Source: Aequorivita todarodis
Lineage (GTDB): Bacteria; Bacteroidota; Bacteroidia; Flavobacteriales; Flavobacteriaceae
Reading direction: 5' to 3'
Assembly: GCF_028561335.1 (NCBI RefSeq)
Contig: NZ_JAQQTG010000018.1
Span: forward strand, 1-64,000
DNA: 64,000 nt
Made by a program: the position numbers and the translations under genes
Shown here: piece after piece, positions 1 to 64,000 of the stretch
Layout of the letters: each line of letters starts with the position of its first letter
Numbering within the stretch: position 1 is the stretch's first letter
The notes under the pieces: model-generated
Seen by the model: the letters and a program-made list of their open reading frames with translations, nothing else
Database searches by the model: none
Told to the model about the DNA's origin: nothing

Positions 1-561
1 TATGTTCCGAGGTTTTTTGCGAGCCGTTTTCCTTTTCTTTTTACGCAAGTTTGCCTTTTTTTATGCCCAAATCTGAACGGGGTGGCGAGCCGTTCCTTTT
101 TTAAATAGTATGTTCCGAGGTTTTTTGCGAGCCGTTTCCTCCTTTTCCGACGATTCGTTTTAGGTTTCTAAATTTAAAAGACGGCAAGCAACCGGCAATA
201 TCCCATCTTAACTAAACTTTAAAACAAGACATTTCTCTTATTTTCCAAATGGTACTTGCCTGTTTAATTGAGTGAAGATGGCAATTCACAAAATAATACT
301 AATGAAGCAATTAGTCGCGGCCATTTTCCGCAGCTAATAAGTTTTTTGTCTTTTATCCCCAATTTTCAATTGAATAAGTAAGAAAATAAGGCCTAAAATT
401 TTACCGATATTGGGCTTAGCTACTATAAAATAAGGAGGAAATGTAATATTGCAATATTACTAACTTTTCGTGCTTCGCCTTTTTTGGTTTAAAATGTTTC
501 CTCCACCCTTATAAAAAATAAAAAGCATAAAAATTTTAAGGAGGCATAGTTCAAAAAGAAA
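1..561. other. Non-coding region with repeats and palindromes
   Basis: No convincing gene is seen. A 29-bp exact direct repeat lies at 1-29 and 109-137, and its GGCGAGCCGTT-like end recurs near 83-95. A terminator-like hairpin (arms 310-320 and 328-338, one mismatch) is followed by a T run at 342-347 on the plus strand. An 18-bp perfect palindrome, GTAATATTGCAATATTAC, lies at 443-460 and is enclosed by inverted arms GGAGGAAA (434-441) and TTTCCTCC (497-504). The roles are unknown; the hairpin could end a transcript that starts left of, or inside, this stretch. Confidence 0.6.
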
Positions 562-589
562 CCCCGCTGAACACTTTTGTTCAGCGGGG
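562..589 (-). terminator. Rho-independent terminator of sodA
   Basis: A perfect 12-bp stem, CCCCGCTGAACA at 562-573 with its complement at 578-589, has a 4-nt loop. On the minus strand it is followed by a T-rich tail (complement of 551-561). It lies 30 nt past the sodA stop codon. Confidence 0.9.
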
Positions 590-619
590 CACTATTTTTA
601 ATCTATAAAAAATTATTTT

Positions 620-1228
620 TTACTTATTCTTTGCGTAATTGGCGGCAACTTCGTCCCAGTTAATTACGTTCCAAAATGCGCCAACGTAGTCGGGACGCTT
701 GTTTTGGTATTTCAGATAATACGCGTGCTCCCAAACGTCCAATCCCAAAATAGGAGTTCCGCCGCAGCCCACGTTTGGCATTAACGGGTTGTCTTGGTTT
801 GGAGTGGAACAGACTTCCACTTTTCCGCCTTTGTGAACGCAAAGCCAGGCCCAACCTGAACCGAATTGTGTTTTTGCAGCAGTTGAAAATTTTTCCTTAA
901 AAGCATCAAAACTTCCAAAGGCAGCATCAATGGCTTTGGCCAAATCGCCTGAAGGTTTTCCTCCGCCCTTGGGCGACATTACCTTCCAAAAAAGACTATG
1001 GTTGTAAAATCCGCCACCGTTGTTGCGGACCGCTTTGTTCTCCATATCAAGATTCGTCAAAATATTCTCGATGGATTTCCCTTCCATATCGGTGCCTTCT
1101 ATGGCCGCATTAAGATTGTTGGTGTAACCTTGGTGGTGTTTTCCGTGGTGTATTTCCATCGTTTTGGCATCGATGTTTGGTTCCAAAGCATCAAATGCAT
1201 ACGGTAATTTTGGTAATTCGAAAGACAT
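620..1228 (-). CDS. sodA: Superoxide dismutase (Mn/Fe family)
   Basis: The 202-residue length is normal for a bacterial Mn/Fe superoxide dismutase, which converts superoxide to O2 and H2O2 in the cytoplasm. All four metal ligands are visible: His27 (EIHHGKHH), His77 (NHSLFW), Asp164 and His168 (DVWEHAYY). The outer-sphere Gln lies in NQDNPLM and there is a glycine-rich GGG just before the second histidine. Both are features of Mn enzymes rather than Fe enzymes, so Mn or cambialistic use is likely, although sequence alone does not settle metal choice. The gene stands alone, with a strong terminator downstream and a -7 box upstream. Confidence 0.95.
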
Positions 1229-1267
1229 AATTATATCGTTTTTTTATTGGTTATTACTAAATTCCCC

Positions 1268-1275
1268 CAAATTTA
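1268..1275 (-). promoter_or_regulatory. -7 box of sodA promoter
   Basis: On the minus strand this reads TAAATTTG, an exact match to the Bacteroidota -7 consensus TAnnTTTG, about 40 nt upstream of the sodA ATG. No clear -33 TTG is seen at the usual spacing. Confidence 0.55.
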
Positions 1276-1369
1276 ACCAATCTCACAATTTAAAACTGTT
1301 ATAGCTTTTATAAGATTTCTATTCAATCATAGATTTATTTGATTCTAACGGCATAAAAACAGTAATTTA

Positions 1370-4300
1370 GTGCAAAATGTCTATGTCTTGGAAAAACAAT
1401 CCTCCTTTTCAATTTACAACGCTGCAGCTGGCAGTGGAAAAACGTTTACCCTTGTAAAAGAATATTTGAAACAAATTCTGTCATCAAAACAGGACGATTA
1501 TTTCAAACATCTTTTGGCAATTACGTTTACCAATAAAGCGGTGGCTGAGATGAAACAGCGCATCGTGGAGACTTTGGTAAATTTCAGCGAAGAAAAAAGC
1601 ATTGCGGAACCATTGCCGATGATGCTTAAAATTGCCGAGGAAACCGGGATGAACGTTGAAGAAATTCAGAACCGGTCCCGAAAAATCCTCAGAAACCTGC
1701 TTCATAATTATGCAGCCTTCAGCGTTGAAACTATCGACAGATTTAACCATAGGCTTATCCGAACATTCGCACGCGATTTAAAGCTGGCAACCAATTTTGA
1801 AGTAACCCTCGACACCGATGAACTCTTGGCGGAAGCTGTGGACCTATTGTTGAGCAAGGCGGGCGAAAACAGAGAAATAACAAAAGTACTGCTCGATTTT
1901 GCGTTGGAAAAAACCGACGATGACAAATCGTGGGACATCTCTCGGGATATTGCCAATGCCGCCAAATTGCTTTACGATGAAAACGATTCGGCCCACGTTT
2001 CCATTTTGAAACAGAAAACGCTGGAAGATTTTCTTGAATTCAAAAAACAGTTGATTCAAAAAAAGAAGCAATATTCCGAAGCAATTGAAGCCATCGCATC
2101 GCAGACACTTCAACTTATTGAAGAAAGCGGCCTGCAGTTCGACGATTTCAGCAGCAGTTACTTGCCGAAACATTTTCAAAATCTTGCAACCGGAAGATAT
2201 GATCTGAATTTTGGGGCAAAATGGCAGGAATCCATGGGCGAGAAACCATTGTATCCCGGCAGGGTTTCCGAAGAGATCAAAGCTATAATCGATGAATTGA
2301 CGCCAAATTTCATTACAAATTTTCAGCAGTCAAAGCAGTTGGTCTTCAAATTGTTTTTGGTTGAAAATATACTGAAAAACGTTACCCCGCTTTCGGTAAT
2401 CAATTTGGTTAACCAAGAAATTGAAACCATAAAGGAAGAAAAGAACATCCTGCCCATTTCAGAATTCAATTCGCTTATAAACCAGGAAATTAAAAACCAA
2501 CCCGCACCGTTTATTTACGAACGTTTGGGCGAAAAATACCGGCATTTTTTTATTGATGAATTTCAGGATACTTCAAAATTGCAATGGGAAAATTTAATTC
2601 CGCTAATTGATAATGCCCTGTCGCAACAATTGGAGCCGAACTCCGGCAGCCTTTTGTTGGTGGGCGATGCCAAACAATCCATCTATCGCTGGCGCGGGGG
2701 GCTGCCCGAACAGTTTATGGATTTGTACGGAAAAACGAATCCGTTTCAGCGTGAAAAAGAAGTGCTTTCCTTGGGCACTAATTTTAGAAGTTGTGCCGAG
2801 ATCGTAAAATTCAATAACGAGTTTTTCACTTTTGCCGCTTCCTATTTTGCAAATGCGGGCCACGGAACATTGTACCACGAGGGCAATAAGCAGGAAACCA
2901 ACACAAAAAAGGATGGCTATGTAAAGTTTGAATTTATCGAGAAACAAAATAAAGCGGAAAAAAACGAAGCCTATTCAAACCTTGTTTTGGAAACGATTGC
3001 TAATGTAAAAGCCAACGGTTTTTCGGAAAGCGATATCTGTATCTTGACCCGAAAAAAAGCGGATGGAATCGCGCTCGGCGCCTTTTTAATGGAGCAGGGC
3101 GTGCCGGTTATTTCTTCGGAAACGCTGCTGCTGCAATCTTCGGCTTTGGTGCAAATGCTGGTTTTTGCGTTACAGCTTTGCCTGTATCCAAATAATGACG
3201 AAGCCAAAATCCAATTACTGGATTTGCTGCACGATCACTTAAATATTCCGAAAGAGAAACATACTTTTTTTACTGAATTTTTAAATATTTCGGAAGAAAA
3301 ATTCACCGAAAACCTCAAAGATTATAACATTGATTTCACTTTTGCCAAAATGCGCGCCGTTTCGCTTTACGAAGCATTTGAATACTGTATTGAAAAATTC
3401 AACATTGCGGATGCCGCGGATGCCTATCTTTTCGGTTTTATGGATTTGGTTTATGAATTCGAGCAGCAACCGCTGGCAGATAAAATTTCATTTTTGGACC
3501 ATTGGGAGTCAAAAAGGGAGCGTGCTTCCATTGCCGCCAGTGAAGGCACGAATGCTGTGCAATTGATGACCATTCACAAAGCAAAAGGGTTGGAATTCCC
3601 CGTGATTATTTTTCCGTTTGCGGACATTCAGTTGTACGACGGAAAGTATGATAAACTCTGGTATCCTTTGGAAAATGACGATTTTAATTTTAAGGAAGCA
3701 CAAATAAATTATAAAGCTGAAATAGCAAATTACGGCGAACTTGGCGAACACATGTACAACGAGCACAGAAGCCAGTTGGAGTTGGACAATATTAATCTGC
3801 TCTACGTTACCTTAACGCGCCCTATTGAAAAACTCTTCGTTTTTGCAGAAATGCCCACTGCGCCGAAAGACGGAATTCCTTCAACCTACAACCATCTTTT
3901 TATGGAATTTCTGAAACAAAAGGGAATGTGGAATAGCGACCAAATGATTTATGAGTTCGGAAGGGATCTGGAAAAAATTTCAAAAGCAAAAGAAGGTATT
4001 GCCCAAATGGAGCCGCGGTATCTTTCCAGTAACCCGAAAGCGCATGGCCTGAAAATAGTTTCTTCCGAAGAAATTTATTTGGAAGAAGAAACGGCTGCCG
4101 CTATTTCTGCGGGAAATATACTCCACGACACCATGGCTCAAATACGCACAACAGCAGATGCGGAAAGGGTTTTGATGGAGTTGAGGGAACGAGCGATTGT
4201 CCCAACGGAAGAATTAGAACATTTACGGAAAACGGTCTATCAAATCATTCAACATCCCGAGTTAAAAAAACTCTTTGAAGGAACCGATAAAGTTTATAAC

Positions 4301-4528
4301 GAACGGAGCATAATTACAAAAGATGGTTTGGTCCTTCGGCCGGATAGAATAAACATACGTCCAGAAAACACCGCGATTGTCGTGGATTATAAAACTGGAA
4401 GCCCAAAAATCCGGCACAACGACCAATTGAATGACTATGCAAACGCTTTAGGGGATATGGGCTTTGCGGTCCTCCATAAAATACTTATATATAGTAAGGA
4501 CGATAAAATAGTTATAAATAAAGCGTAA
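1370..4528 (+). CDS. AddA/RecB-like UvrD-family helicase-nuclease
   Basis: A 1,052-residue superfamily 1A helicase with a C-terminal nuclease, expected to process double-strand breaks for recombination. Visible motifs are Walker A AAAGSGKTF (18-26), Walker B DEFQDT (from 396), GDAKQSIYRWRGG (432-444), MTIHKAKGLEFP (from 733) and the nuclease core VDYKTG (1005-1010), preceded by RPDRI. The start is GTG at 1370; a TTG at 1388 is the only other start before Walker A, so the N-terminus is short but complete. The partner is the AddB-like gene at 7342, and the two are separated by kbl and an OmpA-family gene rather than adjacent. Whether this is a true AddA or a lineage-specific relative cannot be decided here. 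Confidence 0.88.
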   Translation: MQNVYVLEKQSSFSIYNAAAGSGKTFTLVKEYLKQILSSKQDDYFKHLLAITFTNKAVAEMKQRIVETLVNFSEEKSIAEPLPMMLKIAEETGMNVEEIQNRSRKILRNLLHNYAAFSVETIDRFNHRLIRTFARDLKLATNFEVTLDTDELLAEAVDLLLSKAGENREITKVLLDFALEKTDDDKSWDISRDIANAAKLLYDENDSAHVSILKQKTLEDFLEFKKQLIQKKKQYSEAIEAIASQTLQLIEESGLQFDDFSSSYLPKHFQNLATGRYDLNFGAKWQESMGEKPLYPGRVSEEIKAIIDELTPNFITNFQQSKQLVFKLFLVENILKNVTPLSVINLVNQEIETIKEEKNILPISEFNSLINQEIKNQPAPFIYERLGEKYRHFFIDEFQDTSKLQWENLIPLIDNALSQQLEPNSGSLLLVGDAKQSIYRWRGGLPEQFMDLYGKTNPFQREKEVLSLGTNFRSCAEIVKFNNEFFTFAASYFANAGHGTLYHEGNKQETNTKKDGYVKFEFIEKQNKAEKNEAYSNLVLETIANVKANGFSESDICILTRKKADGIALGAFLMEQGVPVISSETLLLQSSALVQMLVFALQLCLYPNNDEAKIQLLDLLHDHLNIPKEKHTFFTEFLNISEEKFTENLKDYNIDFTFAKMRAVSLYEAFEYCIEKFNIADAADAYLFGFMDLVYEFEQQPLADKISFLDHWESKRERASIAASEGTNAVQLMTIHKAKGLEFPVIIFPFADIQLYDGKYDKLWYPLENDDFNFKEAQINYKAEIANYGELGEHMYNEHRSQLELDNINLLYVTLTRPIEKLFVFAEMPTAPKDGIPSTYNHLFMEFLKQKGMWNSDQMIYEFGRDLEKISKAKEGIAQMEPRYLSSNPKAHGLKIVSSEEIYLEEETAAAISAGNILHDTMAQIRTTADAERVLMELRERAIVPTEELEHLRKTVYQIIQHPELKKLFEGTDKVYNERSIITKDGLVLRPDRINIRPENTAIVVDYKTGSPKIRHNDQLNDYANALGDMGFAVLHKILIYSKDDKIVINKA

Positions 4529-4551
4529 TTTTGAAATTTAAAACATAAAAT

Positions 4552-5748
4552 ATGTACGGAAAAATTAAAGAACATCTACAGAAAGAACTGGAAGAAATAA
4601 AGGACAACGGTCTATATAAAAGAGAGCGAATCATCACTTCGCCCCAAGATGCTGAAATCACTATTTCTACTGGGGAAAAGGTCATAAATTTTTGTGCCAA
4701 TAACTATTTAGGGCTTTCTTCCAACAAGGAAGTTATACAGGCTGCCAAAGATGCGATGGACACACACGGGTTTGGGATGTCTTCCGTTCGTTTTATTTGC
4801 GGAACGCAGGATATCCATAAAGAACTGGAGAAAAAAATAGCCGATTTTTACAGAACGGAGGATACGATACTTTACGCCGCGTGCTTTGATGCCAACGGCG
4901 GTGTTTTTGAACCGCTGCTGGGGGAAGAAGATGCTATTATTTCAGATTCGCTGAACCACGCCTCCATTATAGACGGAGTGCGCCTGTGTAAAGCGGCGCG
5001 TTACCGCTATGAAAACAGCAATATGGAAGATTTGGAAAAGCAGCTTATTGCCGCTAATGAAAAAGGGGCCCGCTTTAAACTTATCGTTACCGATGGCGTA
5101 TTTTCCATGGACGGTTTGGTAGCTCCTTTGGACAAAATCTGCGATTTGGCTGATAAATATGATGCCCTGGTAATGATAGACGAATGTCACGCCACAGGTT
5201 TCATCGGCGAAACGGGTCGTGGCACTTTGGAAGAGAAAGGCGTAATGGGTAGAATAGACATTATTACGGGGACACTCGGAAAAGCGCTTGGGGGCGCCAT
5301 GGGCGGTTACACCACGGGCAAAAAGGAGATTATTGACATGCTTCGCCAGCGCTCAAGGCCATACTTGTTTTCGAATTCTTTGGCACCCGCAATTGTAGGT
5401 GCATCTATTAAGGTGTTCGAAATGCTTTCTGAAGATTCCTCGTTGCGCGAAAAACTTGCGGAAAACACGGCTTATTTCAAAAAGGGAATGAAAACAGCGG
5501 GATTTGATATTATTGACGGAGAGTCTGCAATAGTTCCCGTTATGCTATATGATGCCAAGCTCTCCCAGCAAATGGCCGATATGTTATTGGAAGAGGGAAT
5601 ATACGTTATTGGCTTCTTTTTTCCGGTTGTGCCCAAAGGCAAGGCAAGGATTCGCGTCCAGCTTTCTGCGGCGCACACTAAGGCACATTTGGACAAAGCC
5701 ATAAATGCCTTTATTAAGATTGGAAAAAAATTAAAGGTTATTAACTAG
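4552..5748 (+). CDS. kbl: Glycine C-acetyltransferase (2-amino-3-ketobutyrate CoA ligase)
   Basis: A 398-residue PLP enzyme of the alpha-oxoamine synthase family that cleaves 2-amino-3-oxobutyrate with CoA to glycine and acetyl-CoA, the second step of threonine degradation. The N-terminus ([16 protein letters not shown]) and [11 protein letters not shown] are typical of Kbl. The PLP lysine is Lys244 in [14 protein letters not shown], the position found in the E. coli enzyme. It starts 23 bp after the addA-like stop and is probably cotranscribed. The usual partner, threonine dehydrogenase, is not in the window. A biotin-pathway KAPA synthase is the alternative, but the overall pattern fits Kbl much better. 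Confidence 0.93.
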
Positions 5749-5807
5749 TAAATCCTTTATTTGCGTATCAATAGCACCGACTTTAGGAAAATTTTATTAG
5801 ATTTGCT

Positions 5808-5838
5808 TTTGTTTATAATATTTAACAACTTACTTTTG
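5808..5838 (+). promoter_or_regulatory. Promoter of the OmpA-family gene
   Basis: TTTG (5808-5811), a 19-nt spacer and TACTTTTG (5831-5838) match the Bacteroidota housekeeping promoter (TTTG-N19-TAnnTTTG) at both elements. The start codon lies 36 nt downstream. Confidence 0.75.
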
Positions 5839-5873
5839 CTCTTAATTAACACTTAAAAATTAAACAATCGAAT

Positions 5874-7265
5874 ATGAAACATCTTAACAGATTATTAGTT
5901 GCTGCTATCCTATTCATAGGAATTGGGGTGGCGAACGCACAAGACGAAAACAATCCTTGGGCTGTTGAGGTTGGTATGAACGCTGTTGACGTTTATCCAG
6001 CTGGACTCAATGAGGATCAAGTACGTATCCCAGCTGCTGCAAGAGGGGATATCTTTGACGAGTATTTTAACGCAAATGACCACTGGAACATTCTTCCTTC
6101 AGTTTCCAAAGTTGCAATTAGCAGATATATTGGAAGTGGTTTTGTATTTACTGCTGCGGGTACAATCAATAGAATTGACAAATTGGGAGATATTGCTGTA
6201 GATGACTTGAGTTACTACGGTGCAGACGGTGAAATTAAATACAGCTTTAAAAAAGTTTTAGGCGATAGCTGGTTTGACCCATCTCTTGGTATTGGTGGTG
6301 GTTATACTTGGGTAGATGATATCGGGTTTGGTACTGCCAACGCAATTGCTGGCGTTAAATTTTGGTTTAACGACTATTTAGCACTTAATCTACAATCAAC
6401 GTACAAGAATGCATTTGAGGATACTTACGGAATCACTCACTTCCAACATTCTGCAGGTATTGTATTCCAATTTGGTGGAAAAGATACTGATGGTGATGGA
6501 ATCTACGATAAAGATGACGAGTGTCCAGAAACTCCAGGTTTAGCTGAATTCAACGGTTGTCCTGATACTGACGGTGATGGCATCGAAGATAGAAACGACG
6601 CTTGTCCAAACACTCCAGGTCTTGCTGAATTCAACGGTTGCCCTGATACTGACGGTGATGGCATCCCTGATCCTCAGGATGAGTGTCCTACTGTTGCTGG
6701 TTTAGCTGCACTTAACGGATGTCCGGATGCTGACGGTGATGGTATCGCTGATAAAGACGATGCTTGTCCAAACGAAGCGGGTCCAAAAGAAAACAACGGT
6801 TGCCCTTGGCCAGATAGAGACGGTGACGGTGTTATCGACAAAGACGATCAGTGCCCAGATGTTGCCGGTACTGTAGCTAACAACGGTTGTCCAGAATTAT
6901 CGGTTGAGGTTATAAAAGCGTTGAGCGACTATGCTAAAACAATTTTGTTTGACACTGGTAAAACAACTCTAAAACCTTCTTCATTGAAAGTATTGGATAA
7001 CGTAGTAGCTATTCTTAAGGAATATCCTAACTCCAGATTCCACATTGATGGACACACTGACAGTGTAGGTAGTGAGGCCAATAACCAAAAACTATCAGAA
7101 GGTAGAGCCGCTTCAGTTGTAAATTACTTAATTGAGCATGGTATTCCTTCAAACCGTCTTGTCGCTAGAGGTTTTGGTGAATCTAAGCCAATAGCTCCTA
7201 ATACGACTAAAGAAGGACGTGCTACTAACCGTAGAACTGAAATCAATTTAATTCCTAGAAACTAA
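5874..7265 (+). CDS. OmpA-family outer-membrane protein with thrombospondin type 3 repeats
   Basis: A 463-residue envelope protein. Residues 1-23 are a signal peptide ending in VANAQ. Residues about 24-200 look like an 8-strand outer-membrane barrel. Residues 204-341 are five 27-residue calcium-binding repeats ([15 protein letters not shown] type, each ending NGCP). The last 120 residues are an OmpA C-terminal peptidoglycan-binding domain ([12 protein letters not shown]...NRRTEINL). It is expected to tie the outer membrane to the cell wall. It has its own strong promoter and terminator, and codon use looks more biased than in its neighbours (many GGT, GAC and CCA codons), both consistent with high expression. 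Confidence 0.92.
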
Positions 7266-7298
7266 AAACGATAGGATTAAATTCATTAAATAATTTTG

Positions 7299-7327
7299 AA
7301 AAAGCCTTCCATTTTGGAGGGCTTTTT
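7299..7327 (+). terminator. Terminator of the OmpA-family gene
   Basis: A 12-bp stem (7299-7310 with 7316-7327, one G-U pair) and a 5-nt loop, with the T run built into the right arm. It starts 34 nt after the stop codon. Confidence 0.85.
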
Positions 7328-7341
7328 CTATTTTTAGGCAT

Positions 7342-10071
7342 ATGATAAGCTTTCTTGAAGAAGTAGTCGCAACCATTAAAAGCAGCAACGGAGATATCTC
7401 CGATTTCACTTTAATCCTCCCAAGCAAAAGAGCGGGAGGATTCTTAAAAAACATTCTAAAAAACACGGCAGCACAAACTGCGTTTTCTCCTAAAATTCTC
7501 AGTATCGAAGAGTTTATTGAAAATTTATCCAATCTAAAAATCATAGACAATACCGAATTGCTCTTTAAAAGCTATCAAGCTTATCTCTCCACCAAAATAA
7601 TTACGGAAAAGGAGGATTTCGAAACTTACGCATCTTGGGCAATGACATTGCTTAACGATTTTAATGAAATGGATCGTTATTTAGTAGAACCGAAACCTTT
7701 TTTCAGTTATTTGTCCAGTATCAAAACATTGGAACGATGGGGCGTAGATCAAGAAAAAACAGAACTCATAAATAGTTATCTACAGTTTTGGTCAGGCCTG
7801 CCGCATTTCTATGAAAACCTTCAGTCGCTTCTTTTGAAGGAAAATTTGGGGTATCAAGGAATGGTTTATCGAGAGGCGGCTTTAAATATTGAACATTACA
7901 TAAATAGCAATAGCGACAAAAAGCACATTTTTATAGGGTTTAATGCACTAAATACCGCAGAGCAGAACATTGTCCAGGAACTGCTTGAAACCGGAAACGC
8001 GGAAGTATATTGGGACACAGATCAAACTTTCTACGAAGATCCAAAACACAGCGCTTCCTATTTCATTAGAAAATACATACAAGAGTGGAAACATTTTCAA
8101 GAGAGACCTCCCAAACTTATTGGCAGCAATTTTGGGAAACCAAAAAGCCTCCAATTCGTGGAGGTTCAAAAAAATATTGGCCAAGCAAAATATGTGGGCG
8201 AGCTGCTTTCAAGCCTTTCCGAAGATGAAATCAATAAAACAGCCATTGTACTGGGTGATGAAAACTTATTGGTCCCTTTGCTTTATTCATTACCCAAAAA
8301 CGTGAAAAATTTGAACGTTACCATGGGTGTTTCCTTAAAGAATTTTCCCGCGGTTGTTTTCTTTGAAATACTTTTCAGCATGCATCTTCGAACGTCGGAA
8401 ACCATATATTACAAGGAGATTCTTTCAATACTGAATCATCCCTTGGGAAATCTTTTGGTGCCCGATGCGAAGGATATTGCGAAAAAGTTGACTCGTGAAA
8501 ACATTACCCATATTTCCATACCTAGCCTGATTGAACTTTCAAACAGTGCTGAAAACGGAATTTTACAACTACTTTTTGAAGATTGGAAGGACGACAGCCA
8601 AACCGCTATACAGCGAGCGATACAAATTGCTGATGAACTTCAAACAAAACATACGCTCCATACTATTGAACAGTTGGTTTTGCTTCAACTAATGGCCGTT
8701 TTTAAAAAAATTGAAGCCTTGAACCAAAAGTATCCACATCTCAAATCAATAAAAAGTGTGCTGATGCTTTTTTCGGAATTGACCTCAACCACATCATTGG
8801 ATTTTGAAGGCGATGCATATGGGGGCCTTCAGCTTATGGGCGTTTTGGAAACCCGTGCTTTGGATTTCGAAAACGTAATAATCACTTCGGTAAACGAAGG
8901 GATTTTCCCTTCCGGAAAATCGAATGCTTCCTTTATTACCTACGATCTAAAGCAACAGTTCCACCTGCCACTTTATACTGAAAAGGATGCCATTTACACC
9001 TATCATTTTTACAGATTGTTGCAGCGCGCTAAAAATGTGACATTGCTCTATAACAACCATTCCGAAGGTATTAATACGGGTGAAAAGAGCCGTTTTATCA
9101 GGCAATTGGAAATAGAGAAACAAGAAAACCATACGATTGAAAAACGAATACTTTCACCAAAAGTTCAATTAAAACAAAAGTCTTTAAGGCAAATCAGTAA
9201 GACTGAAGCAGTTATGGAACGGCTCCGCGAAATTTCCGAAAAAGGGTTTTCACCATCGGCACTTACAAGCTATATTCGCAATCCCCTCGATTTTTATTTT
9301 CAGAAAATATTAAAGCTGAACGAATTTGAAGAGGTGGAAGAAACTGTGGCGGCAAACACCCTGGGCACCATTGTTCACGATACTTTGGAGACATTCTTTC
9401 AACCCTTGGAAGGAACCGAATTAACTGCCCAAAACCTTTTGGATATGAAAGATCGCATTCATGAAGAGGTTACCATTCAGTTCAAGAAAACTTTTAGGGG
9501 GGGAACTTTCAACAAAGGAAAGAATCTCATCATTTTTGAAGTCGCTAAACGCTACATTTCAAATTTTCTGGATAGGGAAATAGCGGAAATCCAAGCTGGA
9601 AATACCATAAAAATCCTTCAGATTGAAACTGATCTCACATTGGAAATCCCAATCCCAGAACTTGCATTTCCCGTGAAAATCCGGGGGAAAGTAGATCGCG
9701 TTGATGCGTATAACGGACAGCTCAGAATCATAGATTACAAGACGGGCGCTGTAAATCAAGGCGATGTAGAGATAATCAATTGGGAAGACTTAAACCAAGA
9801 TTATAAATTCAGCAAGGCCTTTCAAGTTTTGACTTATGCCTTGATGATGAATAAGCAAATCCCAATGGACAATGCCGAAGCCGGAATTATTTCCTTTAAA
9901 AACCTTGGCGGCGGATTTTTAAAATTTGGCGTAAAGGAAAAGTCGGGAAGCCGCAACAAATCACAATTGGTTACAAATGAAACTTTGGAGCATTTTACCG
10001 TTGAACTGAAGAAATTAATCTTGGAAATTTGTGATCCGAACATTCCGTTCATTGAAAAAGAAATAGATTGA
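7342..10071 (+). CDS. AddB-like PD-(D/E)XK nuclease
   Basis: A 909-residue protein with an inactive-helicase-like N-terminus (LILPSKRAGGFLKNIL near 25-40) and a C-terminal RecB-type nuclease with GTIVHDTLE and IDYKTG (catalytic Asp798 and Lys800). It is the expected partner of the AddA-like protein encoded from 1370. In well-studied AddB proteins four cysteines near the nuclease bind an Fe-S cluster. Here the first position reads YIRNPLDFYF, with Asn where Cys is usual, and only one cysteine (in LEICDPN) is near the C-terminus, so the cluster is probably absent. The next gene starts at its stop codon (TGATG), implying cotranscription. Confidence 0.85.
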   Translation: MISFLEEVVATIKSSNGDISDFTLILPSKRAGGFLKNILKNTAAQTAFSPKILSIEEFIENLSNLKIIDNTELLFKSYQAYLSTKIITEKEDFETYASWAMTLLNDFNEMDRYLVEPKPFFSYLSSIKTLERWGVDQEKTELINSYLQFWSGLPHFYENLQSLLLKENLGYQGMVYREAALNIEHYINSNSDKKHIFIGFNALNTAEQNIVQELLETGNAEVYWDTDQTFYEDPKHSASYFIRKYIQEWKHFQERPPKLIGSNFGKPKSLQFVEVQKNIGQAKYVGELLSSLSEDEINKTAIVLGDENLLVPLLYSLPKNVKNLNVTMGVSLKNFPAVVFFEILFSMHLRTSETIYYKEILSILNHPLGNLLVPDAKDIAKKLTRENITHISIPSLIELSNSAENGILQLLFEDWKDDSQTAIQRAIQIADELQTKHTLHTIEQLVLLQLMAVFKKIEALNQKYPHLKSIKSVLMLFSELTSTTSLDFEGDAYGGLQLMGVLETRALDFENVIITSVNEGIFPSGKSNASFITYDLKQQFHLPLYTEKDAIYTYHFYRLLQRAKNVTLLYNNHSEGINTGEKSRFIRQLEIEKQENHTIEKRILSPKVQLKQKSLRQISKTEAVMERLREISEKGFSPSALTSYIRNPLDFYFQKILKLNEFEEVEETVAANTLGTIVHDTLETFFQPLEGTELTAQNLLDMKDRIHEEVTIQFKKTFRGGTFNKGKNLIIFEVAKRYISNFLDREIAEIQAGNTIKILQIETDLTLEIPIPELAFPVKIRGKVDRVDAYNGQLRIIDYKTGAVNQGDVEIINWEDLNQDYKFSKAFQVLTYALMMNKQIPMDNAEAGIISFKNLGGGFLKFGVKEKSGSRNKSQLVTNETLEHFTVELKKLILEICDPNIPFIEKEID

Positions 10072-10910
10072 TGATTCTTAAAAAGAATAAAATACTTCCT
10101 TCCGAAAACAAAAAACCCATCCTTTACGATGTGTATTGCAACGAAACCGAAAACCCGCAGCCAGTTGTAATTTTCTGCCACGGCTACAAAGGTTTCAAGG
10201 ATTGGGGCGCTTGGCATTTGGTAGCCGAAGCCTTTGCCAATGCGGGTTTTTGTTTTGTGAAATTCAATTTTTCGCACAACGGCGGCACGGTGGAGCAACC
10301 CATAGATTTTCCCGATTTGGAGGCTTTTGCCGAAAATAATTTCAGCTTGGAACTGGATGATTTGGATAGGGTTTTAAAGGAAATTGAAGGTGGAGGCGAA
10401 AATTTTCCGAAGCAAATTTCAACCATTTCCCTGATAGGCCATAGCCGAGGTGGCGGAATTGTATTAATTAAAGCCGAAGAAGATGCACGCATAAGCAAAG
10501 TTGTAACCTGGGCCAGCGTTTGCGATTTTAAAGCCAGATTTCAAGAAGGAACGGCTGCATTTGAATCTTGGAAAGAAACTGGCGTTACTTATGTTGAAAA
10601 TGGCCGTACCAAACAAAGGATGCCAAACAAGTTTCAGTTTTATGAAGATTTTAAGGCCAATGAAAAGCGATTGACCATCAGTCGCGCCGTTAAAAATTTA
10701 AAAATCCCGCAGCTTATTGTCCATGGAAGCGAGGATCCAACAGTTTCCGTAACTGAAGCAAAGGCCATCCATTCCTGGAATCCACAAAGTGAATTGGCTA
10801 TCATTGATGGCGCAGACCACGTTTTTGGCGCAAAACATCCTTTTGGGGAAAATACGTTGCCAAACGATTTAAAAAAAGCGGTCGAAAAAACAATTGCGTT
10901 TTTAAAATGA
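10071..10910 (+). CDS. Alpha/beta hydrolase
   Basis: A 279-residue alpha/beta hydrolase, probably cytoplasmic as no signal peptide is visible. The nucleophile is Ser125 in GHSRGG, the oxyanion-hole stretch is FCHGYKGFKDWG, and the likely acid and histidine lie in GSEDPTVSV and DGADHVFG. It resembles dienelactone hydrolase and S33-like esterases; the substrate is unknown. The ATG at 10071 shares its A with the TGA of the AddB-like gene, which suggests translational coupling. A TTG one codon earlier is possible but less likely. There is no obvious functional link to DNA repair. Confidence 0.8.
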   Translation: MILKKNKILPSENKKPILYDVYCNETENPQPVVIFCHGYKGFKDWGAWHLVAEAFANAGFCFVKFNFSHNGGTVEQPIDFPDLEAFAENNFSLELDDLDRVLKEIEGGGENFPKQISTISLIGHSRGGGIVLIKAEEDARISKVVTWASVCDFKARFQEGTAAFESWKETGVTYVENGRTKQRMPNKFQFYEDFKANEKRLTISRAVKNLKIPQLIVHGSEDPTVSVTEAKAIHSWNPQSELAIIDGADHVFGAKHPFGENTLPNDLKKAVEKTIAFLK

Positions 10911-10954
10911 AGCTTGTATTGAAAAATTTACTATTTTTGCCAACCTAAACAGCA

Positions 10955-11031
<77 letters not shown>

Positions 11032-11032
11032 C

Positions 11033-11060
11033 AAAAACCACCGTGAAAATGGTGGTTTTT
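11033..11060 (+). terminator. Terminator after tRNA-Ala
   Basis: AAAAACCACC (11033-11042) pairs perfectly with GGTGGTTTTT (11051-11060) across an 8-nt loop, and the T run continues to 11062. Confidence 0.85.
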
Positions 11061-11145
11061 TTGTTTGAGCATTTCCAATAGGCCGTGTGGCTGCGGCGTT
11101 CCGAAGGCTTTCGGAAGAATTGCCGAAGTTAACTGGGCACGAGCT

Positions 11146-11184
11146 ATCGGTTCCCCCGAGGCTTTGGGGCGGTATTCTCCACAA
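11146..11184 (+). repeat. Degenerate copy of the tRNA-Ala 3' end
   Basis: ATCGGTTC (11146-11153) and TATTCTCCACAA (11173-11184) repeat tRNA positions 11007-11014 and 11023-11034 exactly, in the same order, but with a longer unrelated middle. This resembles the scar of an integration or duplication at the tRNA 3' end. Between tRNA and remnant (11062-11145) only a short TTCCGAA...TTCGGAA hairpin is seen. No integrase is nearby. Confidence 0.5.
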
Positions 11185-11265
11185 CTAAAATATGCGTTTG
11201 TAGGTATTCAGCAAACACTAAAGCCCTTAAGTGAATGCCGCCATTTTTTTTAACTGACCACTGAA

Positions 11266-12060
11266 TTACTCCTGTACCGGAAGCACCAATAAAGGTTTGC
11301 TGGTATGAAACTCCCGTTTGTGGATCTCGTTCTTTTCCCAAAGTTTTTTAAAGAAACCGCGTTTCCTTCGGATTACGCACAGCATATCTGGGTTAAAATG
11401 CTGAAAATATTCTATTACCGCTTGAAAAGTAGTAGCGGCTTCAACCCGTGAGTATGAAGTCTGTATTGTTTTTAGATTCTCGGTCACTTCCATCATTTCC
11501 GCCGTAGTTTCGGGGGTTTCAACGTGAAGTACGTTCACTTCGGTGCCGAAACTCTGTTTGAATTGTCTAACGGCTTCCAATAAACCATCATGCTCAAAAG
11601 TTCCATTTTTGAAAGCCATCAGCATCGTTTTTGGCGGTTGGAATTTTGCGCCTTCCGGAACGATAAGCATTGGAATATTGGTATGCTTCAGCAGTTTCCC
11701 CGAAGTCTTCCCGAGATATACTTCTTCTTTTATGGAATTGCTCCGTGGGGCCAAAATCATTAAATCTATCGGCACTTGCTTGCTGAAACGATTGATTCCG
11801 TCCAAAACCTCACCTTTTATGGTATGTGCAATTACGTTTGCGCCTTTTTTATCAACCTGTGAGAGCACTTCCTCCAAACGGTGTTCGGTGTCTTCCTTCA
11901 AAATGGTGCTCAATTTGGAAAGCCCCCCAGCTTTTGAAAGTTCCTGAAAAACGGAGACCATATATACATTGGCATTTATTTCCAAGGCCAAATCAATGGC
12001 ATACTGTAGGTTACTTGCAGCGTTTTCCGAAGACCCAACGGGTACCAAAATATTTTTCAT
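11266..12060 (-). CDS. Universal stress protein, tandem UspA domains
   Basis: A 264-residue protein with two UspA folds: the first begins MKNILVPVGSSENA and the second begins near PKTMLMAFKNGTFEHDG. Such proteins bind ATP or other ligands and support stress survival; the exact role here is unknown. An ORF start six codons earlier (12078) is rejected because the -7 box TAATTTTG at 12089-12096 would place transcription start almost on top of it, whereas the family start MKNILVP at 12060 leaves a normal leader. It is transcribed alone, convergent to the tRNA. Confidence 0.85.
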   Translation of the reverse strand: MKNILVPVGSSENAASNLQYAIDLALEINANVYMVSVFQELSKAGGLSKLSTILKEDTEHRLEEVLSQVDKKGANVIAHTIKGEVLDGINRFSKQVPIDLMILAPRSNSIKEEVYLGKTSGKLLKHTNIPMLIVPEGAKFQPPKTMLMAFKNGTFEHDGLLEAVRQFKQSFGTEVNVLHVETPETTAEMMEVTENLKTIQTSYSRVEAATTFQAVIEYFQHFNPDMLCVIRRKRGFFKKLWEKNEIHKREFHTSKPLLVLPVQE

Positions 12061-12088
12061 AGACTGAAACTTCTTCATTAATTGACTG

Positions 12089-12096
12089 CAAAATTA
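12089..12096 (-). promoter_or_regulatory. -7 box of the universal stress protein gene
   Basis: It reads TAATTTTG on the minus strand, an exact TAnnTTTG match. A TTTG lies 22 nt further upstream (12119-12122), within the usual spacing range. Confidence 0.6.
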
Positions 12097-12191
12097 ACCT
12101 TAAATATCAATCAATCCACAAATCTTTAACATTTCACTTAAATTTTAAATATTTAGGGACAGACCAACCCAGTGCCTTTCGGCATTTTCCT

Positions 12192-12199
12192 TAGTTTTG
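12192..12199 (+). promoter_or_regulatory. -7 box of the MATE transporter gene
   Basis: TAGTTTTG, an exact TAnnTTTG match, lies 11 nt before the ATG at 12211. It excludes the longer ORF start at 12172 and implies a leader of only a few nucleotides. Confidence 0.6.
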
Positions 12200-12210
12200 C
12201 GCTTTCAAAA

Positions 12211-13545
12211 ATGATAAAAACCGACATTTCATTCAAACGCATCCAGCAGCTCGCCATTCCCGCCATTATCTCGGGAATTGCAGAGCCGGTACTGTCTGCC
12301 ACCGATGCTGCCGTTGTGGGGAATATTAAGGAATTTGGCATTGAATCGCTGGCGGCGGTGGGCATTGTTGGTTCGTTTCTTTCGGCACTTATTTGGATTT
12401 TGGGACAGACCCGAAGCGCCATTTCTGCAATCGTATCGCAGAATTTGGGCGCTGGAAAGTTGAAGGATTTGCACAATTTTCCCGCACAGGCCATCTATTT
12501 CAACATTGCGTTGAGCATTATCGTACTTTTTTCCACATATTTTTTTGTTGAAGAAATCTTCAAACTGCTCAATGCCGAAGGAATGATTCTTTCCTTCAGC
12601 ATCGATTATTACAACATCCGCGTTTGGGGCTTTCCGCTTACACTTTTCACTTTTGCGGTGTTTGGGCTTTTCCGTGGACTTCAAAACACCTTTTGGCCGA
12701 TGATTATCGCTGCCATTGGTGCAGCATTAAACATTGGGCTGGACTTTGCTTTGGTTTATGGAATTGACGGCTATATTTTGCCGATGGGAATAAAAGGCGC
12801 CGCTTGGGCCAGCCTTATTTCGCAAGCCGTAATGGCGATTATGGCACTAATTTTTCTTTTGAAAAAAACGGAAATTTCCCTGAAATTATATTTCCCGTTG
12901 CATCCCGAAATTAAACGATTGGTCAACATGAGTTTCAATCTTTTTTTGCGTTCGGTAGCCTTGAACACCGCATTGATACTGGCAACCCGCGAAGCTGCCG
13001 ATTTGGGGAAGGAATACATTGCCGCCCACACCATTGCCTTCAACATTTGGATTTTCACGGCATTTTTTATTGATGGTTACGGCGCTGCAGGAAATATACT
13101 CGGCGGTAAACTTTTGGGCGAGCGAAATTATAGCTCCCTTTGGAAGCTGACCAAAAAAGTAAACCTTTATAATTTAGGGGTCGCGGCAATGCTCGTTTTT
13201 ATTGGGCTGCTGCTTTACGAACCGCTCGGCCTTCTCTTCAACAAAGACGAAAAGGTGCTTTCCATCTTTTACGGCATGTTTTTTATGGTGCTCATCTGTT
13301 TGCCATTCAACGCCTTGGCATTCACGCTCGATTCCATTTTTAAAGGCCTGGGCGAAATGGGCTATCTGCGGAATGTACTGCTCGGCGCAACCATTTTCGG
13401 CTTCATTCCCGTGCTTTATTTTTCAAAATATATGCACTGGGGGTTGATAGGAATATGGGCCGCGCTCATCGTTTGGGTAGCTTATCGGGCTGTGGCCTTG
13501 ATGGTTAAATTCCGAAGAAAATATATTCCGCTGATAGAAAATTAA
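12211..13545 (+). CDS. MATE family efflux transporter
   Basis: A 444-residue inner-membrane protein with about twelve hydrophobic segments and the two-fold MATE pattern. The N-terminal IPAIISGIAEPVLSATDAAV and the following GQTRSAISAIVSQNLGAGK are typical of the DinF/NorM group. It probably exports drugs or metabolites using a Na+ or H+ gradient; the substrate cannot be read from the sequence. The start was set by the -7 box just upstream. It is monocistronic and followed by the heptamer array. Confidence 0.9.
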   Translation: MIKTDISFKRIQQLAIPAIISGIAEPVLSATDAAVVGNIKEFGIESLAAVGIVGSFLSALIWILGQTRSAISAIVSQNLGAGKLKDLHNFPAQAIYFNIALSIIVLFSTYFFVEEIFKLLNAEGMILSFSIDYYNIRVWGFPLTLFTFAVFGLFRGLQNTFWPMIIAAIGAALNIGLDFALVYGIDGYILPMGIKGAAWASLISQAVMAIMALIFLLKKTEISLKLYFPLHPEIKRLVNMSFNLFLRSVALNTALILATREAADLGKEYIAAHTIAFNIWIFTAFFIDGYGAAGNILGGKLLGERNYSSLWKLTKKVNLYNLGVAAMLVFIGLLLYEPLGLLFNKDEKVLSIFYGMFFMVLICLPFNALAFTLDSIFKGLGEMGYLRNVLLGATIFGFIPVLYFSKYMHWGLIGIWAALIVWVAYRAVALMVKFRRKYIPLIEN

Positions 13546-13553
13546 TACTTTTA

Positions 13554-13688
13554 CTTAACACTTAACACTTAACACTTAACACTTAACACTTAACACTTAA
13601 CACTTAACACTTAACACTTAACACTTAACACTTAACACTTAACACTTAACACTTAACACTTAACACTTAACACTTAACACTTAACACT
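13554..13688. repeat. Heptanucleotide tandem repeat (CTTAACA)n
   Basis: About 19.3 perfect copies of the 7-bp unit CTTAACA (equally TTAACAC) run from 13554 to 13688. The array sits between the MATE stop codon and a small membrane-protein gene. A shorter, partly decayed array of the same unit lies at 22077-22118. A perfect array of this length is likely to vary in copy number. Confidence 0.97.
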
Positions 13689-13693
13689 GAATT

Positions 13694-13792
13694 ATGGATT
13701 GGTTAAAATTTTTAGGCGGCCCCGGGCTTTTTTTGATATTGGCAGTATTGGTAATTGCCGCGGTTGTCTATAAAAAAGTAAGGAATAAATAA
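13694..13792 (+). CDS. Putative 32-residue single-pass membrane protein
   Basis: An ATG opens five bases after the heptamer array and encodes 32 residues: a short amphipathic start (MDWLKFLGGPG), one strong transmembrane segment (LFLILAVLVIAAVVY) and a basic tail (KKVRNK). The layout is that of many real small membrane proteins, but so short an ORF could arise by chance. The ORF at 13803 follows after 10 bp, so they may share a transcript. Changes in repeat number would alter its 5' spacing. Confidence 0.45.
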   Translation: MDWLKFLGGPGLFLILAVLVIAAVVYKKVRNK

Positions 13793-13802
13793 TTATTTTG
13801 AA

Positions 13803-14114
13803 TTGAAGACCCCTTCCGAAATATTTAAAAACAATCCCGAATTGCTTGAAAATGATTTGGTGAAGGAACTTGTTTCCGAATATGAAGAAGTCTGCGATGC
13901 CTTGATAGATTTGCAGCAGATTTCAGAAATGAACAAAGAGAAATACCTGAAAATTCTCCTGCGCGAAATCCGCGAGAGTATTGCAATGGAACTAAACCGC
14001 GATCTGGAAGCCGAACGTTTTGGCGAAAGCGAACGCGTAAATTTTAAAACTGCAGTGGAAAATCTTCAGAATTATATAGCCGACTATTGCCGCGACCATA
14101 AGATTTATTTATAA
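13803..14114 (+). CDS. Conserved hypothetical protein, acidic and helical
   Basis: A 103-residue, charged, mostly helical protein of unknown function with no signal peptide or membrane segment. The start at 13803 is a TTG (reading KTPSEIFKNNPELLEND). No ATG precedes the conserved-looking part, and the next Met is about 43 residues in (MNKEKYLKI). Codon use looks like that of its neighbours, so it is probably real. Downstream (14115-14229) is a non-coding spacer holding CCTTTAGGGC at 14200-14209, which resembles the repeat near 39.95 kb. Confidence 0.65.
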   Translation: MKTPSEIFKNNPELLENDLVKELVSEYEEVCDALIDLQQISEMNKEKYLKILLREIRESIAMELNRDLEAERFGESERVNFKTAVENLQNYIADYCRDHKIYL

Positions 14115-14229
14115 TCAGTTAGGTTTTTTCGCCCAACCGCAAAAGGGGAGAATAGTGATGGAGCAATAACTTAGACTTTCTTAAGAATCGGGACGGCATC
14201 CTTTAGGGCCGGGGTAAAGAAAAACGAAA

Positions 14230-14865
14230 CTATCGCGTCTTCAGCCAGCCTGTGATGCTCAAGCGTTCCGAGGCTTTTACCACTTTTACTTCGTGTTCCA
14301 AAATTTGGCTTTCGAAAATGACCACACGCCCCGGAAGTGGTAAAATGTCCAGTTCGTCATTTTCGGTGTAAATGGTAAGCTCGCCGCCGTTTTCGCGCAG
14401 CCAATTGTCCTCATTCAAATAACAAACTATAGAAAGTTTCCTTCGGTCGTCATTCTGAAAGGTGTCTAAATGCCTTTTATAAAAAGTTCCGGTTGGATAA
14501 ACGGCGTAGTGGAATTCCTTTTGAAGAATCCCCAAAAAGCAGGTCTTGTTTAGGTAATTTACCAACTCATTTATTTTTTTGAAGAAAACCCCTTCGGCTT
14601 CATTGGCATTTTTTTCGTCCATCCAAAGAATAAAATCGCCGCGGATGGTTTTGTCAATTTCTTCATGGGTACGGTTGCCGATGGCGGATTTTTTGAAACG
14701 GTCCGCTTCGTATTTTGCGAGCAACGAATTGCGCAAAACCTCCACTTCTTCCGAAGAAAAAAAGTGGTCCACAATACTGTATTGCTGTTGCAGCAAGTCG
14801 TCAATAATAATTTCAAACAGCGGATTTTCAACAAATTCCAGTTGCTCAAAAAGCTCTTCGGTCAT
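14230..14865 (-). CDS. 2OG-Fe(II) oxygenase
   Basis: A 211-residue non-heme iron dioxygenase of the prolyl-4-hydroxylase-like group. The iron ligands are His132 and Asp134 (YKRHLDTF) and His191 (LEHEV), and Arg201 (ERLSITGW) is placed to bind 2-oxoglutarate. Such bacterial proteins hydroxylate protein or small-molecule targets; the substrate here is unknown. It is divergent from the queD-like gene, with its own -7 box TATATTTG on the minus strand at 14889-14896. Confidence 0.85.
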   Translation of the reverse strand: MTEELFEQLEFVENPLFEIIIDDLLQQQYSIVDHFFSSEEVEVLRNSLLAKYEADRFKKSAIGNRTHEEIDKTIRGDFILWMDEKNANEAEGVFFKKINELVNYLNKTCFLGILQKEFHYAVYPTGTFYKRHLDTFQNDDRRKLSIVCYLNEDNWLRENGGELTIYTENDELDILPLPGRVVIFESQILEHEVKVVKASERLSITGWLKTR

Positions 14866-14888
14866 TTTCGGCTCTTTAAAAAAGTGGG

Positions 14889-14896
14889 CAAATATA
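14889..14896 (-). promoter_or_regulatory. -7 box of the 2OG-Fe(II) oxygenase gene
   Basis: It reads TATATTTG on the minus strand (exact TAnnTTTG), 23 nt before the start codon. Confidence 0.55.
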
Positions 14897-14945
14897 GTGT
14901 AGAAATCTATACGTTTTCAGAAAATATTTTTCCTTTCAAAAGCAG

Positions 14946-14953
14946 TATCTTTG
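14946..14953 (+). promoter_or_regulatory. -7 box of the queD-like gene
   Basis: TATCTTTG, an exact TAnnTTTG match, 17 nt before the ATG. Confidence 0.55.
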
Positions 14954-14970
14954 AAGCCTAAAGAAAAGCG

Positions 14971-15420
14971 ATGCAAACAATACGGATTACCAAGATTTTT
15001 TCTTTTGAAACCGGCCACGCCCTTTACGGCTACGACGGCAAATGCAGAAACGTGCATGGGCACAGTTACAAGCTTTCGGTAACCGTGATCGGCACTCCAA
15101 TTTCAGACAACGATAACGTAAAATTCGGGATGGTGATTGATTTTGGCGATCTGAAAAAAATAGTAAAGGAAGAAATCGTGGATGTTTTTGACCATGCCAC
15201 TGTTTTCAATAAAAACACGCCACACGTTGAATTGGCAAAGGAACTGAGCGATCGCGGCCACAGCGTACTTTTGGTGGATTACCAGCCCACCAGCGAAATG
15301 ATGGTAATTGATTTTTCTGAAAAAATAAAGAAACGTCTTCCTAAAAACATAACGCTCCACTCCTTAAAATTGCAGGAAACCGACAGCAGTTATGCGGAAT
15401 GGTTTGCGGGGGATAATTAA
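14971..15420 (+). CDS. queD: 6-carboxytetrahydropterin synthase-like (QueD/PTPS family)
   Basis: A 149-residue enzyme of the 6-pyruvoyltetrahydropterin synthase fold. The zinc ligands are His16 (ETGHAL), His29 and His31 (VHGHSY), and Cys25 sits four residues before the second histidine as in QueD. The expected reaction is 7,8-dihydroneopterin triphosphate to 6-carboxytetrahydropterin, the first committed step to queuosine. A pterin-specific PTPS role cannot be excluded. No other queuosine gene is in the window. It has its own -7 box and is divergent from the oxygenase. Confidence 0.85.
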   Translation: MQTIRITKIFSFETGHALYGYDGKCRNVHGHSYKLSVTVIGTPISDNDNVKFGMVIDFGDLKKIVKEEIVDVFDHATVFNKNTPHVELAKELSDRGHSVLLVDYQPTSEMMVIDFSEKIKKRLPKNITLHSLKLQETDSSYAEWFAGDN

Positions 15421-15569
15421 ACTCATTAAGTTACTCTGGGCATTTCGACATTGCTCAACATAAACTTATTCGAAGAGTCTTTTTCTATATCTTTTACGGA
15501 TGAAAATTCCACGCCTTTTTTAAAAGAGCCCTTCGGGATTTTCCTTAAATGATTAATACCCCTTTTCAC

Positions 15570-15577
15570 TATCTTTG
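15570..15577 (+). promoter_or_regulatory. -7 box of lpxH
   Basis: TATCTTTG (exact TAnnTTTG) ends only 4 nt before the ATG at 15582. The transcript would be nearly leaderless, and the ORF start at 15549 is ruled out if this box is used. Confidence 0.6.
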
Positions 15578-15581
15578 CCCA

Positions 15582-16343
15582 ATGCAAATCCCACAGGGCA
15601 AAAAAATATACTTTTCCAGCGACAACCATCTTGGCGCGCCCACACAGGCCGAAAGCTTGCCGCGCGAAAGGATTTTTGTGAAATGGCTCGACACCATAAA
15701 ACATGATGCCGAAGCAATCTTCCTACTTGGCGATCTTTTCGATTTTTGGTTTGAATATAAAACTGTAGTGCCGAAAGGATTTGTACGTGTTTTGGGAAAA
15801 CTGGCCGAGCTTCGCGATAGCGGCATCCAAATCCACTTTTTTGTTGGGAATCACGATCTGTGGATGCACGATTATTTTGAAAAGGAATTGAACATTCCAG
15901 TATATCACGACCCGAAAGAATTTATTTTCAATAATAAACATTTCTTTATCGGTCACGGCGACGGAAAAGGTCCGGGCGACAAAGGCTATAAGCGGATGAA
16001 AAAGGTTTTTATTAATCCGTTTTCAAAATGGCTATTTCGATGGTTGCACCCAGATATTGGTGTTCGCGTGGCGCAACATCTTTCGGTAAAAAACAAATTG
16101 ATTTCTGGTGATGAGGACAAAGAGTTTTTGGGCGAGGAAAAAGAATGGCTTGCCCAATATTCAAAACGAAAACTGGAAAACAAACATTTTGATTACTTCA
16201 TTTTTGGCCACCGCCATTTGCCGATGGAAATTAAGGTTGGCGAAAATTCAACCTATTATAATCTTGGCGATTGGATAAATCATTATACCTACGGCGTTTT
16301 TGATGGCGAAAATTTTGAATTAAAACAATTCAAAACAAAATAA
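15582..16343 (+). CDS. lpxH: UDP-2,3-diacylglucosamine diphosphatase
   Basis: A 253-residue calcineurin-like phosphoesterase that hydrolyses UDP-2,3-diacylglucosamine to lipid X in lipid A synthesis, at the inner face of the cytoplasmic membrane. The metal motifs are in order: SSDNHLG, GDLFDFW, GNHDLWM, GHGDGKGPGDKGYK and FGHRHLP. The GHGDG and HRH pattern is typical of LpxH. The start MQIPQGKKIYFSSD was chosen because a -7 box lies directly upstream. Its stop is 3 bp from the end of convergent recJ, with no terminator hairpin between them. Confidence 0.9.
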   Translation: MQIPQGKKIYFSSDNHLGAPTQAESLPRERIFVKWLDTIKHDAEAIFLLGDLFDFWFEYKTVVPKGFVRVLGKLAELRDSGIQIHFFVGNHDLWMHDYFEKELNIPVYHDPKEFIFNNKHFFIGHGDGKGPGDKGYKRMKKVFINPFSKWLFRWLHPDIGVRVAQHLSVKNKLISGDEDKEFLGEEKEWLAQYSKRKLENKHFDYFIFGHRHLPMEIKVGENSTYYNLGDWINHYTYGVFDGENFELKQFKTK

Positions 16344-16346
16344 AAA

Positions 16347-18038
16347 TTATTCCCGAATGTCCTTTAACCGCAGTTGCAAACTAACATTCCCCTGCCATTC
16401 GTTTTCATCTATGCAATAGGCAGCTTTGAATGGTTTTCCGTTGCAGGCAATAGCGCTTTTTCCCGCCAGCCCAAAACCTATTCCCGTAAATTGATTTGAA
16501 TTTCCCTGTTTCACCACAACGCGCAGATGCGTTTTGTCTTCGCCCACACATTTGCCCCAGCCGGTATCCGTTAAATTTTGGGTCATAAAAACCGGTGTCA
16601 TATTTCCGGGGCCGAAAGGGGCGAACTGTTTTAAAATTCTATAGAATTTTGGGGTGATGTCCTCCAGATTTATTTCGGCATCAATCTTTATCTCGGGCGT
16701 CAAAAGCTGGGGGTCGATGGTTTCGGAAACCACGCGTTCAAATTCATTTTTGAAATTTTCAAAATCTTTCTCGAAGAGCGTTAAACCAGCGGCATACATA
16801 TGCCCGCCGAACTGTTCAATGTGTTCCGCACAGCTTTCCAAAGCGTTATAAACATCAAACCCTTTAACGGAACGGGCAGAGGCGGCGAGCCTTTCACCAC
16901 TTTTGGTAAAGACTAACGTGGGCCGGTAATACGTTTCCGTCAATCGGGAAGCCACGATACCAATGACGCCTTTGTGCCAATTTTCTTGATACACAACGGT
17001 AGTTTTTCGTTTCTCTTCTTTATTTTGGATTATTTGCTGAAGCGCTTCCTCGGTAATCAATTTGTCGGCATCCCTTCGGTCTGTGTTGAATTGTTCAATT
17101 TCGGCGGCATATGCTTCGGCTTTTTCCAAATCTGTTTCGGTAAGCAGTGTTACTGCGTGGTTTCCGTGTTTCATTCTTCCGGCAGCGTTGATACGTGGGG
17201 CGATGATAAAGACTACATCTGTGATTGTGAGGGTTTTCTTTTTTACCTGTTTTAAAATCGCCTGCATCCCCGTCCTCGGATTGCTGTTTATTACTTTCAA
17301 CCCATAATGTGCGAGAATTCTGTTTTCGCCAGTGATTGGGACAATATCTGCCGCAATTGCGGTTGCGACCAAATCTAAATACAGCAACAAATCTTCAATC
17401 CGCAAACCCCTCCTTTCAGCCAAAGCCTGTATCAATTTGAAGCCAACGCCACACCCGCAAAGTTCTTTATACGGATATTCGCAATCCTCCCGTTTTGGGT
17501 CGAGCACGGCAACGGCTTTGGGTATTTCCTTCCCCGGGCGGTGGTGGTCGCAGATGATGAAATCGATATTTTTTTCAGTAGCATACGCCACTTTATCAAT
17601 GGCTTTTATACCGCAGTCCAAAGCAATAATCAGCGAAAAGCCGTTGTCCTCAGCATAGTCGATTCCTTTATACGAAACACCGTAACCTTCGTCATATCGA
17701 TCGGGAATGTAAGTTGAAATGTTTGGGTAATAACTTTTTAAATAGGAAGCAAGCAGGGCGACGCTGGTGGTGCCGTCCACGTCATAATCGCCGTAGATTA
17801 AAATGTTCTCCTCGTTTTCGATTGCTTTTTCAATTCGTGAAACGGCTTTGTCCATATCCTTCATCAGAAAAGGATCGTGCAGATCTTCCAAACTTGGGCG
17901 GAAAAATTTTTCGGCATCCTCAAAAGTTTCCACGCCACGCTGTACCAAAAGGGAGGCGATAATGGGGTCCACCTTCAAGGCTTCTGAAAGCGAATCTACT
18001 TTTTCTTGTTCGGGTTTTGGTTTTAGGGTCCAGCGCAT
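16347..18038 (-). CDS. recJ: Single-stranded-DNA-specific 5'-3' exonuclease RecJ
   Basis: A 563-residue DHH-family nuclease for recombination and mismatch repair. Visible motifs are DYDVDGTTS (Asp84, Asp86, Asp88), Asp141 in ALDCGIK, the DHH triad at 164-166, PRINAAGRM, and the C-terminal oligonucleotide-binding part with FGPGN. The ATG at 18038 (MRWTLKPKPEQ) is used; the longer ORF to 18056 begins with TTG. A -7-like TAATTTTG lies at 18142-18149, and the palindrome at 18073-18090 would sit in the leader. Confidence 0.93.
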   Translation of the reverse strand: MRWTLKPKPEQEKVDSLSEALKVDPIIASLLVQRGVETFEDAEKFFRPSLEDLHDPFLMKDMDKAVSRIEKAIENEENILIYGDYDVDGTTSVALLASYLKSYYPNISTYIPDRYDEGYGVSYKGIDYAEDNGFSLIIALDCGIKAIDKVAYATEKNIDFIICDHHRPGKEIPKAVAVLDPKREDCEYPYKELCGCGVGFKLIQALAERRGLRIEDLLLYLDLVATAIAADIVPITGENRILAHYGLKVINSNPRTGMQAILKQVKKKTLTITDVVFIIAPRINAAGRMKHGNHAVTLLTETDLEKAEAYAAEIEQFNTDRRDADKLITEEALQQIIQNKEEKRKTTVVYQENWHKGVIGIVASRLTETYYRPTLVFTKSGERLAASARSVKGFDVYNALESCAEHIEQFGGHMYAAGLTLFEKDFENFKNEFERVVSETIDPQLLTPEIKIDAEINLEDITPKFYRILKQFAPFGPGNMTPVFMTQNLTDTGWGKCVGEDKTHLRVVVKQGNSNQFTGIGFGLAGKSAIACNGKPFKAAYCIDENEWQGNVSLQLRLKDIRE

Positions 18039-18072
18039 ATACTTTGTAAATTCCAAGTTTTTAAAATTCCAA

Positions 18073-18090
18073 TTCCGATAGCTATCGGAA
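18073..18090. repeat. Dispersed palindrome TTCCGATAGCTATCGGAA
   Basis: A perfect 18-bp palindrome upstream of recJ. A copy with one mismatch lies at 21237-21254, a diverged copy at 61891-61910, and a half-site GAGCTATCGG at 11141-11150. Confidence 0.9.
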
Positions 18091-18235
18091 CCAAAATGGA
18101 TTGATTTTGATTATTGAACAAAGGGGAGAGGTGTAAAATTACAAAATTAAGGCAATGGAAAAGGTGATTTTTGCATTTGAAAATTTAGTATCTTGTGGGA
18201 ATATTCTCCCCAACTAACCTTTAAATTTTGGAATT

Positions 18236-19684
18236 ATGAAAACACTTTTACTTTTTTTGGTAGGGGTACTGTCATTTGTGGCTTTTGGGCAGGATGGTAG
18301 TCCAGATTTATCCTTTGGGGATTATGGTTTTGTCTTAACCGAAATTGGTCCAGGCGACAACTTTGTGAATGGTTATGACCAAAGCTTAAATGATAGAGTT
18401 ATTGTAATAGGGAAGAACTATAATTTTGCTCTAGGGGAAGAAACTAATTTCATTTTAGCTTATTTTGAAGACGGCTCTATTGATACTTCTTTCGGAAACA
18501 ATGGAATACTTTGGACGGACGGCACTGACGAAGATTATAGAGGCATTCGCATTCTACCAAATGAAAACATGTTGCTGAAAAGCTATATAGGAGATCATTA
18601 TACTATTAAAAGACTTTTACCAAATGGGTTAATTGACACAGCCTTTGGAAACAATGGTCAGATTCAACCACTATTCTCTTACGGATATGGGAATAGTATG
18701 ATTTTGGATTCGGCAAACAATATGCTGGTTTTGGGAGTTGATCCTTCCTATTCCAGTATTATTATTAGAAAATTTGACATAAATGGTATGCTGGATACAG
18801 ATTTTGGGATTGATGGAACAGTTTCACATTCCTTAGGAAATATTGTCGAATTAAGGACTAATGCATTTGTGTTAAAAGAGAATACGATTTTTATTGGGGT
18901 TAGATACAAAGTAAATAACATCTATTCCAGTCATATATTGAAATTTTTGGAGAATGGTGAATTGGACACTGCTTTTGGTGATAACGGAATGGCTACAATT
19001 CCTGTGGAACCAGAATACAACACCAGTTTTTCGCTCTTACAGGATGGAAGTTTTTTAGTTGGCTGTTATTATTATGATTTTTTAAATGATGTGTTTGTAA
19101 GAAAAACAATAAAACTATTTCCCAACGCTATGCTCGATCAAAATTTTGGAAATGCTGGCGCAATCGAAGGCTATGCCGGAAGTTATGTTCAGGAAAATGG
19201 AAGGATACTTCTCAATAGGGACTATTATGATTTTGAAGGCGGAATTACTCCCTATTACTCAAGATTCTTTCCAGGTGGCATTCCAGATAATAGTTTTCAA
19301 TTTAATTCAAATTATGCGGAATTAGGTAGCGCGGGATTTCTCGCTTTAAACAGTGGAAAATTTTTAATCATCGGCACTGATATTTGGTACAATGGTCCTC
19401 CCATCAATATTGTTCTTCAAAGATTTAACAATACGCCGCTATCCATTGCGGATTTTAATATCCAAAAAACAACCATTTACCCAAACCCCTCAACCGGAAT
19501 TTTCACGATTGAACGCGAACTGTTTTCTGAAAGAACACCTTTCACAATAACCGATATTACCGGAAAAACCATTGCTTCGGGCGAACTGACAGAAAAGCAA
19601 TCACAGATAGATCTTGCCTCGGCCCAAAGCGGAATTTATTTTCTGAAAACCCAGAACGGCATTTTTCGATTGCTGAAAAATTGA
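18236..19684 (+). CDS. Delta-60 repeat protein with T9SS C-terminal domain
   Basis: A 482-residue secreted protein. It has a signal peptide (MKTLLLFLVGVLSFVAFGQ), then repeated delta-60 units marked by LDTAFGDNG/IDTSFGNNG-type motifs, which probably form a propeller-like body. The last 80 residues are a type A T9SS sorting domain (TTIYPNPSTGIFTIER ... GIYFLKT). It should cross the outer membrane through the type IX system and be anchored or released. Function is unknown. The next gene is a tandem paralogue. Some family members are calcium-dependent adhesins, but nothing here proves that. Confidence 0.88.
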   Translation: MKTLLLFLVGVLSFVAFGQDGSPDLSFGDYGFVLTEIGPGDNFVNGYDQSLNDRVIVIGKNYNFALGEETNFILAYFEDGSIDTSFGNNGILWTDGTDEDYRGIRILPNENMLLKSYIGDHYTIKRLLPNGLIDTAFGNNGQIQPLFSYGYGNSMILDSANNMLVLGVDPSYSSIIIRKFDINGMLDTDFGIDGTVSHSLGNIVELRTNAFVLKENTIFIGVRYKVNNIYSSHILKFLENGELDTAFGDNGMATIPVEPEYNTSFSLLQDGSFLVGCYYYDFLNDVFVRKTIKLFPNAMLDQNFGNAGAIEGYAGSYVQENGRILLNRDYYDFEGGITPYYSRFFPGGIPDNSFQFNSNYAELGSAGFLALNSGKFLIIGTDIWYNGPPINIVLQRFNNTPLSIADFNIQKTTIYPNPSTGIFTIERELFSERTPFTITDITGKTIASGELTEKQSQIDLASAQSGIYFLKTQNGIFRLLKN

Positions 19685-19734
19685 ATAAAAAAAATTTCGT
19701 AGTGTTTCTCCGGAAGCACCAAAACATGAAAATT

Positions 19735-21228
19735 ATGAAAACATTGCTACTTTTTATTATAGGAATTATCTCCGCAGTTACTTATGCGCAGGATGGTAGC
19801 TTGGATACATCTTTTGGGGATAATGGCATTGTAAGAACGGATATAGATGGGGATTATGATTTTCCAACCTCATTGGTCCAACAAGCTGATGAGAATTTGG
19901 TAGTGGCGGGAAGCTTCACTAATGAAGGTCATAGATTTCCATCAATTGTTCGGTACCTTCCAGACGGAAGTATAGATACAACCTTTGGAGATAATGGATT
20001 AGTGGTTTACGACAATCCTGAATATGAGAATCAATATTATGAAAAAATACTTTCTCAAAATGATGGAAAAATAATAGCCGGTGCTGCTTTTTACCATAAT
20101 TCTGAAAATATTTATGCAGCACATCGTTATCTTTCAGATGGGTCAATAGATACAGATTATGGAGCTAATGGTGAAATTATAGTTTCCTCAGAATGGGTAA
20201 CCCAAGGAGATATGATTTTACAAAGTGATGGATCCCTATTGGTTGTATGTTCTTCTTTTGAAAATGGCTTATTTAACTTTGTTTTGAAGCGTTTTTTACC
20301 TAACGGCACTTTGGATATTAATTTTGGAGATAATGGCGCCGTTATAGGTGATGGTGTTATTTCTTCAATGCTAGATACCAAAATTGGGCTTACGGATAAT
20401 GAAAAGATAGTAGTACTTGCTAATTATTATAATACAGGTAATTCTACAAAGGTTTTATTGCGCTTCAATAACAACGGGTCTTATGATAATAGTTTTGGAA
20501 CAGATGGAATAGCAGCCATAACAATTGACCAAAAATATCGGTCGATAGGTATGGCTATATATAATGATGGCAAAATAGCAGTTCATAGCGGTTATATTGA
20601 TTATCAGTCATATGAGGCACACACACTTATTTCGCGGTATCTTTCTAACGGTGACTTAGATATATCTTTTGGGGATAGTGGCTACATAAACCCGGATATT
20701 GATAATATGGTAATTGTAAAAATTTTAGCTCAAGATAACCAAAGGTTATTAACTTATGGAACTCTTATTGCTGATTTTCAAGAAGGCGGAGGGCCCTCAT
20801 TTATGAATCGATACAAATTGGGAGGAAGCCTTGATTCTACTTTTATCTTTGAAAGTTCTCCCGCATTATATTACCAAGCCGATATGATATTACAGCAAGA
20901 TGGAAAGATTGTATGTTTAATGACGACACCATGGTATGTGGGAAATGAAGATATCATAATGAAACGATATTTTAATAATCCCTTAAATATTACCGAATTC
21001 CAAAACCAAAAAACAACCGTTTACCCAAACCCATCAAGCGGGATTTTCACCGTAGAGCGCGAATTCTATTTTGAAAAAGAAGTTTATCAAATCACAGATA
21101 TTACAGGAAAAATTATCGCTAGTGGCGAATTGAATGATAAGCAAAGCCAAATAGATCTTTCAGCTGCCCAAACAGGAATTTATTTTCTGAAAACCTCAAA
21201 CGGGGTGTTCAGATTACTGAAGAATTGA
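19735..21228 (+). CDS. Delta-60 repeat protein with T9SS C-terminal domain (paralogue)
   Basis: A 497-residue tandem paralogue of the preceding gene, with the same order of parts: signal peptide MKTLLLFIIGIISAVTYAQ, delta-60 units (LDTSFGDNGIV, IDTTFGDNGLV, LDINFGDNG, LDISFGDSG) and a T9SS sorting domain (TTVYPNPSSGIFTVER ... GIYFLKT). The start at 19735 aligns with the first paralogue; an ATG three codons earlier (19726) is possible. The longer ORF to 19681 starts with a TTG overlapping the previous stop and is rejected. The two genes are probably cotranscribed and arose by duplication. Confidence 0.87.
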   Translation: MKTLLLFIIGIISAVTYAQDGSLDTSFGDNGIVRTDIDGDYDFPTSLVQQADENLVVAGSFTNEGHRFPSIVRYLPDGSIDTTFGDNGLVVYDNPEYENQYYEKILSQNDGKIIAGAAFYHNSENIYAAHRYLSDGSIDTDYGANGEIIVSSEWVTQGDMILQSDGSLLVVCSSFENGLFNFVLKRFLPNGTLDINFGDNGAVIGDGVISSMLDTKIGLTDNEKIVVLANYYNTGNSTKVLLRFNNNGSYDNSFGTDGIAAITIDQKYRSIGMAIYNDGKIAVHSGYIDYQSYEAHTLISRYLSNGDLDISFGDSGYINPDIDNMVIVKILAQDNQRLLTYGTLIADFQEGGGPSFMNRYKLGGSLDSTFIFESSPALYYQADMILQQDGKIVCLMTTPWYVGNEDIIMKRYFNNPLNITEFQNQKTTVYPNPSSGIFTVEREFYFEKEVYQITDITGKIIASGELNDKQSQIDLSAAQTGIYFLKTSNGVFRLLKN

Positions 21229-21236
21229 TTTTTTGG

Positions 21237-21254
21237 TTCCGAGAGCTATCGGAA
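21237..21254. repeat. Dispersed palindrome, copy 2
   Basis: TTCCGAGAGCTATCGGAA differs by one base from the perfect palindrome at 18073-18090. It lies 9 bp after the second delta-60 gene, so the two copies bracket the delta-60 pair. Confidence 0.8.
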
Positions 21255-21322
21255 TTGGAGCTTGTAATTTGTAATTTGCTGCCCGCATTTTGTATTTTCG
21301 GATTTCAAACGAATTTTAAGCT

Positions 21323-21913
21323 ATGCCATTAGTCACTCCCCTTTCCCCAAACCACGACGCCGAAACAAAACAATTGGCCGAATTTTTCAACGAAACACTC
21401 GGCTTTTGCCCAAATAGCGTGCTTACCATGCAGCACCGTCCGGCGATCAGCAAAGCGTTTATCAATCTTAACAAGGCCGTAATGGCGAATGAGGGACGCG
21501 TTACTTCGGCCTTAAAACGGATGATCGCCTGGGTAAGCAGCAACGCCACGGGCTGCCGCTATTGCCAAGCCCACGCCATCCGCGCAGCTGAACGTTACGG
21601 GGCCGAACAGGAGCAACTCGATAATATTTGGGAATACCGAACCCATCCCGCCTTTTCGGAAGCGGAACGTGCAGCGCTCGACTTTTCTTTGGCTGCCAGC
21701 CAAGTACCAAATGCGGTTGATGAGGAAATTAAAGAAAGACTTTACAAATACTGGAACGAAGGCGAGATTGTGGAAATGCTCGGCGTAATTTCACTATTTG
21801 GCTACCTAAACCGTTGGAATGATTCCATGGGAACTTCCATTGAAGAAGGCGCTGTGGAGAGCGGTGAGCGGTATCTTGGAAAACACGGATGGAATAAAGG
21901 AAAGCATGTTTAG
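21323..21913 (+). CDS. Carboxymuconolactone decarboxylase family protein (AhpD-like fold)
   Basis: A 196-residue protein of the peroxidase-related CMD/AhpD group. The redox motif is Cys78-x-x-Cys81 followed by His84 (GCRYCQAHA), as in alkylhydroperoxidases. It may reduce peroxides in the cytoplasm, but the substrate is unknown. The C-terminus (GEIVEMLGVISLFGYLNRWND) is typical. The last 23 codons reappear as a separate degenerate copy about 160 bp downstream. Confidence 0.85.
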   Translation: MPLVTPLSPNHDAETKQLAEFFNETLGFCPNSVLTMQHRPAISKAFINLNKAVMANEGRVTSALKRMIAWVSSNATGCRYCQAHAIRAAERYGAEQEQLDNIWEYRTHPAFSEAERAALDFSLAASQVPNAVDEEIKERLYKYWNEGEIVEMLGVISLFGYLNRWNDSMGTSIEEGAVESGERYLGKHGWNKGKHV

Positions 21914-21999
21914 TTTCCGTGGTTTATGGTGGTTGTTTGAAAAAATCAAGAACTTTTTTCTTCTTGATTTTTTTAAACTTTCCGTAGCGTTGTCCAATA

Positions 22000-22068
22000 G
22001 AAGGCGCTGTGGAAAGCGGTGAGCAGTATCTCGGCAAGCGTGGGTGGCATAAGGGAAAGCATGGTTGA
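22000..22068 (+). pseudogene. Duplicated 3' tail of the CMD-family gene
   Basis: Twenty-two codons and a stop (EGAVESGEQYLGKRGW then HKGKHG) closely match the end of the CMD gene (EGAVESGERYLGKHGW then NKGKHV). No upstream part of the gene is present: 21914-21999 is AT-rich filler without a homologous frame. This is the remnant of a tandem paralogue or a partial duplication. Confidence 0.8.
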
Positions 22069-22076
22069 TTTTTAGA

Positions 22077-22118
22077 TTAACACTTAACACTTAACACTTA
22101 ACGCTTAACCCTTAACAA
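22077..22118. repeat. Degenerate heptamer array (TTAACAC)
   Basis: Six units: three perfect TTAACAC (22077-22097), then TTAACGC, TTAACCC and TTAACAA. It is the same unit as the long perfect array at 13554-13688, here decaying toward one end, and lies just past the CMD-tail duplicate. Confidence 0.9.
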
Positions 22119-22126
22119 TTGATTCG

Positions 22127-23323
22127 TCAATACATTAGCCCAAAAAGGTGTAGCGGAATAATGTTCAAGGCCCCAATTTCAATATCATCCTTTAGTATAA
22201 AAGCATCCTTCACTCCATCAATCTGATGCGTGGTTTTATTTTTTCCACCTATTTCCACGGTATATTTTCGGTTTACTATAAAATCGCCTTTTTTGGCAAG
22301 GTGGATTTCATAAAGATGCTTCAATTGATTGGCAAAAAATGTTTCGCGCAGGGTGCCTTGCTCCAATTGACTTTGGGCGAGTGCATAAATTAAATTTGTA
22401 TTGTTGAGGTACAATTTTTCGGGTTTGGTAAATGCGCCAATGCCTTTTGAAGGCGTGAAAAATTCGTGGATAAGCTCGGCCCGATCCAATATCTTCAGGG
22501 AATTCAACAGAAAATTTCTGGAAAACCCCAAACGTTCGCTGAGTTTTGAAACGTTGGGCGTAAACGGGGCACTCTGCGCAATGGCCACGAGCAGCTTTTT
22601 TATTTTCCGGCTTTCCTGATACGGAATGTTTTCTACCGAACTCACATCTATTTCCAACATGAGGTTGATGGTGTCCAAAAGTTTGGGATAGTAATTATCA
22701 ATCCCTTCAAAACTATAGGGGTAGCAACCGTATTTCAAATATTCCTTAAATTCCGCAACGGGAAATTCCACGTGGTTTTTAAGCTCTAATGCCACTTCCT
22801 TTTGATTTTTCAGAATATATTCAAAATCGAAGGAAGGTATGTCCAGGTTGTGTTTTATGTTCAAATATTCCCGGAACGACATTTCCTTTAAAATATATTT
22901 CACCGCGCGCCGACTTAAATCGGATTCACCCTTGTTTATTTCGAGGATGGAGGAAGAGGTGAATATTACGTTCAGGGAGGGCAATTGGTCGTAAATGAGT
23001 TTTAATTCGCGCGACCAATTTGGGTATTTGTGAACTTCGTCCAAAAACAGATGTGTTCCTCCTTGCACCGCAAATTCCTCCGCGAGACCGATTAAAGTGT
23101 GGTCCATAAAATGCAGATTGTCCAGAGAGGTATAAAGCGGTTTTGTTGCTTCGGAAAGGTGATATTTTATTTGTTGCAGCAGTAGCGTGGTCTTTCCCGA
23201 CCCACGCGCACCCTTTACGCCAATAAGCCGCTGCGACCAATCAATCTGCGCTAATAGATACCGCTCCTGGCGGATATTCATATCGCTCAGTATGCGTTCA
23301 CTTAAAACAGCCAGCTCTTTCAT
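22127..23323 (-). CDS. AAA-family ATPase (ATP-binding protein, AAA_14-like)
   Basis: A 398-residue P-loop ATPase with Walker A GARGSGKTTLL near residue 40, Walker B FLDEVHKYPNW, an arginine-rich stretch SRRAVKYILKEMSFREYL, and a C-terminal winged-helix and DUF4143-like part. Such proteins are common in Bacteroidota, often species-variable, and their role is poorly known. The ATG at 23323 (MKELAVLSER) is used; the ORF start at 23344 is a TTG inside the -7 box TATATTTG (23342-23349). Repeated operator-like sequences surround that box. The gene lies downstream of rsmI on the same strand but has its own promoter. Confidence 0.8.
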   Translation of the reverse strand: MKELAVLSERILSDMNIRQERYLLAQIDWSQRLIGVKGARGSGKTTLLLQQIKYHLSEATKPLYTSLDNLHFMDHTLIGLAEEFAVQGGTHLFLDEVHKYPNWSRELKLIYDQLPSLNVIFTSSSILEINKGESDLSRRAVKYILKEMSFREYLNIKHNLDIPSFDFEYILKNQKEVALELKNHVEFPVAEFKEYLKYGCYPYSFEGIDNYYPKLLDTINLMLEIDVSSVENIPYQESRKIKKLLVAIAQSAPFTPNVSKLSERLGFSRNFLLNSLKILDRAELIHEFFTPSKGIGAFTKPEKLYLNNTNLIYALAQSQLEQGTLRETFFANQLKHLYEIHLAKKGDFIVNRKYTVEIGGKNKTTHQIDGVKDAFILKDDIEIGALNIIPLHLFGLMY

Positions 23324-23332
23324 ATTGTTGTC

Positions 23333-23410
23333 GAATAAAAACAAATATATTAAAAATTGTTTTTATTGAAAAACAAAAATGTCAATAATTGTTTTTGAAT
23401 AAAAACAAAT
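23333..23410 (-). promoter_or_regulatory. Promoter and operator-like repeats of the AAA ATPase gene
   Basis: The -7 box TATATTTG (minus, 23342-23349) overlaps GAATAAAAACAAAT (23333-23346), which is repeated exactly at 23397-23410. TTGTTTTTATT (23357-23367) is the inverted partner of 23334-23344. TTGTTTTT/AAAAACAA also forms a hairpin at 23389-23408, just past the rsmI stop. Repeated sites around a promoter suggest a regulator, but the AT-rich hairpin may only be an rsmI terminator. Confidence 0.5.
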
Positions 23411-23417
23411 TTATCAA

Positions 23418-24092
23418 TCATTTCTTCCCCGAAACCACCACCACAATCTCCCCCTTAGGCGGCTTGTTTTCAAAGTGCTTTAAAACTTCTTCGGCAGTGC
23501 CGCGAACGGTTTCTTCGTGTAGTTTTGTGAGTTCCCGTGAAACGGAAACTTGTCTTTCGGCACCGAAATATTCCACAAACTGTGCAAGGGTTTTCAGCAG
23601 TTTGTGCGGCGACTCGTAAAAAATGATGGTTCTGGGTTCTTCGGCCAAAAGTTCGAGCCGGGTTTGCCTTCCTTTTTTCACCGGAAGGAAACCTTCAAAA
23701 ACAAACCGGTCGTTCGGGAAGCCGCTATTTACAAGCGCCGGAACGAAAGCGTTGGCACCGGGCAGACAATCCACTTCAATGCCAGCTTCCACGCACGCAC
23801 GGGTCAATAAAAATCCGGGGTCGCTAATGGCGGGGGTGCCGGCATCGCTAATGAGCGCAATGTTTTCACCGCCTTGAATTCGCCTTACAATGCCTTCCAC
23901 CGTTTTGTGCTCGTTGTGCATGTGGTGGGAGTGCATCTGGGTGTCGATTTCAAAATGTTTCAGCAGTTTTCCACTGTTGCGAGTATCTTCGGCTAAAATC
24001 AAATCTACTTCCTTCAGCACTTCAATGGCGCGCAAGGTCATATCTTTTAAATTGCCGATGGGCGTGGGCACTAAGTAAAGTTTTCCCGACAT
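23418..24092 (-). CDS. rsmI: 16S rRNA (cytidine(1402)-2'-O)-methyltransferase
   Basis: A 224-residue tetrapyrrole-methylase-fold enzyme that 2'-O-methylates C1402 of 16S rRNA with S-adenosylmethionine. Hallmarks are LYLVPTPIGNLKDMTLRA at the N-terminus, AEDTRNSGKLL, ALISDAGTPAISDPG and the C-terminal FYESPHKLLKTL. Its length fits the shorter Bacteroidota form. It is second in a run after the DoxX-like gene (3-nt gap), and the AAA ATPase gene lies beyond its stop. Confidence 0.95.
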   Translation of the reverse strand: MSGKLYLVPTPIGNLKDMTLRAIEVLKEVDLILAEDTRNSGKLLKHFEIDTQMHSHHMHNEHKTVEGIVRRIQGGENIALISDAGTPAISDPGFLLTRACVEAGIEVDCLPGANAFVPALVNSGFPNDRFVFEGFLPVKKGRQTRLELLAEEPRTIIFYESPHKLLKTLAQFVEYFGAERQVSVSRELTKLHEETVRGTAEEVLKHFENKPPKGEIVVVVSGKK

Positions 24093-24095
24093 AAT

Positions 24096-24452
24096 TTATG
24101 GACGTACAATTTTTCCGAAGAAATAGGAAACCAATAAGAACACAATTCCCAACAGGGTTAAGGTAAGGTTTGGGTCGCCCAAGCGATAATGCGCAAAGGA
24201 GGCCAATACAAGGTCGAAGAATAGACCGGCATACGCCCATTCCATAACCCATTTCGGCTTTCGTAGCAGGATAAAAACAATTGCCAAGATTTTCGCAATG
24301 GCCATGGGCACGACCAAATAGGAAGGGTATTGATAATCCTGATAATGGCCTTGGATAACGAGCGTATCGGTTAAAAACACGAAAGCGGAATAGAGAAAAA
24401 GTGCGCTGAGCAGCCCTGTGGCGACCCAATAGATGGCTTTTTGGGCTGTCAT
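24096..24452 (-). CDS. DoxX-like membrane protein
   Basis: A 118-residue inner-membrane protein with four hydrophobic segments (starting YWVATGLLSALFLYSAFVFL) and the Pro-rich loop YQDYQYPSYLVVPMAIAK typical of DoxX-like proteins. The function of this small family is not settled; some members are linked to quinone or redox processes. It sits between the gene at 24464 and rsmI with short gaps, so the three are likely one operon. Confidence 0.8.
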   Translation of the reverse strand: MTAQKAIYWVATGLLSALFLYSAFVFLTDTLVIQGHYQDYQYPSYLVVPMAIAKILAIVFILLRKPKWVMEWAYAGLFFDLVLASFAHYRLGDPNLTLTLLGIVFLLVSYFFGKIVRP

Positions 24453-24463
24453 AAAGTTGGAGT

Positions 24464-25255
24464 TTAGTTAAAACTTTTTTCAATTATATTCATAAACCGT
24501 TCGGAATATTCTTCTTTGTTTAGCCAGTAGTTATAATCTGGTTTTACCCTGCCTTTGATGAAACTTTTGGCCTCTTCATAATTTTCCATCGTGTTTATTT
24601 GCGAAAGCACACGGGTATAATCTTCGGCCTGCCCCTCAAAAAGGTGTTTTATGAAGGCCAAACGATCGTTCAGGCCGATGTTCAAACCTTTGTTTACAGT
24701 ATCGTTCAAAGATTTCGAGCGCGATTCGGTCATCGTTTTGCTGGCCGGTGTTCCTTCAACGGATTTTGGGAAAAGCGCTGTATTTTTTCTTTCAAACTCT
24801 GGCATTTGCTGATAGTTTGAAGCAAATTCCTCCAAATCATTTTTAACGTGCTTTACCGTTGGCTTTTCCTGTGCTTCGGCAGCTTCGGGTTCGTGGCTTT
24901 TCGGTAGCATTTCATCCAGCAGTTCATCAATACGTTCGCTTTCTTCCGGCATTTGCGCCACGATGTCCTTTATTTTTTCCATCAATGGTTCAATGAGGTC
25001 TTCCTTGTGCTCTGGCTGCGGCACGGGCTCGGGCTCGGTAAACCAGTTTTCCTCCCGGAAACTTTTGGAATCCAGTGATTCTGTGAGGGGTTCTTCGGAA
25101 GGCTCCCCAATTTGATTTTCAAGATATTCAAGCACGGTCAGTTTTTCATATAACTTACCTGCCAATCCCTTTAGCGAAGCGGCATTAAACGTTTTTTCCT
25201 CTTCAATCAGTTGCTTTGCGAGCCCTGTTATTTGCTCGCGGAGTTTCTTCTTCAT
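24464..25255 (-). CDS. Conserved hypothetical protein, acidic
   Basis: A 263-residue, strongly acidic, apparently cytoplasmic protein of unknown function. It has a helical N-terminus (MKKKLREQITGLAKQLIEEE), a low-complexity Glu/Pro-rich middle (about 60-150), and an ordered C-terminus (GLNDRLAFIKHLFEGQAEDY ... SEERFMNII-like end). The C-terminal pattern looks like a protein-binding module, and I recall similar proteins only from flavobacteria. It is first in the apparent operon with the DoxX-like gene and rsmI. Confidence 0.7.
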   Translation of the reverse strand: MKKKLREQITGLAKQLIEEEKTFNAASLKGLAGKLYEKLTVLEYLENQIGEPSEEPLTESLDSKSFREENWFTEPEPVPQPEHKEDLIEPLMEKIKDIVAQMPEESERIDELLDEMLPKSHEPEAAEAQEKPTVKHVKNDLEEFASNYQQMPEFERKNTALFPKSVEGTPASKTMTESRSKSLNDTVNKGLNIGLNDRLAFIKHLFEGQAEDYTRVLSQINTMENYEEAKSFIKGRVKPDYNYWLNKEEYSERFMNIIEKSFN

Positions 25256-25325
25256 ATCTTTTTAAATTAACCGGAATTTCTATTTTGTTTTTATAAATTT
25301 ACGCATCCTTTATGTAAACGTCAAC

Positions 25326-25333
25326 TATTTTTG
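25326..25333 (+). promoter_or_regulatory. -7 box upstream of tdk
   Basis: TATTTTTG (exact TAnnTTTG) lies 108 nt before the tdk ATG, which gives a long leader. A possible 30-codon leader ORF (25359-25451) ends 11 nt inside tdk in another frame. Confidence 0.45.
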
Positions 25334-25358
25334 TTTTCTTGTTCAAATCTACCATTTT

Positions 25359-25451
25359 ATGGAGATTTCAAACAATCTTCAAGTTGGACAAATCGTTTGG
25401 AAATTTAATGAGTACCCAATGTTTCGCGTAAAATTAAATTATGTTTCTTGA
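25359..25451 (+). CDS. Possible 30-codon leader ORF overlapping the tdk start
   Basis: An ATG-initiated ORF ([20 protein letters not shown] then [10 protein letters not shown]) ends in TGA 11 nt after the tdk start codon. Overlap with the next start suggests translational coupling or attenuation, but chance cannot be excluded for so short an ORF. Confidence 0.25.
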
Positions 25452-26100
25452 AAATACCGTAAATCAGAAAGAACAATTTGGCTGGATTGAGGTAATCTGC
25501 GGTTCCATGTTTTCAGGAAAGACCGAAGAGCTTATCCGAAGGTTGAAACGCGCCCAGTTTGCCCGCCAAAAGGTAGAGATTTTTACCCCTTCCATAGACA
25601 CGCGCTATGCCGAGGATGCGGTGACCAGCCACGACAGCAATCAAATTCGCTCCACGCCCGTGCCCGCTGCGGCAAACATTCCAATCTTGGCAGATAATTG
25701 CGATGTGGTAGGCATTGACGAAGCCCAGTTTTTTGATGACGAAATCGTAAAAGTTTGTAACGACCTCGCCAATCGCGGCGTGCGCGTGATAGTTGCAGGC
25801 TTGGATATGGATTACAAAGGCAACCCCTTTGGCCCCATGCCCGCCTTAATGGCAACGGCCGAATATGTTACCAAAGTACACGCCATCTGTACCCGAACGG
25901 GAAATCTTGCCCATTACAGCTACCGAAAAACAAAAAGTGAAGCCCTGGTTTTACTTGGCGAAACCGAAGAATATGAGCCTTTGAGCCGTGCAGCATTTTT
26001 TAAAGCACAGCTTCGGGACAAAGTAGTAAAACTGGAAGTGAAGGATGCCGAAGACCTCAGTGGACAAAAAGCTCCTGAAAAACCTGGAAAACAAGCCTAA
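25441..26100 (+). CDS. tdk: Thymidine kinase
   Basis: A 219-residue type II (TK1-like) thymidine kinase that phosphorylates thymidine with ATP for salvage. It has Walker A GSMFSGKT (21-28) and DEAQFF (from 93). The lasso-loop zinc ribbon is altered: the first CxxC reads Cys150-Thr-Arg-Thr ([15 protein letters not shown]) and no second CxxC is visible, so the structural zinc is probably missing. The C-terminal 20 residues are Lys- and Pro-rich. It is probably cotranscribed with alr, whose ATG follows one base after the stop. Confidence 0.93.
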
Positions 26101-26101
26101 T

Positions 26102-27211
26102 ATGCCCAAAGCCACCGAAACCTTGTTGGAGATTGACCTCAATGCGCTCGACACTAACTATAAATATCTTACTTCAAAATTAAAGCCCGAAACCAAAGTT
26201 TTGGCAGTTGTAAAGGCGTTTGGCTACGGAAGTGACTCCGTTGTAATTGCCAAGGAACTTGCCGCTTTGGGCACTGATTATTTTGCCGTGGCCTATGCCA
26301 ATGAGGGCGAAACGCTACGGAATGCTTCCATTGAAACCCCCATTTTGGTGTTGCACCCGCTTCCGGTAAATTTTGAAATCATTGTGGACCGTTGTTTGGA
26401 ACCCAGTATCTATTCCCGAAAAATGCTGGAGGAATTTATCGTTTTCGCGGAAGGGAAAAAGCAGAAGGAGTATCCAATTCACCTAAAATTCAATACGGGC
26501 TTGAACCGCTTGGGTTTCGTGGAAAAGGATTTGGATTTTATCGTGGAAACACTTTCAAAAACCCAAAGTGTGAAGGTAAAATCGGCCTTTTCGCATCTTG
26601 CGGCAAGTGAAGATTTAAAGCTGAAGGAATTTACAACAGGGCAGATTGAGGATTTCAGAAAAATTTCAGAAGAACTTATCGCAAAATTGGAATATAAACC
26701 TTTGTTGCATTGCGCAAACACTTCGGGCATCATCAACTATCCCCAAGCCCATTTTGACATGGTACGCACGGGAATAGGTCTTTATGGCTATGGCAATGAC
26801 CCGGCGGAAAACAAACATTTAAAACCCGTAGGCACGCTGAAAACGGTTATTTCACAAATACATACCGTGCAAAAGGATGAAAGCATAGGCTACAACCGTG
26901 GCTTTGTTGCGGGGAAAACTACACGTTCGGCAACGCTTCCCATTGGTCATGCGGACGGAATTCCGCGTTCCTACGGAAAAGGCAAGGGATGGGTGACGAT
27001 AAAGGGGAAAAAAGCCCATATTCTCGGCAATGTTTGTATGGATATGATAATGGTAGATGTTACCGATATTGACTGCCACGAGGGGGATGAGGCCATTGTC
27101 TTTGGGCCCTCTTCAACCGCCGAGGAATTATCGGCCGCCATAAACTCTATTTCCTATGAATTGATTACTGCAGTTTCCCAAAGGGTAAAAAGGGTTATTT
27201 GCAGAAAATAG
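26102..27211 (+). CDS. alr: Alanine racemase
   Basis: A 369-residue PLP enzyme that makes D-alanine for peptidoglycan. The PLP lysine is Lys38 in AVVKAFGYGSDS; the second catalytic tyrosine lies in SIGYNRGF, followed by GHADGIPRSYGKG and GNVCMDMIMVDVTD. The start MPKATETLLEIDLNAL at 26102 is used because it matches the family N-terminus and lies directly after tdk. The ORF that extends back to 26045 overlaps tdk and is rejected. Confidence 0.95.
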   Translation: MPKATETLLEIDLNALDTNYKYLTSKLKPETKVLAVVKAFGYGSDSVVIAKELAALGTDYFAVAYANEGETLRNASIETPILVLHPLPVNFEIIVDRCLEPSIYSRKMLEEFIVFAEGKKQKEYPIHLKFNTGLNRLGFVEKDLDFIVETLSKTQSVKVKSAFSHLAASEDLKLKEFTTGQIEDFRKISEELIAKLEYKPLLHCANTSGIINYPQAHFDMVRTGIGLYGYGNDPAENKHLKPVGTLKTVISQIHTVQKDESIGYNRGFVAGKTTRSATLPIGHADGIPRSYGKGKGWVTIKGKKAHILGNVCMDMIMVDVTDIDCHEGDEAIVFGPSSTAEELSAAINSISYELITAVSQRVKRVICRK

Positions 27212-27308
27212 CAGTGTGGTTTTATGGAAAAAAGGTTTCCATTTTCGAGATAATGCTATGTTACTTGCCTTTTTATTTAAATCGTTCGTTCCAAAAAAAC
27301 AGTTTGCT

Positions 27309-27890
27309 TCACATTAAAGTACGAAGGGTGTTTTGTGCGGTAATCTCTAAAATGTGTTTATCCTTTATCAATATTCCCATAACTTGAATGCCTTGATATG
27401 CACTAAATATTAAATGCCCATATTCCACTGCGGTTTGCCTTTCATTAATCAATCCCCTCTTTTGCCCCTCTTTTATTACGTTTTCAAAAAAATTGAGCTG
27501 ATGCTCCTGCGATTGCAAAAGCAACTGTTTTACCGCCTTGTTTTGGGTTGCCATTTCTGATAGACAATTGATTTCAAAAGGCCCTTTATCATCATTACTT
27601 TCAACGATTTGGGTGATAATTTCATTAAAAATAAACTGTAACGCTTCGCGTGGGTTTCCGGCTTTCATCAATATTTTTTGCAAGACTGCAAACCGTTGCT
27701 TTTGATGAAAACGGAGCGCTGCTTGGTACAGGTCCATCTTACTTCCAAATGAATTATAGATACTGCTCCGGTTTAGCTCGGTAGTATCTACCAAGTCCTG
27801 CATGGAAGTGCCATGATACCCTTTTTTATAAAAGCAGCTTATGGCTTGGGCAAGTACTTTTTCTTTGGTAAAAGTGGTCGTCTTGGGCAT
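27309..27890 (-). CDS. TetR/AcrR family transcriptional regulator
   Basis: A 193-residue repressor-type protein. The N-terminal helix-turn-helix is typical (KEKVLAQAISCFYKKGYHGT and ELNRSSIYNSFGSKMDLY). The C-terminal domain resembles the TetR_C part of regulators of detoxification genes. The start MPKTTTFTKEKVL at 27890 is used; the 32 extra residues of the longer ORF come from AT-rich upstream DNA. A small inverted repeat AATGA/TCATT (27922-27936) lies just upstream and could be an autoregulatory site. The target is unknown; mscL, read divergently, is the only adjacent candidate. Confidence 0.85.
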   Translation of the reverse strand: MPKTTTFTKEKVLAQAISCFYKKGYHGTSMQDLVDTTELNRSSIYNSFGSKMDLYQAALRFHQKQRFAVLQKILMKAGNPREALQFIFNEIITQIVESNDDKGPFEINCLSEMATQNKAVKQLLLQSQEHQLNFFENVIKEGQKRGLINERQTAVEYGHLIFSAYQGIQVMGILIKDKHILEITAQNTLRTLM

Positions 27891-28036
27891 AATGGAAAAT
27901 TTAATTTTATAAATATAGTGAAATGATTGTTTCATTAAAAATTGTGATGCTATTTTGCAACCATCTAAATGTTTGCGAGTTGGCAATTATTTTTTTTAGT
28001 ATCTTCGTTTTTATTAACTGCTAAAAACCAATCAAC

Positions 28037-28447
28037 ATGTTAAAAGAATTCAGGGATTTTATAATGACCGGCAATGTGGTGGACCTTGCCGTTGCTGTAA
28101 TATTGGCAGGCGCCGTGGGGCTTGTTGTTACAGGATTCACCAATGATATGATTATGCCGCTCGTAGGTCATTTTACGGGTGGAATTGATTTTGCCGACAT
28201 GAAATATGTGCTTGACCCAGCTGTTGTTGGCGCTGACGGCACAGTAACCAAGCCCGAAAATGCAATAATGTGGGGAAAATGGATCAATACCCTCATCAAC
28301 CTGCTTATTGTTGGTTTTGTTTTGTTCGTGATAGTTAAAGCATACGGAAAAGTCCGCAAGAAGGAGGAAGCCGCTCCCGCACCGGATCCAGGTCCATCTG
28401 AAGTGGATTTGTTGAAAGAAATCCGCGACGAACTAAGAAAAAAGTAA
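28037..28447 (+). CDS. mscL: Large-conductance mechanosensitive channel
   Basis: A 136-residue inner-membrane channel that opens under membrane tension to release solutes after osmotic downshock. It starts MLKEFRDFIMTGNVVDLAVAV, has TM1 (VILAGAVGLVVTGFTNDMIMP) and TM2 (WINTLINLLIVGFVLFVIVKAY), and ends in a charged cytoplasmic helix (EVDLLKEIRDELRKK). Length and order are standard. It is followed by a good terminator. Confidence 0.96.
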   Translation: MLKEFRDFIMTGNVVDLAVAVILAGAVGLVVTGFTNDMIMPLVGHFTGGIDFADMKYVLDPAVVGADGTVTKPENAIMWGKWINTLINLLIVGFVLFVIVKAYGKVRKKEEAAPAPDPGPSEVDLLKEIRDELRKK

Positions 28448-28483
28448 TTTACGCCCACCGCTACATTACATATTCTAACCTTA

Positions 28484-28516
28484 AACCCTCTTCAAAATGG
28501 AGAGGGTTCTTTTTTT
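28484..28516 (+). terminator. Terminator of mscL
   Basis: AACCCTCT (28484-28491) pairs with AGAGGGTT (28501-28508), followed by a seven-T run (28510-28516). Confidence 0.85.
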
Positions 28517-28550
28517 GCTTTTTATTCGGAAATATTCGCATAGCAAAGCC

Positions 28551-28558
28551 TAATTTTG
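28551..28558 (+). promoter_or_regulatory. -7 box upstream of asd
   Basis: TAATTTTG (exact TAnnTTTG) 85 nt before the asd ATG. The leader holds three CTTTG and one CTTCG pentamers spaced 9-12 nt apart (28568-28602). Confidence 0.45.
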
Positions 28559-28643
28559 CCACAATCACTTCGTGTCCTTTGTGAAAAACTTTGCGACCTT
28601 TGTGGTTAGTTTTCACAAATCGCAAATCAACAAATCCCGAAAT

Positions 28644-29633
28644 ATGAAATTAGCTTTGGTCGGTGCCACCGGAATGGTTGGCGAAGTAATGTTAAAAGTG
28701 TTGCACGAACGCAATTTCCCCATTGACGAACTGCTTTTGGTAGCTTCTGAAAAATCTGTGGGAAAGGAAATTTCCTTTAAAGGAAAAAACCATAAAGTAA
28801 TCGGTTTAGAGGAAGCCGTTGCCGCAAAACCGAACATCGCCATTTTTTCTGCCGGCGGAAGCACTTCTTTGGAATGGGCGCCCAAATTTGCAGCGGTTGG
28901 CACGACGGTAATCGATAATTCCTCGGCATGGCGCATGGAACCCGATAAAAAACTCATCGTTCCCGAAATCAATGCCCATTTGTTGACCAAAACCGATAAA
29001 ATAATAGCCAATCCTAATTGCTCCACCATCCAACTGGTGATGGCTTTGGCACCGCTCCACAAAAAATATAAGATGAAAAGGGTCGTGGTTTCTACCTATC
29101 AGTCTGTTTCCGGCACTGGTCTGAAAGCAGTAAAACAAATGGAGAATGAAATGGCCGGAATAAAAGGCGAGATGGCCTATCCCTACCCGATCCACAAAAA
29201 TGCACTTCCACATTGCGATGTTTTTGAGCCTAATGGCTATACCAAAGAGGAAATGAAACTGGCGCGCGAGCCACAAAAAATATTGGACGACCGTACTTTT
29301 TCAGTAACAGCGACGGCTGTTCGCATTCCTACCGCCGGAGGCCACAGTGAAGCCGTGAATGTTCAGTTTGAAAAGGACTTTGAATTGGGGGACATCCGTA
29401 AAATTCTGCACCAAACTTTAGGCATCACCCTTCAGGACAACCCAGATACCAACACCTATCCCATGCCAATGTACGCCCACGGCAAAGATGAAGTTTTCGT
29501 AGGTCGCATCCGTCGCGATGAAACGCAACCCAATACCCTGAACATGTGGATCGTGAGCGATAACCTTCGGAAAGGTGCTGCAACCAATGCCGTTCAAATT
29601 GCAGAATATTTGGTAGCTAACGAATTGGTATAG
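28644..29633 (+). CDS. asd: Aspartate-semialdehyde dehydrogenase
   Basis: A 329-residue NADPH enzyme converting aspartyl phosphate to aspartate semialdehyde, for lysine/diaminopimelate, threonine and methionine synthesis. The NADP loop is VGATGMVGE at the N-terminus, the catalytic cysteine is Cys126 (NPNCSTIQ), and RIPTAGGHSEAV holds the active-site histidine region. The ATG at 28644 (MKLALVGATG) is chosen; the longer ORF from 28572 adds 24 residues made from leader DNA. A terminator follows. Confidence 0.95.
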   Translation: MKLALVGATGMVGEVMLKVLHERNFPIDELLLVASEKSVGKEISFKGKNHKVIGLEEAVAAKPNIAIFSAGGSTSLEWAPKFAAVGTTVIDNSSAWRMEPDKKLIVPEINAHLLTKTDKIIANPNCSTIQLVMALAPLHKKYKMKRVVVSTYQSVSGTGLKAVKQMENEMAGIKGEMAYPYPIHKNALPHCDVFEPNGYTKEEMKLAREPQKILDDRTFSVTATAVRIPTAGGHSEAVNVQFEKDFELGDIRKILHQTLGITLQDNPDTNTYPMPMYAHGKDEVFVGRIRRDETQPNTLNMWIVSDNLRKGAATNAVQIAEYLVANELV

Positions 29634-29675
29634 GTTTTTAAGATAATCCATAAAGAGAATTTTAAAATTTTGTTA

Positions 29676-29708
29676 AAAAAATGCACTTTTTTTAAAGGTG
29701 CGTTTTTT
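29676..29708 (+). terminator. Terminator of asd
   Basis: Arms 29676-29690 and 29694-29708 form a 15-bp stem, including the GCAC/GTGC core, with a 3-nt loop and T-rich tail. Confidence 0.75.
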
Positions 29709-29752
29709 ATTTTTCAGTATCTTTAAGGATTAACCCTTAAACTTTAAAGCCT

Positions 29753-30133
29753 ATGAATTCAACTTTTACTAAAATCCTAAGAATCATTTTAGGCTTGGGA
29801 TTACTCTTTTTTGGAATGAGCAAGTTGGTTAACTTCAACTTTATGCCAACGCATATCTATACGGGAGATGCCGCTATCTTCATTGATTCGCTCAGTAATA
29901 CCGGCTATATTCTAAAAGTAATTGGAACTTTTGAAGTCCTGATAGGCCTGCTCTTGGTTTTTAACAAATGGGTGTCATTCGCTTTAATTTTGTTAGCGCC
30001 CATTTCTGTGAATATATTTCTCTTCCATTTATTTATGGACACCCCCGGCCTTGTTTTGGCCTTGGTGGTTATCGTGCTGAATGCTATTTTAATTTACAAG
30101 CATTGGAAGGTTTACAGACCATTATTTTTATGA
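29753..30133 (+). CDS. DoxX family membrane protein
   Basis: A 126-residue inner-membrane protein with four hydrophobic segments. LGLLFFGMSKLVNFNF and the later GTFEVLIGLLLVFNKW match the DoxX pattern. The role is unknown. A TATCTTTA sequence, one base off the -7 consensus, lies upstream near 29719. It stands alone between two terminators. Confidence 0.8.
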   Translation: MNSTFTKILRIILGLGLLFFGMSKLVNFNFMPTHIYTGDAAIFIDSLSNTGYILKVIGTFEVLIGLLLVFNKWVSFALILLAPISVNIFLFHLFMDTPGLVLALVVIVLNAILIYKHWKVYRPLFL

Positions 30134-30153
30134 AACCGAACGGTTTTGTTACA

Positions 30154-30182
30154 ACAAAGGCTTCCTAAATGGAGGCCTTTGT
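30154..30182 (+). terminator. Terminator of the DoxX gene
   Basis: A 12-bp stem (30154-30165 with 30171-30182) with a 5-nt loop, similar in design to the OmpA-gene terminator, followed by a short T run. Confidence 0.8.
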
Positions 30183-30249
30183 GATTTTCAGAAGATATTC
30201 ATTTCACTTAAAAGCAGTACATTTACATTTCGAAAAAAAATAAGAGCTT

Positions 30250-32400
30250 ATGAAATTTTCAATCGTTCCCGCAATTTTAATCCTTGCCATCGTTGGCTGC
30301 AAAGAAGAACCCAAAAAAGAAGTAATCTCCGTGACTTATCCGCAGACAAAAAAAGTAGATACCGTGGACACCTATTTTGGTGTTGAAGTGAAAGACCCAT
30401 ACCGTTGGTTGGAAGACGACCGTAGCGAAGAAACCGCAGCGTGGGTAAAGGCTGAAAACAAAGTAACTTTTGATTATTTAAACAGAATACCTTTCCGGGA
30501 AGCGCTAAAAAACCGTCTTTCCGAAATTTGGAACTATGAAAAAGTTGGCCCCCCTTTCCACGAAGGAAACTTTACCTATTTCTATAAAAATGACGGCCTG
30601 CAAAACCAATATGTGCTGTACCGGTACAAAACAGAAGAAGATCCATCAACAGCCGAAGTATTTATAGATCCCAACACTTTCAAGGAAGACGGAACAATCT
30701 CTTTGGGCGAAACCAGTTTCTCCAAGGACGGCAGTAAATTGGCATACAGCATTTCCGAAGGCGGAAGCGACTGGCGCAAAGTGCTGATAATGAATACCGA
30801 AACGAAGGAATTGATAGGCGATACCTTAAAGGACATCAAATTCAGCGGACTTTCGTGGAAAGCGGAAGATGGATTTTACTATTCCAGTTACGACAAACCA
30901 GAAGGCAGCCAACTTTCGGCCAAAACCGATCAGCACAAAGTGTATTATCACAAATTGGGAACTCCGCAACGTGACGACAAAGTGATTTTTGGCGCCACCC
31001 CGGAGCAGAAACATCGGTATATAAACGCTTCCGTTACTGAAGACAACCATTATTTAATAATCCGCGCAAGTACTTCCACGACAGGAAATAAGCTTTTTAT
31101 AAAGGATTTGACCAAGCCAGACTCGAAATTTGTCACCATTTTAAATGATACCGATTCAGATACCTATATTTTAGAAAATGTAGGATCCAAACTCTATATA
31201 GTTACCAACAGAAACGCGCCGAACCGAAAAATTGTGACGGTAGATGCCGCAAACCCAACCCCGGAGCATTGGAAGGATTTTCTTCCCGAAACCGAAAATG
31301 TGCTTTCGGCCAGTACCGGTGGCGGAAATATTTTTGCCAATTATATGGTCGATGCGGTTTCAAAAGTAATGCAGTATGATTACGACGGAAAGTTGATCCG
31401 CGAAATAAAGCTTCCTGGCGTGGGTTCCGCAGGAGGTTTCGGAACAAAAAAGGAAGAAAAGGTGCTTTATTATTCGTTTACAAATTACATAACGCCGGGA
31501 AGCATTTACAAATATGACATTGCAAGCGGCAGTTCAGAATTATACATAAAACCCGAAATAGATTTCAACCCAGAAAACTACGAAAGCCACCAAGTTTTCT
31601 ATACTTCAAAAGACGGGACAAAAATCCCGATGATTATCACCCACAAAAAAGGGTTGAAAATGGACGGCAAAAATCCCACGATGCTTTATGGTTACGGTGG
31701 GTTTAATATTAGCCTGACCCCAAGTTTTAGTATTACCAACGCAGTATGGATGGAGCAGGGCGGCATTTATGCAGTGCCAAATTTGCGCGGGGGAGGCGAA
31801 TATGGCGAAAAATGGCACAACGCCGGAACGAAAATGAAGAAGCAAAACGTATTTGACGATTTTATCGCTGCCGCGGAATATTTAATCAAAAACAACTATA
31901 CTTCCAGCGATTATCTCGCCATTCGCGGAGGTTCCAACGGAGGTTTGTTGGTGGGTGCCACAATGACGCAACGGCCCGATTTGATGAAAGTTGCACTTCC
32001 CGCCGTTGGGGTTTTGGATATGCTTCGTTACCACACCTTTACCGCGGGGGCAGGTTGGGCGTACGACTACGGAACAGCAGAGGACAGCAAGGAAATGTTT
32101 GAATATTTAAAAGGGTATTCGCCATTGCACAATGTGAAGGAAGGCGTGGAATATCCAGCAACGCTGATCACAACGGGCGACCACGATGATAGGGTGGTGC
32201 CTGCGCACAGTTTCAAATTTGCAGCGGAACTTCAAGCAAAACAAACCGGAAACAATCCTATTTTAATACGGATTGAAACCGATGCCGGTCACGGCGCCGG
32301 AACGCCCGTAAGCAAGACCATTGCACAATATGCCGATATTTTTGGGTTTACCCTTTTCAATATGGGGTTTGAGGAATTGCCGGAAAAGAATACTAAGTAA
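30250..32400 (+). CDS. Prolyl oligopeptidase (S9A) lipoprotein
   Basis: A 716-residue serine peptidase that cleaves short peptides after proline. Residues 1-17 are a lipoprotein signal with lipobox AIVGC (Cys17), so it is probably anchored in the envelope. The N-terminal half is the seven-bladed propeller, starting [15 protein letters not shown]. The catalytic residues are Ser562 (GGSNGG), the Asp in DHDDRV (about 644-647) and His681 (AGHGAG). The length is typical. It ends at a large inverted repeat shared with convergent gpsA. Confidence 0.94.
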
Positions 32401-32430
32401 ATTCCCGTTTACTCCGTTGAATCTTCGATT

Positions 32431-32489
32431 TTCCTCCTTCGTCGGAATGACAAGTTCAGCTTTCTTTTGTCATTCCGACGAAGGAGGAA
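32431..32489. repeat. Perfect 23-bp inverted repeat between convergent genes
   Basis: Arms 32431-32453 and 32467-32489 are exact complements (core TTCGTCGGAATGACAA) with a 13-nt loop. A diverged third half-copy (TTTCCTCCTTCTTCGGAAG) lies near 32572-32590. It could act as a bidirectional terminator for the peptidase gene and gpsA, but the sequence is of a repeat type that I recall being dispersed in flavobacterial intergenic DNA. Confidence 0.9.
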
Positions 32490-32616
32490 TCCCATAGGAG
32501 TGCGCTTTCTGGCTATTGGATAAAAGTTGACGGCCCCAGCGGGATGCGATTAATTACGTTGAAATTTTCGATTTCCTCCTTCTTCGGAAGGATAAAATGA
32601 TCGTAATTTCAAAAAA

Positions 32617-33621
32617 TCAATCCAACTTTTCGGTTAGTTTCTTAAATATCTTTTTGGGATCCTTATTCTCGTAAAGAATTTCGTAAACACTGTCAATTAT
32701 TGGGGTTTTGGCTTTTTTCTTTCCCTTTTGCTGGTTTAGATGGTAGGCGCTTTTGGTAGCGTAATACCCTTCCGCAATCATGCTCATTTCCAGTTGGGCG
32801 CTTTTAACGGTGTAGCCTTTCCCAATCATTGTTCCGAACAATCTATTTCGGCTAAAAACCGAATAGCCCGTAACCAATAAATCTCCCAAATAAGCAGAAT
32901 CGTTGATGTCGCGCTTCATTTTGTGAACCTTTTTCACATACTTTTTCATCTCGCGGATGGCGTTGCTCATCAGCACGCTTTGAAAATTATCCCCGTAGCC
33001 AAGTCCGTGCGCAATTCCTGCGGCCACGGCGTAAATATTTTTGAGCATTGCGGCATATTCAGTTCCCAAAACGTCGTCGCTAATGGTACATTTAATATAA
33101 TCGCTGCTTAAAACATCTGCAATCAGTTTTGCCTTTTCAGCATCTGCGCTGGCGATGGTTAGATAGGAAAGCCTTTCCAAAGCAACTTCCTCTGCGTGGC
33201 AGGGCCCGGAGATAACGCCGATGTTGTTGAAAGGAACTTTGTAATGTGTGTTGAAATGGTCGCCGACAATCAAACTGGTTTCGGGAACAATTCCTTTAAT
33301 GGCTGAAAAAACAATTTTGTCTTCCAAGGAAACCGTCAATTTTTCAAGTTCTTGATGAAGGAAGGCCGAAGGAATTACGAAAATAAGGCAGTCCGCATTC
33401 GAGACGGTTTCATTTATATCGTTGCTGAGTTTGAGCTGCTTCAAATTGAATTCCACCGAACTCAAATAATTGGGATTGTGCCCCTGTTTTTTAATAAAAT
33501 CCACGGAAGATTTGCTGCGCATATACCAACCCACTTCGTCAAGGTTTTCGCAAAGCATCTTTACGATTGCCGTGGCCCAGCTTCCGCCGCCAAAGACTGC
33601 AAATTTTGGTTTTTCAGACAT
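32617..33621 (-). CDS. gpsA: NAD(P)H-dependent glycerol-3-phosphate dehydrogenase
   Basis: A 334-residue enzyme reducing dihydroxyacetone phosphate to sn-glycerol 3-phosphate for phospholipid synthesis. It has the dinucleotide loop GGGSWATAIVKML at the N-terminus, then VIPSAFL, SAIKGI, ISGPCHAEEVA and AAMLKNIYAVAAGIAHGLG, with the catalytic lysine in the last motif. It is the last gene of a minus-strand group after nadD but is separated from it by 257 bp. Confidence 0.95.
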   Translation of the reverse strand: MSEKPKFAVFGGGSWATAIVKMLCENLDEVGWYMRSKSSVDFIKKQGHNPNYLSSVEFNLKQLKLSNDINETVSNADCLIFVIPSAFLHQELEKLTVSLEDKIVFSAIKGIVPETSLIVGDHFNTHYKVPFNNIGVISGPCHAEEVALERLSYLTIASADAEKAKLIADVLSSDYIKCTISDDVLGTEYAAMLKNIYAVAAGIAHGLGYGDNFQSVLMSNAIREMKKYVKKVHKMKRDINDSAYLGDLLVTGYSVFSRNRLFGTMIGKGYTVKSAQLEMSMIAEGYYATKSAYHLNQQKGKKKAKTPIIDSVYEILYENKDPKKIFKKLTEKLD

Positions 33622-33839
33622 TGGTTTGATTTCTTATTTCAAAAGTACATAATTCTTACCTTACCGTACCGAAACATTTAACAGTAGCTTAAGAATGGCC
33701 GTACAATGTTTCCCTATAGCTATGCGTTATTGGGTTTGATTATTGAAATTGATTTTAGCTTCAAAAAAGGTTTCAATGATTTTGGTTGGTTATTTAGTTG
33801 AGGCCGCTCCCCAAGTGTTAGTTTGGTGGGGCGGTTTTC

Positions 33840-33859
33840 ATTCCTGCGAATGCAGGAAT
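33840..33859. repeat. Inverted repeat ATTCCTGC/GCAGGAAT in nadD-gpsA spacer
   Basis: Perfect 8-bp arms with a 4-nt loop, 20 bp past the nadD stop. A second G/C-rich hairpin (CCGC.CCCC/GGGG.CGG) lies at about 33804-33834. Together they may end nadD transcription. The rest of the 33622-33878 spacer shows no gene. Confidence 0.7.
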
Positions 33860-33878
33860 CTTATGAATATAATTAGCT

Positions 33879-34493
33879 TTACCTATAAAAATTCATCTCA
33901 TCCAAATACTTCCAAACTTCCGCCGAAAGCATCGGGCGAATATTTTTCCCAGCTTTTATGCCCTTGCGAATAAATGTTGAAGAAAGCTCAATAATAGGTG
34001 CATCAACTATTTTAATTTGCGGGAGTTTTTCCCCCCTTGAGGAGGGCAGGGGGGTGTTTCCCTGCCTGCCGGCAGGCACGGCTTCGGAAATTCTCGGATA
34101 AACGTAAATTGAATACCGCGCTAAGATAACTTCATAATTTTTCCACTTGTGAAGACTTTTCAAATTGTCTTCGCCCATGATCAAACAGAAATGATTTTTT
34201 GGGTACTTCTCTTCCAAATGCGCCAAGGTATTTACCGTATAATTGGGCTGTGGCAGGTCAAACTCCACATTACTGGCCTGCAGCTTTGGGTAGTCTTCCA
34301 CGGCAATCCGCACCATCGCTAACCGATGATGGTCTTCCAAAAGCGTTTTTTTCTTTTTATGCGGATTGTGTGGCGTAACCACAAACCAGACCTCATCCAA
34401 ATCGCTGAACTCCACCATGTGGTTGGCAATGATCAAATGCCCCACGTGAATGGGGTTGAAAGTGCCGAAGTAGAGTCCTGTTTTTTTTGCCAT
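33879..34493 (-). CDS. nadD: Nicotinate-nucleotide adenylyltransferase, with repeat-derived loop
   Basis: A 204-residue NAD-synthesis enzyme that adenylates nicotinate mononucleotide. The nucleotidyltransferase motifs are GLYFGTFNPIHVGHL (6-20), VTPHNPHKKK and the C-terminal IIELSSTFIRKGIKAGK. Residues about 137-157 (SEAVPAGRQGNTPLP onward) are unlike the family. They are encoded by two nested inverted repeats, a perfect 16-bp palindrome at 34063-34078 and C6/G6 arms at 34031-34054. The segment sits in a loop between conserved strands, so the enzyme is probably still active. It overlaps no neighbour; gmk lies upstream. Confidence 0.92.
   Translation of the reverse strand: MAKKTGLYFGTFNPIHVGHLIIANHMVEFSDLDEVWFVVTPHNPHKKKKTLLEDHHRLAMVRIAVEDYPKLQASNVEFDLPQPNYTVNTLAHLEEKYPKNHFCLIMGEDNLKSLHKWKNYEVILARYSIYVYPRISEAVPAGRQGNTPLPSSRGEKLPQIKIVDAPIIELSSTFIRKGIKAGKNIRPMLSAEVWKYLDEMNFYR
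34031..34078. repeat. Palindromic repeats inside the nadD coding sequence
   Basis: TGCCTGCCGGCAGGCA (34063-34078) is a perfect 16-bp palindrome. CCCCCC (34031-34036) and GGGGGG (34049-34054) form a second hairpin. Both are open in the nadD frame, and together they encode VPAGRQGNTPLPSSRG. Confidence 0.85.
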
Positions 34494-34505
34494 TTTTATC
34501 TGTAG

Positions 34506-34525
34506 AGACGCACGGCCGTGCGTCT
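34506..34525. repeat. 20-bp perfect palindrome between nadD and gmk
   Basis: AGACGCACGGCCGTGCGTCT is perfectly self-complementary and fills half of the 46-bp gap between gmk and nadD. It resembles a TAGAGACGC-type palindrome that I recall as widely dispersed in bacterial intergenic DNA. It may weaken or end gmk transcription before nadD. Confidence 0.9.
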
Positions 34526-34539
34526 GTACGGGATTATTT

Positions 34540-35121
34540 TTATGATTTTATAAAATTTTCCACCAAATCATGCGCTTCCTTTAAAGCGGTTTCCAAATCG
34601 TGGTTTTTTATGATTTTATCGAATTGCGGCGCGGTCGCCAATTCCACCGAAGCTTTTGCAATGCGCATATTGATGCGTTCGTCGCTCTCGGTCTTGCGTT
34701 TTTTAAGACGAATTTTCAGCTCGTCGATGCTCGGCGGTTTTACGAAAACTGCCAGTGTTTTTTCGGGATATTTCTTTTTAATCCGAAGTCCGCCAACCAC
34801 GTCAATATCAAAAATCACGTTTTTTCCGTGGCTCCAAATGCGTTCCACTTCACTTTTCAGCGTGCCGTAAAAATTATCGCGATACACTTCTTCCCACTCC
34901 AAAAAATCGCCGTTTTTAATGTGCTGCTTAAATTCCTTCAACGAGATGAAATAATAATTCTCGCCGTGCTTTTCATCGCCACGGGGCTCGCGCGAAGTAC
35001 ACGAAACCGAAAATTCCAAGTTGAGGTCTTCCTGTTTCAGCAAATGCTGAACGATGGTTGTTTTTCCACTTCCCGATGGTGCCGAAAACACAATCAATTT
35101 CCCTCCTTTTTTTGAATCCAT
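34540..35121 (-). CDS. gmk: Guanylate kinase
   Basis: A 193-residue kinase phosphorylating GMP to GDP. It has the P-loop FSAPSGSGKTTIV near residue 15, the GMP-binding SCTSREPRGDEKHGENYYF, and DIDVVGGLRIKKKYP. The length is normal. It lies directly after the yicC gene on the same strand, as in many bacteria, and before nadD. Confidence 0.96.
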   Translation of the reverse strand: MDSKKGGKLIVFSAPSGSGKTTIVQHLLKQEDLNLEFSVSCTSREPRGDEKHGENYYFISLKEFKQHIKNGDFLEWEEVYRDNFYGTLKSEVERIWSHGKNVIFDIDVVGGLRIKKKYPEKTLAVFVKPPSIDELKIRLKKRKTESDERINMRIAKASVELATAPQFDKIIKNHDLETALKEAHDLVENFIKS

Positions 35122-35221
35122 TTTTTAAAAATTTGACTTAAGACTGAAGGAAATAAGACGTAGTACGGCCATTCTTTAATGGAAAACCATCTACCACCTA
35201 CTACCCACAACCCACTACCCT

Positions 35222-36079
35222 CTATAAAACGTTTAGCGCTTGTTCCTTAATTTTTTCAAGCTCGTCCTTCATTTGCACCACCACTTGCTGCATAGGCGCA
35301 TAATTTGCCTTGCTGCCAATGGTGTTGATTTCACGACCAATTTCCTGTGTAATGAAACCCAATTTTTTTCCGTTGGAATCGTGCGATTTTAAGGATTCCT
35401 CAAAATATTCCAAATGGTTTTTAAGGCGAACTTTTTCCTCGGTGATGTCGTATTTTTCAAGGTAATATATTAATTCCTGCTCAAAGCGGTTTTCGTCCAC
35501 TTTTTCCTTTAAATCCGCAACCGCCTTGCGCAATCTTTCCTTTACGCCGTCAATTCTTTCGGGATCCAAGGCAATCACTTCTTCCAACAATTTTGAAATA
35601 GTTTTGGAACGCTCCAAAAAGTCGTTTTCCAAAACCAAACCTTCATCGGTCCTGTATTCGTTTATGGCTTCCAGCGCTTTGTCAATTCCTTTTAAAATAG
35701 CTTTATATTCCTTCTCGTCAATTTCCTCGCGTTCGGTTTTCAAGGCATCGGGCATGCGCACTGCCATTTTTAAAAGTTCCACGGGGTCGCCGTTTACCAC
35801 GTTTGCCAATTGCTTTATATATTTCTTTACAACGCCTTCATTCAGCTGCGTGGTTACCTCCTCGCCCGTCACTTCAATATAAAGTGAAAAGTCCACTTTT
35901 CCGCGTTGCAATGATTTTGCGAGCAGATCGCGGATTTCAAGCTCCTTTTCACGGTAAGCCGAAGGCACGCGCGTGTTGAGGTCGAGCCCTTTGCTGTTTA
36001 AAGATTTGATTTCGATGGTAATGGTTTTGGAAGTCAACTGAACAACTTCTTTGCCGTAGCCCGTCATGGATTGGATCAT
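35222..36079 (-). CDS. YicC/YloC family endoribonuclease
   Basis: A 285-residue member of the YicC family, whose studied members are RNases. The N-terminus MIQSMTGYGKEVVQ and the C-terminus (GREINTIGSKANYAPMQQVV) match the family, with a long helical, charged middle. It is the first gene of yicC-gmk-nadD. The flanking spacers (35191-35220 and 36115-36133) carry similar ACCCACAACC-type sequence in opposite orientations. Confidence 0.9.
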   Translation of the reverse strand: MIQSMTGYGKEVVQLTSKTITIEIKSLNSKGLDLNTRVPSAYREKELEIRDLLAKSLQRGKVDFSLYIEVTGEEVTTQLNEGVVKKYIKQLANVVNGDPVELLKMAVRMPDALKTEREEIDEKEYKAILKGIDKALEAINEYRTDEGLVLENDFLERSKTISKLLEEVIALDPERIDGVKERLRKAVADLKEKVDENRFEQELIYYLEKYDITEEKVRLKNHLEYFEESLKSHDSNGKKLGFITQEIGREINTIGSKANYAPMQQVVVQMKDELEKIKEQALNVL

Positions 36080-36160
36080 ATTCCTGTTTTAATGAAGGGC
36101 AAAGGTAATAAAATTAGGTGGTAGGTTGTGGGTCTGAGGTGTGAGGGTTTTCAAACCCAA

Positions 36161-37117
36161 TTATTCATTCAAGAATTGCATGGTGCGTTTTTCACTATAA
36201 TACAATTTATTGGTTTGGTGAAAACCTACGTGTCCGCCGTATTTTGGCGTTTCGAGAAAAAGGTTTTTCTTTTTTGAAGCCAAATCTTTGGGGTAACATT
36301 CTGCAGAAAGGAAGCTGTCGTTTTCGGCATTTAAAACAAGTACCGGAATTTGAATTTTCGGAAGAAATTGCAGGCTGCTGTTCTTTTCGTAATAATCAAA
36401 CGCATCCTTAAAGCCGTGGGCCGGGGCGGTATAAACGTTGTCGAATTCCAACAGCGAAGTGATCTTTTTGTAATCGGAAACCGTCATTTTTTCGGGAAAA
36501 TCCTTCATTTTCGTTTTGTACTTTTTCCGAAGGTTTATCAAAAAGGAGTTGCGGTAAACCCAGTTTGAAAAAGCATTCAAAGATTCCAAAGAACCTTTTA
36601 AACTCAATGGCGTGGAAATGGCAACGGCTTTTTTTATTTCCTTGGGAAATGATTCGCGCTCGCCCAAATATTTCAAAAGCAGATTTCCGCCCAAACTGAA
36701 ACCTACGAGCGCTATTTCATTGTACTTGTCCTTTTTCAGAATAAAATTCAGTACCGCTTCCAGATCGTCCGTCTTCCCTGCGTTGTACGATTGATACGAA
36801 AGATTTGCCTCCCCGCTGCAACCACGAAAATTTACGGCCGCTACGTCCCACCCGTTTTGGTTCAGGATTTTTGCCTGCCCTTTCATATAGGTGCGTTGCG
36901 CGTTGCCTTCCAAACCGTGGAGCAGGATTGCAACTTTCCGTGAATTTTTTTCGGAAAAGGACCAATCAACATCCATAAAATCGCCATCGGGCAATTGCAG
37001 ACGTTCGCGTTGTTGGATCAATTTTGGCGACGGACGGAGCTTCGCGGAATAAATTGTAGCGAAGTGTGCATTTTTAAAAGGAAAATTTGGTTTGTAATTG
37101 CTTTTTACGAGCGGCAT
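36161..37117 (-). CDS. YheT-family alpha/beta hydrolase
   Basis: A 318-residue hydrolase of the YheT/ABHD1-3 group. Features are LLHGLEGNAQRTYMKG (oxyanion region), FRGCSGEANLSYQSYNAGKT, the nucleophile Ser141 (GFSLGGNLLLKY), the acid in NAENDSF and the histidine in YGGHVGF. A lipid esterase or acyltransferase role is possible, but the substrate is unknown. It is divergent from the thioesterase gene. Confidence 0.88.
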   Translation of the reverse strand: MPLVKSNYKPNFPFKNAHFATIYSAKLRPSPKLIQQRERLQLPDGDFMDVDWSFSEKNSRKVAILLHGLEGNAQRTYMKGQAKILNQNGWDVAAVNFRGCSGEANLSYQSYNAGKTDDLEAVLNFILKKDKYNEIALVGFSLGGNLLLKYLGERESFPKEIKKAVAISTPLSLKGSLESLNAFSNWVYRNSFLINLRKKYKTKMKDFPEKMTVSDYKKITSLLEFDNVYTAPAHGFKDAFDYYEKNSSLQFLPKIQIPVLVLNAENDSFLSAECYPKDLASKKKNLFLETPKYGGHVGFHQTNKLYYSEKRTMQFLNE

Positions 37118-37180
37118 TTCTTTAGAAAAGTTTTAACAGAAACTAAACATATTTACTATGCTTGCATAACAAAGTTACTT

Positions 37181-37188
37181 TAAATTTG
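37181..37188 (+). promoter_or_regulatory. -7 box of the thioesterase gene
   Basis: TAAATTTG (exact TAnnTTTG), 17 nt before the ATG at 37206. A TTG at 37162-37164 (16-nt spacer) may be the -33 element. Confidence 0.55.
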
Positions 37189-37205
37189 TATAAAAATTGG
37201 AAACG

Positions 37206-37679
37206 ATGTACACAAAACAATTTGAAATACGCTGGAGCGACGTGGATGCCAACCGCCACCTGCGCAACAGTGCCTATATTGACTACATGAGCCACACCCG
37301 AATGAGCTTTATGCTGGAGAACGGCATGGACCAGCGGCATTTGGCGGAATACAATTTGGGTCCCGTGGCATTTTATGAGCACGTGTATTATTTCCGTGAG
37401 TTTTTTCCCGGAAAGCCTGTTACGGTTTCATTGCAGTTGAAAGGCCTTTCGGAAGATGGGATGTATTTTGAATTTCTCCACAACTTTTATGATGAAAACG
37501 GGAAAAACTATGCCCGCTGCGAAATGATGGGGGCGTGGATTGATCTTACGGAAAGAAAGCTGGTAGGCCTTCCGAAGAAATTTTACGAAATATTCAATGC
37601 CTTGGAAAGGACGGACGATTTCAGGATTCTCACAAAGGAAAACACCCGAAAGTACAGCCAGCGGCCTAAGGATTTATAA
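37206..37679 (+). CDS. Acyl-CoA thioesterase (4HBT hot-dog fold)
   Basis: A 157-residue hot-dog fold thioesterase. The YbgC-like active-site stretch is WSDVDANRHLRN, with Asp14-x-Asn16-x-His18 followed by SAYIDYMSHTR. It probably hydrolyses acyl-CoA or acyl-carrier thioesters in the cytoplasm. The start MYTKQFEIRW is an ATG; the ORF three codons longer begins with TTG. It is convergent with the EamA gene (11-bp gap, no terminator seen). Confidence 0.87.
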   Translation: MYTKQFEIRWSDVDANRHLRNSAYIDYMSHTRMSFMLENGMDQRHLAEYNLGPVAFYEHVYYFREFFPGKPVTVSLQLKGLSEDGMYFEFLHNFYDENGKNYARCEMMGAWIDLTERKLVGLPKKFYEIFNALERTDDFRILTKENTRKYSQRPKDL

Positions 37680-37690
37680 CTGAAACAATC

Positions 37691-38593
37691 TTAAGGGCGT
37701 ATAGCGGGGTTTTTCGGTTTTCGGGTTGAAAGAAAAACGCCCATAAAAATTAAACAAGCCGCCCCAATTCTGATTGCATTTAAGGTATCTGCCCCAGCCA
37801 AAATCGCAAAAATTGTTGCCACTACCGGTTGAAGGTAAATAAAAACCCCTACTGTTGATGGGCTTAGCTGTTTTAATGCAAAAATATTAAACAGATAGGT
37901 TAAAAATGTAGTGGCAACAACCACGAATATTATTTGTCCTATTTCTGAAAAGCCTAATTGCGCCCATTCCACCTGCAACACTTCGGAAAACCCGAAAGGC
38001 AGGTTGATACAGAAGGCGATGAGGAAGAAAAATTTCAATAGCGTGATCGCCTTGTATTTGGCGACCAGGGGTTTCACCAAGATCAGATAAAAGGAATAGG
38101 AAATGGCGTTCAGCACAAACAACAGATTCCCCAAAGGTATATTGGGTGCGTTGGTCTGGGTCTTTTCCTGAAAGAGAATGAGCACCAAGGCGCCGGAAAG
38201 CCCAAAAATAATCCCCAAGGTTTTGATCCAGGTAATGCGTTCCCGCAAAATGACCGCGGTGAGAAGTAAAAGCAAAACAGGAGTGATGGTCATAGACACC
38301 GCACTATTTATAGGGGTAGAAAGACTTAACCCTTTAAAAAACATCAACATATTGAGTACCATTCCAAAAACGGCGCAGGCTAAAATGCGCCACCAGTCCC
38401 GGGGGGCTATTTTTTCCGATTTTGTAAACAAGCTTAATATCCAAAAAAGAATAGCGGCCCCGCCCACGCGTAAAACAATAAACCCAAAGGGCTGGATTAC
38501 GTGCGGCATCAGGCCTTTGGCCACGGTGTGGTTAATGCCATAAATGGTCTCGGTTGCTGTTGCCGCAAGTATGGCAATTAAACGTTTGTCCAT
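37691..38593 (-). CDS. EamA/DMT family transporter
   Basis: A 300-residue inner-membrane protein with ten hydrophobic segments and two EamA repeats (ATATETIYGINHTVAKGLMP and the second beginning LGNLLFVLNAISYSFYLILV). It is a drug/metabolite exporter of unknown substrate. The ATG at 38593 shares one base with the TGA of the ArsC-like gene (TGATG), so translation is probably coupled. The ORF start one codon earlier is a TTG. Confidence 0.88.
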   Translation of the reverse strand: MDKRLIAILAATATETIYGINHTVAKGLMPHVIQPFGFIVLRVGGAAILFWILSLFTKSEKIAPRDWWRILACAVFGMVLNMLMFFKGLSLSTPINSAVSMTITPVLLLLLTAVILRERITWIKTLGIIFGLSGALVLILFQEKTQTNAPNIPLGNLLFVLNAISYSFYLILVKPLVAKYKAITLLKFFFLIAFCINLPFGFSEVLQVEWAQLGFSEIGQIIFVVVATTFLTYLFNIFALKQLSPSTVGVFIYLQPVVATIFAILAGADTLNAIRIGAACLIFMGVFLSTRKPKNPAIRP

Positions 38594-38949
38594 CAATGGG
38601 GGTGAATGGATTTTTTGGCGGCGGCAACGGTTTTTGGGCTGCTGCCAATAAAAATTTTGTCGTTATTTACGATTACTGGGCGTTTCAAAAACGTGTAGTG
38701 TTCCAAAATGAGCCTTTTATAATCCTCCTCCAAAAGCGCTTCATCCTTTAAATTTCGTTCTTGGTAAAGTTTTGCCCTTCGGCTGAAAAGATCTTCATAG
38801 CTATCCGTAAGATTAAAAAGTTCGTCCAGTTCTTTTTCGGTAATACCCTGTACTTTTATGTCCTGTTTTATGAATGACGAAGGAATTTTTATTTCATCCA
38901 TTACCCGTTTGCAGGTATCACAACTTGATAGATAATATACTTTTTGCAT
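38593..38949 (-). CDS. ArsC/Spx-family protein
   Basis: A 118-residue thioredoxin-fold protein of the ArsC/Spx family with a Cys10-x-x-Cys13 pair (SSCDTCKRV) and the conserved Arg in FLKRPVIV. It could be a glutathione- or thiol-dependent reductase or a redox sensor. An arsenate role is not shown, because no arsenic genes are nearby. It overlaps the start of the EamA transporter gene by one base. Confidence 0.85.
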   Translation of the reverse strand: MQKVYYLSSCDTCKRVMDEIKIPSSFIKQDIKVQGITEKELDELFNLTDSYEDLFSRRAKLYQERNLKDEALLEEDYKRLILEHYTFLKRPVIVNNDKIFIGSSPKTVAAAKKSIHPH

Positions 38950-38958
38950 AGTCCAAAA

Positions 38959-39717
38959 TTAATCAATACTGAGGAAAGGCTCCGCCTCTTTCATCGCTAT
39001 TTTCAGCTCAATCGGGCCGTCGGCATAACTCGCAATATCGTATTGGTTGTACACGAATATTAAGCTATCCTGCGTAAAACCAACACTTTCCGGCAGATAG
39101 AATCTATCGTTTTCAAACCAAAATCCGTTGTCATTTATGGATTGGTCTTTTGCTATTTTTTGTTGTGCGCGAAACTTCTTCTCTGCGAAAGCGGTAAATT
39201 CCGTACTGTTTTTGAAAAGTTCTTTTGAAGTAAGTTCTTCCCCAGTTTTTGGGTCAATATTCAAAAATGAAGTGGTGCCATAGCCATGGGCGCCGCCGGT
39301 GAAGAGGTATTGGCGCATTTCAAAGCACAGATGCGCTTTGGAAGTGTAGATTTCATTTACCGAGATTTCCGCAAAATATTCCCCGGCCATATCGGGAAAT
39401 TGCGCTTTGTCCGCATTGTAGGCCTCAATAAATCCGGTTGCCGCTTCCTGTATGGTCTTAGCGGTGGGAATGCAGTCTTCACCCATTAAAAGCGATGCGA
39501 AAATGAAGTTTTTAATCTTCTTGTTTATTTTTTCGGAAACTTTGGCATCGCCAAAAACTTCCACATAATTGATGGTAACTTCGGGACATTTGCTGTTTTT
39601 GCAGATGGGAAGCTCCTTTTCGGTAAAACTTTCCGAGGAAATCTCAATATTTTTTTCTTGGTCGCAGCCCATGGTTATGAGCGCAATCAATGCCACGACC
39701 GTAATTTTGTTATTCAT
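38959..39717 (-). CDS. DUF3298/DUF4163 lipoprotein
   Basis: A 252-residue predicted lipoprotein with lipobox LITMGC (Cys18). The DUF4163 part lies at about 40-120, followed by a DUF3298 module with GGAHGYGTTSFLNIDPKTGE and ELFKN. RsiV-like anti-sigma factors share this module, but no sigma factor gene is adjacent, so the role is open. It lies 9 bp upstream of the ArsC-like gene on the same strand and may be cotranscribed. Confidence 0.85.
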   Translation of the reverse strand: MNNKITVVALIALITMGCDQEKNIEISSESFTEKELPICKNSKCPEVTINYVEVFGDAKVSEKINKKIKNFIFASLLMGEDCIPTAKTIQEAATGFIEAYNADKAQFPDMAGEYFAEISVNEIYTSKAHLCFEMRQYLFTGGAHGYGTTSFLNIDPKTGEELTSKELFKNSTEFTAFAEKKFRAQQKIAKDQSINDNGFWFENDRFYLPESVGFTQDSLIFVYNQYDIASYADGPIELKIAMKEAEPFLSID

Positions 39718-39886
39718 ACGTTAAAAGGAATAGATGGTTAGCTATCACAAACGAAACTCTTACATTTGCATTTCAAAAGTAATAACTTTAAAATCAGCTA
39801 TTGTGAAAGTTATATTAAATAGTTGATCCCGGCCCCAAAGGGTGCCAAAAATTGAGCATCAAGCTCCCTATGGGGCGGGGGTCAAT

Positions 39887-40055
39887 AGCTAACCCCAACC
39901 CTAAAGGGTGCCCATTGGGCAAAAGCTTGTTGGCTTTAATGACAAAGGCTCCCTTTAGGGCGGGGGGTAAATACAGCTAACCCCAACCCTAAAGGGTGCC
40001 CATTGGGCAAAAGCTTGTTGGCTTTAATGACAAAGGCTCCCTTTAGGGCGGGGGG
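39887..40055. repeat. 88-bp tandem repeat upstream of metB
   Basis: Positions 39887-39967 and 39975-40055 are identical over 81 bp (period 88). A diverged third unit precedes them (about 39827-39883). Each unit has near-complementary arms CCCTAAAGGGTGCC and GGCTCCCTTTAGGG (one mismatch) and so can form a large stem. A fragment of similar sequence occurs at 14200-14214. The rest of the 39718-40083 gap has no gene. Confidence 0.95.
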
Positions 40056-40083
40056 CAAAAAAATTATAATTTTAAACATTCTT

Positions 40084-41226
40084 ATGAAATTCAACACAAA
40101 AACAATACACGGCGGGCAGCACAACGTAGATCCCGCTTATGGTTCGGTAATGCCTCCAATTTATCAAACTTCAACCTATTCGCAAACCACTCCGGGCGGC
40201 CATAAAGGTTTTGAATATTCGCGAAGCGGAAATCCGACGCGTGCGGCTTTGGAACGCGCTTTTGCGAGCATTGAAAGCGGCGAGTTCGGACTTGCCTTCG
40301 GAAGTGGTCTCGCAGCAATTGATGCGGTAATGAAACTTTTGAAACCCGGCGATGAGGTAATTTCAACCAACGACCTTTACGGAGGAACCTATCGTTTGTT
40401 TACCAAGATTTTTGAAGGCTTTGGAATCAAATTCCATTTTATTGGAATGGAAAATGCCGATAAAATTGAGGCGTACGTGAACGACAAAACCAAGCTCATT
40501 TGGGTAGAAACGCCAACCAACCCAATGATGAACGTTATCGATATTAAAAAAGCGGCTTCCATTGCGAAAAAGCACAGCATTTTGCTGGCGGTTGACAATA
40601 CCTTTGCCACACCCTATTTGCAACAACCGTTGGAAATGGGCGCCGATATTGTGATGCACAGCGCCACAAAATATCTGGGCGGACACAGCGACGTAGTTAT
40701 GGGAGCGTTGGTCGTAAAGGACAAAGACCTTGCAGAAAAGCTTTATTTCATACAAAACGCAAGTGGTGCCGTTTGTGGGCCCCAAGACAGTTTCCTTGTT
40801 TTGCGGGGCTTGAAAACTCTTCACATCCGTATGCAGCGCCATTGCGAAAACGGAAAGGCCGTTGCGGAATATTTGGCAAAACATCCAAAAATTGAAAAGG
40901 TATATTGGCCGGGTTTTGAAAGCCATCCGAACCACGCGATTGCAAAGGAGCAAATGAAGGATTTTGGCGGAATGATTTCCTTCGTAACCAAAGGGAACAA
41001 TTATGAAGAAGCCATCAAAATAGTTGAAAACCTAAAAATATTCACCTTGGCAGAAAGCTTGGGCGGGGTTGAAAGCCTTGCGGGGCATCCTGCGAGTATG
41101 ACCCACGCCAGCATCCCGAAGGAGGAGCGTGAAAAGACCGGAGTTGTGGATTCGCTGATCCGCCTTTCCGTGGGAATAGAGGATGCCGATGATTTGATTG
41201 CAGATTTGAAACAGGCCATCGGATAA
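40084..41226 (+). CDS. metB: Cystathionine gamma-synthase / trans-sulfuration PLP enzyme
   Basis: A 380-residue enzyme of the Cys/Met-metabolism PLP family, most likely joining O-acylhomoserine and cysteine in methionine synthesis. The PLP lysine is Lys196 in HSATKYLGGHSD; YSRSGNPTR, ETPTNPMM and the C-terminal ESLGGVESLAGHPASMTHA are typical. Cystathionine gamma-lyase is a close alternative that sequence alone does not exclude. The start MKFNTKTIHGG at 40084 is used; upstream residues in the longer ORF are translated tandem repeat. A strong terminator follows. Confidence 0.9.
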   Translation: MKFNTKTIHGGQHNVDPAYGSVMPPIYQTSTYSQTTPGGHKGFEYSRSGNPTRAALERAFASIESGEFGLAFGSGLAAIDAVMKLLKPGDEVISTNDLYGGTYRLFTKIFEGFGIKFHFIGMENADKIEAYVNDKTKLIWVETPTNPMMNVIDIKKAASIAKKHSILLAVDNTFATPYLQQPLEMGADIVMHSATKYLGGHSDVVMGALVVKDKDLAEKLYFIQNASGAVCGPQDSFLVLRGLKTLHIRMQRHCENGKAVAEYLAKHPKIEKVYWPGFESHPNHAIAKEQMKDFGGMISFVTKGNNYEEAIKIVENLKIFTLAESLGGVESLAGHPASMTHASIPKEEREKTGVVDSLIRLSVGIEDADDLIADLKQAIG

Positions 41227-41247
41227 TTCAACCATTTCATTGAATAA

Positions 41248-41285
41248 AAAAAAGGGTCGGATTTATGGAAATCCGACCCTTTTTT
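41248..41285. terminator. Bidirectional terminator between metB and the barrel gene
   Basis: A perfect 17-bp stem (41248-41264 with 41269-41285; core GGGTCGGATTT) with a 4-nt loop, flanked by A and T runs. It serves metB (plus) and the gene at 41302 (minus). Confidence 0.95.
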
Positions 41286-41301
41286 ATGTGAAATAAATTC
41301 T

Positions 41302-42102
41302 TTAATCTATATAATAGATATACCCAATATTCAACCAATAAATCCACTCGTTGGCCTTGTTTTCGGGAACGGGTGTTGTTCCGTTGTTTTCAAGACTTGG
41401 GTTTAGGCCATCCAAATAATCGGTAAAATAATATTCCCAGCGGCTGTCCAACATCAAATCGCTCAATGGGGATAGCTTGTAGCGAATGCCAACGCTACCG
41501 ACCATGGCCCAAGTGGAAGCAGAGCCCTGTTGAAAGGAATTAAAATATTTGTCTGGTGTAGATATAGGCGTGTTTAAAGGACCCAATGAAGATTCAACCT
41601 CAGAATTGTAACTTACCCAATGCACCCCAAAACTAATAAAAGGGGCAATTTTATAGGCACCTGCAGCATAATCGCGGATGCTCAGCGGGAAATACTCAAG
41701 TTGCGAACCGATTTCAAAAACAGAAGTAGAGCCACTCATAGCGCGAAGTTGATCCGCAAACAACGAAGTTTGGTCTGGTTCCACCCAACGTCCAAAATGC
41801 TCCAGATTGGTTTTGTGGTAATCTATTTCGTTGCGGATCTTAAAGTGGTCGTTGAAATATTTATCACGGGTATAGCAATTACAATCTGCGCGATAGGAAA
41901 AATTGAGATAATGGATAAGGCCAACCCCAAAACCCACGTTTTTAGCATTGGTTTCAAAATTATTCCGCTGTCCAAAATCTGAATAGAAAACTACGGGCCC
42001 GGTAATTAAACCCACTTCGTGAGAAAAGCCAAGCTGACTGTAAACTTCTTGCTTTGCGAATGCCAACAAGAAAAATACCAATAGCAAAATTCTGGTATTC
42101 AT
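41302..42102 (-). CDS. Flavobacterial outer-membrane protein (THC0290_0291-like)
   Basis: A 266-residue protein with a signal peptide (MNTRILLLVFFLLAFA through VYSQ) and alternating hydrophobic strands suggesting an outer-membrane barrel. GFSHEVGLITGPVVFYSDFG and RADCNCYTRDKYFNDHFKIR are features I associate with a flavobacterial family of unknown function. The start at 42102 is chosen: the longer ORF start (42129) lies only 3 nt from the -7 box TATATTTG (42132-42139, minus). It ends at the terminator shared with metB. Confidence 0.8.
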   Translation of the reverse strand: MNTRILLLVFFLLAFAKQEVYSQLGFSHEVGLITGPVVFYSDFGQRNNFETNAKNVGFGVGLIHYLNFSYRADCNCYTRDKYFNDHFKIRNEIDYHKTNLEHFGRWVEPDQTSLFADQLRAMSGSTSVFEIGSQLEYFPLSIRDYAAGAYKIAPFISFGVHWVSYNSEVESSLGPLNTPISTPDKYFNSFQQGSASTWAMVGSVGIRYKLSPLSDLMLDSRWEYYFTDYLDGLNPSLENNGTTPVPENKANEWIYWLNIGYIYYID

Positions 42103-42131
42103 TATAAAAATGGGTTTAGATTGAGACACAA

Positions 42132-42139
42132 CAAATATA
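42132..42139 (-). promoter_or_regulatory. -7 box of the barrel gene
   Basis: TATATTTG on the minus strand (exact TAnnTTTG), about 30 nt before the ATG at 42102. Confidence 0.55.
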
Positions 42140-42194
42140 TAAAAACATGTTTAACAGCGAAATTTAATAATACTATTTAGCTTATTTGTAAAAA

Positions 42195-42229
42195 TTTGCA
42201 CACTGTTTTTATCATAACGCTTATATTTG
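42195..42229 (+). promoter_or_regulatory. Candidate gdhA promoter
   Basis: TTTG (42195-42198), a 23-nt spacer and TATATTTG (42222-42229, exact -7 consensus). The spacer is at the long end of the range. The leader to the ATG is about 120 nt. Confidence 0.5.
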
Positions 42230-42355
42230 TGCCTTCCTTATGCAATTGGTCATTTTAATAGGTATTTTTTAGAATCTTCCATAAAAAGCATTCAAAAAAT
42301 ACATTATAACAAACAGACACTAAGGAGATTCGCTAAAAGTAAAATAAAATTATAA

Positions 42356-43702
<1,347 letters not shown>

Positions 43703-43731
43703 AACGTAGTATAGTACTTTCAATAAAGATT

Positions 43732-43853
43732 GTCGTAAGACTTTTTGACGTAAGACATAAGACCAAAGAATCTGTTTTTTTTAAAGAATTTTATATTTTT
43801 TTTAAACGCATAGAAGCAACAGTCCTATGTCTTACGTCTTTTTGTCTTGCGTC
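43732..43853. repeat. Long inverted repeat of the AAGAC family
   Basis: Arms 43732-43763 and 43822-43853 are complementary over about 32 bp with few mismatches (core GACGTAAGACAT). The 10-mer GACATAAGAC at 43754-43763 recurs at 53803-53812 and inverted at 53871-53880 and 53893-53902. The spacer between the arms is AT-rich. It may act as a gdhA terminator. Confidence 0.85.
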
Positions 43854-43917
43854 ATTTTTCGTTCACATCCCGCAATAAATAGTATTTTAGCGTGTTAATA
43901 AACAAAACCAGTTATAT

Positions 43918-46230
43918 ATGAGGCGGTGGATCATTGCTTTTCTTCTACTAATTCCGTTTCTGGCAAGCGCCCAGAATTTCGAGGACCGTTGGACGGGCTA
44001 TTTCTCCTATGTTTCTGTAAAAGACATTTCCCAAGGTGATAATAAAATTTTTGTGGGCGCTGAAAATGCTGTGTTTACTTATGATCTTTCCACGCAGCAG
44101 ATCAAAACCTTATCTACCGTTAATGGGCTTTCGGGCGAATTCATTACTACAGTTCATTACAGTGAAGCTTTTAAATTGTTGATTATTGGTTATGAAAATG
44201 GGCTGATGGAGATTGTGAAGGACGGCGAAGAAAACATCTTGAAAGTGGTTGATATTTTGGAAAAACAAACCATTCCACCAGATAGAAAACGCATCAACAA
44301 TTTCAACGAATACAATAACAAGCTTTATATTTCAACAAAATACGGCATCTCGGTCTATGATCTTTCGGCCTTGGAGTTTGGCGATACCTATTTTATAGGT
44401 GATGGCGGAAGCCAGATAGATATTGTGCAGACCACTGTGCAGGAACCCTACATTTTTGCGGCCAGTGCCAACAACGGTATGCGAAGGGCCATGGTGGCAG
44501 ATGATAATTTGATTGATTACCAAAACTGGACAACCATTATGGGCGGAGGGTACAGGGCGATGGAAAAGTTGGGCAATGAGCTTTATGCCTCCAATAGATC
44601 AAATACGATTTTACGTTTTACACCGCAGGGTAATACAACGGTGGTTCGAACTTTCAATTCACAAGTACAAAAATTCAGACTTGCGGCTAATCTATTGACT
44701 ATTACCACAAAAAATTCAATCCACGCCTATTCTGAAGGCTTTGTAGAACAATCTTCGGTAACGAATGTTTCAGGTTTTCAGCTCGATCTTCTTTCAGGGT
44801 ATAGCTTCGGAAATAATTTCTATCTGGGGACTTTGGAAGATGGGCTGTTGATTGTTCCTTTTGGCAGCACACAACCCACACAAATACTTCCGAACGGTCC
44901 CATAAAAAACAGTCCTTTTGCGCTGGATGCTTCGCCCGGTCAACTTTGGGTAAGCTTTGGGGAAGTAGATAGTGACTTTAACCCTTATCCGCTGTCCCGT
45001 TATGGTATTAGCCACCTAAAAGACACCCTCTGGAACAATATTCACTACGAGGATTTAAGTGCAGCAGTGGGCGGCGAGCCAACAGATTTGGTAAAAGTGA
45101 CCACTAATCCCCAAGAACCCAATGAAGTTTTTATGAGTTCGTTCCAAAAAGGACTCCTTAAAATTGTGGAAGAAACGCCCACTATTCTTTACGACGAAAC
45201 CAATAGTCCATTAGAAAGGGTAACGCTCACATTGCCAAATGGAAATCCCGCCGATGCCGGCATACGAATCTATGGGTCCCAATTTGACGGACAGGGCAAC
45301 CTGTGGTTTGTGCAGAGCAAGCTGGACGAAGGCCTTATTAAATTAACGCCGGGCGGACAGTTTCAAAAGGTTGATATTTCAAACATAATAACTCCTGTAA
45401 GTGAGTTGGCATTGACCAAATTGGCCATAAGTCGTGAAGGCAGTATCTTTTTCGGAACCTATAGCAACGGCGTAGTAGGGTATAACCCTCGGACAGATTC
45501 TTTCAATAGGCTCGGAAAAGGAGCGGGAGCTGGAAATTTGCCTTCCAGCGTGGTTAGGGCACTGGCTTTTGATGCCCAAAACAAACTTTGGATTGGTACC
45601 CTCCGCGGACTTCGCGTACTTTATAGCCCCGGCAGTTTTTTTGAGCAAGGTGAAACACCCGAATCAAGATCCATTATTATAGTTGAAAACGGGGTGCCCC
45701 AAGAACTTTTGTATGAACAATCCATCACAGATATTGAAGTGGATGGCTCCAATAATGTATGGATAGCCACGGCAACTTCTGGAGTATTTTATTTGACCAA
45801 CAATGGGCAGGAAACCCTGCTTCGCTTCACAAAAGACAACTCGCCATTGCCAACGAACAACGTACAGGATATATCCATTGACCCTTTCACGGGGGTTGTG
45901 TATTTCGCCACTACGCAAGGTCTTGTAGCTTACAGAGGAACCGCCACCGCACCCGGCGATAATCTTGACAATGTGCATGCGTTCCCCAACCCCGTTCGTC
46001 CCGGTTTTCATGGAAACGTAACTATAGATGGACTTACGGCTCGGGCAAACGTAAAGATAACCGACATTAACGGAAGCCTTGTTTTTGAGGAAACTTCACA
46101 AGGAGGAAGCGTTTTGTGGGATACCACAGCTTTTGGGAAATACAAAGTTAGATCGGGCGTTTATTTAGTGCTCGTTACCACAGATGATAATTTGGAAACC
46201 AAAGTCTCCAAAATAATGATTATCCGCTAA
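43918..46230 (+). CDS. porZ: T9SS protein PorZ
   Basis: A 770-residue secreted protein: signal peptide (MRRWIIAFLLLIPFLASAQ), two seven-bladed beta-propellers made of two-component-regulator-type repeats, and a C-terminal T9SS-like domain (VHAFPNPVRPGFHGNVTIDG ... GVYLVLVTT). PorZ is part of the cell-surface attachment complex that handles type IX cargo and A-LPS delivery in studied species. The opening FEDRWTGYFSYVSVKDIS is typical. It overlaps recO by one base (TAATG). Confidence 0.9.
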   Translation: MRRWIIAFLLLIPFLASAQNFEDRWTGYFSYVSVKDISQGDNKIFVGAENAVFTYDLSTQQIKTLSTVNGLSGEFITTVHYSEAFKLLIIGYENGLMEIVKDGEENILKVVDILEKQTIPPDRKRINNFNEYNNKLYISTKYGISVYDLSALEFGDTYFIGDGGSQIDIVQTTVQEPYIFAASANNGMRRAMVADDNLIDYQNWTTIMGGGYRAMEKLGNELYASNRSNTILRFTPQGNTTVVRTFNSQVQKFRLAANLLTITTKNSIHAYSEGFVEQSSVTNVSGFQLDLLSGYSFGNNFYLGTLEDGLLIVPFGSTQPTQILPNGPIKNSPFALDASPGQLWVSFGEVDSDFNPYPLSRYGISHLKDTLWNNIHYEDLSAAVGGEPTDLVKVTTNPQEPNEVFMSSFQKGLLKIVEETPTILYDETNSPLERVTLTLPNGNPADAGIRIYGSQFDGQGNLWFVQSKLDEGLIKLTPGGQFQKVDISNIITPVSELALTKLAISREGSIFFGTYSNGVVGYNPRTDSFNRLGKGAGAGNLPSSVVRALAFDAQNKLWIGTLRGLRVLYSPGSFFEQGETPESRSIIIVENGVPQELLYEQSITDIEVDGSNNVWIATATSGVFYLTNNGQETLLRFTKDNSPLPTNNVQDISIDPFTGVVYFATTQGLVAYRGTATAPGDNLDNVHAFPNPVRPGFHGNVTIDGLTARANVKITDINGSLVFEETSQGGSVLWDTTAFGKYKVRSGVYLVLVTTDDNLETKVSKIMIIR

Positions 46231-46949
46231 TGGTTGTCGCTACCAGAGCCATTGTTTTTTCCGCCCTAAAATATTCCGAAGCAGATTTAATTGTATGTTG
46301 TTACACAGCGGTTTCAGGAATAAAAAGTTACTTATTGCGCGGCATTCTTAAATCTAAAAAAGGAAAAGTGAAAGCATCCTACTTTCAGCCGCTCACCCAA
46401 CTGGAACTTATTGCAGAGCACAAAAATAAAGGAACACTTGAGTATATAAAGGAAGCAAAAGTTTGCTATCCCTTCCAAACCCTGCATACGGATATCGTAA
46501 AAACCGGCTTGGTCATGTTTTTATCCGAAATGCTGAAAAACTGCATCCGCGAAGAAGAGGCCAATGAGGAGCTTTATGGTTTTTTGGAACACGCTTTTCA
46601 GTGGCTTGACCAAACTGATGAAGTTGCCAATTTTCATATTTTCTTCTTGTTGCAATTAAGTATGCACTTGGGGTTTTATCCCGATGCTTCAAACATTGAC
46701 GAAGCATATTTCAACATTGTGGAAGGCAATTTTCAGGCCTTAAGCACAAGCAACTATTGTTTGGAAGGTCCGCAGATAGAAAATTTTAAAAAGTTCTTCA
46801 CCGTAAATATAGAAACATTACACACTGTAAAACTTTCCAAAAAAGCCCGTCAAAACCTATTGGAACTCATCTTGGCCTATTACAGTTTTCACGTGCAAGG
46901 CTATCAAAAGCCAAAATCGTTGGCGGTGCTGATGCAGTTGTTTTCATAA
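46230..46949 (+). CDS. recO: DNA repair protein RecO
   Basis: A 239-residue recombination mediator that helps load RecA with RecR. The N-terminal OB fold begins VVATRAIVFSALKYSEADLIV and runs to about residue 80; the rest is helical. The usual zinc-binding cysteines of many RecO proteins are not evident in the C-terminal part, as is common in Bacteroidota. Its ATG shares the last A of the porZ TAA, so translation is probably coupled. Confidence 0.92.
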   Translation: MVVATRAIVFSALKYSEADLIVCCYTAVSGIKSYLLRGILKSKKGKVKASYFQPLTQLELIAEHKNKGTLEYIKEAKVCYPFQTLHTDIVKTGLVMFLSEMLKNCIREEEANEELYGFLEHAFQWLDQTDEVANFHIFFLLQLSMHLGFYPDASNIDEAYFNIVEGNFQALSTSNYCLEGPQIENFKKFFTVNIETLHTVKLSKKARQNLLELILAYYSFHVQGYQKPKSLAVLMQLFS

Positions 46950-47042
46950 AAATCCTTCATTTAATATAAAATTGCACTAACGTAATGTTAAGGCAATAAA
47001 CCGTTTTCACGGCATTGAGTAATTTAGGGGAAAACTAATATT

Positions 47043-47594
47043 ATGAATACCAACAGACTTTCAAAAGCAATCGAGGACGTTTTAAACGAACAAGTAACAA
47101 AAGAAGCCAATGCGGCACAGATTTACCTTTCCTATGCCGTTTGGGCAGACAGCCAGGGTTATGCGGGCATTGCAAACCTCCTTTTCAGGCATTCTGGGGA
47201 AGAGCGCAACCATATGATGAAGGTGATAGAATATATTCAGGAACGCGGTGGAAAAGCCAAGATTTCGGCTTTGTCGGCTCCGCCAAAAGACCCAAAAAAC
47301 CTTCAGGAATGTTTCGAGAAAATATTTCAGCACGAAGTGGACAACACCACTGCAATCTATGAAATCGTAAACCTTTCACAAGAAGAAAAAGACTGGGCAA
47401 CGTGGAATTTTGGCCAATGGTTCGTAAAAGAACAGATCGAGGAAGAAACCTTGGTATTGGATCTTTTGGATAAACTTAAACTTGCCGGTGGCCCAAAAGC
47501 AAGCAGCGAATCGTTGCTCTATTTAGACAGCAAAATTGGGGACCAAGAGGACGATGCCGATCTGGCAAGAGATGCCGAGGTTGACAATCCATAA
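47043..47594 (+). CDS. ftnA: Ferritin
   Basis: A 183-residue non-heme ferritin storing iron in 24-mer shells. The ferroxidase ligands are Glu21, Glu54 and His57 (SGEERNHMMK), with further carboxylates in FQHEVDNT and the KEQIEEE stretch. The C-terminal 15 residues (IGDQEDDADLARDAEVDNP-like) are unusually acidic. It is monocistronic and convergent with the GNAT gene (10-bp gap). Confidence 0.92.
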   Translation: MNTNRLSKAIEDVLNEQVTKEANAAQIYLSYAVWADSQGYAGIANLLFRHSGEERNHMMKVIEYIQERGGKAKISALSAPPKDPKNLQECFEKIFQHEVDNTTAIYEIVNLSQEEKDWATWNFGQWFVKEQIEEETLVLDLLDKLKLAGGPKASSESLLYLDSKIGDQEDDADLARDAEVDNP

Positions 47595-47604
47595 ACCCCG
47601 AAAT

Positions 47605-48183
47605 TTAAAGCTGCAACTGCAAGTGTTCATAAACACTGTTGCCAAGTTGTTTTTTGCCCACAGTTACAAACCCCAATGCCGAATACAGTTTTTTGGCGCT
47701 GGGGTTTTTAAAATCTACCAAAAGGCCGATTTTTTTATGGCCTTCCTCTTTCGCTTTTGAATTTATGGCGAGCAGTAATTTGCTGCCGATTCCCTTTCCT
47801 TGGTGCTTCGGAAAAACGCTTAATGTGTCAATATAAAGCTCCCCTGTTAAGGTTTCGTTTTCGATTATCAAATCCTTTACGTTGTAGTTTTTGGCAATAT
47901 ATTCCAAAAATGGTTCGCGGTAAATAGGCAGCAACGCCCCGTCATAAGCTATTACGGAACCGGCGATTTCTCCATTTTCTTCCCAAACCAAACTGTTTTC
48001 AAAACTGTACTGGTTTTTCCTTTGCTGAAAAAAGTATTCAAAAAGTGGAATGGCATCAGCAGGATTTTTGGTATTGGCAAAAGTGCATGCCAAATCTTCC
48101 ATTGCCTGAATAATCAAGGGCGCAACTTGTTTGAAATCTTCGGGACGGGCGGGGCGGATGTTTGGTTTTAAGATAGAATTCAT
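47605..48183 (-). CDS. GNAT family N-acetyltransferase
   Basis: A 192-residue acetyltransferase. The acetyl-CoA site is VFPKHQGKGIGSKLL (Q/RxxGxG/A) and the C-terminal NPSAKKLYSALGF is the typical last motif. The N-terminus IRPARPEDFKQVAPLI is usual for the family. The substrate is unknown. It lies 28 bp downstream of the Cys-rich gene on the same strand and may be cotranscribed. Confidence 0.87.
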   Translation of the reverse strand: MNSILKPNIRPARPEDFKQVAPLIIQAMEDLACTFANTKNPADAIPLFEYFFQQRKNQYSFENSLVWEENGEIAGSVIAYDGALLPIYREPFLEYIAKNYNVKDLIIENETLTGELYIDTLSVFPKHQGKGIGSKLLLAINSKAKEEGHKKIGLLVDFKNPSAKKLYSALGFVTVGKKQLGNSVYEHLQLQL

Positions 48184-48211
48184 TCAACAAAAAAGAAAAG
48201 GTTGGGATATT

Positions 48212-48664
48212 TTACGCCATTACTTCCAACTCCAACGGTTCGGTGTCTTTTTGAAACAGCGGATAAAAATCCATTACATTTTTTATTCCATCTAAGGAGC
48301 ATAAAAGTGCTACGGCGGCGCATAAGCCATTAAAAAGTGTCTCTTTGGAAGTAGGGTTTTCTGGTTTCGCATTTCTGTGGTTCAAGGGCAGCGTGTAGCC
48401 ACAGCCTTTTAAAAATGAAGCTTCAATCTTTAGAAGTTCCGAAGGGGAATACCCGTGAAACCTGCGGCCCAAATTTTCATGCACAAGCCCAACATAGTTT
48501 AATCGCAACGAACCGTGGTCATCGCTGAGGTGCTTCCAGCTATCAGTATTGTTGCAAATATTGCCCACCGCACAATGGTTGCAGCACTCTGGATTTAAAG
48601 TATTGTTGTGGAAAGCCGTGTACAGTTTTTCCAATGCGGCATCCAGTCTGTTTGTGGTTTTCAT
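48212..48664 (-). CDS. Conserved hypothetical protein with cysteine cluster
   Basis: A 150-residue cytoplasmic protein of unknown function. The N-terminal third holds CCNHCAVGNIC (about 27-37) and a further Cys occurs in LKGCGYTLPL; a metal or redox site is possible. GLVHENLGRRFHGYSPSELL is strongly patterned. I recall similar flavobacterial proteins carrying a misleading Na+-translocating NADH-quinone reductase label; nothing here supports that function. Confidence 0.7.
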   Translation of the reverse strand: MKTTNRLDAALEKLYTAFHNNTLNPECCNHCAVGNICNNTDSWKHLSDDHGSLRLNYVGLVHENLGRRFHGYSPSELLKIEASFLKGCGYTLPLNHRNAKPENPTSKETLFNGLCAAVALLCSLDGIKNVMDFYPLFQKDTEPLELEVMA

Positions 48665-48870
48665 AGGAACTGTTTTTTTACATCTATGAAATTAATAAAT
48701 ATGGAGAAGAACACATATTGTTTTTTGGTTTTTTTGGCTTTTTGTAAAAAAGACCGACACGAATGATTATTTAATTTCACACCTGCCTATGCAATGTATA
48801 GCGTGACAAATAGGTAAAAAGAGAGTGATTATAAACAGGCTAGCACTTGGTTAATCAAAATTTTGTATTT

Positions 48871-48908
48871 ACAGCAAAATTACTGTACATTTACAGTAAA
48901 TATACTGT
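48871..48908 (+). promoter_or_regulatory. Operator-promoter of the toxin-antitoxin pair
   Basis: Four half-sites, ACAG(C) at 48871, ACTGT at 48882, ACAGT at 48893 and ACTGT at 48904, are spaced exactly 11 bp apart. The inner two form a perfect inverted repeat TTACTGTA-CATT-TACAGTAA (48880-48899). A -7-like TACATTTA (one base off consensus) lies within it. The layout fits binding by the antitoxin on one face of the helix and autorepression. Confidence 0.65.
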
Positions 48909-48909
48909 T

Positions 48910-49422
48910 ATGAGCATAAAAAAGAAAAATACTCCTTCTAAGACAAAAGCAATAGATCCGAAAAAGAGTATCCATAGAGCAAGAAATAGAGGGACTGAAA
49001 ACCCTAAATGGAGCATTGTCGTGGCAGCAGACAAATATACTTGGACCACAAAAATGGAGCGGGTAAACATTATTAGAAGGGGATTGCCATACGAATCAAT
49101 TGAAGTAATAAGCAATAGAACAAATTTACCTGTAAAACAAGTTTTAAATATACTCGGGGTAGCTCAGACCACATATAATAAAAAGAAGAGAGATAAAGAT
49201 TTACTAACGGGTAGGGATAGTGAAGTAGTGCTAGTTCTTACCGAATTACTCGATTTTGGATTGGAGGTTTTCAATAATGAAAAGGAGAAATTTCAACGCT
49301 GGCTAAAAAAACCAAATATTTCTCTTGGAGGTGCCACACCACAAAGTCTATTCGACTCATTGACTGGTATTCAAGAGGTTAGGAATAGCCTGAATAGACT
49401 TGAATATGGAAATATGGCCTGA
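48910..49422 (+). CDS. Xre/MbcA/ParS-type antitoxin
   Basis: A 170-residue antitoxin. The basic N-terminus (MSIKKKNTPSKTKAIDPKKS) and a helical DNA-binding region (LPVKQVLNILGVAQTTYNKK) precede the DUF2384 toxin-binding part (VVLVLTELLDFGLEVFNNEK and IQEVRNSLNRLEYG at the end). It should neutralise the adjacent RES toxin and repress its own promoter. The ATG at 48910 is chosen because the longer ORF from 48847 (TTG) runs through the operator. Its TGA overlaps the toxin ATG by one base. Confidence 0.88.
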   Translation: MSIKKKNTPSKTKAIDPKKSIHRARNRGTENPKWSIVVAADKYTWTTKMERVNIIRRGLPYESIEVISNRTNLPVKQVLNILGVAQTTYNKKKRDKDLLTGRDSEVVLVLTELLDFGLEVFNNEKEKFQRWLKKPNISLGGATPQSLFDSLTGIQEVRNSLNRLEYGNMA

Positions 49423-49895
49423 TGAGAGTATATAGAATTGAAAGAGAGAAATATTTAGAAACCACATTAAAAGGAGTGAGGGCATCGCTAACAGAAGGGT
49501 ATAGATGGAATAGTCTCAATACATATTTAGTTTATACAGCTGAATCGCGGGCGCTTGCAACTTTAGAAGTTGCTATCCATTTAGATTTAAGTGAAGATTT
49601 GCCTACAGACAGATATTATGTCGAGATTGACATCCCTGATGCCGTTGAAATTTTAGAATTAAGGAACGAAGACTTGCCAGATAATTGGAACATACAGCCT
49701 CCATCTCTTGAAACACAATACATAGGTGATGATTTTGTAAAAGATAATGAAGCAGCAGTTCTAAAAGTGCTAAGCAGTATTGTTCCCCCTGAATACAATT
49801 ACTTAATTAACCCCAACCATCCTGACGCGAGCAGGATTACTGTAGTTTCAAAAGAAAAATTAATTTTTGATAAAAGGTTTAAACAGGTAAAATAA
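49422..49895 (+). CDS. RES domain toxin
   Basis: A 157-residue RES family toxin. Studied members degrade NAD+ and so arrest growth. Arg28 (GYRWNS), Tyr38 (YLVYTAESRALA) and Glu49 (TLEVAIH) match the spacing of the catalytic Arg, Tyr and Glu of known RES toxins. The length and RVYRIEREKY start are typical. It is coupled to the antitoxin (TGATG). The pair and its spacers look more AT-rich than the flanking genes, which may mean horizontal acquisition; no integrase or direct repeats were found. Confidence 0.9.
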   Translation: MRVYRIEREKYLETTLKGVRASLTEGYRWNSLNTYLVYTAESRALATLEVAIHLDLSEDLPTDRYYVEIDIPDAVEILELRNEDLPDNWNIQPPSLETQYIGDDFVKDNEAAVLKVLSSIVPPEYNYLINPNHPDASRITVVSKEKLIFDKRFKQVK

Positions 49896-50061
49896 AGATA
49901 TTTACAATAAAAAGAGTTGACAGAGGAATGTATAAAAGGGACTATCTTAGAAAGTGTGTAACTTAATCCAGATATTCGTTGTTTTATTGCCTCCTTTTTC
50001 CGGTTCTATATTGTATTTTATTATTGGACAAAAAGGAGAAATTGAAAAAATGGCTGGGCAA

Positions 50062-51630
50062 CTATTCCACTCTCCCAAACTCCAAATCCTGAAAATCATA
50101 ACTAAAATCGGTCAAGGGCGAGATGGGGCTCATTTTAAAACCATCTGCTTTTCCTTCGGTATCCAAGCTAAAATTTACAAAGGCATCTGCCTTCAATGAA
50201 GCATCATTCCATCGTACCACGTATGTAGTTCCTTTATAAAAAGTCATCGTTCCCGTTAAATCTGGCGATTTTTCGGCTTTAAAATAAAGGCTTCCGTTTT
50301 GGTCGGTTATTGCAACATTGCCAAACCAAACATCGTTATAAGTTCCTGTGTAATCCGCCGGATTCGGTTTTGGCGCTTTGCTTTTTAGTTGCGCGGCAAT
50401 GGTTTTTTCCACTGCGGAAACAATGCTGTCTTCTTCCTTTTCGCCTGCCAATCTTCGGTCGTTGTATTGTTTAATCCTGTCTTCGCCTTTTATTCCGAAA
50501 TACCCATCTTTTATGGAATTTGTAATGGCGCTAAAAGCGGCACCACTTTGTTGGTTGGTAAGCACAATAATTCCCAAATCCATTTCTGGGAGAAGCGTCA
50601 CTTGACTAACAATGCCATTCAGTCCCCCCGTATGGGTAACCTGGAAATAACCATTCACATCACTTAAAAACCAACCCAAACCATAAGCCGAAAAGTGCGT
50701 ATTGTAGGGTCCTTTTCCACTTCTTATAATGGTTTGGGGCGTCCACATTTCGTTGTGCACTTTTTCACTGAAAAGGCTGTCCTTTCCTTTTTCGCCATAC
50801 TTTCCATCGTTCAGTTGCGCCCGTACCCAAGTGCTCATATCGTTTATGGAAGCAAAGATTCCACCCGCCGGCGTGGCGATTTGGGTAAAAGTATCTCCGG
50901 TCAATTCCAGTTTGCCATTTACGGGGGCGTGGCCGTCAATTCTATTATCGTCGGCTTTTATTTTTGGAATGGAAAGAAAGGAACGGTCCATTCCCAAAGG
51001 TTTAAAGAAGTTTTCTGAAATGTAATCGTCAAAAGATTTTCCGGAAATCCTTGAAACAACTTCGCCTGCAACTATATACAGCAAGTTATCATAATCAAAC
51101 TTACTTCGGAAGGAGGAAACGGGTTTCAGATACCGAAGGTTGTGGATCATTTCGGCCTTTGTGGTTGTATTTCCTGCTGGAAAGACCATCAAATCGCCCG
51201 CGCCCAGACCCAGTCCGCTGCGGTGGGTTACCAGATCGCGAACGGTGAATTCGCGCGTTACATAAGGATCGGAAAGTTGAAATTCTGGAATTATGTCTGT
51301 CACTTTTGTGTCCCAATTTAGCTTCCCTTGGTCAATAAGTTGCCCCAAAGCAGCCGTGGTAAAAGCTTTGGTGTTTGAGGCCACGCCAAAAAGGGTGTTC
51401 TCGTTCACCGGCGCATTTGTTTTTATGGAACGCACGCCGTAGGTGTTTTTATGGTAAACCTTGCCATCTTTCAAAACCGCAACCGCCATTCCGGGCACGT
51501 CAAAGGTTTTCATTGTTTTTTGCACCAAACTGTCAATCTGTGGACCGCTCAAAGCCTGGGCTTTTACTGTAAAATTGGAGGATAGGATTACAAAGGAAAG
51601 CAGTAGCGTTTTGGCAATAAAAGATCTCAT
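50062..51630 (-). CDS. Serine hydrolase (beta-lactamase class C-like) with DUF3471
   Basis: A 522-residue secreted or periplasmic serine hydrolase: signal peptide (FIAKTLLLSFVILSSNF through VKAQ), SxxK motif Ser85-Asn-Thr-Lys88 (FGVASNTKAF), the YxN-type motif in FDYDNLLY, and HTGG in QVTHTGGLNG. The C-terminal 110 residues form a DUF3471-like lipocalin-style domain (PADYTGTYNDVWFGNV). It is more likely a peptidase or esterase than a resistance beta-lactamase. It is monocistronic. Confidence 0.88.
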   Translation of the reverse strand: MRSFIAKTLLLSFVILSSNFTVKAQALSGPQIDSLVQKTMKTFDVPGMAVAVLKDGKVYHKNTYGVRSIKTNAPVNENTLFGVASNTKAFTTAALGQLIDQGKLNWDTKVTDIIPEFQLSDPYVTREFTVRDLVTHRSGLGLGAGDLMVFPAGNTTTKAEMIHNLRYLKPVSSFRSKFDYDNLLYIVAGEVVSRISGKSFDDYISENFFKPLGMDRSFLSIPKIKADDNRIDGHAPVNGKLELTGDTFTQIATPAGGIFASINDMSTWVRAQLNDGKYGEKGKDSLFSEKVHNEMWTPQTIIRSGKGPYNTHFSAYGLGWFLSDVNGYFQVTHTGGLNGIVSQVTLLPEMDLGIIVLTNQQSGAAFSAITNSIKDGYFGIKGEDRIKQYNDRRLAGEKEEDSIVSAVEKTIAAQLKSKAPKPNPADYTGTYNDVWFGNVAITDQNGSLYFKAEKSPDLTGTMTFYKGTTYVVRWNDASLKADAFVNFSLDTEGKADGFKMSPISPLTDFSYDFQDLEFGRVE

Positions 51631-51734
51631 ATACAGAATTTATAATTAGAGTTTAAAGGTATTGAATCTTTTTCTTAAATTTAGGATGGCCAATCGTTCC
51701 CCTGTAAAGATTGCAGCCCTAAAAATTGTTAGTT

Positions 51735-52361
51735 ATGACAGCAAAGGAATTTTGGGAAGATTTTAGAACCTACGAGGAGGATCTTCGGGCCAGTTCATTT
51801 TATGAAAATAAACAAAAATATTTTGAAACATTTTGCTATTTATGTGAGCGGATGGAAACGTATTGCCCCGGAGTGTTTGCAAAACTTATTGGCCCCGATT
51901 TTGAAGAAGCCAAGTACGAAGACACTATTCTTAGAATTTCGTGTGGCGGAGATAGGGATTTGCTGCTATATGTGAACCGTTTGTTGGATGCAGCTCCCAA
52001 GATAAAACATTGGGAGATCAGAGCTTTGGTTGAGGGTAAAATTAACACGGACCCAAAAATTTTATCAGAACCTTTCGATTTTGTAGAGTTCAGTATAAGG
52101 CCGAAGGATATCCAAATTGCGATTGACGGTTGGGATAAGGAAAAGGGTATTTTTGACCTATTGCTTCTTCTCCCTTTAAATCTTTCTGAAATTGGAGATG
52201 AAGATTTAGAAGATGCGTTTATAACTATTTTTGAGGAACTTTGGGGAGAATGCTTTGTAGCTGAAAAAGTAAATATGCTTTACTTTACCCACGTTGCCAC
52301 TCCCGAAAAAGTTTTTTTCGATTTGGATTTATTGGAAGTCTCCTTGAATCTTTTCGGATAG
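51735..52361 (+). CDS. Hypothetical protein, acidic
   Basis: A 208-residue acidic protein that I do not recognise. It opens MTAKEFWEDFRTYEEDLRAS, has DILRISCGGDRDLLLYV-like strand/helix alternation and a hydrophobic LLLLLPLNLSEIGDEDLE segment. There is no signal peptide. The overall style recalls small immunity-type or SMI1-like proteins, but no partner toxin is adjacent. The ATG at 51735 is used; the ORF start at 51726 is TTG. Confidence 0.65.
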   Translation: MTAKEFWEDFRTYEEDLRASSFYENKQKYFETFCYLCERMETYCPGVFAKLIGPDFEEAKYEDTILRISCGGDRDLLLYVNRLLDAAPKIKHWEIRALVEGKINTDPKILSEPFDFVEFSIRPKDIQIAIDGWDKEKGIFDLLLLLPLNLSEIGDEDLEDAFITIFEELWGECFVAEKVNMLYFTHVATPEKVFFDLDLLEVSLNLFG

Positions 52362-52389
52362 ATTAAAGAATTGCTTGGGACAAATACTG

Positions 52390-53778
52390 CTAAATCAATT
52401 TCAACTGGTTCACAATTTCCTGCAAGGAAGCCTTCGCATCGCCAAAAAGAATACTGCAATTGTCCAGTCCAAAAAGATCGTTCTGCACGCCGGCGTATCC
52501 TTTGTTCATACTTCGCTTAATTACAATTACCTGCTTGCTTTCATAAACACGGATGATCGGCATACCGTAAACGGGGCTGTCTGGGTTGTTTTCCGCGGCA
52601 GGGTTTACCACGTCGTTTGCGCCCAAAACCAAAACAGTATCATATTGTTCCATGTTTTCGTTGCCTTCGTCCATTTCCTTTAAACGGGAATACTCCACGT
52701 TTGCCTCGGCAAGCAATACGTTCATATGCCCAGGCATACGGCCAGCCACGGGGTGGATGATGTAATCCACTTCCACATTGCGTTTTTCCAACAAATGCTG
52801 CAGTTGGCCGCAAACGTGCTGCGCCTGTGCCACGGCAAGCCCGTAACCGGGAACGATTGCCACTTTTTGTGCAAAGGAAAGCGATAAGGCAGTTTCGGAA
52901 ACGCTAATTTCCTTTATATCCTGCGCTTCTTCAACGGCACCATTTTTACTCTTTTTAAACGTTCCTGCAAGTACTTTTAACAGGGAACGGTTCATCGCCT
53001 TACACATTAAAAGCGTAAGTAGAATTCCCGCGGCACCCACAAAAATACCGCCCGCAATCATCGCTTTGTTGGCGTAAACGAAACCTGCGAAAGCCGTTGC
53101 TATACCAGTGATACTGTTTAATAGTGAAATTACCACCGGCATATCTGCCCCGCCGATGGGCAGCACGAAAAGAACGCCATAAACCATTGCGAGCGTTGCC
53201 AAAACATACATAAAAGCGGTAAAGCCAATTGGAATGAAACCTATGAAGTAAAGCACGGGCAATATTAGCATCAATCCCAAAAGGATCCTTGCGGAAAAGA
53301 TGACGATCTTGCCGCGTCTATCTTTTACTTTTCCGGCCAATTTTCGCTCTGCGATAACACTTCCCGTTAAGGCTACCGCCCCCGTTATCAAACCGGCTAT
53401 GAGAAGAATTTGATTGCCCAGAATGGTGGTGGCCGGATCCATTTGATTGGCTTCCATCAATCCCAAAAGCATGGCGCAGCCACCGCCCGTTGCGTTGAAC
53501 AACGAGACCAGTTGGGGCATGCCGGTCATTTCAACTTTATCTGAAAGTCGTTTGCCAATGAGGGTTCCAACGGCAACGGCCAAAAGCATAATTATTAAAT
53601 TGGTATAGGGAACCGTGGCTGTAATTGCGGCCACAAAGGTGAGCACCACGGCAAGGACCATTCCCGTTGCCGCTATCAGGTTTCCGGTTTTTGCTCTTTT
53701 TGGGGAACTCATAAATTTCAAACCTCCCAAAAAGGAAAGGGTGGCCACTAAATAGCCTACTTCGATGATTGCGTACAT
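52390..53778 (-). CDS. pntB: NAD(P) transhydrogenase subunit beta
   Basis: A 462-residue subunit of the proton-translocating transhydrogenase, which reduces NADP+ with NADH at the expense of the proton gradient. The N-terminal 280 residues are about nine membrane segments; the C-terminal domain III binds NADP(H) (VAIVPGYGLAVAQAQH, VDYIIHPVAGRMPGHMNVLL, and VLGANDVVNPAA). It is the last gene of pntA1-pntA2-pntB but is separated from pntA2 by a 117-bp repeat-filled spacer. Confidence 0.96.
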   Translation of the reverse strand: MYAIIEVGYLVATLSFLGGLKFMSSPKRAKTGNLIAATGMVLAVVLTFVAAITATVPYTNLIIMLLAVAVGTLIGKRLSDKVEMTGMPQLVSLFNATGGGCAMLLGLMEANQMDPATTILGNQILLIAGLITGAVALTGSVIAERKLAGKVKDRRGKIVIFSARILLGLMLILPVLYFIGFIPIGFTAFMYVLATLAMVYGVLFVLPIGGADMPVVISLLNSITGIATAFAGFVYANKAMIAGGIFVGAAGILLTLLMCKAMNRSLLKVLAGTFKKSKNGAVEEAQDIKEISVSETALSLSFAQKVAIVPGYGLAVAQAQHVCGQLQHLLEKRNVEVDYIIHPVAGRMPGHMNVLLAEANVEYSRLKEMDEGNENMEQYDTVLVLGANDVVNPAAENNPDSPVYGMPIIRVYESKQVIVIKRSMNKGYAGVQNDLFGLDNCSILFGDAKASLQEIVNQLKLI

Positions 53779-53895
53779 TTTCTTCTAAAATTATTTGTGA
53801 AAGACATAAGACGAAAAGACCCTCCTGCGGCGGGCAAGCATAAGACGTAGGACTTTTTGTTGACGAAACCGTCTTATGTCCTACTTCATTCAGTC
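53779..53895. repeat. AAGAC-family repeat inside the pnt operon
   Basis: GACATAAGAC (53803-53812) has exact inverted partners at 53871-53880 and 53893-53902; the last one contains the pntA2 stop codon. TAAGACGTAG (53841-53850) recurs at 35154-35163. The same 10-mer is in the inverted repeat after gdhA (43754-43763). Confidence 0.8.
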
Positions 53896-54198
53896 TTATG
53901 TCAATTTTTTGGGGCTGAACATTTTGAGCATGCGCCCCGTAACGAAAAATCCGCCGGATATGTTAAGGGTGCCGAGAAAAACGGCGAACCCCCCCAAAGT
54001 GAGGTTGAGGTAATCGTCGCCCGGCACCCGAAGCATTACAATGATAGCCCCAACCAGGATAACACCGCTAATGGCGTTTGCCCCGCTCATGAGCGGCGTG
54101 TGCAGAATGGCGGGAACATTGCTTATAACCTCTATGCCTATGAAGACGCAGAAGATTACGAAATAAATCTCTTGGATGTGTTGATTTATGAAGTCCAT
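53896..54198 (-). CDS. pntA2: NAD(P) transhydrogenase subunit alpha, membrane part
   Basis: A 100-residue protein equal to the membrane domain at the C-terminus of single-chain PntA, with three hydrophobic segments (IYFVIFCVFIGIEVI, GANAISGVILVGAIIVML, LGGFAVFLGTLNISGGFF). The motif ILHTPLMSGANAISG is diagnostic. The split of PntA into two chains is usual in Bacteroidota. The last residues (KKLT) and the stop codon run into the intergenic repeat. The gap to pntA1 is 3 nt. Confidence 0.93.
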   Translation of the reverse strand: MDFINQHIQEIYFVIFCVFIGIEVISNVPAILHTPLMSGANAISGVILVGAIIVMLRVPGDDYLNLTLGGFAVFLGTLNISGGFFVTGRMLKMFSPKKLT

Positions 54199-54201
54199 AA
54201 T

Positions 54202-55335
54202 TTAGGCGGGTTGTAGTTGTTTGGTGAAATGTGGGTGTGTCCATTCGCCTTCTTCCATAATCTTACAGGCGGTCAGCAATGGGTCGTCGGTTTGGCTTTC
54301 TGCCTTTTGCTTGTACTTTAAAAAGGAGAAATAGTTATTGGAAAGCAGTTTTGAAGCTGCAACGGGTATTTCAGCAGAAAGGCTCGAGTTCCCTAAAATG
54401 GTAACTCCGTTGTGATTTATTGTTTCCTTGTTTTTTGAAAGTTCGCAGTTTCCGCCCTGTTCGGCCGCCAGGTCTATGATTACGCTACCGGGCTGCATGG
54501 CTTCCACGGAACGCGTTTCTATGAGCAACGGCGCTTTTCTTCCGGGAATGTTGGCGGTGCTTATCACGATGTTTGCCGTTAAAATATGATTGTGTATCAA
54601 TTCTTTCTGCTTTTTTTGGTATGCTTCGCTTTGTTCCACCGCATACCCCCCTGCATTTGAAGATTCGGTATAACCTTCCACTTCAATAAAGGTTGCGCCC
54701 AGGCTCCGCACTTCTTCCCCTGCAGATTTGCGCACGTCAAAAGCTTCTACTACTGCGCCCAGACGACGGGCAGTGGCGATGGCCTGCAAACCTGCTACCC
54801 CAGCGCCGAGCACTAAAATTTTTACGGGCGTCAGCGTTCCCGCAGCGGTGGTGAACATTGGGAAAACACCATTATATAGTTCCGCAGCTTTTATGACGGC
54901 CCTATATCCAGCCAGGGAGGCCATGGAGGAAAGCACGTCCATGGACTGCGCCAAGGTGGTACGTGGCAGTAAGTCCAAACTATAAACGGAAGCTGCGTTT
55001 TTTTGGTAAATAGCGAGTTTGGAATCATGAAAGAGGGGGTTGAAAATACCAATGAAGCAACAACCCCCCTTCATTTCCACTTCGCTAAAAGTATGGTTTA
55101 TGGATACGATGGTATCCGAATTCTTAAAAATTGACTCGTGAGATTGACTGATAGCTCCCGCCTGCACATACTCGGCATCTTCAATTTGTAGCGAACTGCC
55201 CAGTCCCGGCTCAAAAAGGATGTTGAGCTTCAACTCCCCGGTAAGACGTTTTACTTCCTTGGGCAACAAACAAACCCGCGGATCGTTTGGGGTTTTTAGG
55301 ATTCCTATAGTTTTGGACTGTGGCTGTTCGCTCAT
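54202..55335 (-). CDS. pntA1: NAD(P) transhydrogenase subunit alpha, NAD-binding part
   Basis: A 377-residue soluble domain I that binds NAD(H). Alanine-dehydrogenase-like folds show in IGILKTPNDPRVCLLPKEV (N-terminus), LVLGAGVAGLQAIATARRLG (dinucleotide loop) and DVRKSAGEEVRSLGA. It forms the transhydrogenase with the two downstream products. The ATG at 55335 is the first of the operon; no clear -7 box was found in the 31-bp gap to the upstream gene, so it may be cotranscribed with that gene. Confidence 0.94.
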   Translation of the reverse strand: MSEQPQSKTIGILKTPNDPRVCLLPKEVKRLTGELKLNILFEPGLGSSLQIEDAEYVQAGAISQSHESIFKNSDTIVSINHTFSEVEMKGGCCFIGIFNPLFHDSKLAIYQKNAASVYSLDLLPRTTLAQSMDVLSSMASLAGYRAVIKAAELYNGVFPMFTTAAGTLTPVKILVLGAGVAGLQAIATARRLGAVVEAFDVRKSAGEEVRSLGATFIEVEGYTESSNAGGYAVEQSEAYQKKQKELIHNHILTANIVISTANIPGRKAPLLIETRSVEAMQPGSVIIDLAAEQGGNCELSKNKETINHNGVTILGNSSLSAEIPVAASKLLSNNYFSFLKYKQKAESQTDDPLLTACKIMEEGEWTHPHFTKQLQPA

Positions 55336-55366
55336 AAGTTCATATTGAAATTTTTCTTTTTCTCTA

Positions 55367-55747
55367 TTATTTACTTAGCACGCTGAAGTATTCTTCCTTT
55401 ACTTCCCTGTACTTTTTTAGGTGCGCCAAATAGGTTTTTCTAAACTTTTCATGCTCGGTTACATAAAACATATCGCAATCCACATCTTCACATTCGGCTG
55501 CCTTTGGCAAACCTTCTTTATATTTTAAAAAGGCGTCAATGGCTGCTGCGTTTGTTTCTTTTTCACGAGCCAGTTTCTCAATTACGTTCTTGGATTCAAA
55601 CACCTTTGAAAGTTCCGTATTTCCAAGGTTCAACAGGTTGACAATCTCCTTTTCGATATAGTTGAGATGTTCTATCCAATTGTCCAACTCTATGGAATTA
55701 TTCTTAAATGCTATTGCTTCGGGGGTGTCGTGATTGTAAATCTGCAT
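55367..55747 (-). CDS. Hypothetical helical protein
   Basis: A 126-residue, charged, helical protein of unknown function, with no signal peptide. The pattern (IELDNWIEHLNYIEKEIVNL ... FRKTYLAHLKKYREVKEEYF) suggests a coiled-coil or four-helix bundle. It lies between the GreA/Rnk-like gene and pntA1 on the same strand with gaps of 26 and 31 bp, so the three may form one transcript. Confidence 0.65.
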   Translation of the reverse strand: MQIYNHDTPEAIAFKNNSIELDNWIEHLNYIEKEIVNLLNLGNTELSKVFESKNVIEKLAREKETNAAAIDAFLKYKEGLPKAAECEDVDCDMFYVTEHEKFRKTYLAHLKKYREVKEEYFSVLSK

Positions 55748-55773
55748 GATGTAAAATTTTTAAATGATAAAAA

Positions 55774-56190
55774 CTATGACAATACGTCTATATCAATTGG
55801 TCTTTCGGCCTGCTTTACGCTGGTAATTTTAAGTTCTTTGGTGCCATTGGGAAAATTCCAGATTACGGAATCGCCCTCGGCATAGCCCATTACGGCAGAG
55901 CCCATGGGCGCCAGAATGGAAATCTTGTTTGCCGCAATATCGCGTTCAGTAGGAATTACCAATTGAAATTCCGTTTTCCAGGTTCCGGATTCTACTGTAA
56001 CTACGCTGTTAAAGCGAATTACGTCAGCCGGCATTTCTTCGTGGTCATAAATGATGGCACTGGTCATTTCTCCGCTTAATTTTTTAAGGGAAACCTTGGT
56101 GTTCTCATCTTTGTAATAACCGGTAACGTTGAGTAAACGCTTTAAAAAAACGTATTCTTTCTTCTCTAATATCAAATTTCCATATTTCAT
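55774..56190 (-). CDS. GreA/GreB-type (Rnk-like) transcription factor
   Basis: A 138-residue protein whose second half is the GreA/GreB C-terminal FKBP-like domain (FQLVIPTERDIAANKISILAPMGSAVMG and EGDSVIWNFPNGTKELKI). The N-terminal helical part is shorter than the GreA coiled coil and lacks its acidic tip, as in Rnk-type proteins. It probably binds RNA polymerase and modulates it, but transcript cleavage stimulation is unlikely. Confidence 0.82.
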   Translation of the reverse strand: MKYGNLILEKKEYVFLKRLLNVTGYYKDENTKVSLKKLSGEMTSAIIYDHEEMPADVIRFNSVVTVESGTWKTEFQLVIPTERDIAANKISILAPMGSAVMGYAEGDSVIWNFPNGTKELKITSVKQAERPIDIDVLS

Positions 56191-56211
56191 GGTTTCTTTC
56201 TCTGTATTATA

Positions 56212-56267
56212 AAAGATGGAGCATCAATTGTCAATCGAGACAATTTGAGGAGGGACGCTCCATCTTT
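56212..56267 (-). terminator. Terminator of the second glutamate dehydrogenase gene
   Basis: AAAGATGGAGC (56212-56222) pairs with GCTCCATCTTT (56257-56267). A nested hairpin AATTGTC/GACAATT (56226-56245) fills the loop. A T-rich tail follows on the minus strand. Confidence 0.75.
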
Positions 56268-56282
56268 ATGGATTCAAATTAA

Positions 56283-57578
56283 TTATGGGAAAATCCCTCT
56301 AAGCACATAGGCTTTTTCAATTCTTTCAATAGCGATGCTGAATGCAGCGGTGCGCATATCAATTCCTTTTTCTTCGGAATAGGCCGTAACTTTTTTGAAA
56401 GTGGAACGAAGTTTTTTCTCCAGTTTTTCCAAAATCTCGTCCATCTGCCAAAGCTCTCCGTTACGGTTTTGAAGCCATTCAAAATAACTTCCGATTACGC
56501 CACCGGAGTTGCACATAATATCTGGAATGATGGTGATACCACGCTCCAACAATATTTTTTCGCCTTCCACATCGGTCGGGCCGTTGGCACCTTCAGCAAT
56601 TAGAGTAGCTTTTATTGTGTGTGCGTTTTCTTTGGTAATCTGGTTGCCCAAAGCTGCTGGAATACAGATGTCGCAATCCAAGCCGAAGAATTCCTTCCCG
56701 TCCATCGCGTCAGCTTCGGGGAAACCTACGATGCTGCCATTGTTGGCCTTGCCGTAGTTGAAAAGATCCTCAACCGTAATGCCTTCTTTGTTTTGAAGAC
56801 TTCCAAAAGCATCTTGCACACCTACCATTTTTGCACCTTCGTTTTCCAAGAAATGCGCAGCCCAATAGCCTACGTTTCCGAAACCTTGTACGATAAATGT
56901 TTTGCCTTTTAGGCTCTCGTTGTTCTTTTCAGCCCAAAATTTAATGGTCAAGAATACCCCGTAGCCCGTTGCCCGGTCACGACCTTCCAAACCGCCACTG
57001 CCCACAGGCTTTCCTGTAACTACGTGTTGGTTTTTGGAACGCTCGCTGGTACTCTTGGTACTCATATACGTATCTGCAATCCACGCCATGGTCTGGTCGT
57101 TGGTGTTTACGTCTGGCGCGGGAATGTCGTGCTCTGGACCAATATTTTCACCCAACGCATAGGTAAATCTTCGGGTAATGCGCTCCAATTCTCCTTTTGA
57201 ATATTTTGAAGGGTCAATCTGGATTCCTCCTTTTGCACCTCCGTAGGGCAAACCTGCCAGCGATGTTTTCCAGGTCATCCACATGGCTAAAGCACGGGCA
57301 GCGTCAATATCTACCGTTGGGTGATAGCGAAGACCACCTTTGTAAGGGCCGAGTGCGTTGTTGTGCTGCACACGGTACCCGGTGAATATTTCCACCTCGC
57401 CATTGTCCATACGGACCGGGAAGTGAATAATGATTTCAGTATTTGTGATGCTAAGAATTTTGCGAACGTTTGGGTTCAGATCAATTTTGTCTGCAGCACT
57501 GTTGAATTGCTCCAACACGTTGTCCAACATTCCTCTTTTTACAGGTTGCGGTTTTTCCACTGTTTGTGTGTTTATCAT
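56283..57578 (-). CDS. gdh: Glu/Leu/Phe/Val dehydrogenase (glutamate dehydrogenase)
   Basis: A 431-residue glutamate dehydrogenase of the shorter type typical of catabolic or dual-cofactor enzymes. The substrate lysines are Lys80 ([11 protein letters not shown]), Lys104 (MTWKTSLAG) and Lys116 (LPYGGAKGGIQ), and the Rossmann loop is VQGFGNVGYWAAHFLENEGA. It differs clearly from the NADP-type enzyme at 42359. Cofactor is not certain from sequence. Upstream is a 200-nt leader with two hairpins and a near-perfect sigma-54 promoter (57794-57809). It is monocistronic, with a terminator. Confidence 0.93.
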   Translation of the reverse strand: MINTQTVEKPQPVKRGMLDNVLEQFNSAADKIDLNPNVRKILSITNTEIIIHFPVRMDNGEVEIFTGYRVQHNNALGPYKGGLRYHPTVDIDAARALAMWMTWKTSLAGLPYGGAKGGIQIDPSKYSKGELERITRRFTYALGENIGPEHDIPAPDVNTNDQTMAWIADTYMSTKSTSERSKNQHVVTGKPVGSGGLEGRDRATGYGVFLTIKFWAEKNNESLKGKTFIVQGFGNVGYWAAHFLENEGAKMVGVQDAFGSLQNKEGITVEDLFNYGKANNGSIVGFPEADAMDGKEFFGLDCDICIPAALGNQITKENAHTIKATLIAEGANGPTDVEGEKILLERGITIIPDIMCNSGGVIGSYFEWLQNRNGELWQMDEILEKLEKKLRSTFKKVTAYSEEKGIDMRTAAFSIAIERIEKAYVLRGIFP

Positions 57579-57649
57579 TTTAATAGTTGTTTTTAAATAG
57601 TCGCCATTTCAGGCTTTCTTTGGGTTATTTTCAGTAAAGGCTCTGGGGC

Positions 57650-57717
57650 GCGGTGTTGCAGTTCGTCAAACTCACTACAGGAAAACACCGCTGAATGATT
57701 GTGCGTTAGCACACAAT
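57650..57717 (-). promoter_or_regulatory. Two hairpins in the gdh 5' leader
   Basis: GCGGTGTT (57650-57657) pairs with AACACCGC (57684-57691), and ATTGTG (57698-57703) with CACAAT (57712-57717). Both lie between the predicted start of transcription (about 57783) and the gdh ATG (57578). They could control translation or stability, or mean nothing; no known riboswitch was recognised. Confidence 0.4.
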
Positions 57718-57793
57718 AGGCAGCGTGCGCACATTCAAGACAAAGGTTTGTAGGGTTATTAATCATAATTGCTCATTGTTTGCCATTCCTATT

Positions 57794-57809
57794 GGCAAGG
57801 GGTGTGCCA
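57794..57809 (-). promoter_or_regulatory. Sigma-54 promoter of gdh
   Basis: The minus strand reads TGGCACACCCCTTGCC, matching the sigma-54 consensus TGGCAC-N5-TTGC, with GG and GC exactly 10 nt apart. Predicted transcription start is about 57783. The neighbouring minus-strand operon encodes a sigma-54 activator and its kinase. The plus strand also has a weaker GG-N10-GC pattern, but no gene follows it in that direction. Confidence 0.75.
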
Positions 57810-58192
57810 TTTAAAAAAATTATTTTGAAATAATCTATAACTAATTGATTTACAGCGTGTTCAATATTTTAAGAAGAAATATTCAATAAGAAACAACTGG
57901 GGAATATTTTCCGCTTTGGGGAGAAATTACCCAGTGAGTTCAAATTCCAAAAAGGAGAAACTCCAAATTCCAAAGCTTTTTTTTGGGATTTGGGATTTGA
58001 ACATTATCGACACAACCTCTTCCGTCCATTAGAATGAATAGTTATCCCAAAATGAAATAACGGAGCGAAGAACCCCTTTCCCTTAAAATGATTGTTGCTT
58101 CTATTTTTAAATATAGAAAAGCGGAAAGAGCCAAGCTTAACGTACAACTACGCATCAACGAATCCCGAATCAACAAATTCCAAATTAACCCC

Positions 58193-59524
58193 TCAACTAA
58201 TTTTCGAGCGGAGTGTCTTCCGGTCTATGTTGAGGATTTCGGCGGCCTTGGTTTGGTTGTTGCCCGTTGCGGCGAGTACTTTTTGAATATACTTTTTTTC
58301 CATTTCCTTCAGCGGAACCAATTCGTCCTCTGGGAAATCTATTTGATACTTTAAGGTTTCGGGCAAGTCTTTAACGCCAATGGTCCGGTCGCACATAATT
58401 ACGGCGCGTTGGATTACATTTTCCAGCTCGCGGATGTTGCCGGGCCAATCATAGCGCTGTAACAGTGCTTGGGCCTCGGGGTCGATGGTGATGTAGCGGT
58501 CTTTATATTCATTGCCGTATTTAAAGAGGAATTTATCGGCCAGCAGCGGAATATCCTCTTTCCGGTCGCGAAGCGGTGGCACGTTTATTTCCACGACCGT
58601 CAAACGGTAAAAGAGGTCTTCGCGAAAGGTTTCCTTCGCAATCATTTCTTTTAAATTGCTGTTGGTGGCGGCAATCACGCGCACGTCAATTTTTTCGGTT
58701 TTCCGGTCGCCAACCTTCATTACTTCCTTTTCCTGCAACACCCGCAGAAGCCTGGATTGAACTGACAACGGGGCATTCCCGATTTCATCCAAAAAAATAG
58801 TGCCGCCATCCGCCGCTTGAAAAAATCCGTCGCGGTTATCGTTGGCACCGGTGAAGGCACCCTTCACATACCCAAAAAGTTCCGATTCCAAAAGATTTTC
58901 AGGAATTCCGCCGCAGTTTACCGCAATAAACGGTGCGCGCGAAAACTTGCCGTTGTAGTGAATGGAACGCGCCACCAGCTCTTTGCCCGTGCCGCTTTCA
59001 CCGCTTATAAAAATGGTGGCTTTATTGTCCTTTACCCGTTCAATTATTTGGGTTACGTTTTTGATGGCTTCGCTCTCGCCAATTATTTCGTCATATCTTT
59101 TTTTCTCGGCCTGCCCGCCGTGTTGGGAGGTTTCAGCTGCGGTTTTCCGTTTCGTCTTTGTGGAAAGCGATTTTAAAACGCCCTGTTTTAATTCTTCCTT
59201 TGTAAATGGCTTCACTAAATAATCCACAACGCCCGATTTTATTGCGGAAAGCGCATCCTGCACCGAAGGATAGCCCGTAACTACCAATTTTGGCATATTT
59301 GGGTAATGTTCGGAAGCAAACTGGATGAGCTGAAAACCGTCCACTTCCGGCATTTTTAGATCTGTTATCAGTAAATCTATTTCGGTGTCGCGCAAAATGG
59401 CTACGGCCTCTTTTACCGAAACGGCCTTATAGGTATGGTAATTCATGGAATGCAGGTGCCGCTGGAGCAATTCCAAAATGTTGATGTCGTCATCTACTAT
59501 CAGTATGTTTTCCTTTTGAAGCAT
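58193..59524 (-). CDS. Sigma-54-dependent response regulator (NtrC/AtoC type)
   Basis: A 443-residue three-domain activator. The receiver (1-120) has the acidic pocket ILIVDDD, phosphorylation site Asp55 (LLITDLKMPE) and Lys in LVKPF. The AAA+ domain has GESGTGKELVA (Walker A), the sigma-54 loop GAFTGA and GGTIFLDEIGNA (Walker B). The C-terminal Fis-type helix-turn-helix is NNQTKAAEILNIDRKTLRSK. It should activate sigma-54 promoters when phosphorylated. It lies 6 nt after the kinase gene, and its nearest candidate target is the gdh promoter downstream. Confidence 0.95.
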   Translation of the reverse strand: MLQKENILIVDDDINILELLQRHLHSMNYHTYKAVSVKEAVAILRDTEIDLLITDLKMPEVDGFQLIQFASEHYPNMPKLVVTGYPSVQDALSAIKSGVVDYLVKPFTKEELKQGVLKSLSTKTKRKTAAETSQHGGQAEKKRYDEIIGESEAIKNVTQIIERVKDNKATIFISGESGTGKELVARSIHYNGKFSRAPFIAVNCGGIPENLLESELFGYVKGAFTGANDNRDGFFQAADGGTIFLDEIGNAPLSVQSRLLRVLQEKEVMKVGDRKTEKIDVRVIAATNSNLKEMIAKETFREDLFYRLTVVEINVPPLRDRKEDIPLLADKFLFKYGNEYKDRYITIDPEAQALLQRYDWPGNIRELENVIQRAVIMCDRTIGVKDLPETLKYQIDFPEDELVPLKEMEKKYIQKVLAATGNNQTKAAEILNIDRKTLRSKIS

Positions 59525-59530
59525 CGGGGT

Positions 59531-60619
59531 TTATTGTTTTGGAAAAGTAATAATAAAAATGGCTCCTGTGGGATTGTTTGGTTGATAATCTATAGTTCCG
59601 CGGTGGCTTCTTATAATACCGTGGACTACGCTAAGCCCCAAGCCAGAGCCATCACCAACGGTTTTTGTGGTGAAAAAGGGCTGGAATATTTTCTGCACGT
59701 TTTCAGCGGAAATACCCGGGCCTTCGTCAGCAATTTTTAGAATTATGTTCTTTTTTGTTTCTTCCAAAGTAATTTTTATCAATCCATTTTTGGGCGAAAA
59801 ATAGATTGCGTTCAGCACTAAATTGAAAATAACCTGCGTCAACTGGATGGTGTCGGCTTTCATTAAAACTTCTCCCTTGGGAAGCGTAACTTTGTATTTT
59901 ACTTCGTTCTTTTTAAAAGTTGGATCCAGCAGGTTCATCGCCTCGTTAATGACGGGAACAATGTCTGTTTGTCCTAAATTCTGCGGCATTTCGCAGGCAA
60001 AGAACATCAGTTTTTTTACCACTTCGCGCGAGAAAATGGCACTGTTTATAATTTTATCGATATCCTTGCTGTTTTGTGTGTTTTCGGGTTCCTTACTTTT
60101 CAGCAATTCGGCGAAGCCCAAAATATTGGCGAGCGGTGTGTTTAGCTCGTGGGCTATGCCGGCAGTTATTTCCCCTAAAATACTCAAGCGGTCCGCGTGT
60201 TCCATTTTTCGCTTTACGATAGCTTCGTTTTCGCGAATGGCTACACGCTCCAGCAGATCACCCACATTTATGGAGACGTTTTGCAGCAGTTTTTTCTCTT
60301 CCTTTAAAAAATCCTTTTTGGTGAATTTATCCGCGGGATAATGCATCCTTATAAAACCCTTGGGCTCGTTGAAAATAGAGATATTGCTTTCAATGGACAC
60401 GGTCCTTTTTGGCAAAGCCGAAGAAATAAGGTGGAAAGGTTCCGAAACAATCTCGACCGTGGCATCCTTGCTGAACTGCAACGATTTCCGAAGACTCAGC
60501 GCGATGGAATACAAGGTTTTATCCAGTGCCTTATAATCGTTATTTACAATAATGGAAGATACTTCGTAGAGACAGGTAAGCTCTTTGATACGTTCCTTGA
60601 GGTTTTTTTCTATAGTCAT
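59531..60619 (-). CDS. Cytoplasmic sensor histidine kinase
   Basis: A 362-residue kinase with no membrane segment or signal peptide. A coiled-coil and GAF-like N-terminal sensor (1-135) leads to the H box His157 (GEITAGIAHELNTPL) and a catalytic domain with the N box (QVIFNLVLNAIYFS), ADEGPGIS and GDGSGLGLSVVHGI. It should phosphorylate the response regulator encoded next. The internal ligand is unknown. The ATG at 60619 (MTIEKNLKER) is chosen because the -7 box TACCTTTG (60643-60650) lies just upstream; the longer ORF to 60718 runs through it. Confidence 0.9.
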   Translation of the reverse strand: MTIEKNLKERIKELTCLYEVSSIIVNNDYKALDKTLYSIALSLRKSLQFSKDATVEIVSEPFHLISSALPKRTVSIESNISIFNEPKGFIRMHYPADKFTKKDFLKEEKKLLQNVSINVGDLLERVAIRENEAIVKRKMEHADRLSILGEITAGIAHELNTPLANILGFAELLKSKEPENTQNSKDIDKIINSAIFSREVVKKLMFFACEMPQNLGQTDIVPVINEAMNLLDPTFKKNEVKYKVTLPKGEVLMKADTIQLTQVIFNLVLNAIYFSPKNGLIKITLEETKKNIILKIADEGPGISAENVQKIFQPFFTTKTVGDGSGLGLSVVHGIIRSHRGTIDYQPNNPTGAIFIITFPKQ

Positions 60620-60642
60620 AAATACGCGCTTCAATCTTTTTT

Positions 60643-60650
60643 CAAAGGTA
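60643..60650 (-). promoter_or_regulatory. -7 box of the kinase/response regulator operon
   Basis: TACCTTTG on the minus strand (exact TAnnTTTG), 23 nt before the kinase ATG. Confidence 0.55.
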
Positions 60651-60777
60651 TCAAATAATAATGGTTGTCCGTTTTTTTTGGTTAGACCGTAAACGCAGAA
60701 AAACTGTTTAGGACACAAAAGAAGTCTTAAACAGTTTTAAAAAAGTTCAGGATTTTATATGCTAAAATCTGAAGTAC

Positions 60778-61311
60778 TTAATCAAGGCCTTCAAAATCAA
60801 ATTTCTGTCCGCCCACGGATACTTCAGCCATCAATCCATCTTTGGGTAAAGTAAATACGGCAACCCCATCAGTATAGGTAACATCAAATGAAGGGGGGCT
60901 TTGGTTTGCGGCGATAGCCGAAAGGTTTGATCCAAAACTGAACTTATCATCCATAAATTCCTGAACACTTTTGTCCGTTTTGAAGAATATTATTTCACTA
61001 TAGGCTTTTCCTCCAATTTGTGCACCAATATCCAATTGTTTCATGTTCGCCATTCCCACCAGCACACCTCGTTCGTAAACGGCTCCGTTACCTGATGCGG
61101 CACCAATTATCATTGCTCCCTTGCCAACATTTGGAAAAATTGCATAGGCTTTGGCATCATCAAAATAGCCTTGTAATTTTGGATTTGCCTCAAGAAAAGC
61201 CGCTTTTGCCTTTTCGGCATCCTTAATTACTTTTTTGTCGTCTGCATTCTGTGCAAAAAGCGAGATACTGAAAAACAGCATCACCATCGTTAAAAGTTTT
61301 TTCGTTTTCAT
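60778..61311 (-). CDS. SYLF/YSC84-domain lipid-binding protein
   Basis: A 177-residue secreted protein with signal peptide MKTKKLLTMVMLFFSISLFAQ. The rest is a SYLF (YSC84) domain: ANPKLQGYFDDAKAYAIFPN, KGAMIIGAASGNGAVYERG and QIGGKAYSEIIFFKTDKSV. The domain binds lipids in studied proteins. In bacteria the role is unknown but envelope-related. It is monocistronic, upstream of the kinase operon on the same strand. Confidence 0.9.
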   Translation of the reverse strand: MKTKKLLTMVMLFFSISLFAQNADDKKVIKDAEKAKAAFLEANPKLQGYFDDAKAYAIFPNVGKGAMIIGAASGNGAVYERGVLVGMANMKQLDIGAQIGGKAYSEIIFFKTDKSVQEFMDDKFSFGSNLSAIAANQSPPSFDVTYTDGVAVFTLPKDGLMAEVSVGGQKFDFEGLD

Positions 61312-61456
61312 AATCCTTGTTTTTTTGTTTTAATTTTAAAGATACCCTATAAACAGTGCGATGCGGGTTAAATAACTGTTAGATTATGTATAAGAATTTC
61401 CCAAATTTCGAAAGAAAGTTTATTCTAAAAAGCTGTTTTTGAGAAGCTTGAAGTAA

Positions 61457-61810
61457 TTATTTAAGGTCTTTTTTTACCAAAAGATAAAAATCATTGTCCA
61501 GAGGAAGATACCCCTGATCGTAAAGATAATAATAGGTGGATCCCGATTTTGTAGTGTAGATTCCAGTGAAATAATCAAAACTGAAACCCATTCTGAGCAG
61601 TCTGTCCTTGGTCGTTTTGGTTTTGTCCTCGGTGTTCAGCTTTTCGAGTATGCGGTAGTTTTTCCGAAGACGGTTATTGATGTTCCGAACCAGATTTTTG
61701 TTGTCCTTGTTCAGGGAATTATTATGCGCATTGCGGCAGGCATCGCTGCAGAATTTTTTATCTGCGCGCCCAATGATTTTATCGCCACATTCCGGACAGG
61801 TTCTTTCCAT
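61457..61810 (-). CDS. Zinc-ribbon protein (DUF2116-like)
   Basis: A 117-residue protein with an N-terminal zinc ribbon (Cys4, Cys7, Cys21, Cys25 in TCPECGDKIIGRADKKFCSD-like context) and a basic, helical remainder with GSTYYYLYDQGYLPLDNDFY near the end. Function is unknown; nucleic-acid binding is possible given the zinc finger and basic middle. I recall similar proteins mainly from flavobacteria. Confidence 0.75.
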   Translation of the reverse strand: MERTCPECGDKIIGRADKKFCSDACRNAHNNSLNKDNKNLVRNINNRLRKNYRILEKLNTEDKTKTTKDRLLRMGFSFDYFTGIYTTKSGSTYYYLYDQGYLPLDNDFYLLVKKDLK

Positions 61811-61851
61811 CTTTTAAAGATAGATTTTTTCAAAATAAATCCCAATGCTTA

Positions 61852-61931
61852 AAATCCCAAATTCCAAATAAGTCTCAAATCGCAAGCTCCATCCCGATAG
61901 CTATCTGGATGGTTCTTGGGATTTGGGATTT
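61852..61931. repeat. Inverted repeat with nested palindrome at a gene end
   Basis: AAATCCCAAA (61852-61861) pairs perfectly with TTTGGGATTT (61922-61931). The loop holds a diverged copy of the CCGATAGCTATCGG palindrome (61891-61910), which also supplies the stop codon of the DUF6268 gene. Confidence 0.85.
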
Positions 61932-62821
61932 CCCGCTATGTGAAACCTATAAATAGCTTCAAACTTCAGAAATATTCCGCCGTTGAGCGAAGGATTCAGT
62001 TGGGTGCGATCATCTCCAAAACTGAAAGCTGAAACGCCGAGATCTATTTTGTCATCCTCGGCATACATTTCATAATTATTGCTGGAATAGCCCACTTTCG
62101 CTCGCAGCAAAACACTTTCTTCCAAAGCATTGAACTGGAGATAGCCCGCAAATTCCAACGAGCTGAGGTCGGCGTAAAGTGTGGGCAGGTTTTCATAATG
62201 AACGTTATAACTACGGCCAATTCCGAAGTAATCCATCCCAAGGGTCGTAAGGCCTAATTTATAGCTTACATCTGCAGCGATCGGCAAGCTCATGTCCATC
62301 TCAAACCGTTTGTTCGGGCTTAGATAATACCACCCTAAAATAGGTGTCGTAAAAAGACCGAAGGCTTCCTGTGAGGCATAAACTCCAAAACGGTATTTAA
62401 GATTTTCATTCTTCTTCAATTTTAAAAGAGCGAAACCACCAAAGTAAAAATCATCCCCGGAAATAGCTTTGTAATCTGAAGCCAGCTTCGGAAGCAAAAC
62501 CAGGGTCGTGCTCCATTTTTCGGACCAGGTTGAGGCCAAACCCAATTTTATATTGGCGCTGTAAAGGCTGGTATATTCAGCTTCGGGAAAAAGTTGCAGC
62601 TTGTTGCTGCTAAAATCCGCACCGGTTATCAACGCTTGATTTTCGTTAAGAACCACTGGAAATGTAATCCCGGCTTCAAAAGATGTTACGGAAGTACTGC
62701 TGTCAACCCCTTCAAAACTATTGTTGAGCGTTTGTCCGTAGCCAATTCTGAAAAGATCCACATATTCCTGTGCAGAGCTGAAAAAAGGGAAAAGAAAAGT
62801 TAGGAGTAAAAGTCTTTTCAA
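61901..62821 (-). CDS. DUF6268-like outer-membrane beta-barrel protein
   Basis: A 306-residue protein with signal peptide MKRLLLLTFLFPFFSSAQ and alternating strands of an outer-membrane barrel (for example FRIGYGQTLNNSFEGVD, TPILGWYYLSPNKRFEMDMS). Function is unknown. The barrel should end at the aromatic GGIFLKFEAIYRFHI; the following AGNPKSQEPSR is encoded by the inverted repeat, and the TAG stop lies in the nested palindrome. The tail therefore looks acquired from the repeat, not functional. Confidence 0.82.
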   Translation of the reverse strand: MKRLLLLTFLFPFFSSAQEYVDLFRIGYGQTLNNSFEGVDSSTSVTSFEAGITFPVVLNENQALITGADFSSNKLQLFPEAEYTSLYSANIKLGLASTWSEKWSTTLVLLPKLASDYKAISGDDFYFGGFALLKLKKNENLKYRFGVYASQEAFGLFTTPILGWYYLSPNKRFEMDMSLPIAADVSYKLGLTTLGMDYFGIGRSYNVHYENLPTLYADLSSLEFAGYLQFNALEESVLLRAKVGYSSNNYEMYAEDDKIDLGVSAFSFGDDRTQLNPSLNGGIFLKFEAIYRFHIAGNPKSQEPSR

Positions 62822-62846
62822 GTTGTTATTGATTAATTACAGTTCA

Positions 62847-64000
62847 TCATTCAAATGTAAACCATTCCTTCATTTTGTCGTCCGCTATTTCCTTTGTGTG
62901 AAAATATTCATTGCTTTTGGAATTGTACGTATAGTCTTTGCCCCATTCCGAAAAATTTTCGGCCAATTGTTTTATGGAATTGCAAACGTATTCAGCTTCG
63001 GCATTTGTGGTTGTGGGATGGATGGACATCCGTATCCAGCCCGGCTTGTGGGTAAGGTCGCCGTGGTCAATCTCGCAAGTAACCCTGTTGGAGGTTTCCT
63101 GATCTACGTGAAGCAAATAATGGCCGTAGGTTCCTGCGCAGGAGCACCCGCCGCGGGTTTGTATTCCAAAACGGTCGTTAAGCAATTTAACACCAAGGTT
63201 GAAATGCAGCTCGTCAATATAAAAACTGATTACCGCCAGCCGGTCTTCGGTAGTTGGGGCAAGAATTTTTAGGTTTGGAATTTTGTTGAGCTTTTCAAAA
63301 ACAATCGCCAATAGTTCGTGTTCCCGCTGCAAAATATTTTCAATTCCCATTTTTTCTTTCAACCGAATGGAGAGCGCAGTGCGAATGGTTTGAAGAAACC
63401 CAGGGGTTCCGCCGTCTTCACGGGTTTCAATATCGTCAATATATTTGTGGTTTCCCCACGGGTTGGTCCACGAAACGGTGCCGCCTCCGGGATTGTCCGG
63501 AATGGTATTTTTATAAAGATTGTTGTTGAAAATAAGCACCCCGCTGGAGCCCGGCCCGCCCAAAAATTTATGGGGCGAAAAAAAGATGGCATCTAAATAG
63601 GCACCTTCCGCTTCGGGGTGCATATCTATGGAAACATAGGGTGCCGAACAGGCAAAATCAACAAAGCAGAGACCGCCGTTTTTGTGCATAAGTTTTGCTA
63701 TTTCGTGATATGGGGTCTGAATGCCCGTTACGTTGGAACAACTTGTAACCGCTGCAATCTTTATGGGATAATCTTTGTACTTTTCAACGGTTTTTGCGAA
63801 GGTTTCCATACAGACCAGCACATCGTCGTTTGGCGGTACGACCACAACATCTGCAATGGTTTCGAGCCAAGAGGTCTGGTTGCTGTGGTGTTCCATGTGG
63901 GTTACAAAAACTATGGGCCTAATCTCGTCGGGTATGTTTGTGTAAGGCTTTATGTTTTCAGGAATTTTCAGCCCCAAAATACGCTGGAACTTGTTGATGG
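62847..64000 (-). CDS. Class V aminotransferase / SufS-like PLP enzyme, 5' end beyond window
   Basis: The coding frame stays open to the window edge, so the N-terminus is missing and at least 383 residues are present. It is a class V PLP enzyme (cysteine desulfurase/selenocysteine lyase-like). THMEHHSNQTSWLETIA, the Asp region FVDFACSAPYVSID, PLP-lysine motif FFSPHKFLGGPGSSG and RGGCSCAGTYGHYLL are visible. The TTG near 63977 in the frame is not a real start because conserved-type sequence continues upstream. The exact substrate is not clear. It lies 25 bp upstream of the barrel gene on the same strand. Confidence 0.88.
   Translation of the reverse strand, partial: INKFQRILGLKIPENIKPYTNIPDEIRPIVFVTHMEHHSNQTSWLETIADVVVVPPNDDVLVCMETFAKTVEKYKDYPIKIAAVTSCSNVTGIQTPYHEIAKLMHKNGGLCFVDFACSAPYVSIDMHPEAEGAYLDAIFFSPHKFLGGPGSSGVLIFNNNLYKNTIPDNPGGGTVSWTNPWGNHKYIDDIETREDGGTPGFLQTIRTALSIRLKEKMGIENILQREHELLAIVFEKLNKIPNLKILAPTTEDRLAVISFYIDELHFNLGVKLLNDRFGIQTRGGCSCAGTYGHYLLHVDQETSNRVTCEIDHGDLTHKPGWIRMSIHPTTTNAEAEYVCNSIKQLAENFSEWGKDYTYNSKSNEYFHTKEIADDKMKEWFTFE

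Follow-up and report, generated by a model that had tools for sequence, protein, structure and literature searches.

In Aequorivita, nadD and at least 20 other genes have gained a 21-bp palindromic unit in frame, at sites that are empty in relatives. The mobile insertion of this unit into nadD and other genes, under selection for maintenance of the reading frame, is very likely the correct explanation of this pattern; as for the participation of a transposase, taken by itself, the evidence leans neither way.

The inserted segment of nadD

The nadD gene examined here belongs to a 3.33-Mb genome of Aequorivita (Flavobacteriaceae) and lies within a stretch of 64 kb, the whole of which is referred to below as the window. 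The relevant features are the following.

33879-34493, minus strand: coding sequence of nadD (nicotinate-nucleotide adenylyltransferase, an essential enzyme, 204 aa), which carries the insertions; taken from the list of open reading frames (ORFs), Pfam CTP_transf_like E 3.6e-20, orthologues in 95 of 99 relatives
34061-34081, minus strand: type-A 21-bp palindromic element CCGTGCCTGCCGGCAGGCAGG (alternative framing 34062-34082, GCCGTGCCTGCCGGCAGGCAG); exact match, supported by its absence from this place in the nadD of genome G022 and by other genes with an equal 21-bp insertion
34063-34078, no strand assigned: 16-bp perfect palindromic core TGCCTGCCGGCAGGCA; palindrome scan
34083-34090, minus strand: left target flank TTTCCGAA, which fits the TTCYGAA consensus of empty type-A sites; flank and empty-site counts
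34057-34061, minus strand: right target flank GGAAA (consensus GRAAA); flank and empty-site counts
34032-34058, minus strand: C-rich repeat unit AAACACCCCCCTGCCCTCCTCAAGGGG of 27 nt with hairpin arms CCCCCC/GGGGGG; related units in a GH92 gene, same unit in nadD of genomes G013 and G022

An initial sequence-only reading had claimed that a 16-bp palindrome and a C6/G6 hairpin lie in frame inside nadD between intact flanking motifs, and this claim held. The type-A element encodes AVPAGRQ (residues 138-144) in frame, the C6/G6 hairpin (34031-34054) is likewise in frame, the C-rich unit encodes NTPLPSSRG (residues about 146-154), and the motifs YVYPRIS and IKIVDAPIIELSST are intact on either side of the inserts. 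In the AlphaFold model of NadD, residues 137-154 constitute the sole stretch with pLDDT <50 and form a loop between two strands, the AVPAGRQ loop being predicted to be disordered. That the inserted residues are translated, disordered and near neutral is an expectation inferred without proteomics; similarly, the claim that the enzyme was not broken by the insertion is inferred from the conservation of the remaining protein alone.

NadD in related genomes

NadD was searched for in 99 relatives, and the best 30 of the recovered sequences were aligned. The segment is missing in 24 of the 27 recovered Aequorivita proteins, which supports an insertion; most of these have 193-194 aa in the matched region and a conserved loop (...SEGTVETQFDNHEKIKKVDAP). 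YVYPRIS and VDAPIIELSSTFIR are conserved around the loop, which in most Aequorivita reads SEGTVETQFDNHEKIKK. The only carriers are the window species (G000), a metagenome-assembled genome (MAG; G013) and, for the C-rich part alone, A. vladivostokensis KMM 3516 (G022), the loop being SEAVPAGRQGNTPLPSSRGEKLPQIKI in the first two and SEGNTPLHPSRGEKLPQIKI in the third. At the DNA level, nadD of G000 and G013 equals that of G022 plus the 21 bases GCCGTGCCTGCCGGCAGGCAG, placed between GAA and GGAAAC. The palindrome is absent at the same point in A. vladivostokensis, whose loop otherwise matches, and in nearly all congeners; relative to the G022 gene it is a clean 21-bp insertion.

The simplest order of events is that the C-rich segment was already present in nadD and the palindrome was added afterwards, with the reservation that this is an order of alleles and not of species. 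Positions 33874-34487 are 94% identical to the corresponding G013 locus (L071) while the adjoining stretches show 83-86% identity, evidencing a small recombined block; thus, the nadD allele has been exchanged between species by recombination, and the insertion was not necessarily an event of this lineage. A simple order of nadD events along the species tree was dropped on these grounds.

Two forms of the repeat inside and outside genes

Copies of the repeat were sampled by pattern search and the context was fetched for some 65 loci. The 20-bp form CCTGCCTGCCGGCAGGCAGG (≤3 mismatches) is present in 13 copies in the genome of the window, 63 in the congener G012 and 7 in G013, and has zero copies in many other genomes; a control with the reversed pattern gave 0 matches in all 30 genomes. 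In a sample of the phylum, the 21-bp pattern matched in 46 of 395 genomes, a count that includes 20-bp copies given the tolerance of ≤2 mismatches. Two 21-bp versions were distinguished: type A (CCGTGCCTGCCGGCAGGCAGG), which is the 20-bp palindrome plus G and is read as AVPAGRQ, and type B (CCTGCCTGCCGGCAAGGCAGG), which is the palindrome with an added A and is read as LPAGKAG.

Extragenic copies are mostly the perfect 20-bp palindrome, while genic copies have one base more, 21 bp corresponding to 7 codons. An ORF of ≥120 aa contains 29 of 31 copies of the 21-bp form versus 9 of 42 copies of the 20-bp form (Fisher p = 4e-10), a split that shows purifying selection on frame acting upon a mobile element. 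When these nine ORF-located 20-bp copies were checked by hand, two (L193 and L197) proved to be mis-scored type-A copies in which a G has become A, and another four (L155, L171, L174 and L207) lie upstream of a start codon; the only one clearly within a reading frame is L175, where a DUF4160 and a DUF2442 domain meet. Type-A copies are almost exclusively genic. Among nine new ones that had not been used in forming the hypothesis, 8 were in frame in ORFs and 1 was not, the hosts including an M1 peptidase, an aminotransferase, thioredoxin-like and BatA-like proteins, gpmI and a 23S rRNA IVP, among others. The many type-B copies give a similar picture within genes (HI0933-like flavoprotein, RarA/MgsA ATPase, ketosynthase and others); roughly one in three of the copies inspected is in a short or doubtful ORF. 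Outside the genus, where hosts were recognised by motif and not by Pfam, 21-bp copies read NLPAGRQG in C-terminal regions resembling T9SS sorting domains and in an RsmE-like methyltransferase, and PAYRQAG in an ABC-F-like ATPase; further copies there are extragenic.

The sequence-only reading had also proposed that the same kinds of palindrome recur between genes in the window and that an intergenic repeat was the source of the insertion. The first proposal was not borne out as worded: the palindrome scan found that neither the nadD palindrome nor the C-rich repeat recurs within the 64-kb window, the other intergenic palindromes there are different sequences, and the nadD repeat has extragenic copies in other parts of the genome (C2:29318, C42:61162 and C11:129964). 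The second held in part, as the genic copies are 20+1-bp versions and not the extragenic 20-bp element itself. Its suggestion of a mobile repeat inserted in a loop held for the palindrome half of the segment.

Insertions in other genes

For each gene, orthologous stretches from three to five congeners were fetched and aligned. All 20 further copy-bearing genes have exactly 7 extra codons where relatives show uninterrupted sequence, and with this the PAGRQ-like translations expected in unrelated proteins were found. Named by resemblance, these genes are dapF, a RimJ-like acetyltransferase, nnrD, gpmI, pepD, glnS, tex, an AddA/UvrD-like helicase, cysQ, priA, manA, a small exported protein (L208), dppB, a DNase, ddpX, a PDZ protease, an anti-sigma-like protein, topA, nagJ and a glycosyltransferase. 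In gpmI, for example, the filled site reads MTTSE, AVPAGRQ, GKPVATIEKDDVVIFFNFR and the empty one MTTSEGKPVATIEKDDVVIFFNFR. The topA alignment is less certain than the others because of a lysine-rich tail; in this gene G012 carries a type-B copy of its own, situated ten residues closer to the N-terminus. Pfam supports further host ORFs as real genes, and its profiles span the inserts (in L416, 112 residues versus 105 profile positions).

These data bear on three alternative explanations. The first is ordinary variation in loop length, in which the NadD loop would be naturally variable and the palindrome due to chance. In its favor, the independently lengthened NadD loops of G002 and G009, which have no palindromes, show that length is tolerated, and palindromes as long as 16 bp are no great rarity by chance: the window contains 7 of ≥16 bp, against 1.45 on average in first-order Markov sequences, so palindrome length alone is weak evidence and significance rests on the repeat family. 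Against it, dozens of unrelated genes contain the identical 21-bp sequence, and clean empty sites exist for them; the 20 other genes refute this explanation, which can be considered all but excluded.

The second is that the hairpin is skipped by translational bypassing or removed by RNA excision, so that the ancestral proteins are kept. The insert does fold as a hairpin, and bypassed hairpin-forming inserts exist in some mitochondria. However, all 21 inserts tested against orthologues (nadD included) are exactly 21 bp long and stop-free, and the 20-bp form, an equally good hairpin, is nearly absent from genes. Only translation of the insert would lead one to expect this pattern, and skipping is therefore very improbable.

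The third is that the insert is functional and selected in each protein, for instance as a linker or regulatory tag. Some insertions are indeed common to pairs of species: cysQ, L208 and the DNase in G012 and G013, nagJ in G000 and G022, the glycosyltransferase in G000 and G012, and gpmI, where G025 (L415, from the held-out set) and G012 (L192) have a type-A insert at the same codon and other congeners are empty. Conversely, the peptide is identical in unrelated enzymes and missing from most relatives, several copies (dapF, L204) have decayed by substitution, and the location tracks a DNA target motif, which makes a selected function highly unlikely. It is possible that the shared gpmI codon reflects a target hit repeatedly or an allele exchanged between species. 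As a separate observation, L204 of G012 contains one type-A copy read as SETVPADRQ and a decayed-looking second one, SETVPIDRKVN, suggesting slow erosion after insertion.

Target site and mode of insertion

Sixteen empty sites define a type-A target consensus, TTCYGAA^GRAAA, with one fixed orientation relative to the element; type B adjoins A-rich sequence. The net insertion is 21 bp and target duplication amounts to one G at most. One of the six possible frames is shared by 20 of 25 genic type-A copies (p about 4e-11 under uniform choice), which would follow from a target read mostly as Ser-Glu-(Gly/Glu)-Lys. The single-stranded units fold as hairpins.

No mobilising enzyme was identified for the palindrome among the PF01797 genes of the genus and their scanned flanks. 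Specifically, no copy (≤5 mismatches) was found within 1.5 kb of 12 PF01797 (Y1 transposase) loci in the genus, although not all PF01797 hits were covered. Y1 transposase genes are missing from some genomes with a few copies. A link to a Y1/RAYT transposase was rejected on the basis of this search, as the scanned flanks had no palindrome and copy number showed no clear relationship.

The main rival, which is not excluded, keeps the mobile insertion and differs only in the mode of copying: a replication fork stalled at hairpin DNA would copy the 21-bp hairpin by template switching through flank homology (TTCCGAAG ... RAAA), without a transposase. It is supported by the similarity of the flanks among filled and empty sites (about 8+4 shared bases), by the lack of target duplication beyond 1 bp and of any transposase linkage found, and by the nearly exclusive genic location of type-A copies, which is expected with genes as donors; moreover, the marks left would resemble those of transposition. 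On the other hand, it requires an encounter between donor and target for each of >30 sites, and copy numbers are very uneven, with 63 in G012 and none in many congeners, which resembles enzyme-driven bursts. Weighing these points, we regard template switching as a serious possibility, but one that is less likely than not.

In the preferred explanation, 34061-34081 would represent a single copy of a small, selfish palindrome that reaches new sites through a transposase-like copying reaction on hairpin DNA, specific for both strand and sequence. The activity may be supplied in trans, as with IS200/IS605 elements or REP sequences, and the supposed reaction would act on the single-stranded substrate TTCCGAAGGAAA, cleaved at GAA^G, leaving no duplication or 1 bp at most. 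Genic insertions would persist only when their length is 3n and they fall in a tolerant loop, which would account for the stop-free 20+1-bp versions (AVPAGRQ, LPAGKAG) seen in proteins. The target in nadD would have been a loop previously altered by the second, C-rich repeat.

A bolder reading can also be hypothesized, in which a selfish palindrome of Bacteroidota has produced gene-adapted sub-lineages by the addition of one base to 20, giving 7 stop-free codons, and these 21-bp versions have passed on their own from one gene to another (type A at TTCYGAA^GRAAA) throughout the phylum, placing the same heptapeptide in dozens of unrelated and partly essential proteins. We lean towards this joint claim, by a small margin.

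The C-rich repeat

The C-rich hairpin is a separate repeat, and for this half of the segment the proposal of a simple insertion did not hold: the G022 loop differs from the common one by net +3 codons plus other changes, and the hairpin was rejected as a clean insertion. Most likely, this second repeat (about 27 nt) replaced or reworked the nadD loop at an earlier time; the orthologue comparison for it covers nadD only. In-frame C-rich units form a tandem of three (27-nt period) in the GH92 gene, with more in two histidine kinases, and an RsgA-like protein has such a unit at its C-terminus, nested with a type-B copy. The two histidine kinase genes (L354, G000 C12:64000-70500) show PPSGGRGAW, PPLGGRGAG and APLPPEGG in frame inside the ATPase domain.

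Relation to known palindromic and mobile repeats

In-frame palindromic repeats in proteins are best known from Rickettsia and Wolbachia, both of them obligate intracellular bacteria. The Rickettsia and Wolbachia palindromic elements (RPE in Rickettsia) described by Ogata, Claverie and co-workers are, as here, both intergenic and in frame within conserved protein genes. RPE are units of 105-146 bp with long stem-loops, from obligate intracellular alphaproteobacteria, found in 19 Rickettsia genes at first count, and the sole tested protein (the gmk product) remains active (PMC2229807). The Aequorivita unit differs in being a perfect palindrome plus one base (21 bp) from Bacteroidota, in its sharply defined target motif and in having a 20-bp counterpart outside genes. 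Insertion in frame in conserved genes is met (21 genes) and the 105-146 bp size is not; by analogy, RPE may be considered the nearest relative in kind, with membership failing on size.

REP/REPIN sequences mobilised by RAYT (TnpA_REP) resemble the palindrome as hairpin-forming repeats of 20-40 bp with many extragenic copies. A GTAG or CGTC end tag distinguishes two REP superfamilies (PMC3733652); neither tag was present at the ends or flanks of 26 type-A copies, which show TTCYGAAG...RAAA instead. Unlike REP, the palindrome has no RAYT neighbour that could be found, and one subfamily of it resides inside genes. Bacterial MITEs with ORFs (the 107-bp Correia element, ERIC, YPAL) are also non-autonomous repeats fused in frame to genes, and the Neisseria element has an open 107-bp form in genes and a stop-rich 155-bp form between genes (PMC2229807), a division that resembles the genic/extragenic split of the 21- and 20-bp forms. 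However, MITEs measure about 100-200 bp and mostly have terminal inverted repeats and target duplications, and this requirement is not met by a net 21-bp insertion with at most one duplicated G. Elements of the IS200/IS605 group (TnpA, Y1 HUH) use hairpin DNA and insert beside a fixed short target on one side without target duplication; the palindrome differs from them in having no linked enzyme and a target motif that spans both sides.

The open-licence literature searched contained no report of the 20-bp sequence, of its peptides or of coding palindromes in Bacteroidota, and an earlier description elsewhere is possible. Aequorivita (marine isolates and environmental genomes) offers a similar event in which the element is shorter by a factor of at least five, empty and filled sites can be paired in many cases and the target motif is clear, and the identical 7-residue insertions in many enzymes constitute a natural series for measuring the tolerance of proteins to insertions. 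For annotation, AVPAGRQ, LPAGRQG and LPAGKAG in Bacteroidota proteins can be transposed DNA and not conserved motifs.

Other repeats in the window

Several further repeats were observed. A perfect 20-bp palindrome, AGACGCACGGCCGTGCGTCT, which differs from the nadD repeat, occupies the short gap between gmk and nadD (34506-34525), and an inverted repeat with perfect arms of 23 nt (TTCCTCCTTCGTCGGAATGACAA) lies at 32431-32489 in the gap downstream of the gene at 32617-33621. At 39887-40059 there are two 85-bp repeat copies, 99% alike and with an 88-bp period, which start with AGCTAACCCCAACCCTAAAGGG and have one C-rich and one G-rich end. A tandem array of about 19 units of the 7-nt sequence ACTTAAC extends over 13553-13690, and a shorter array is located at 22076.
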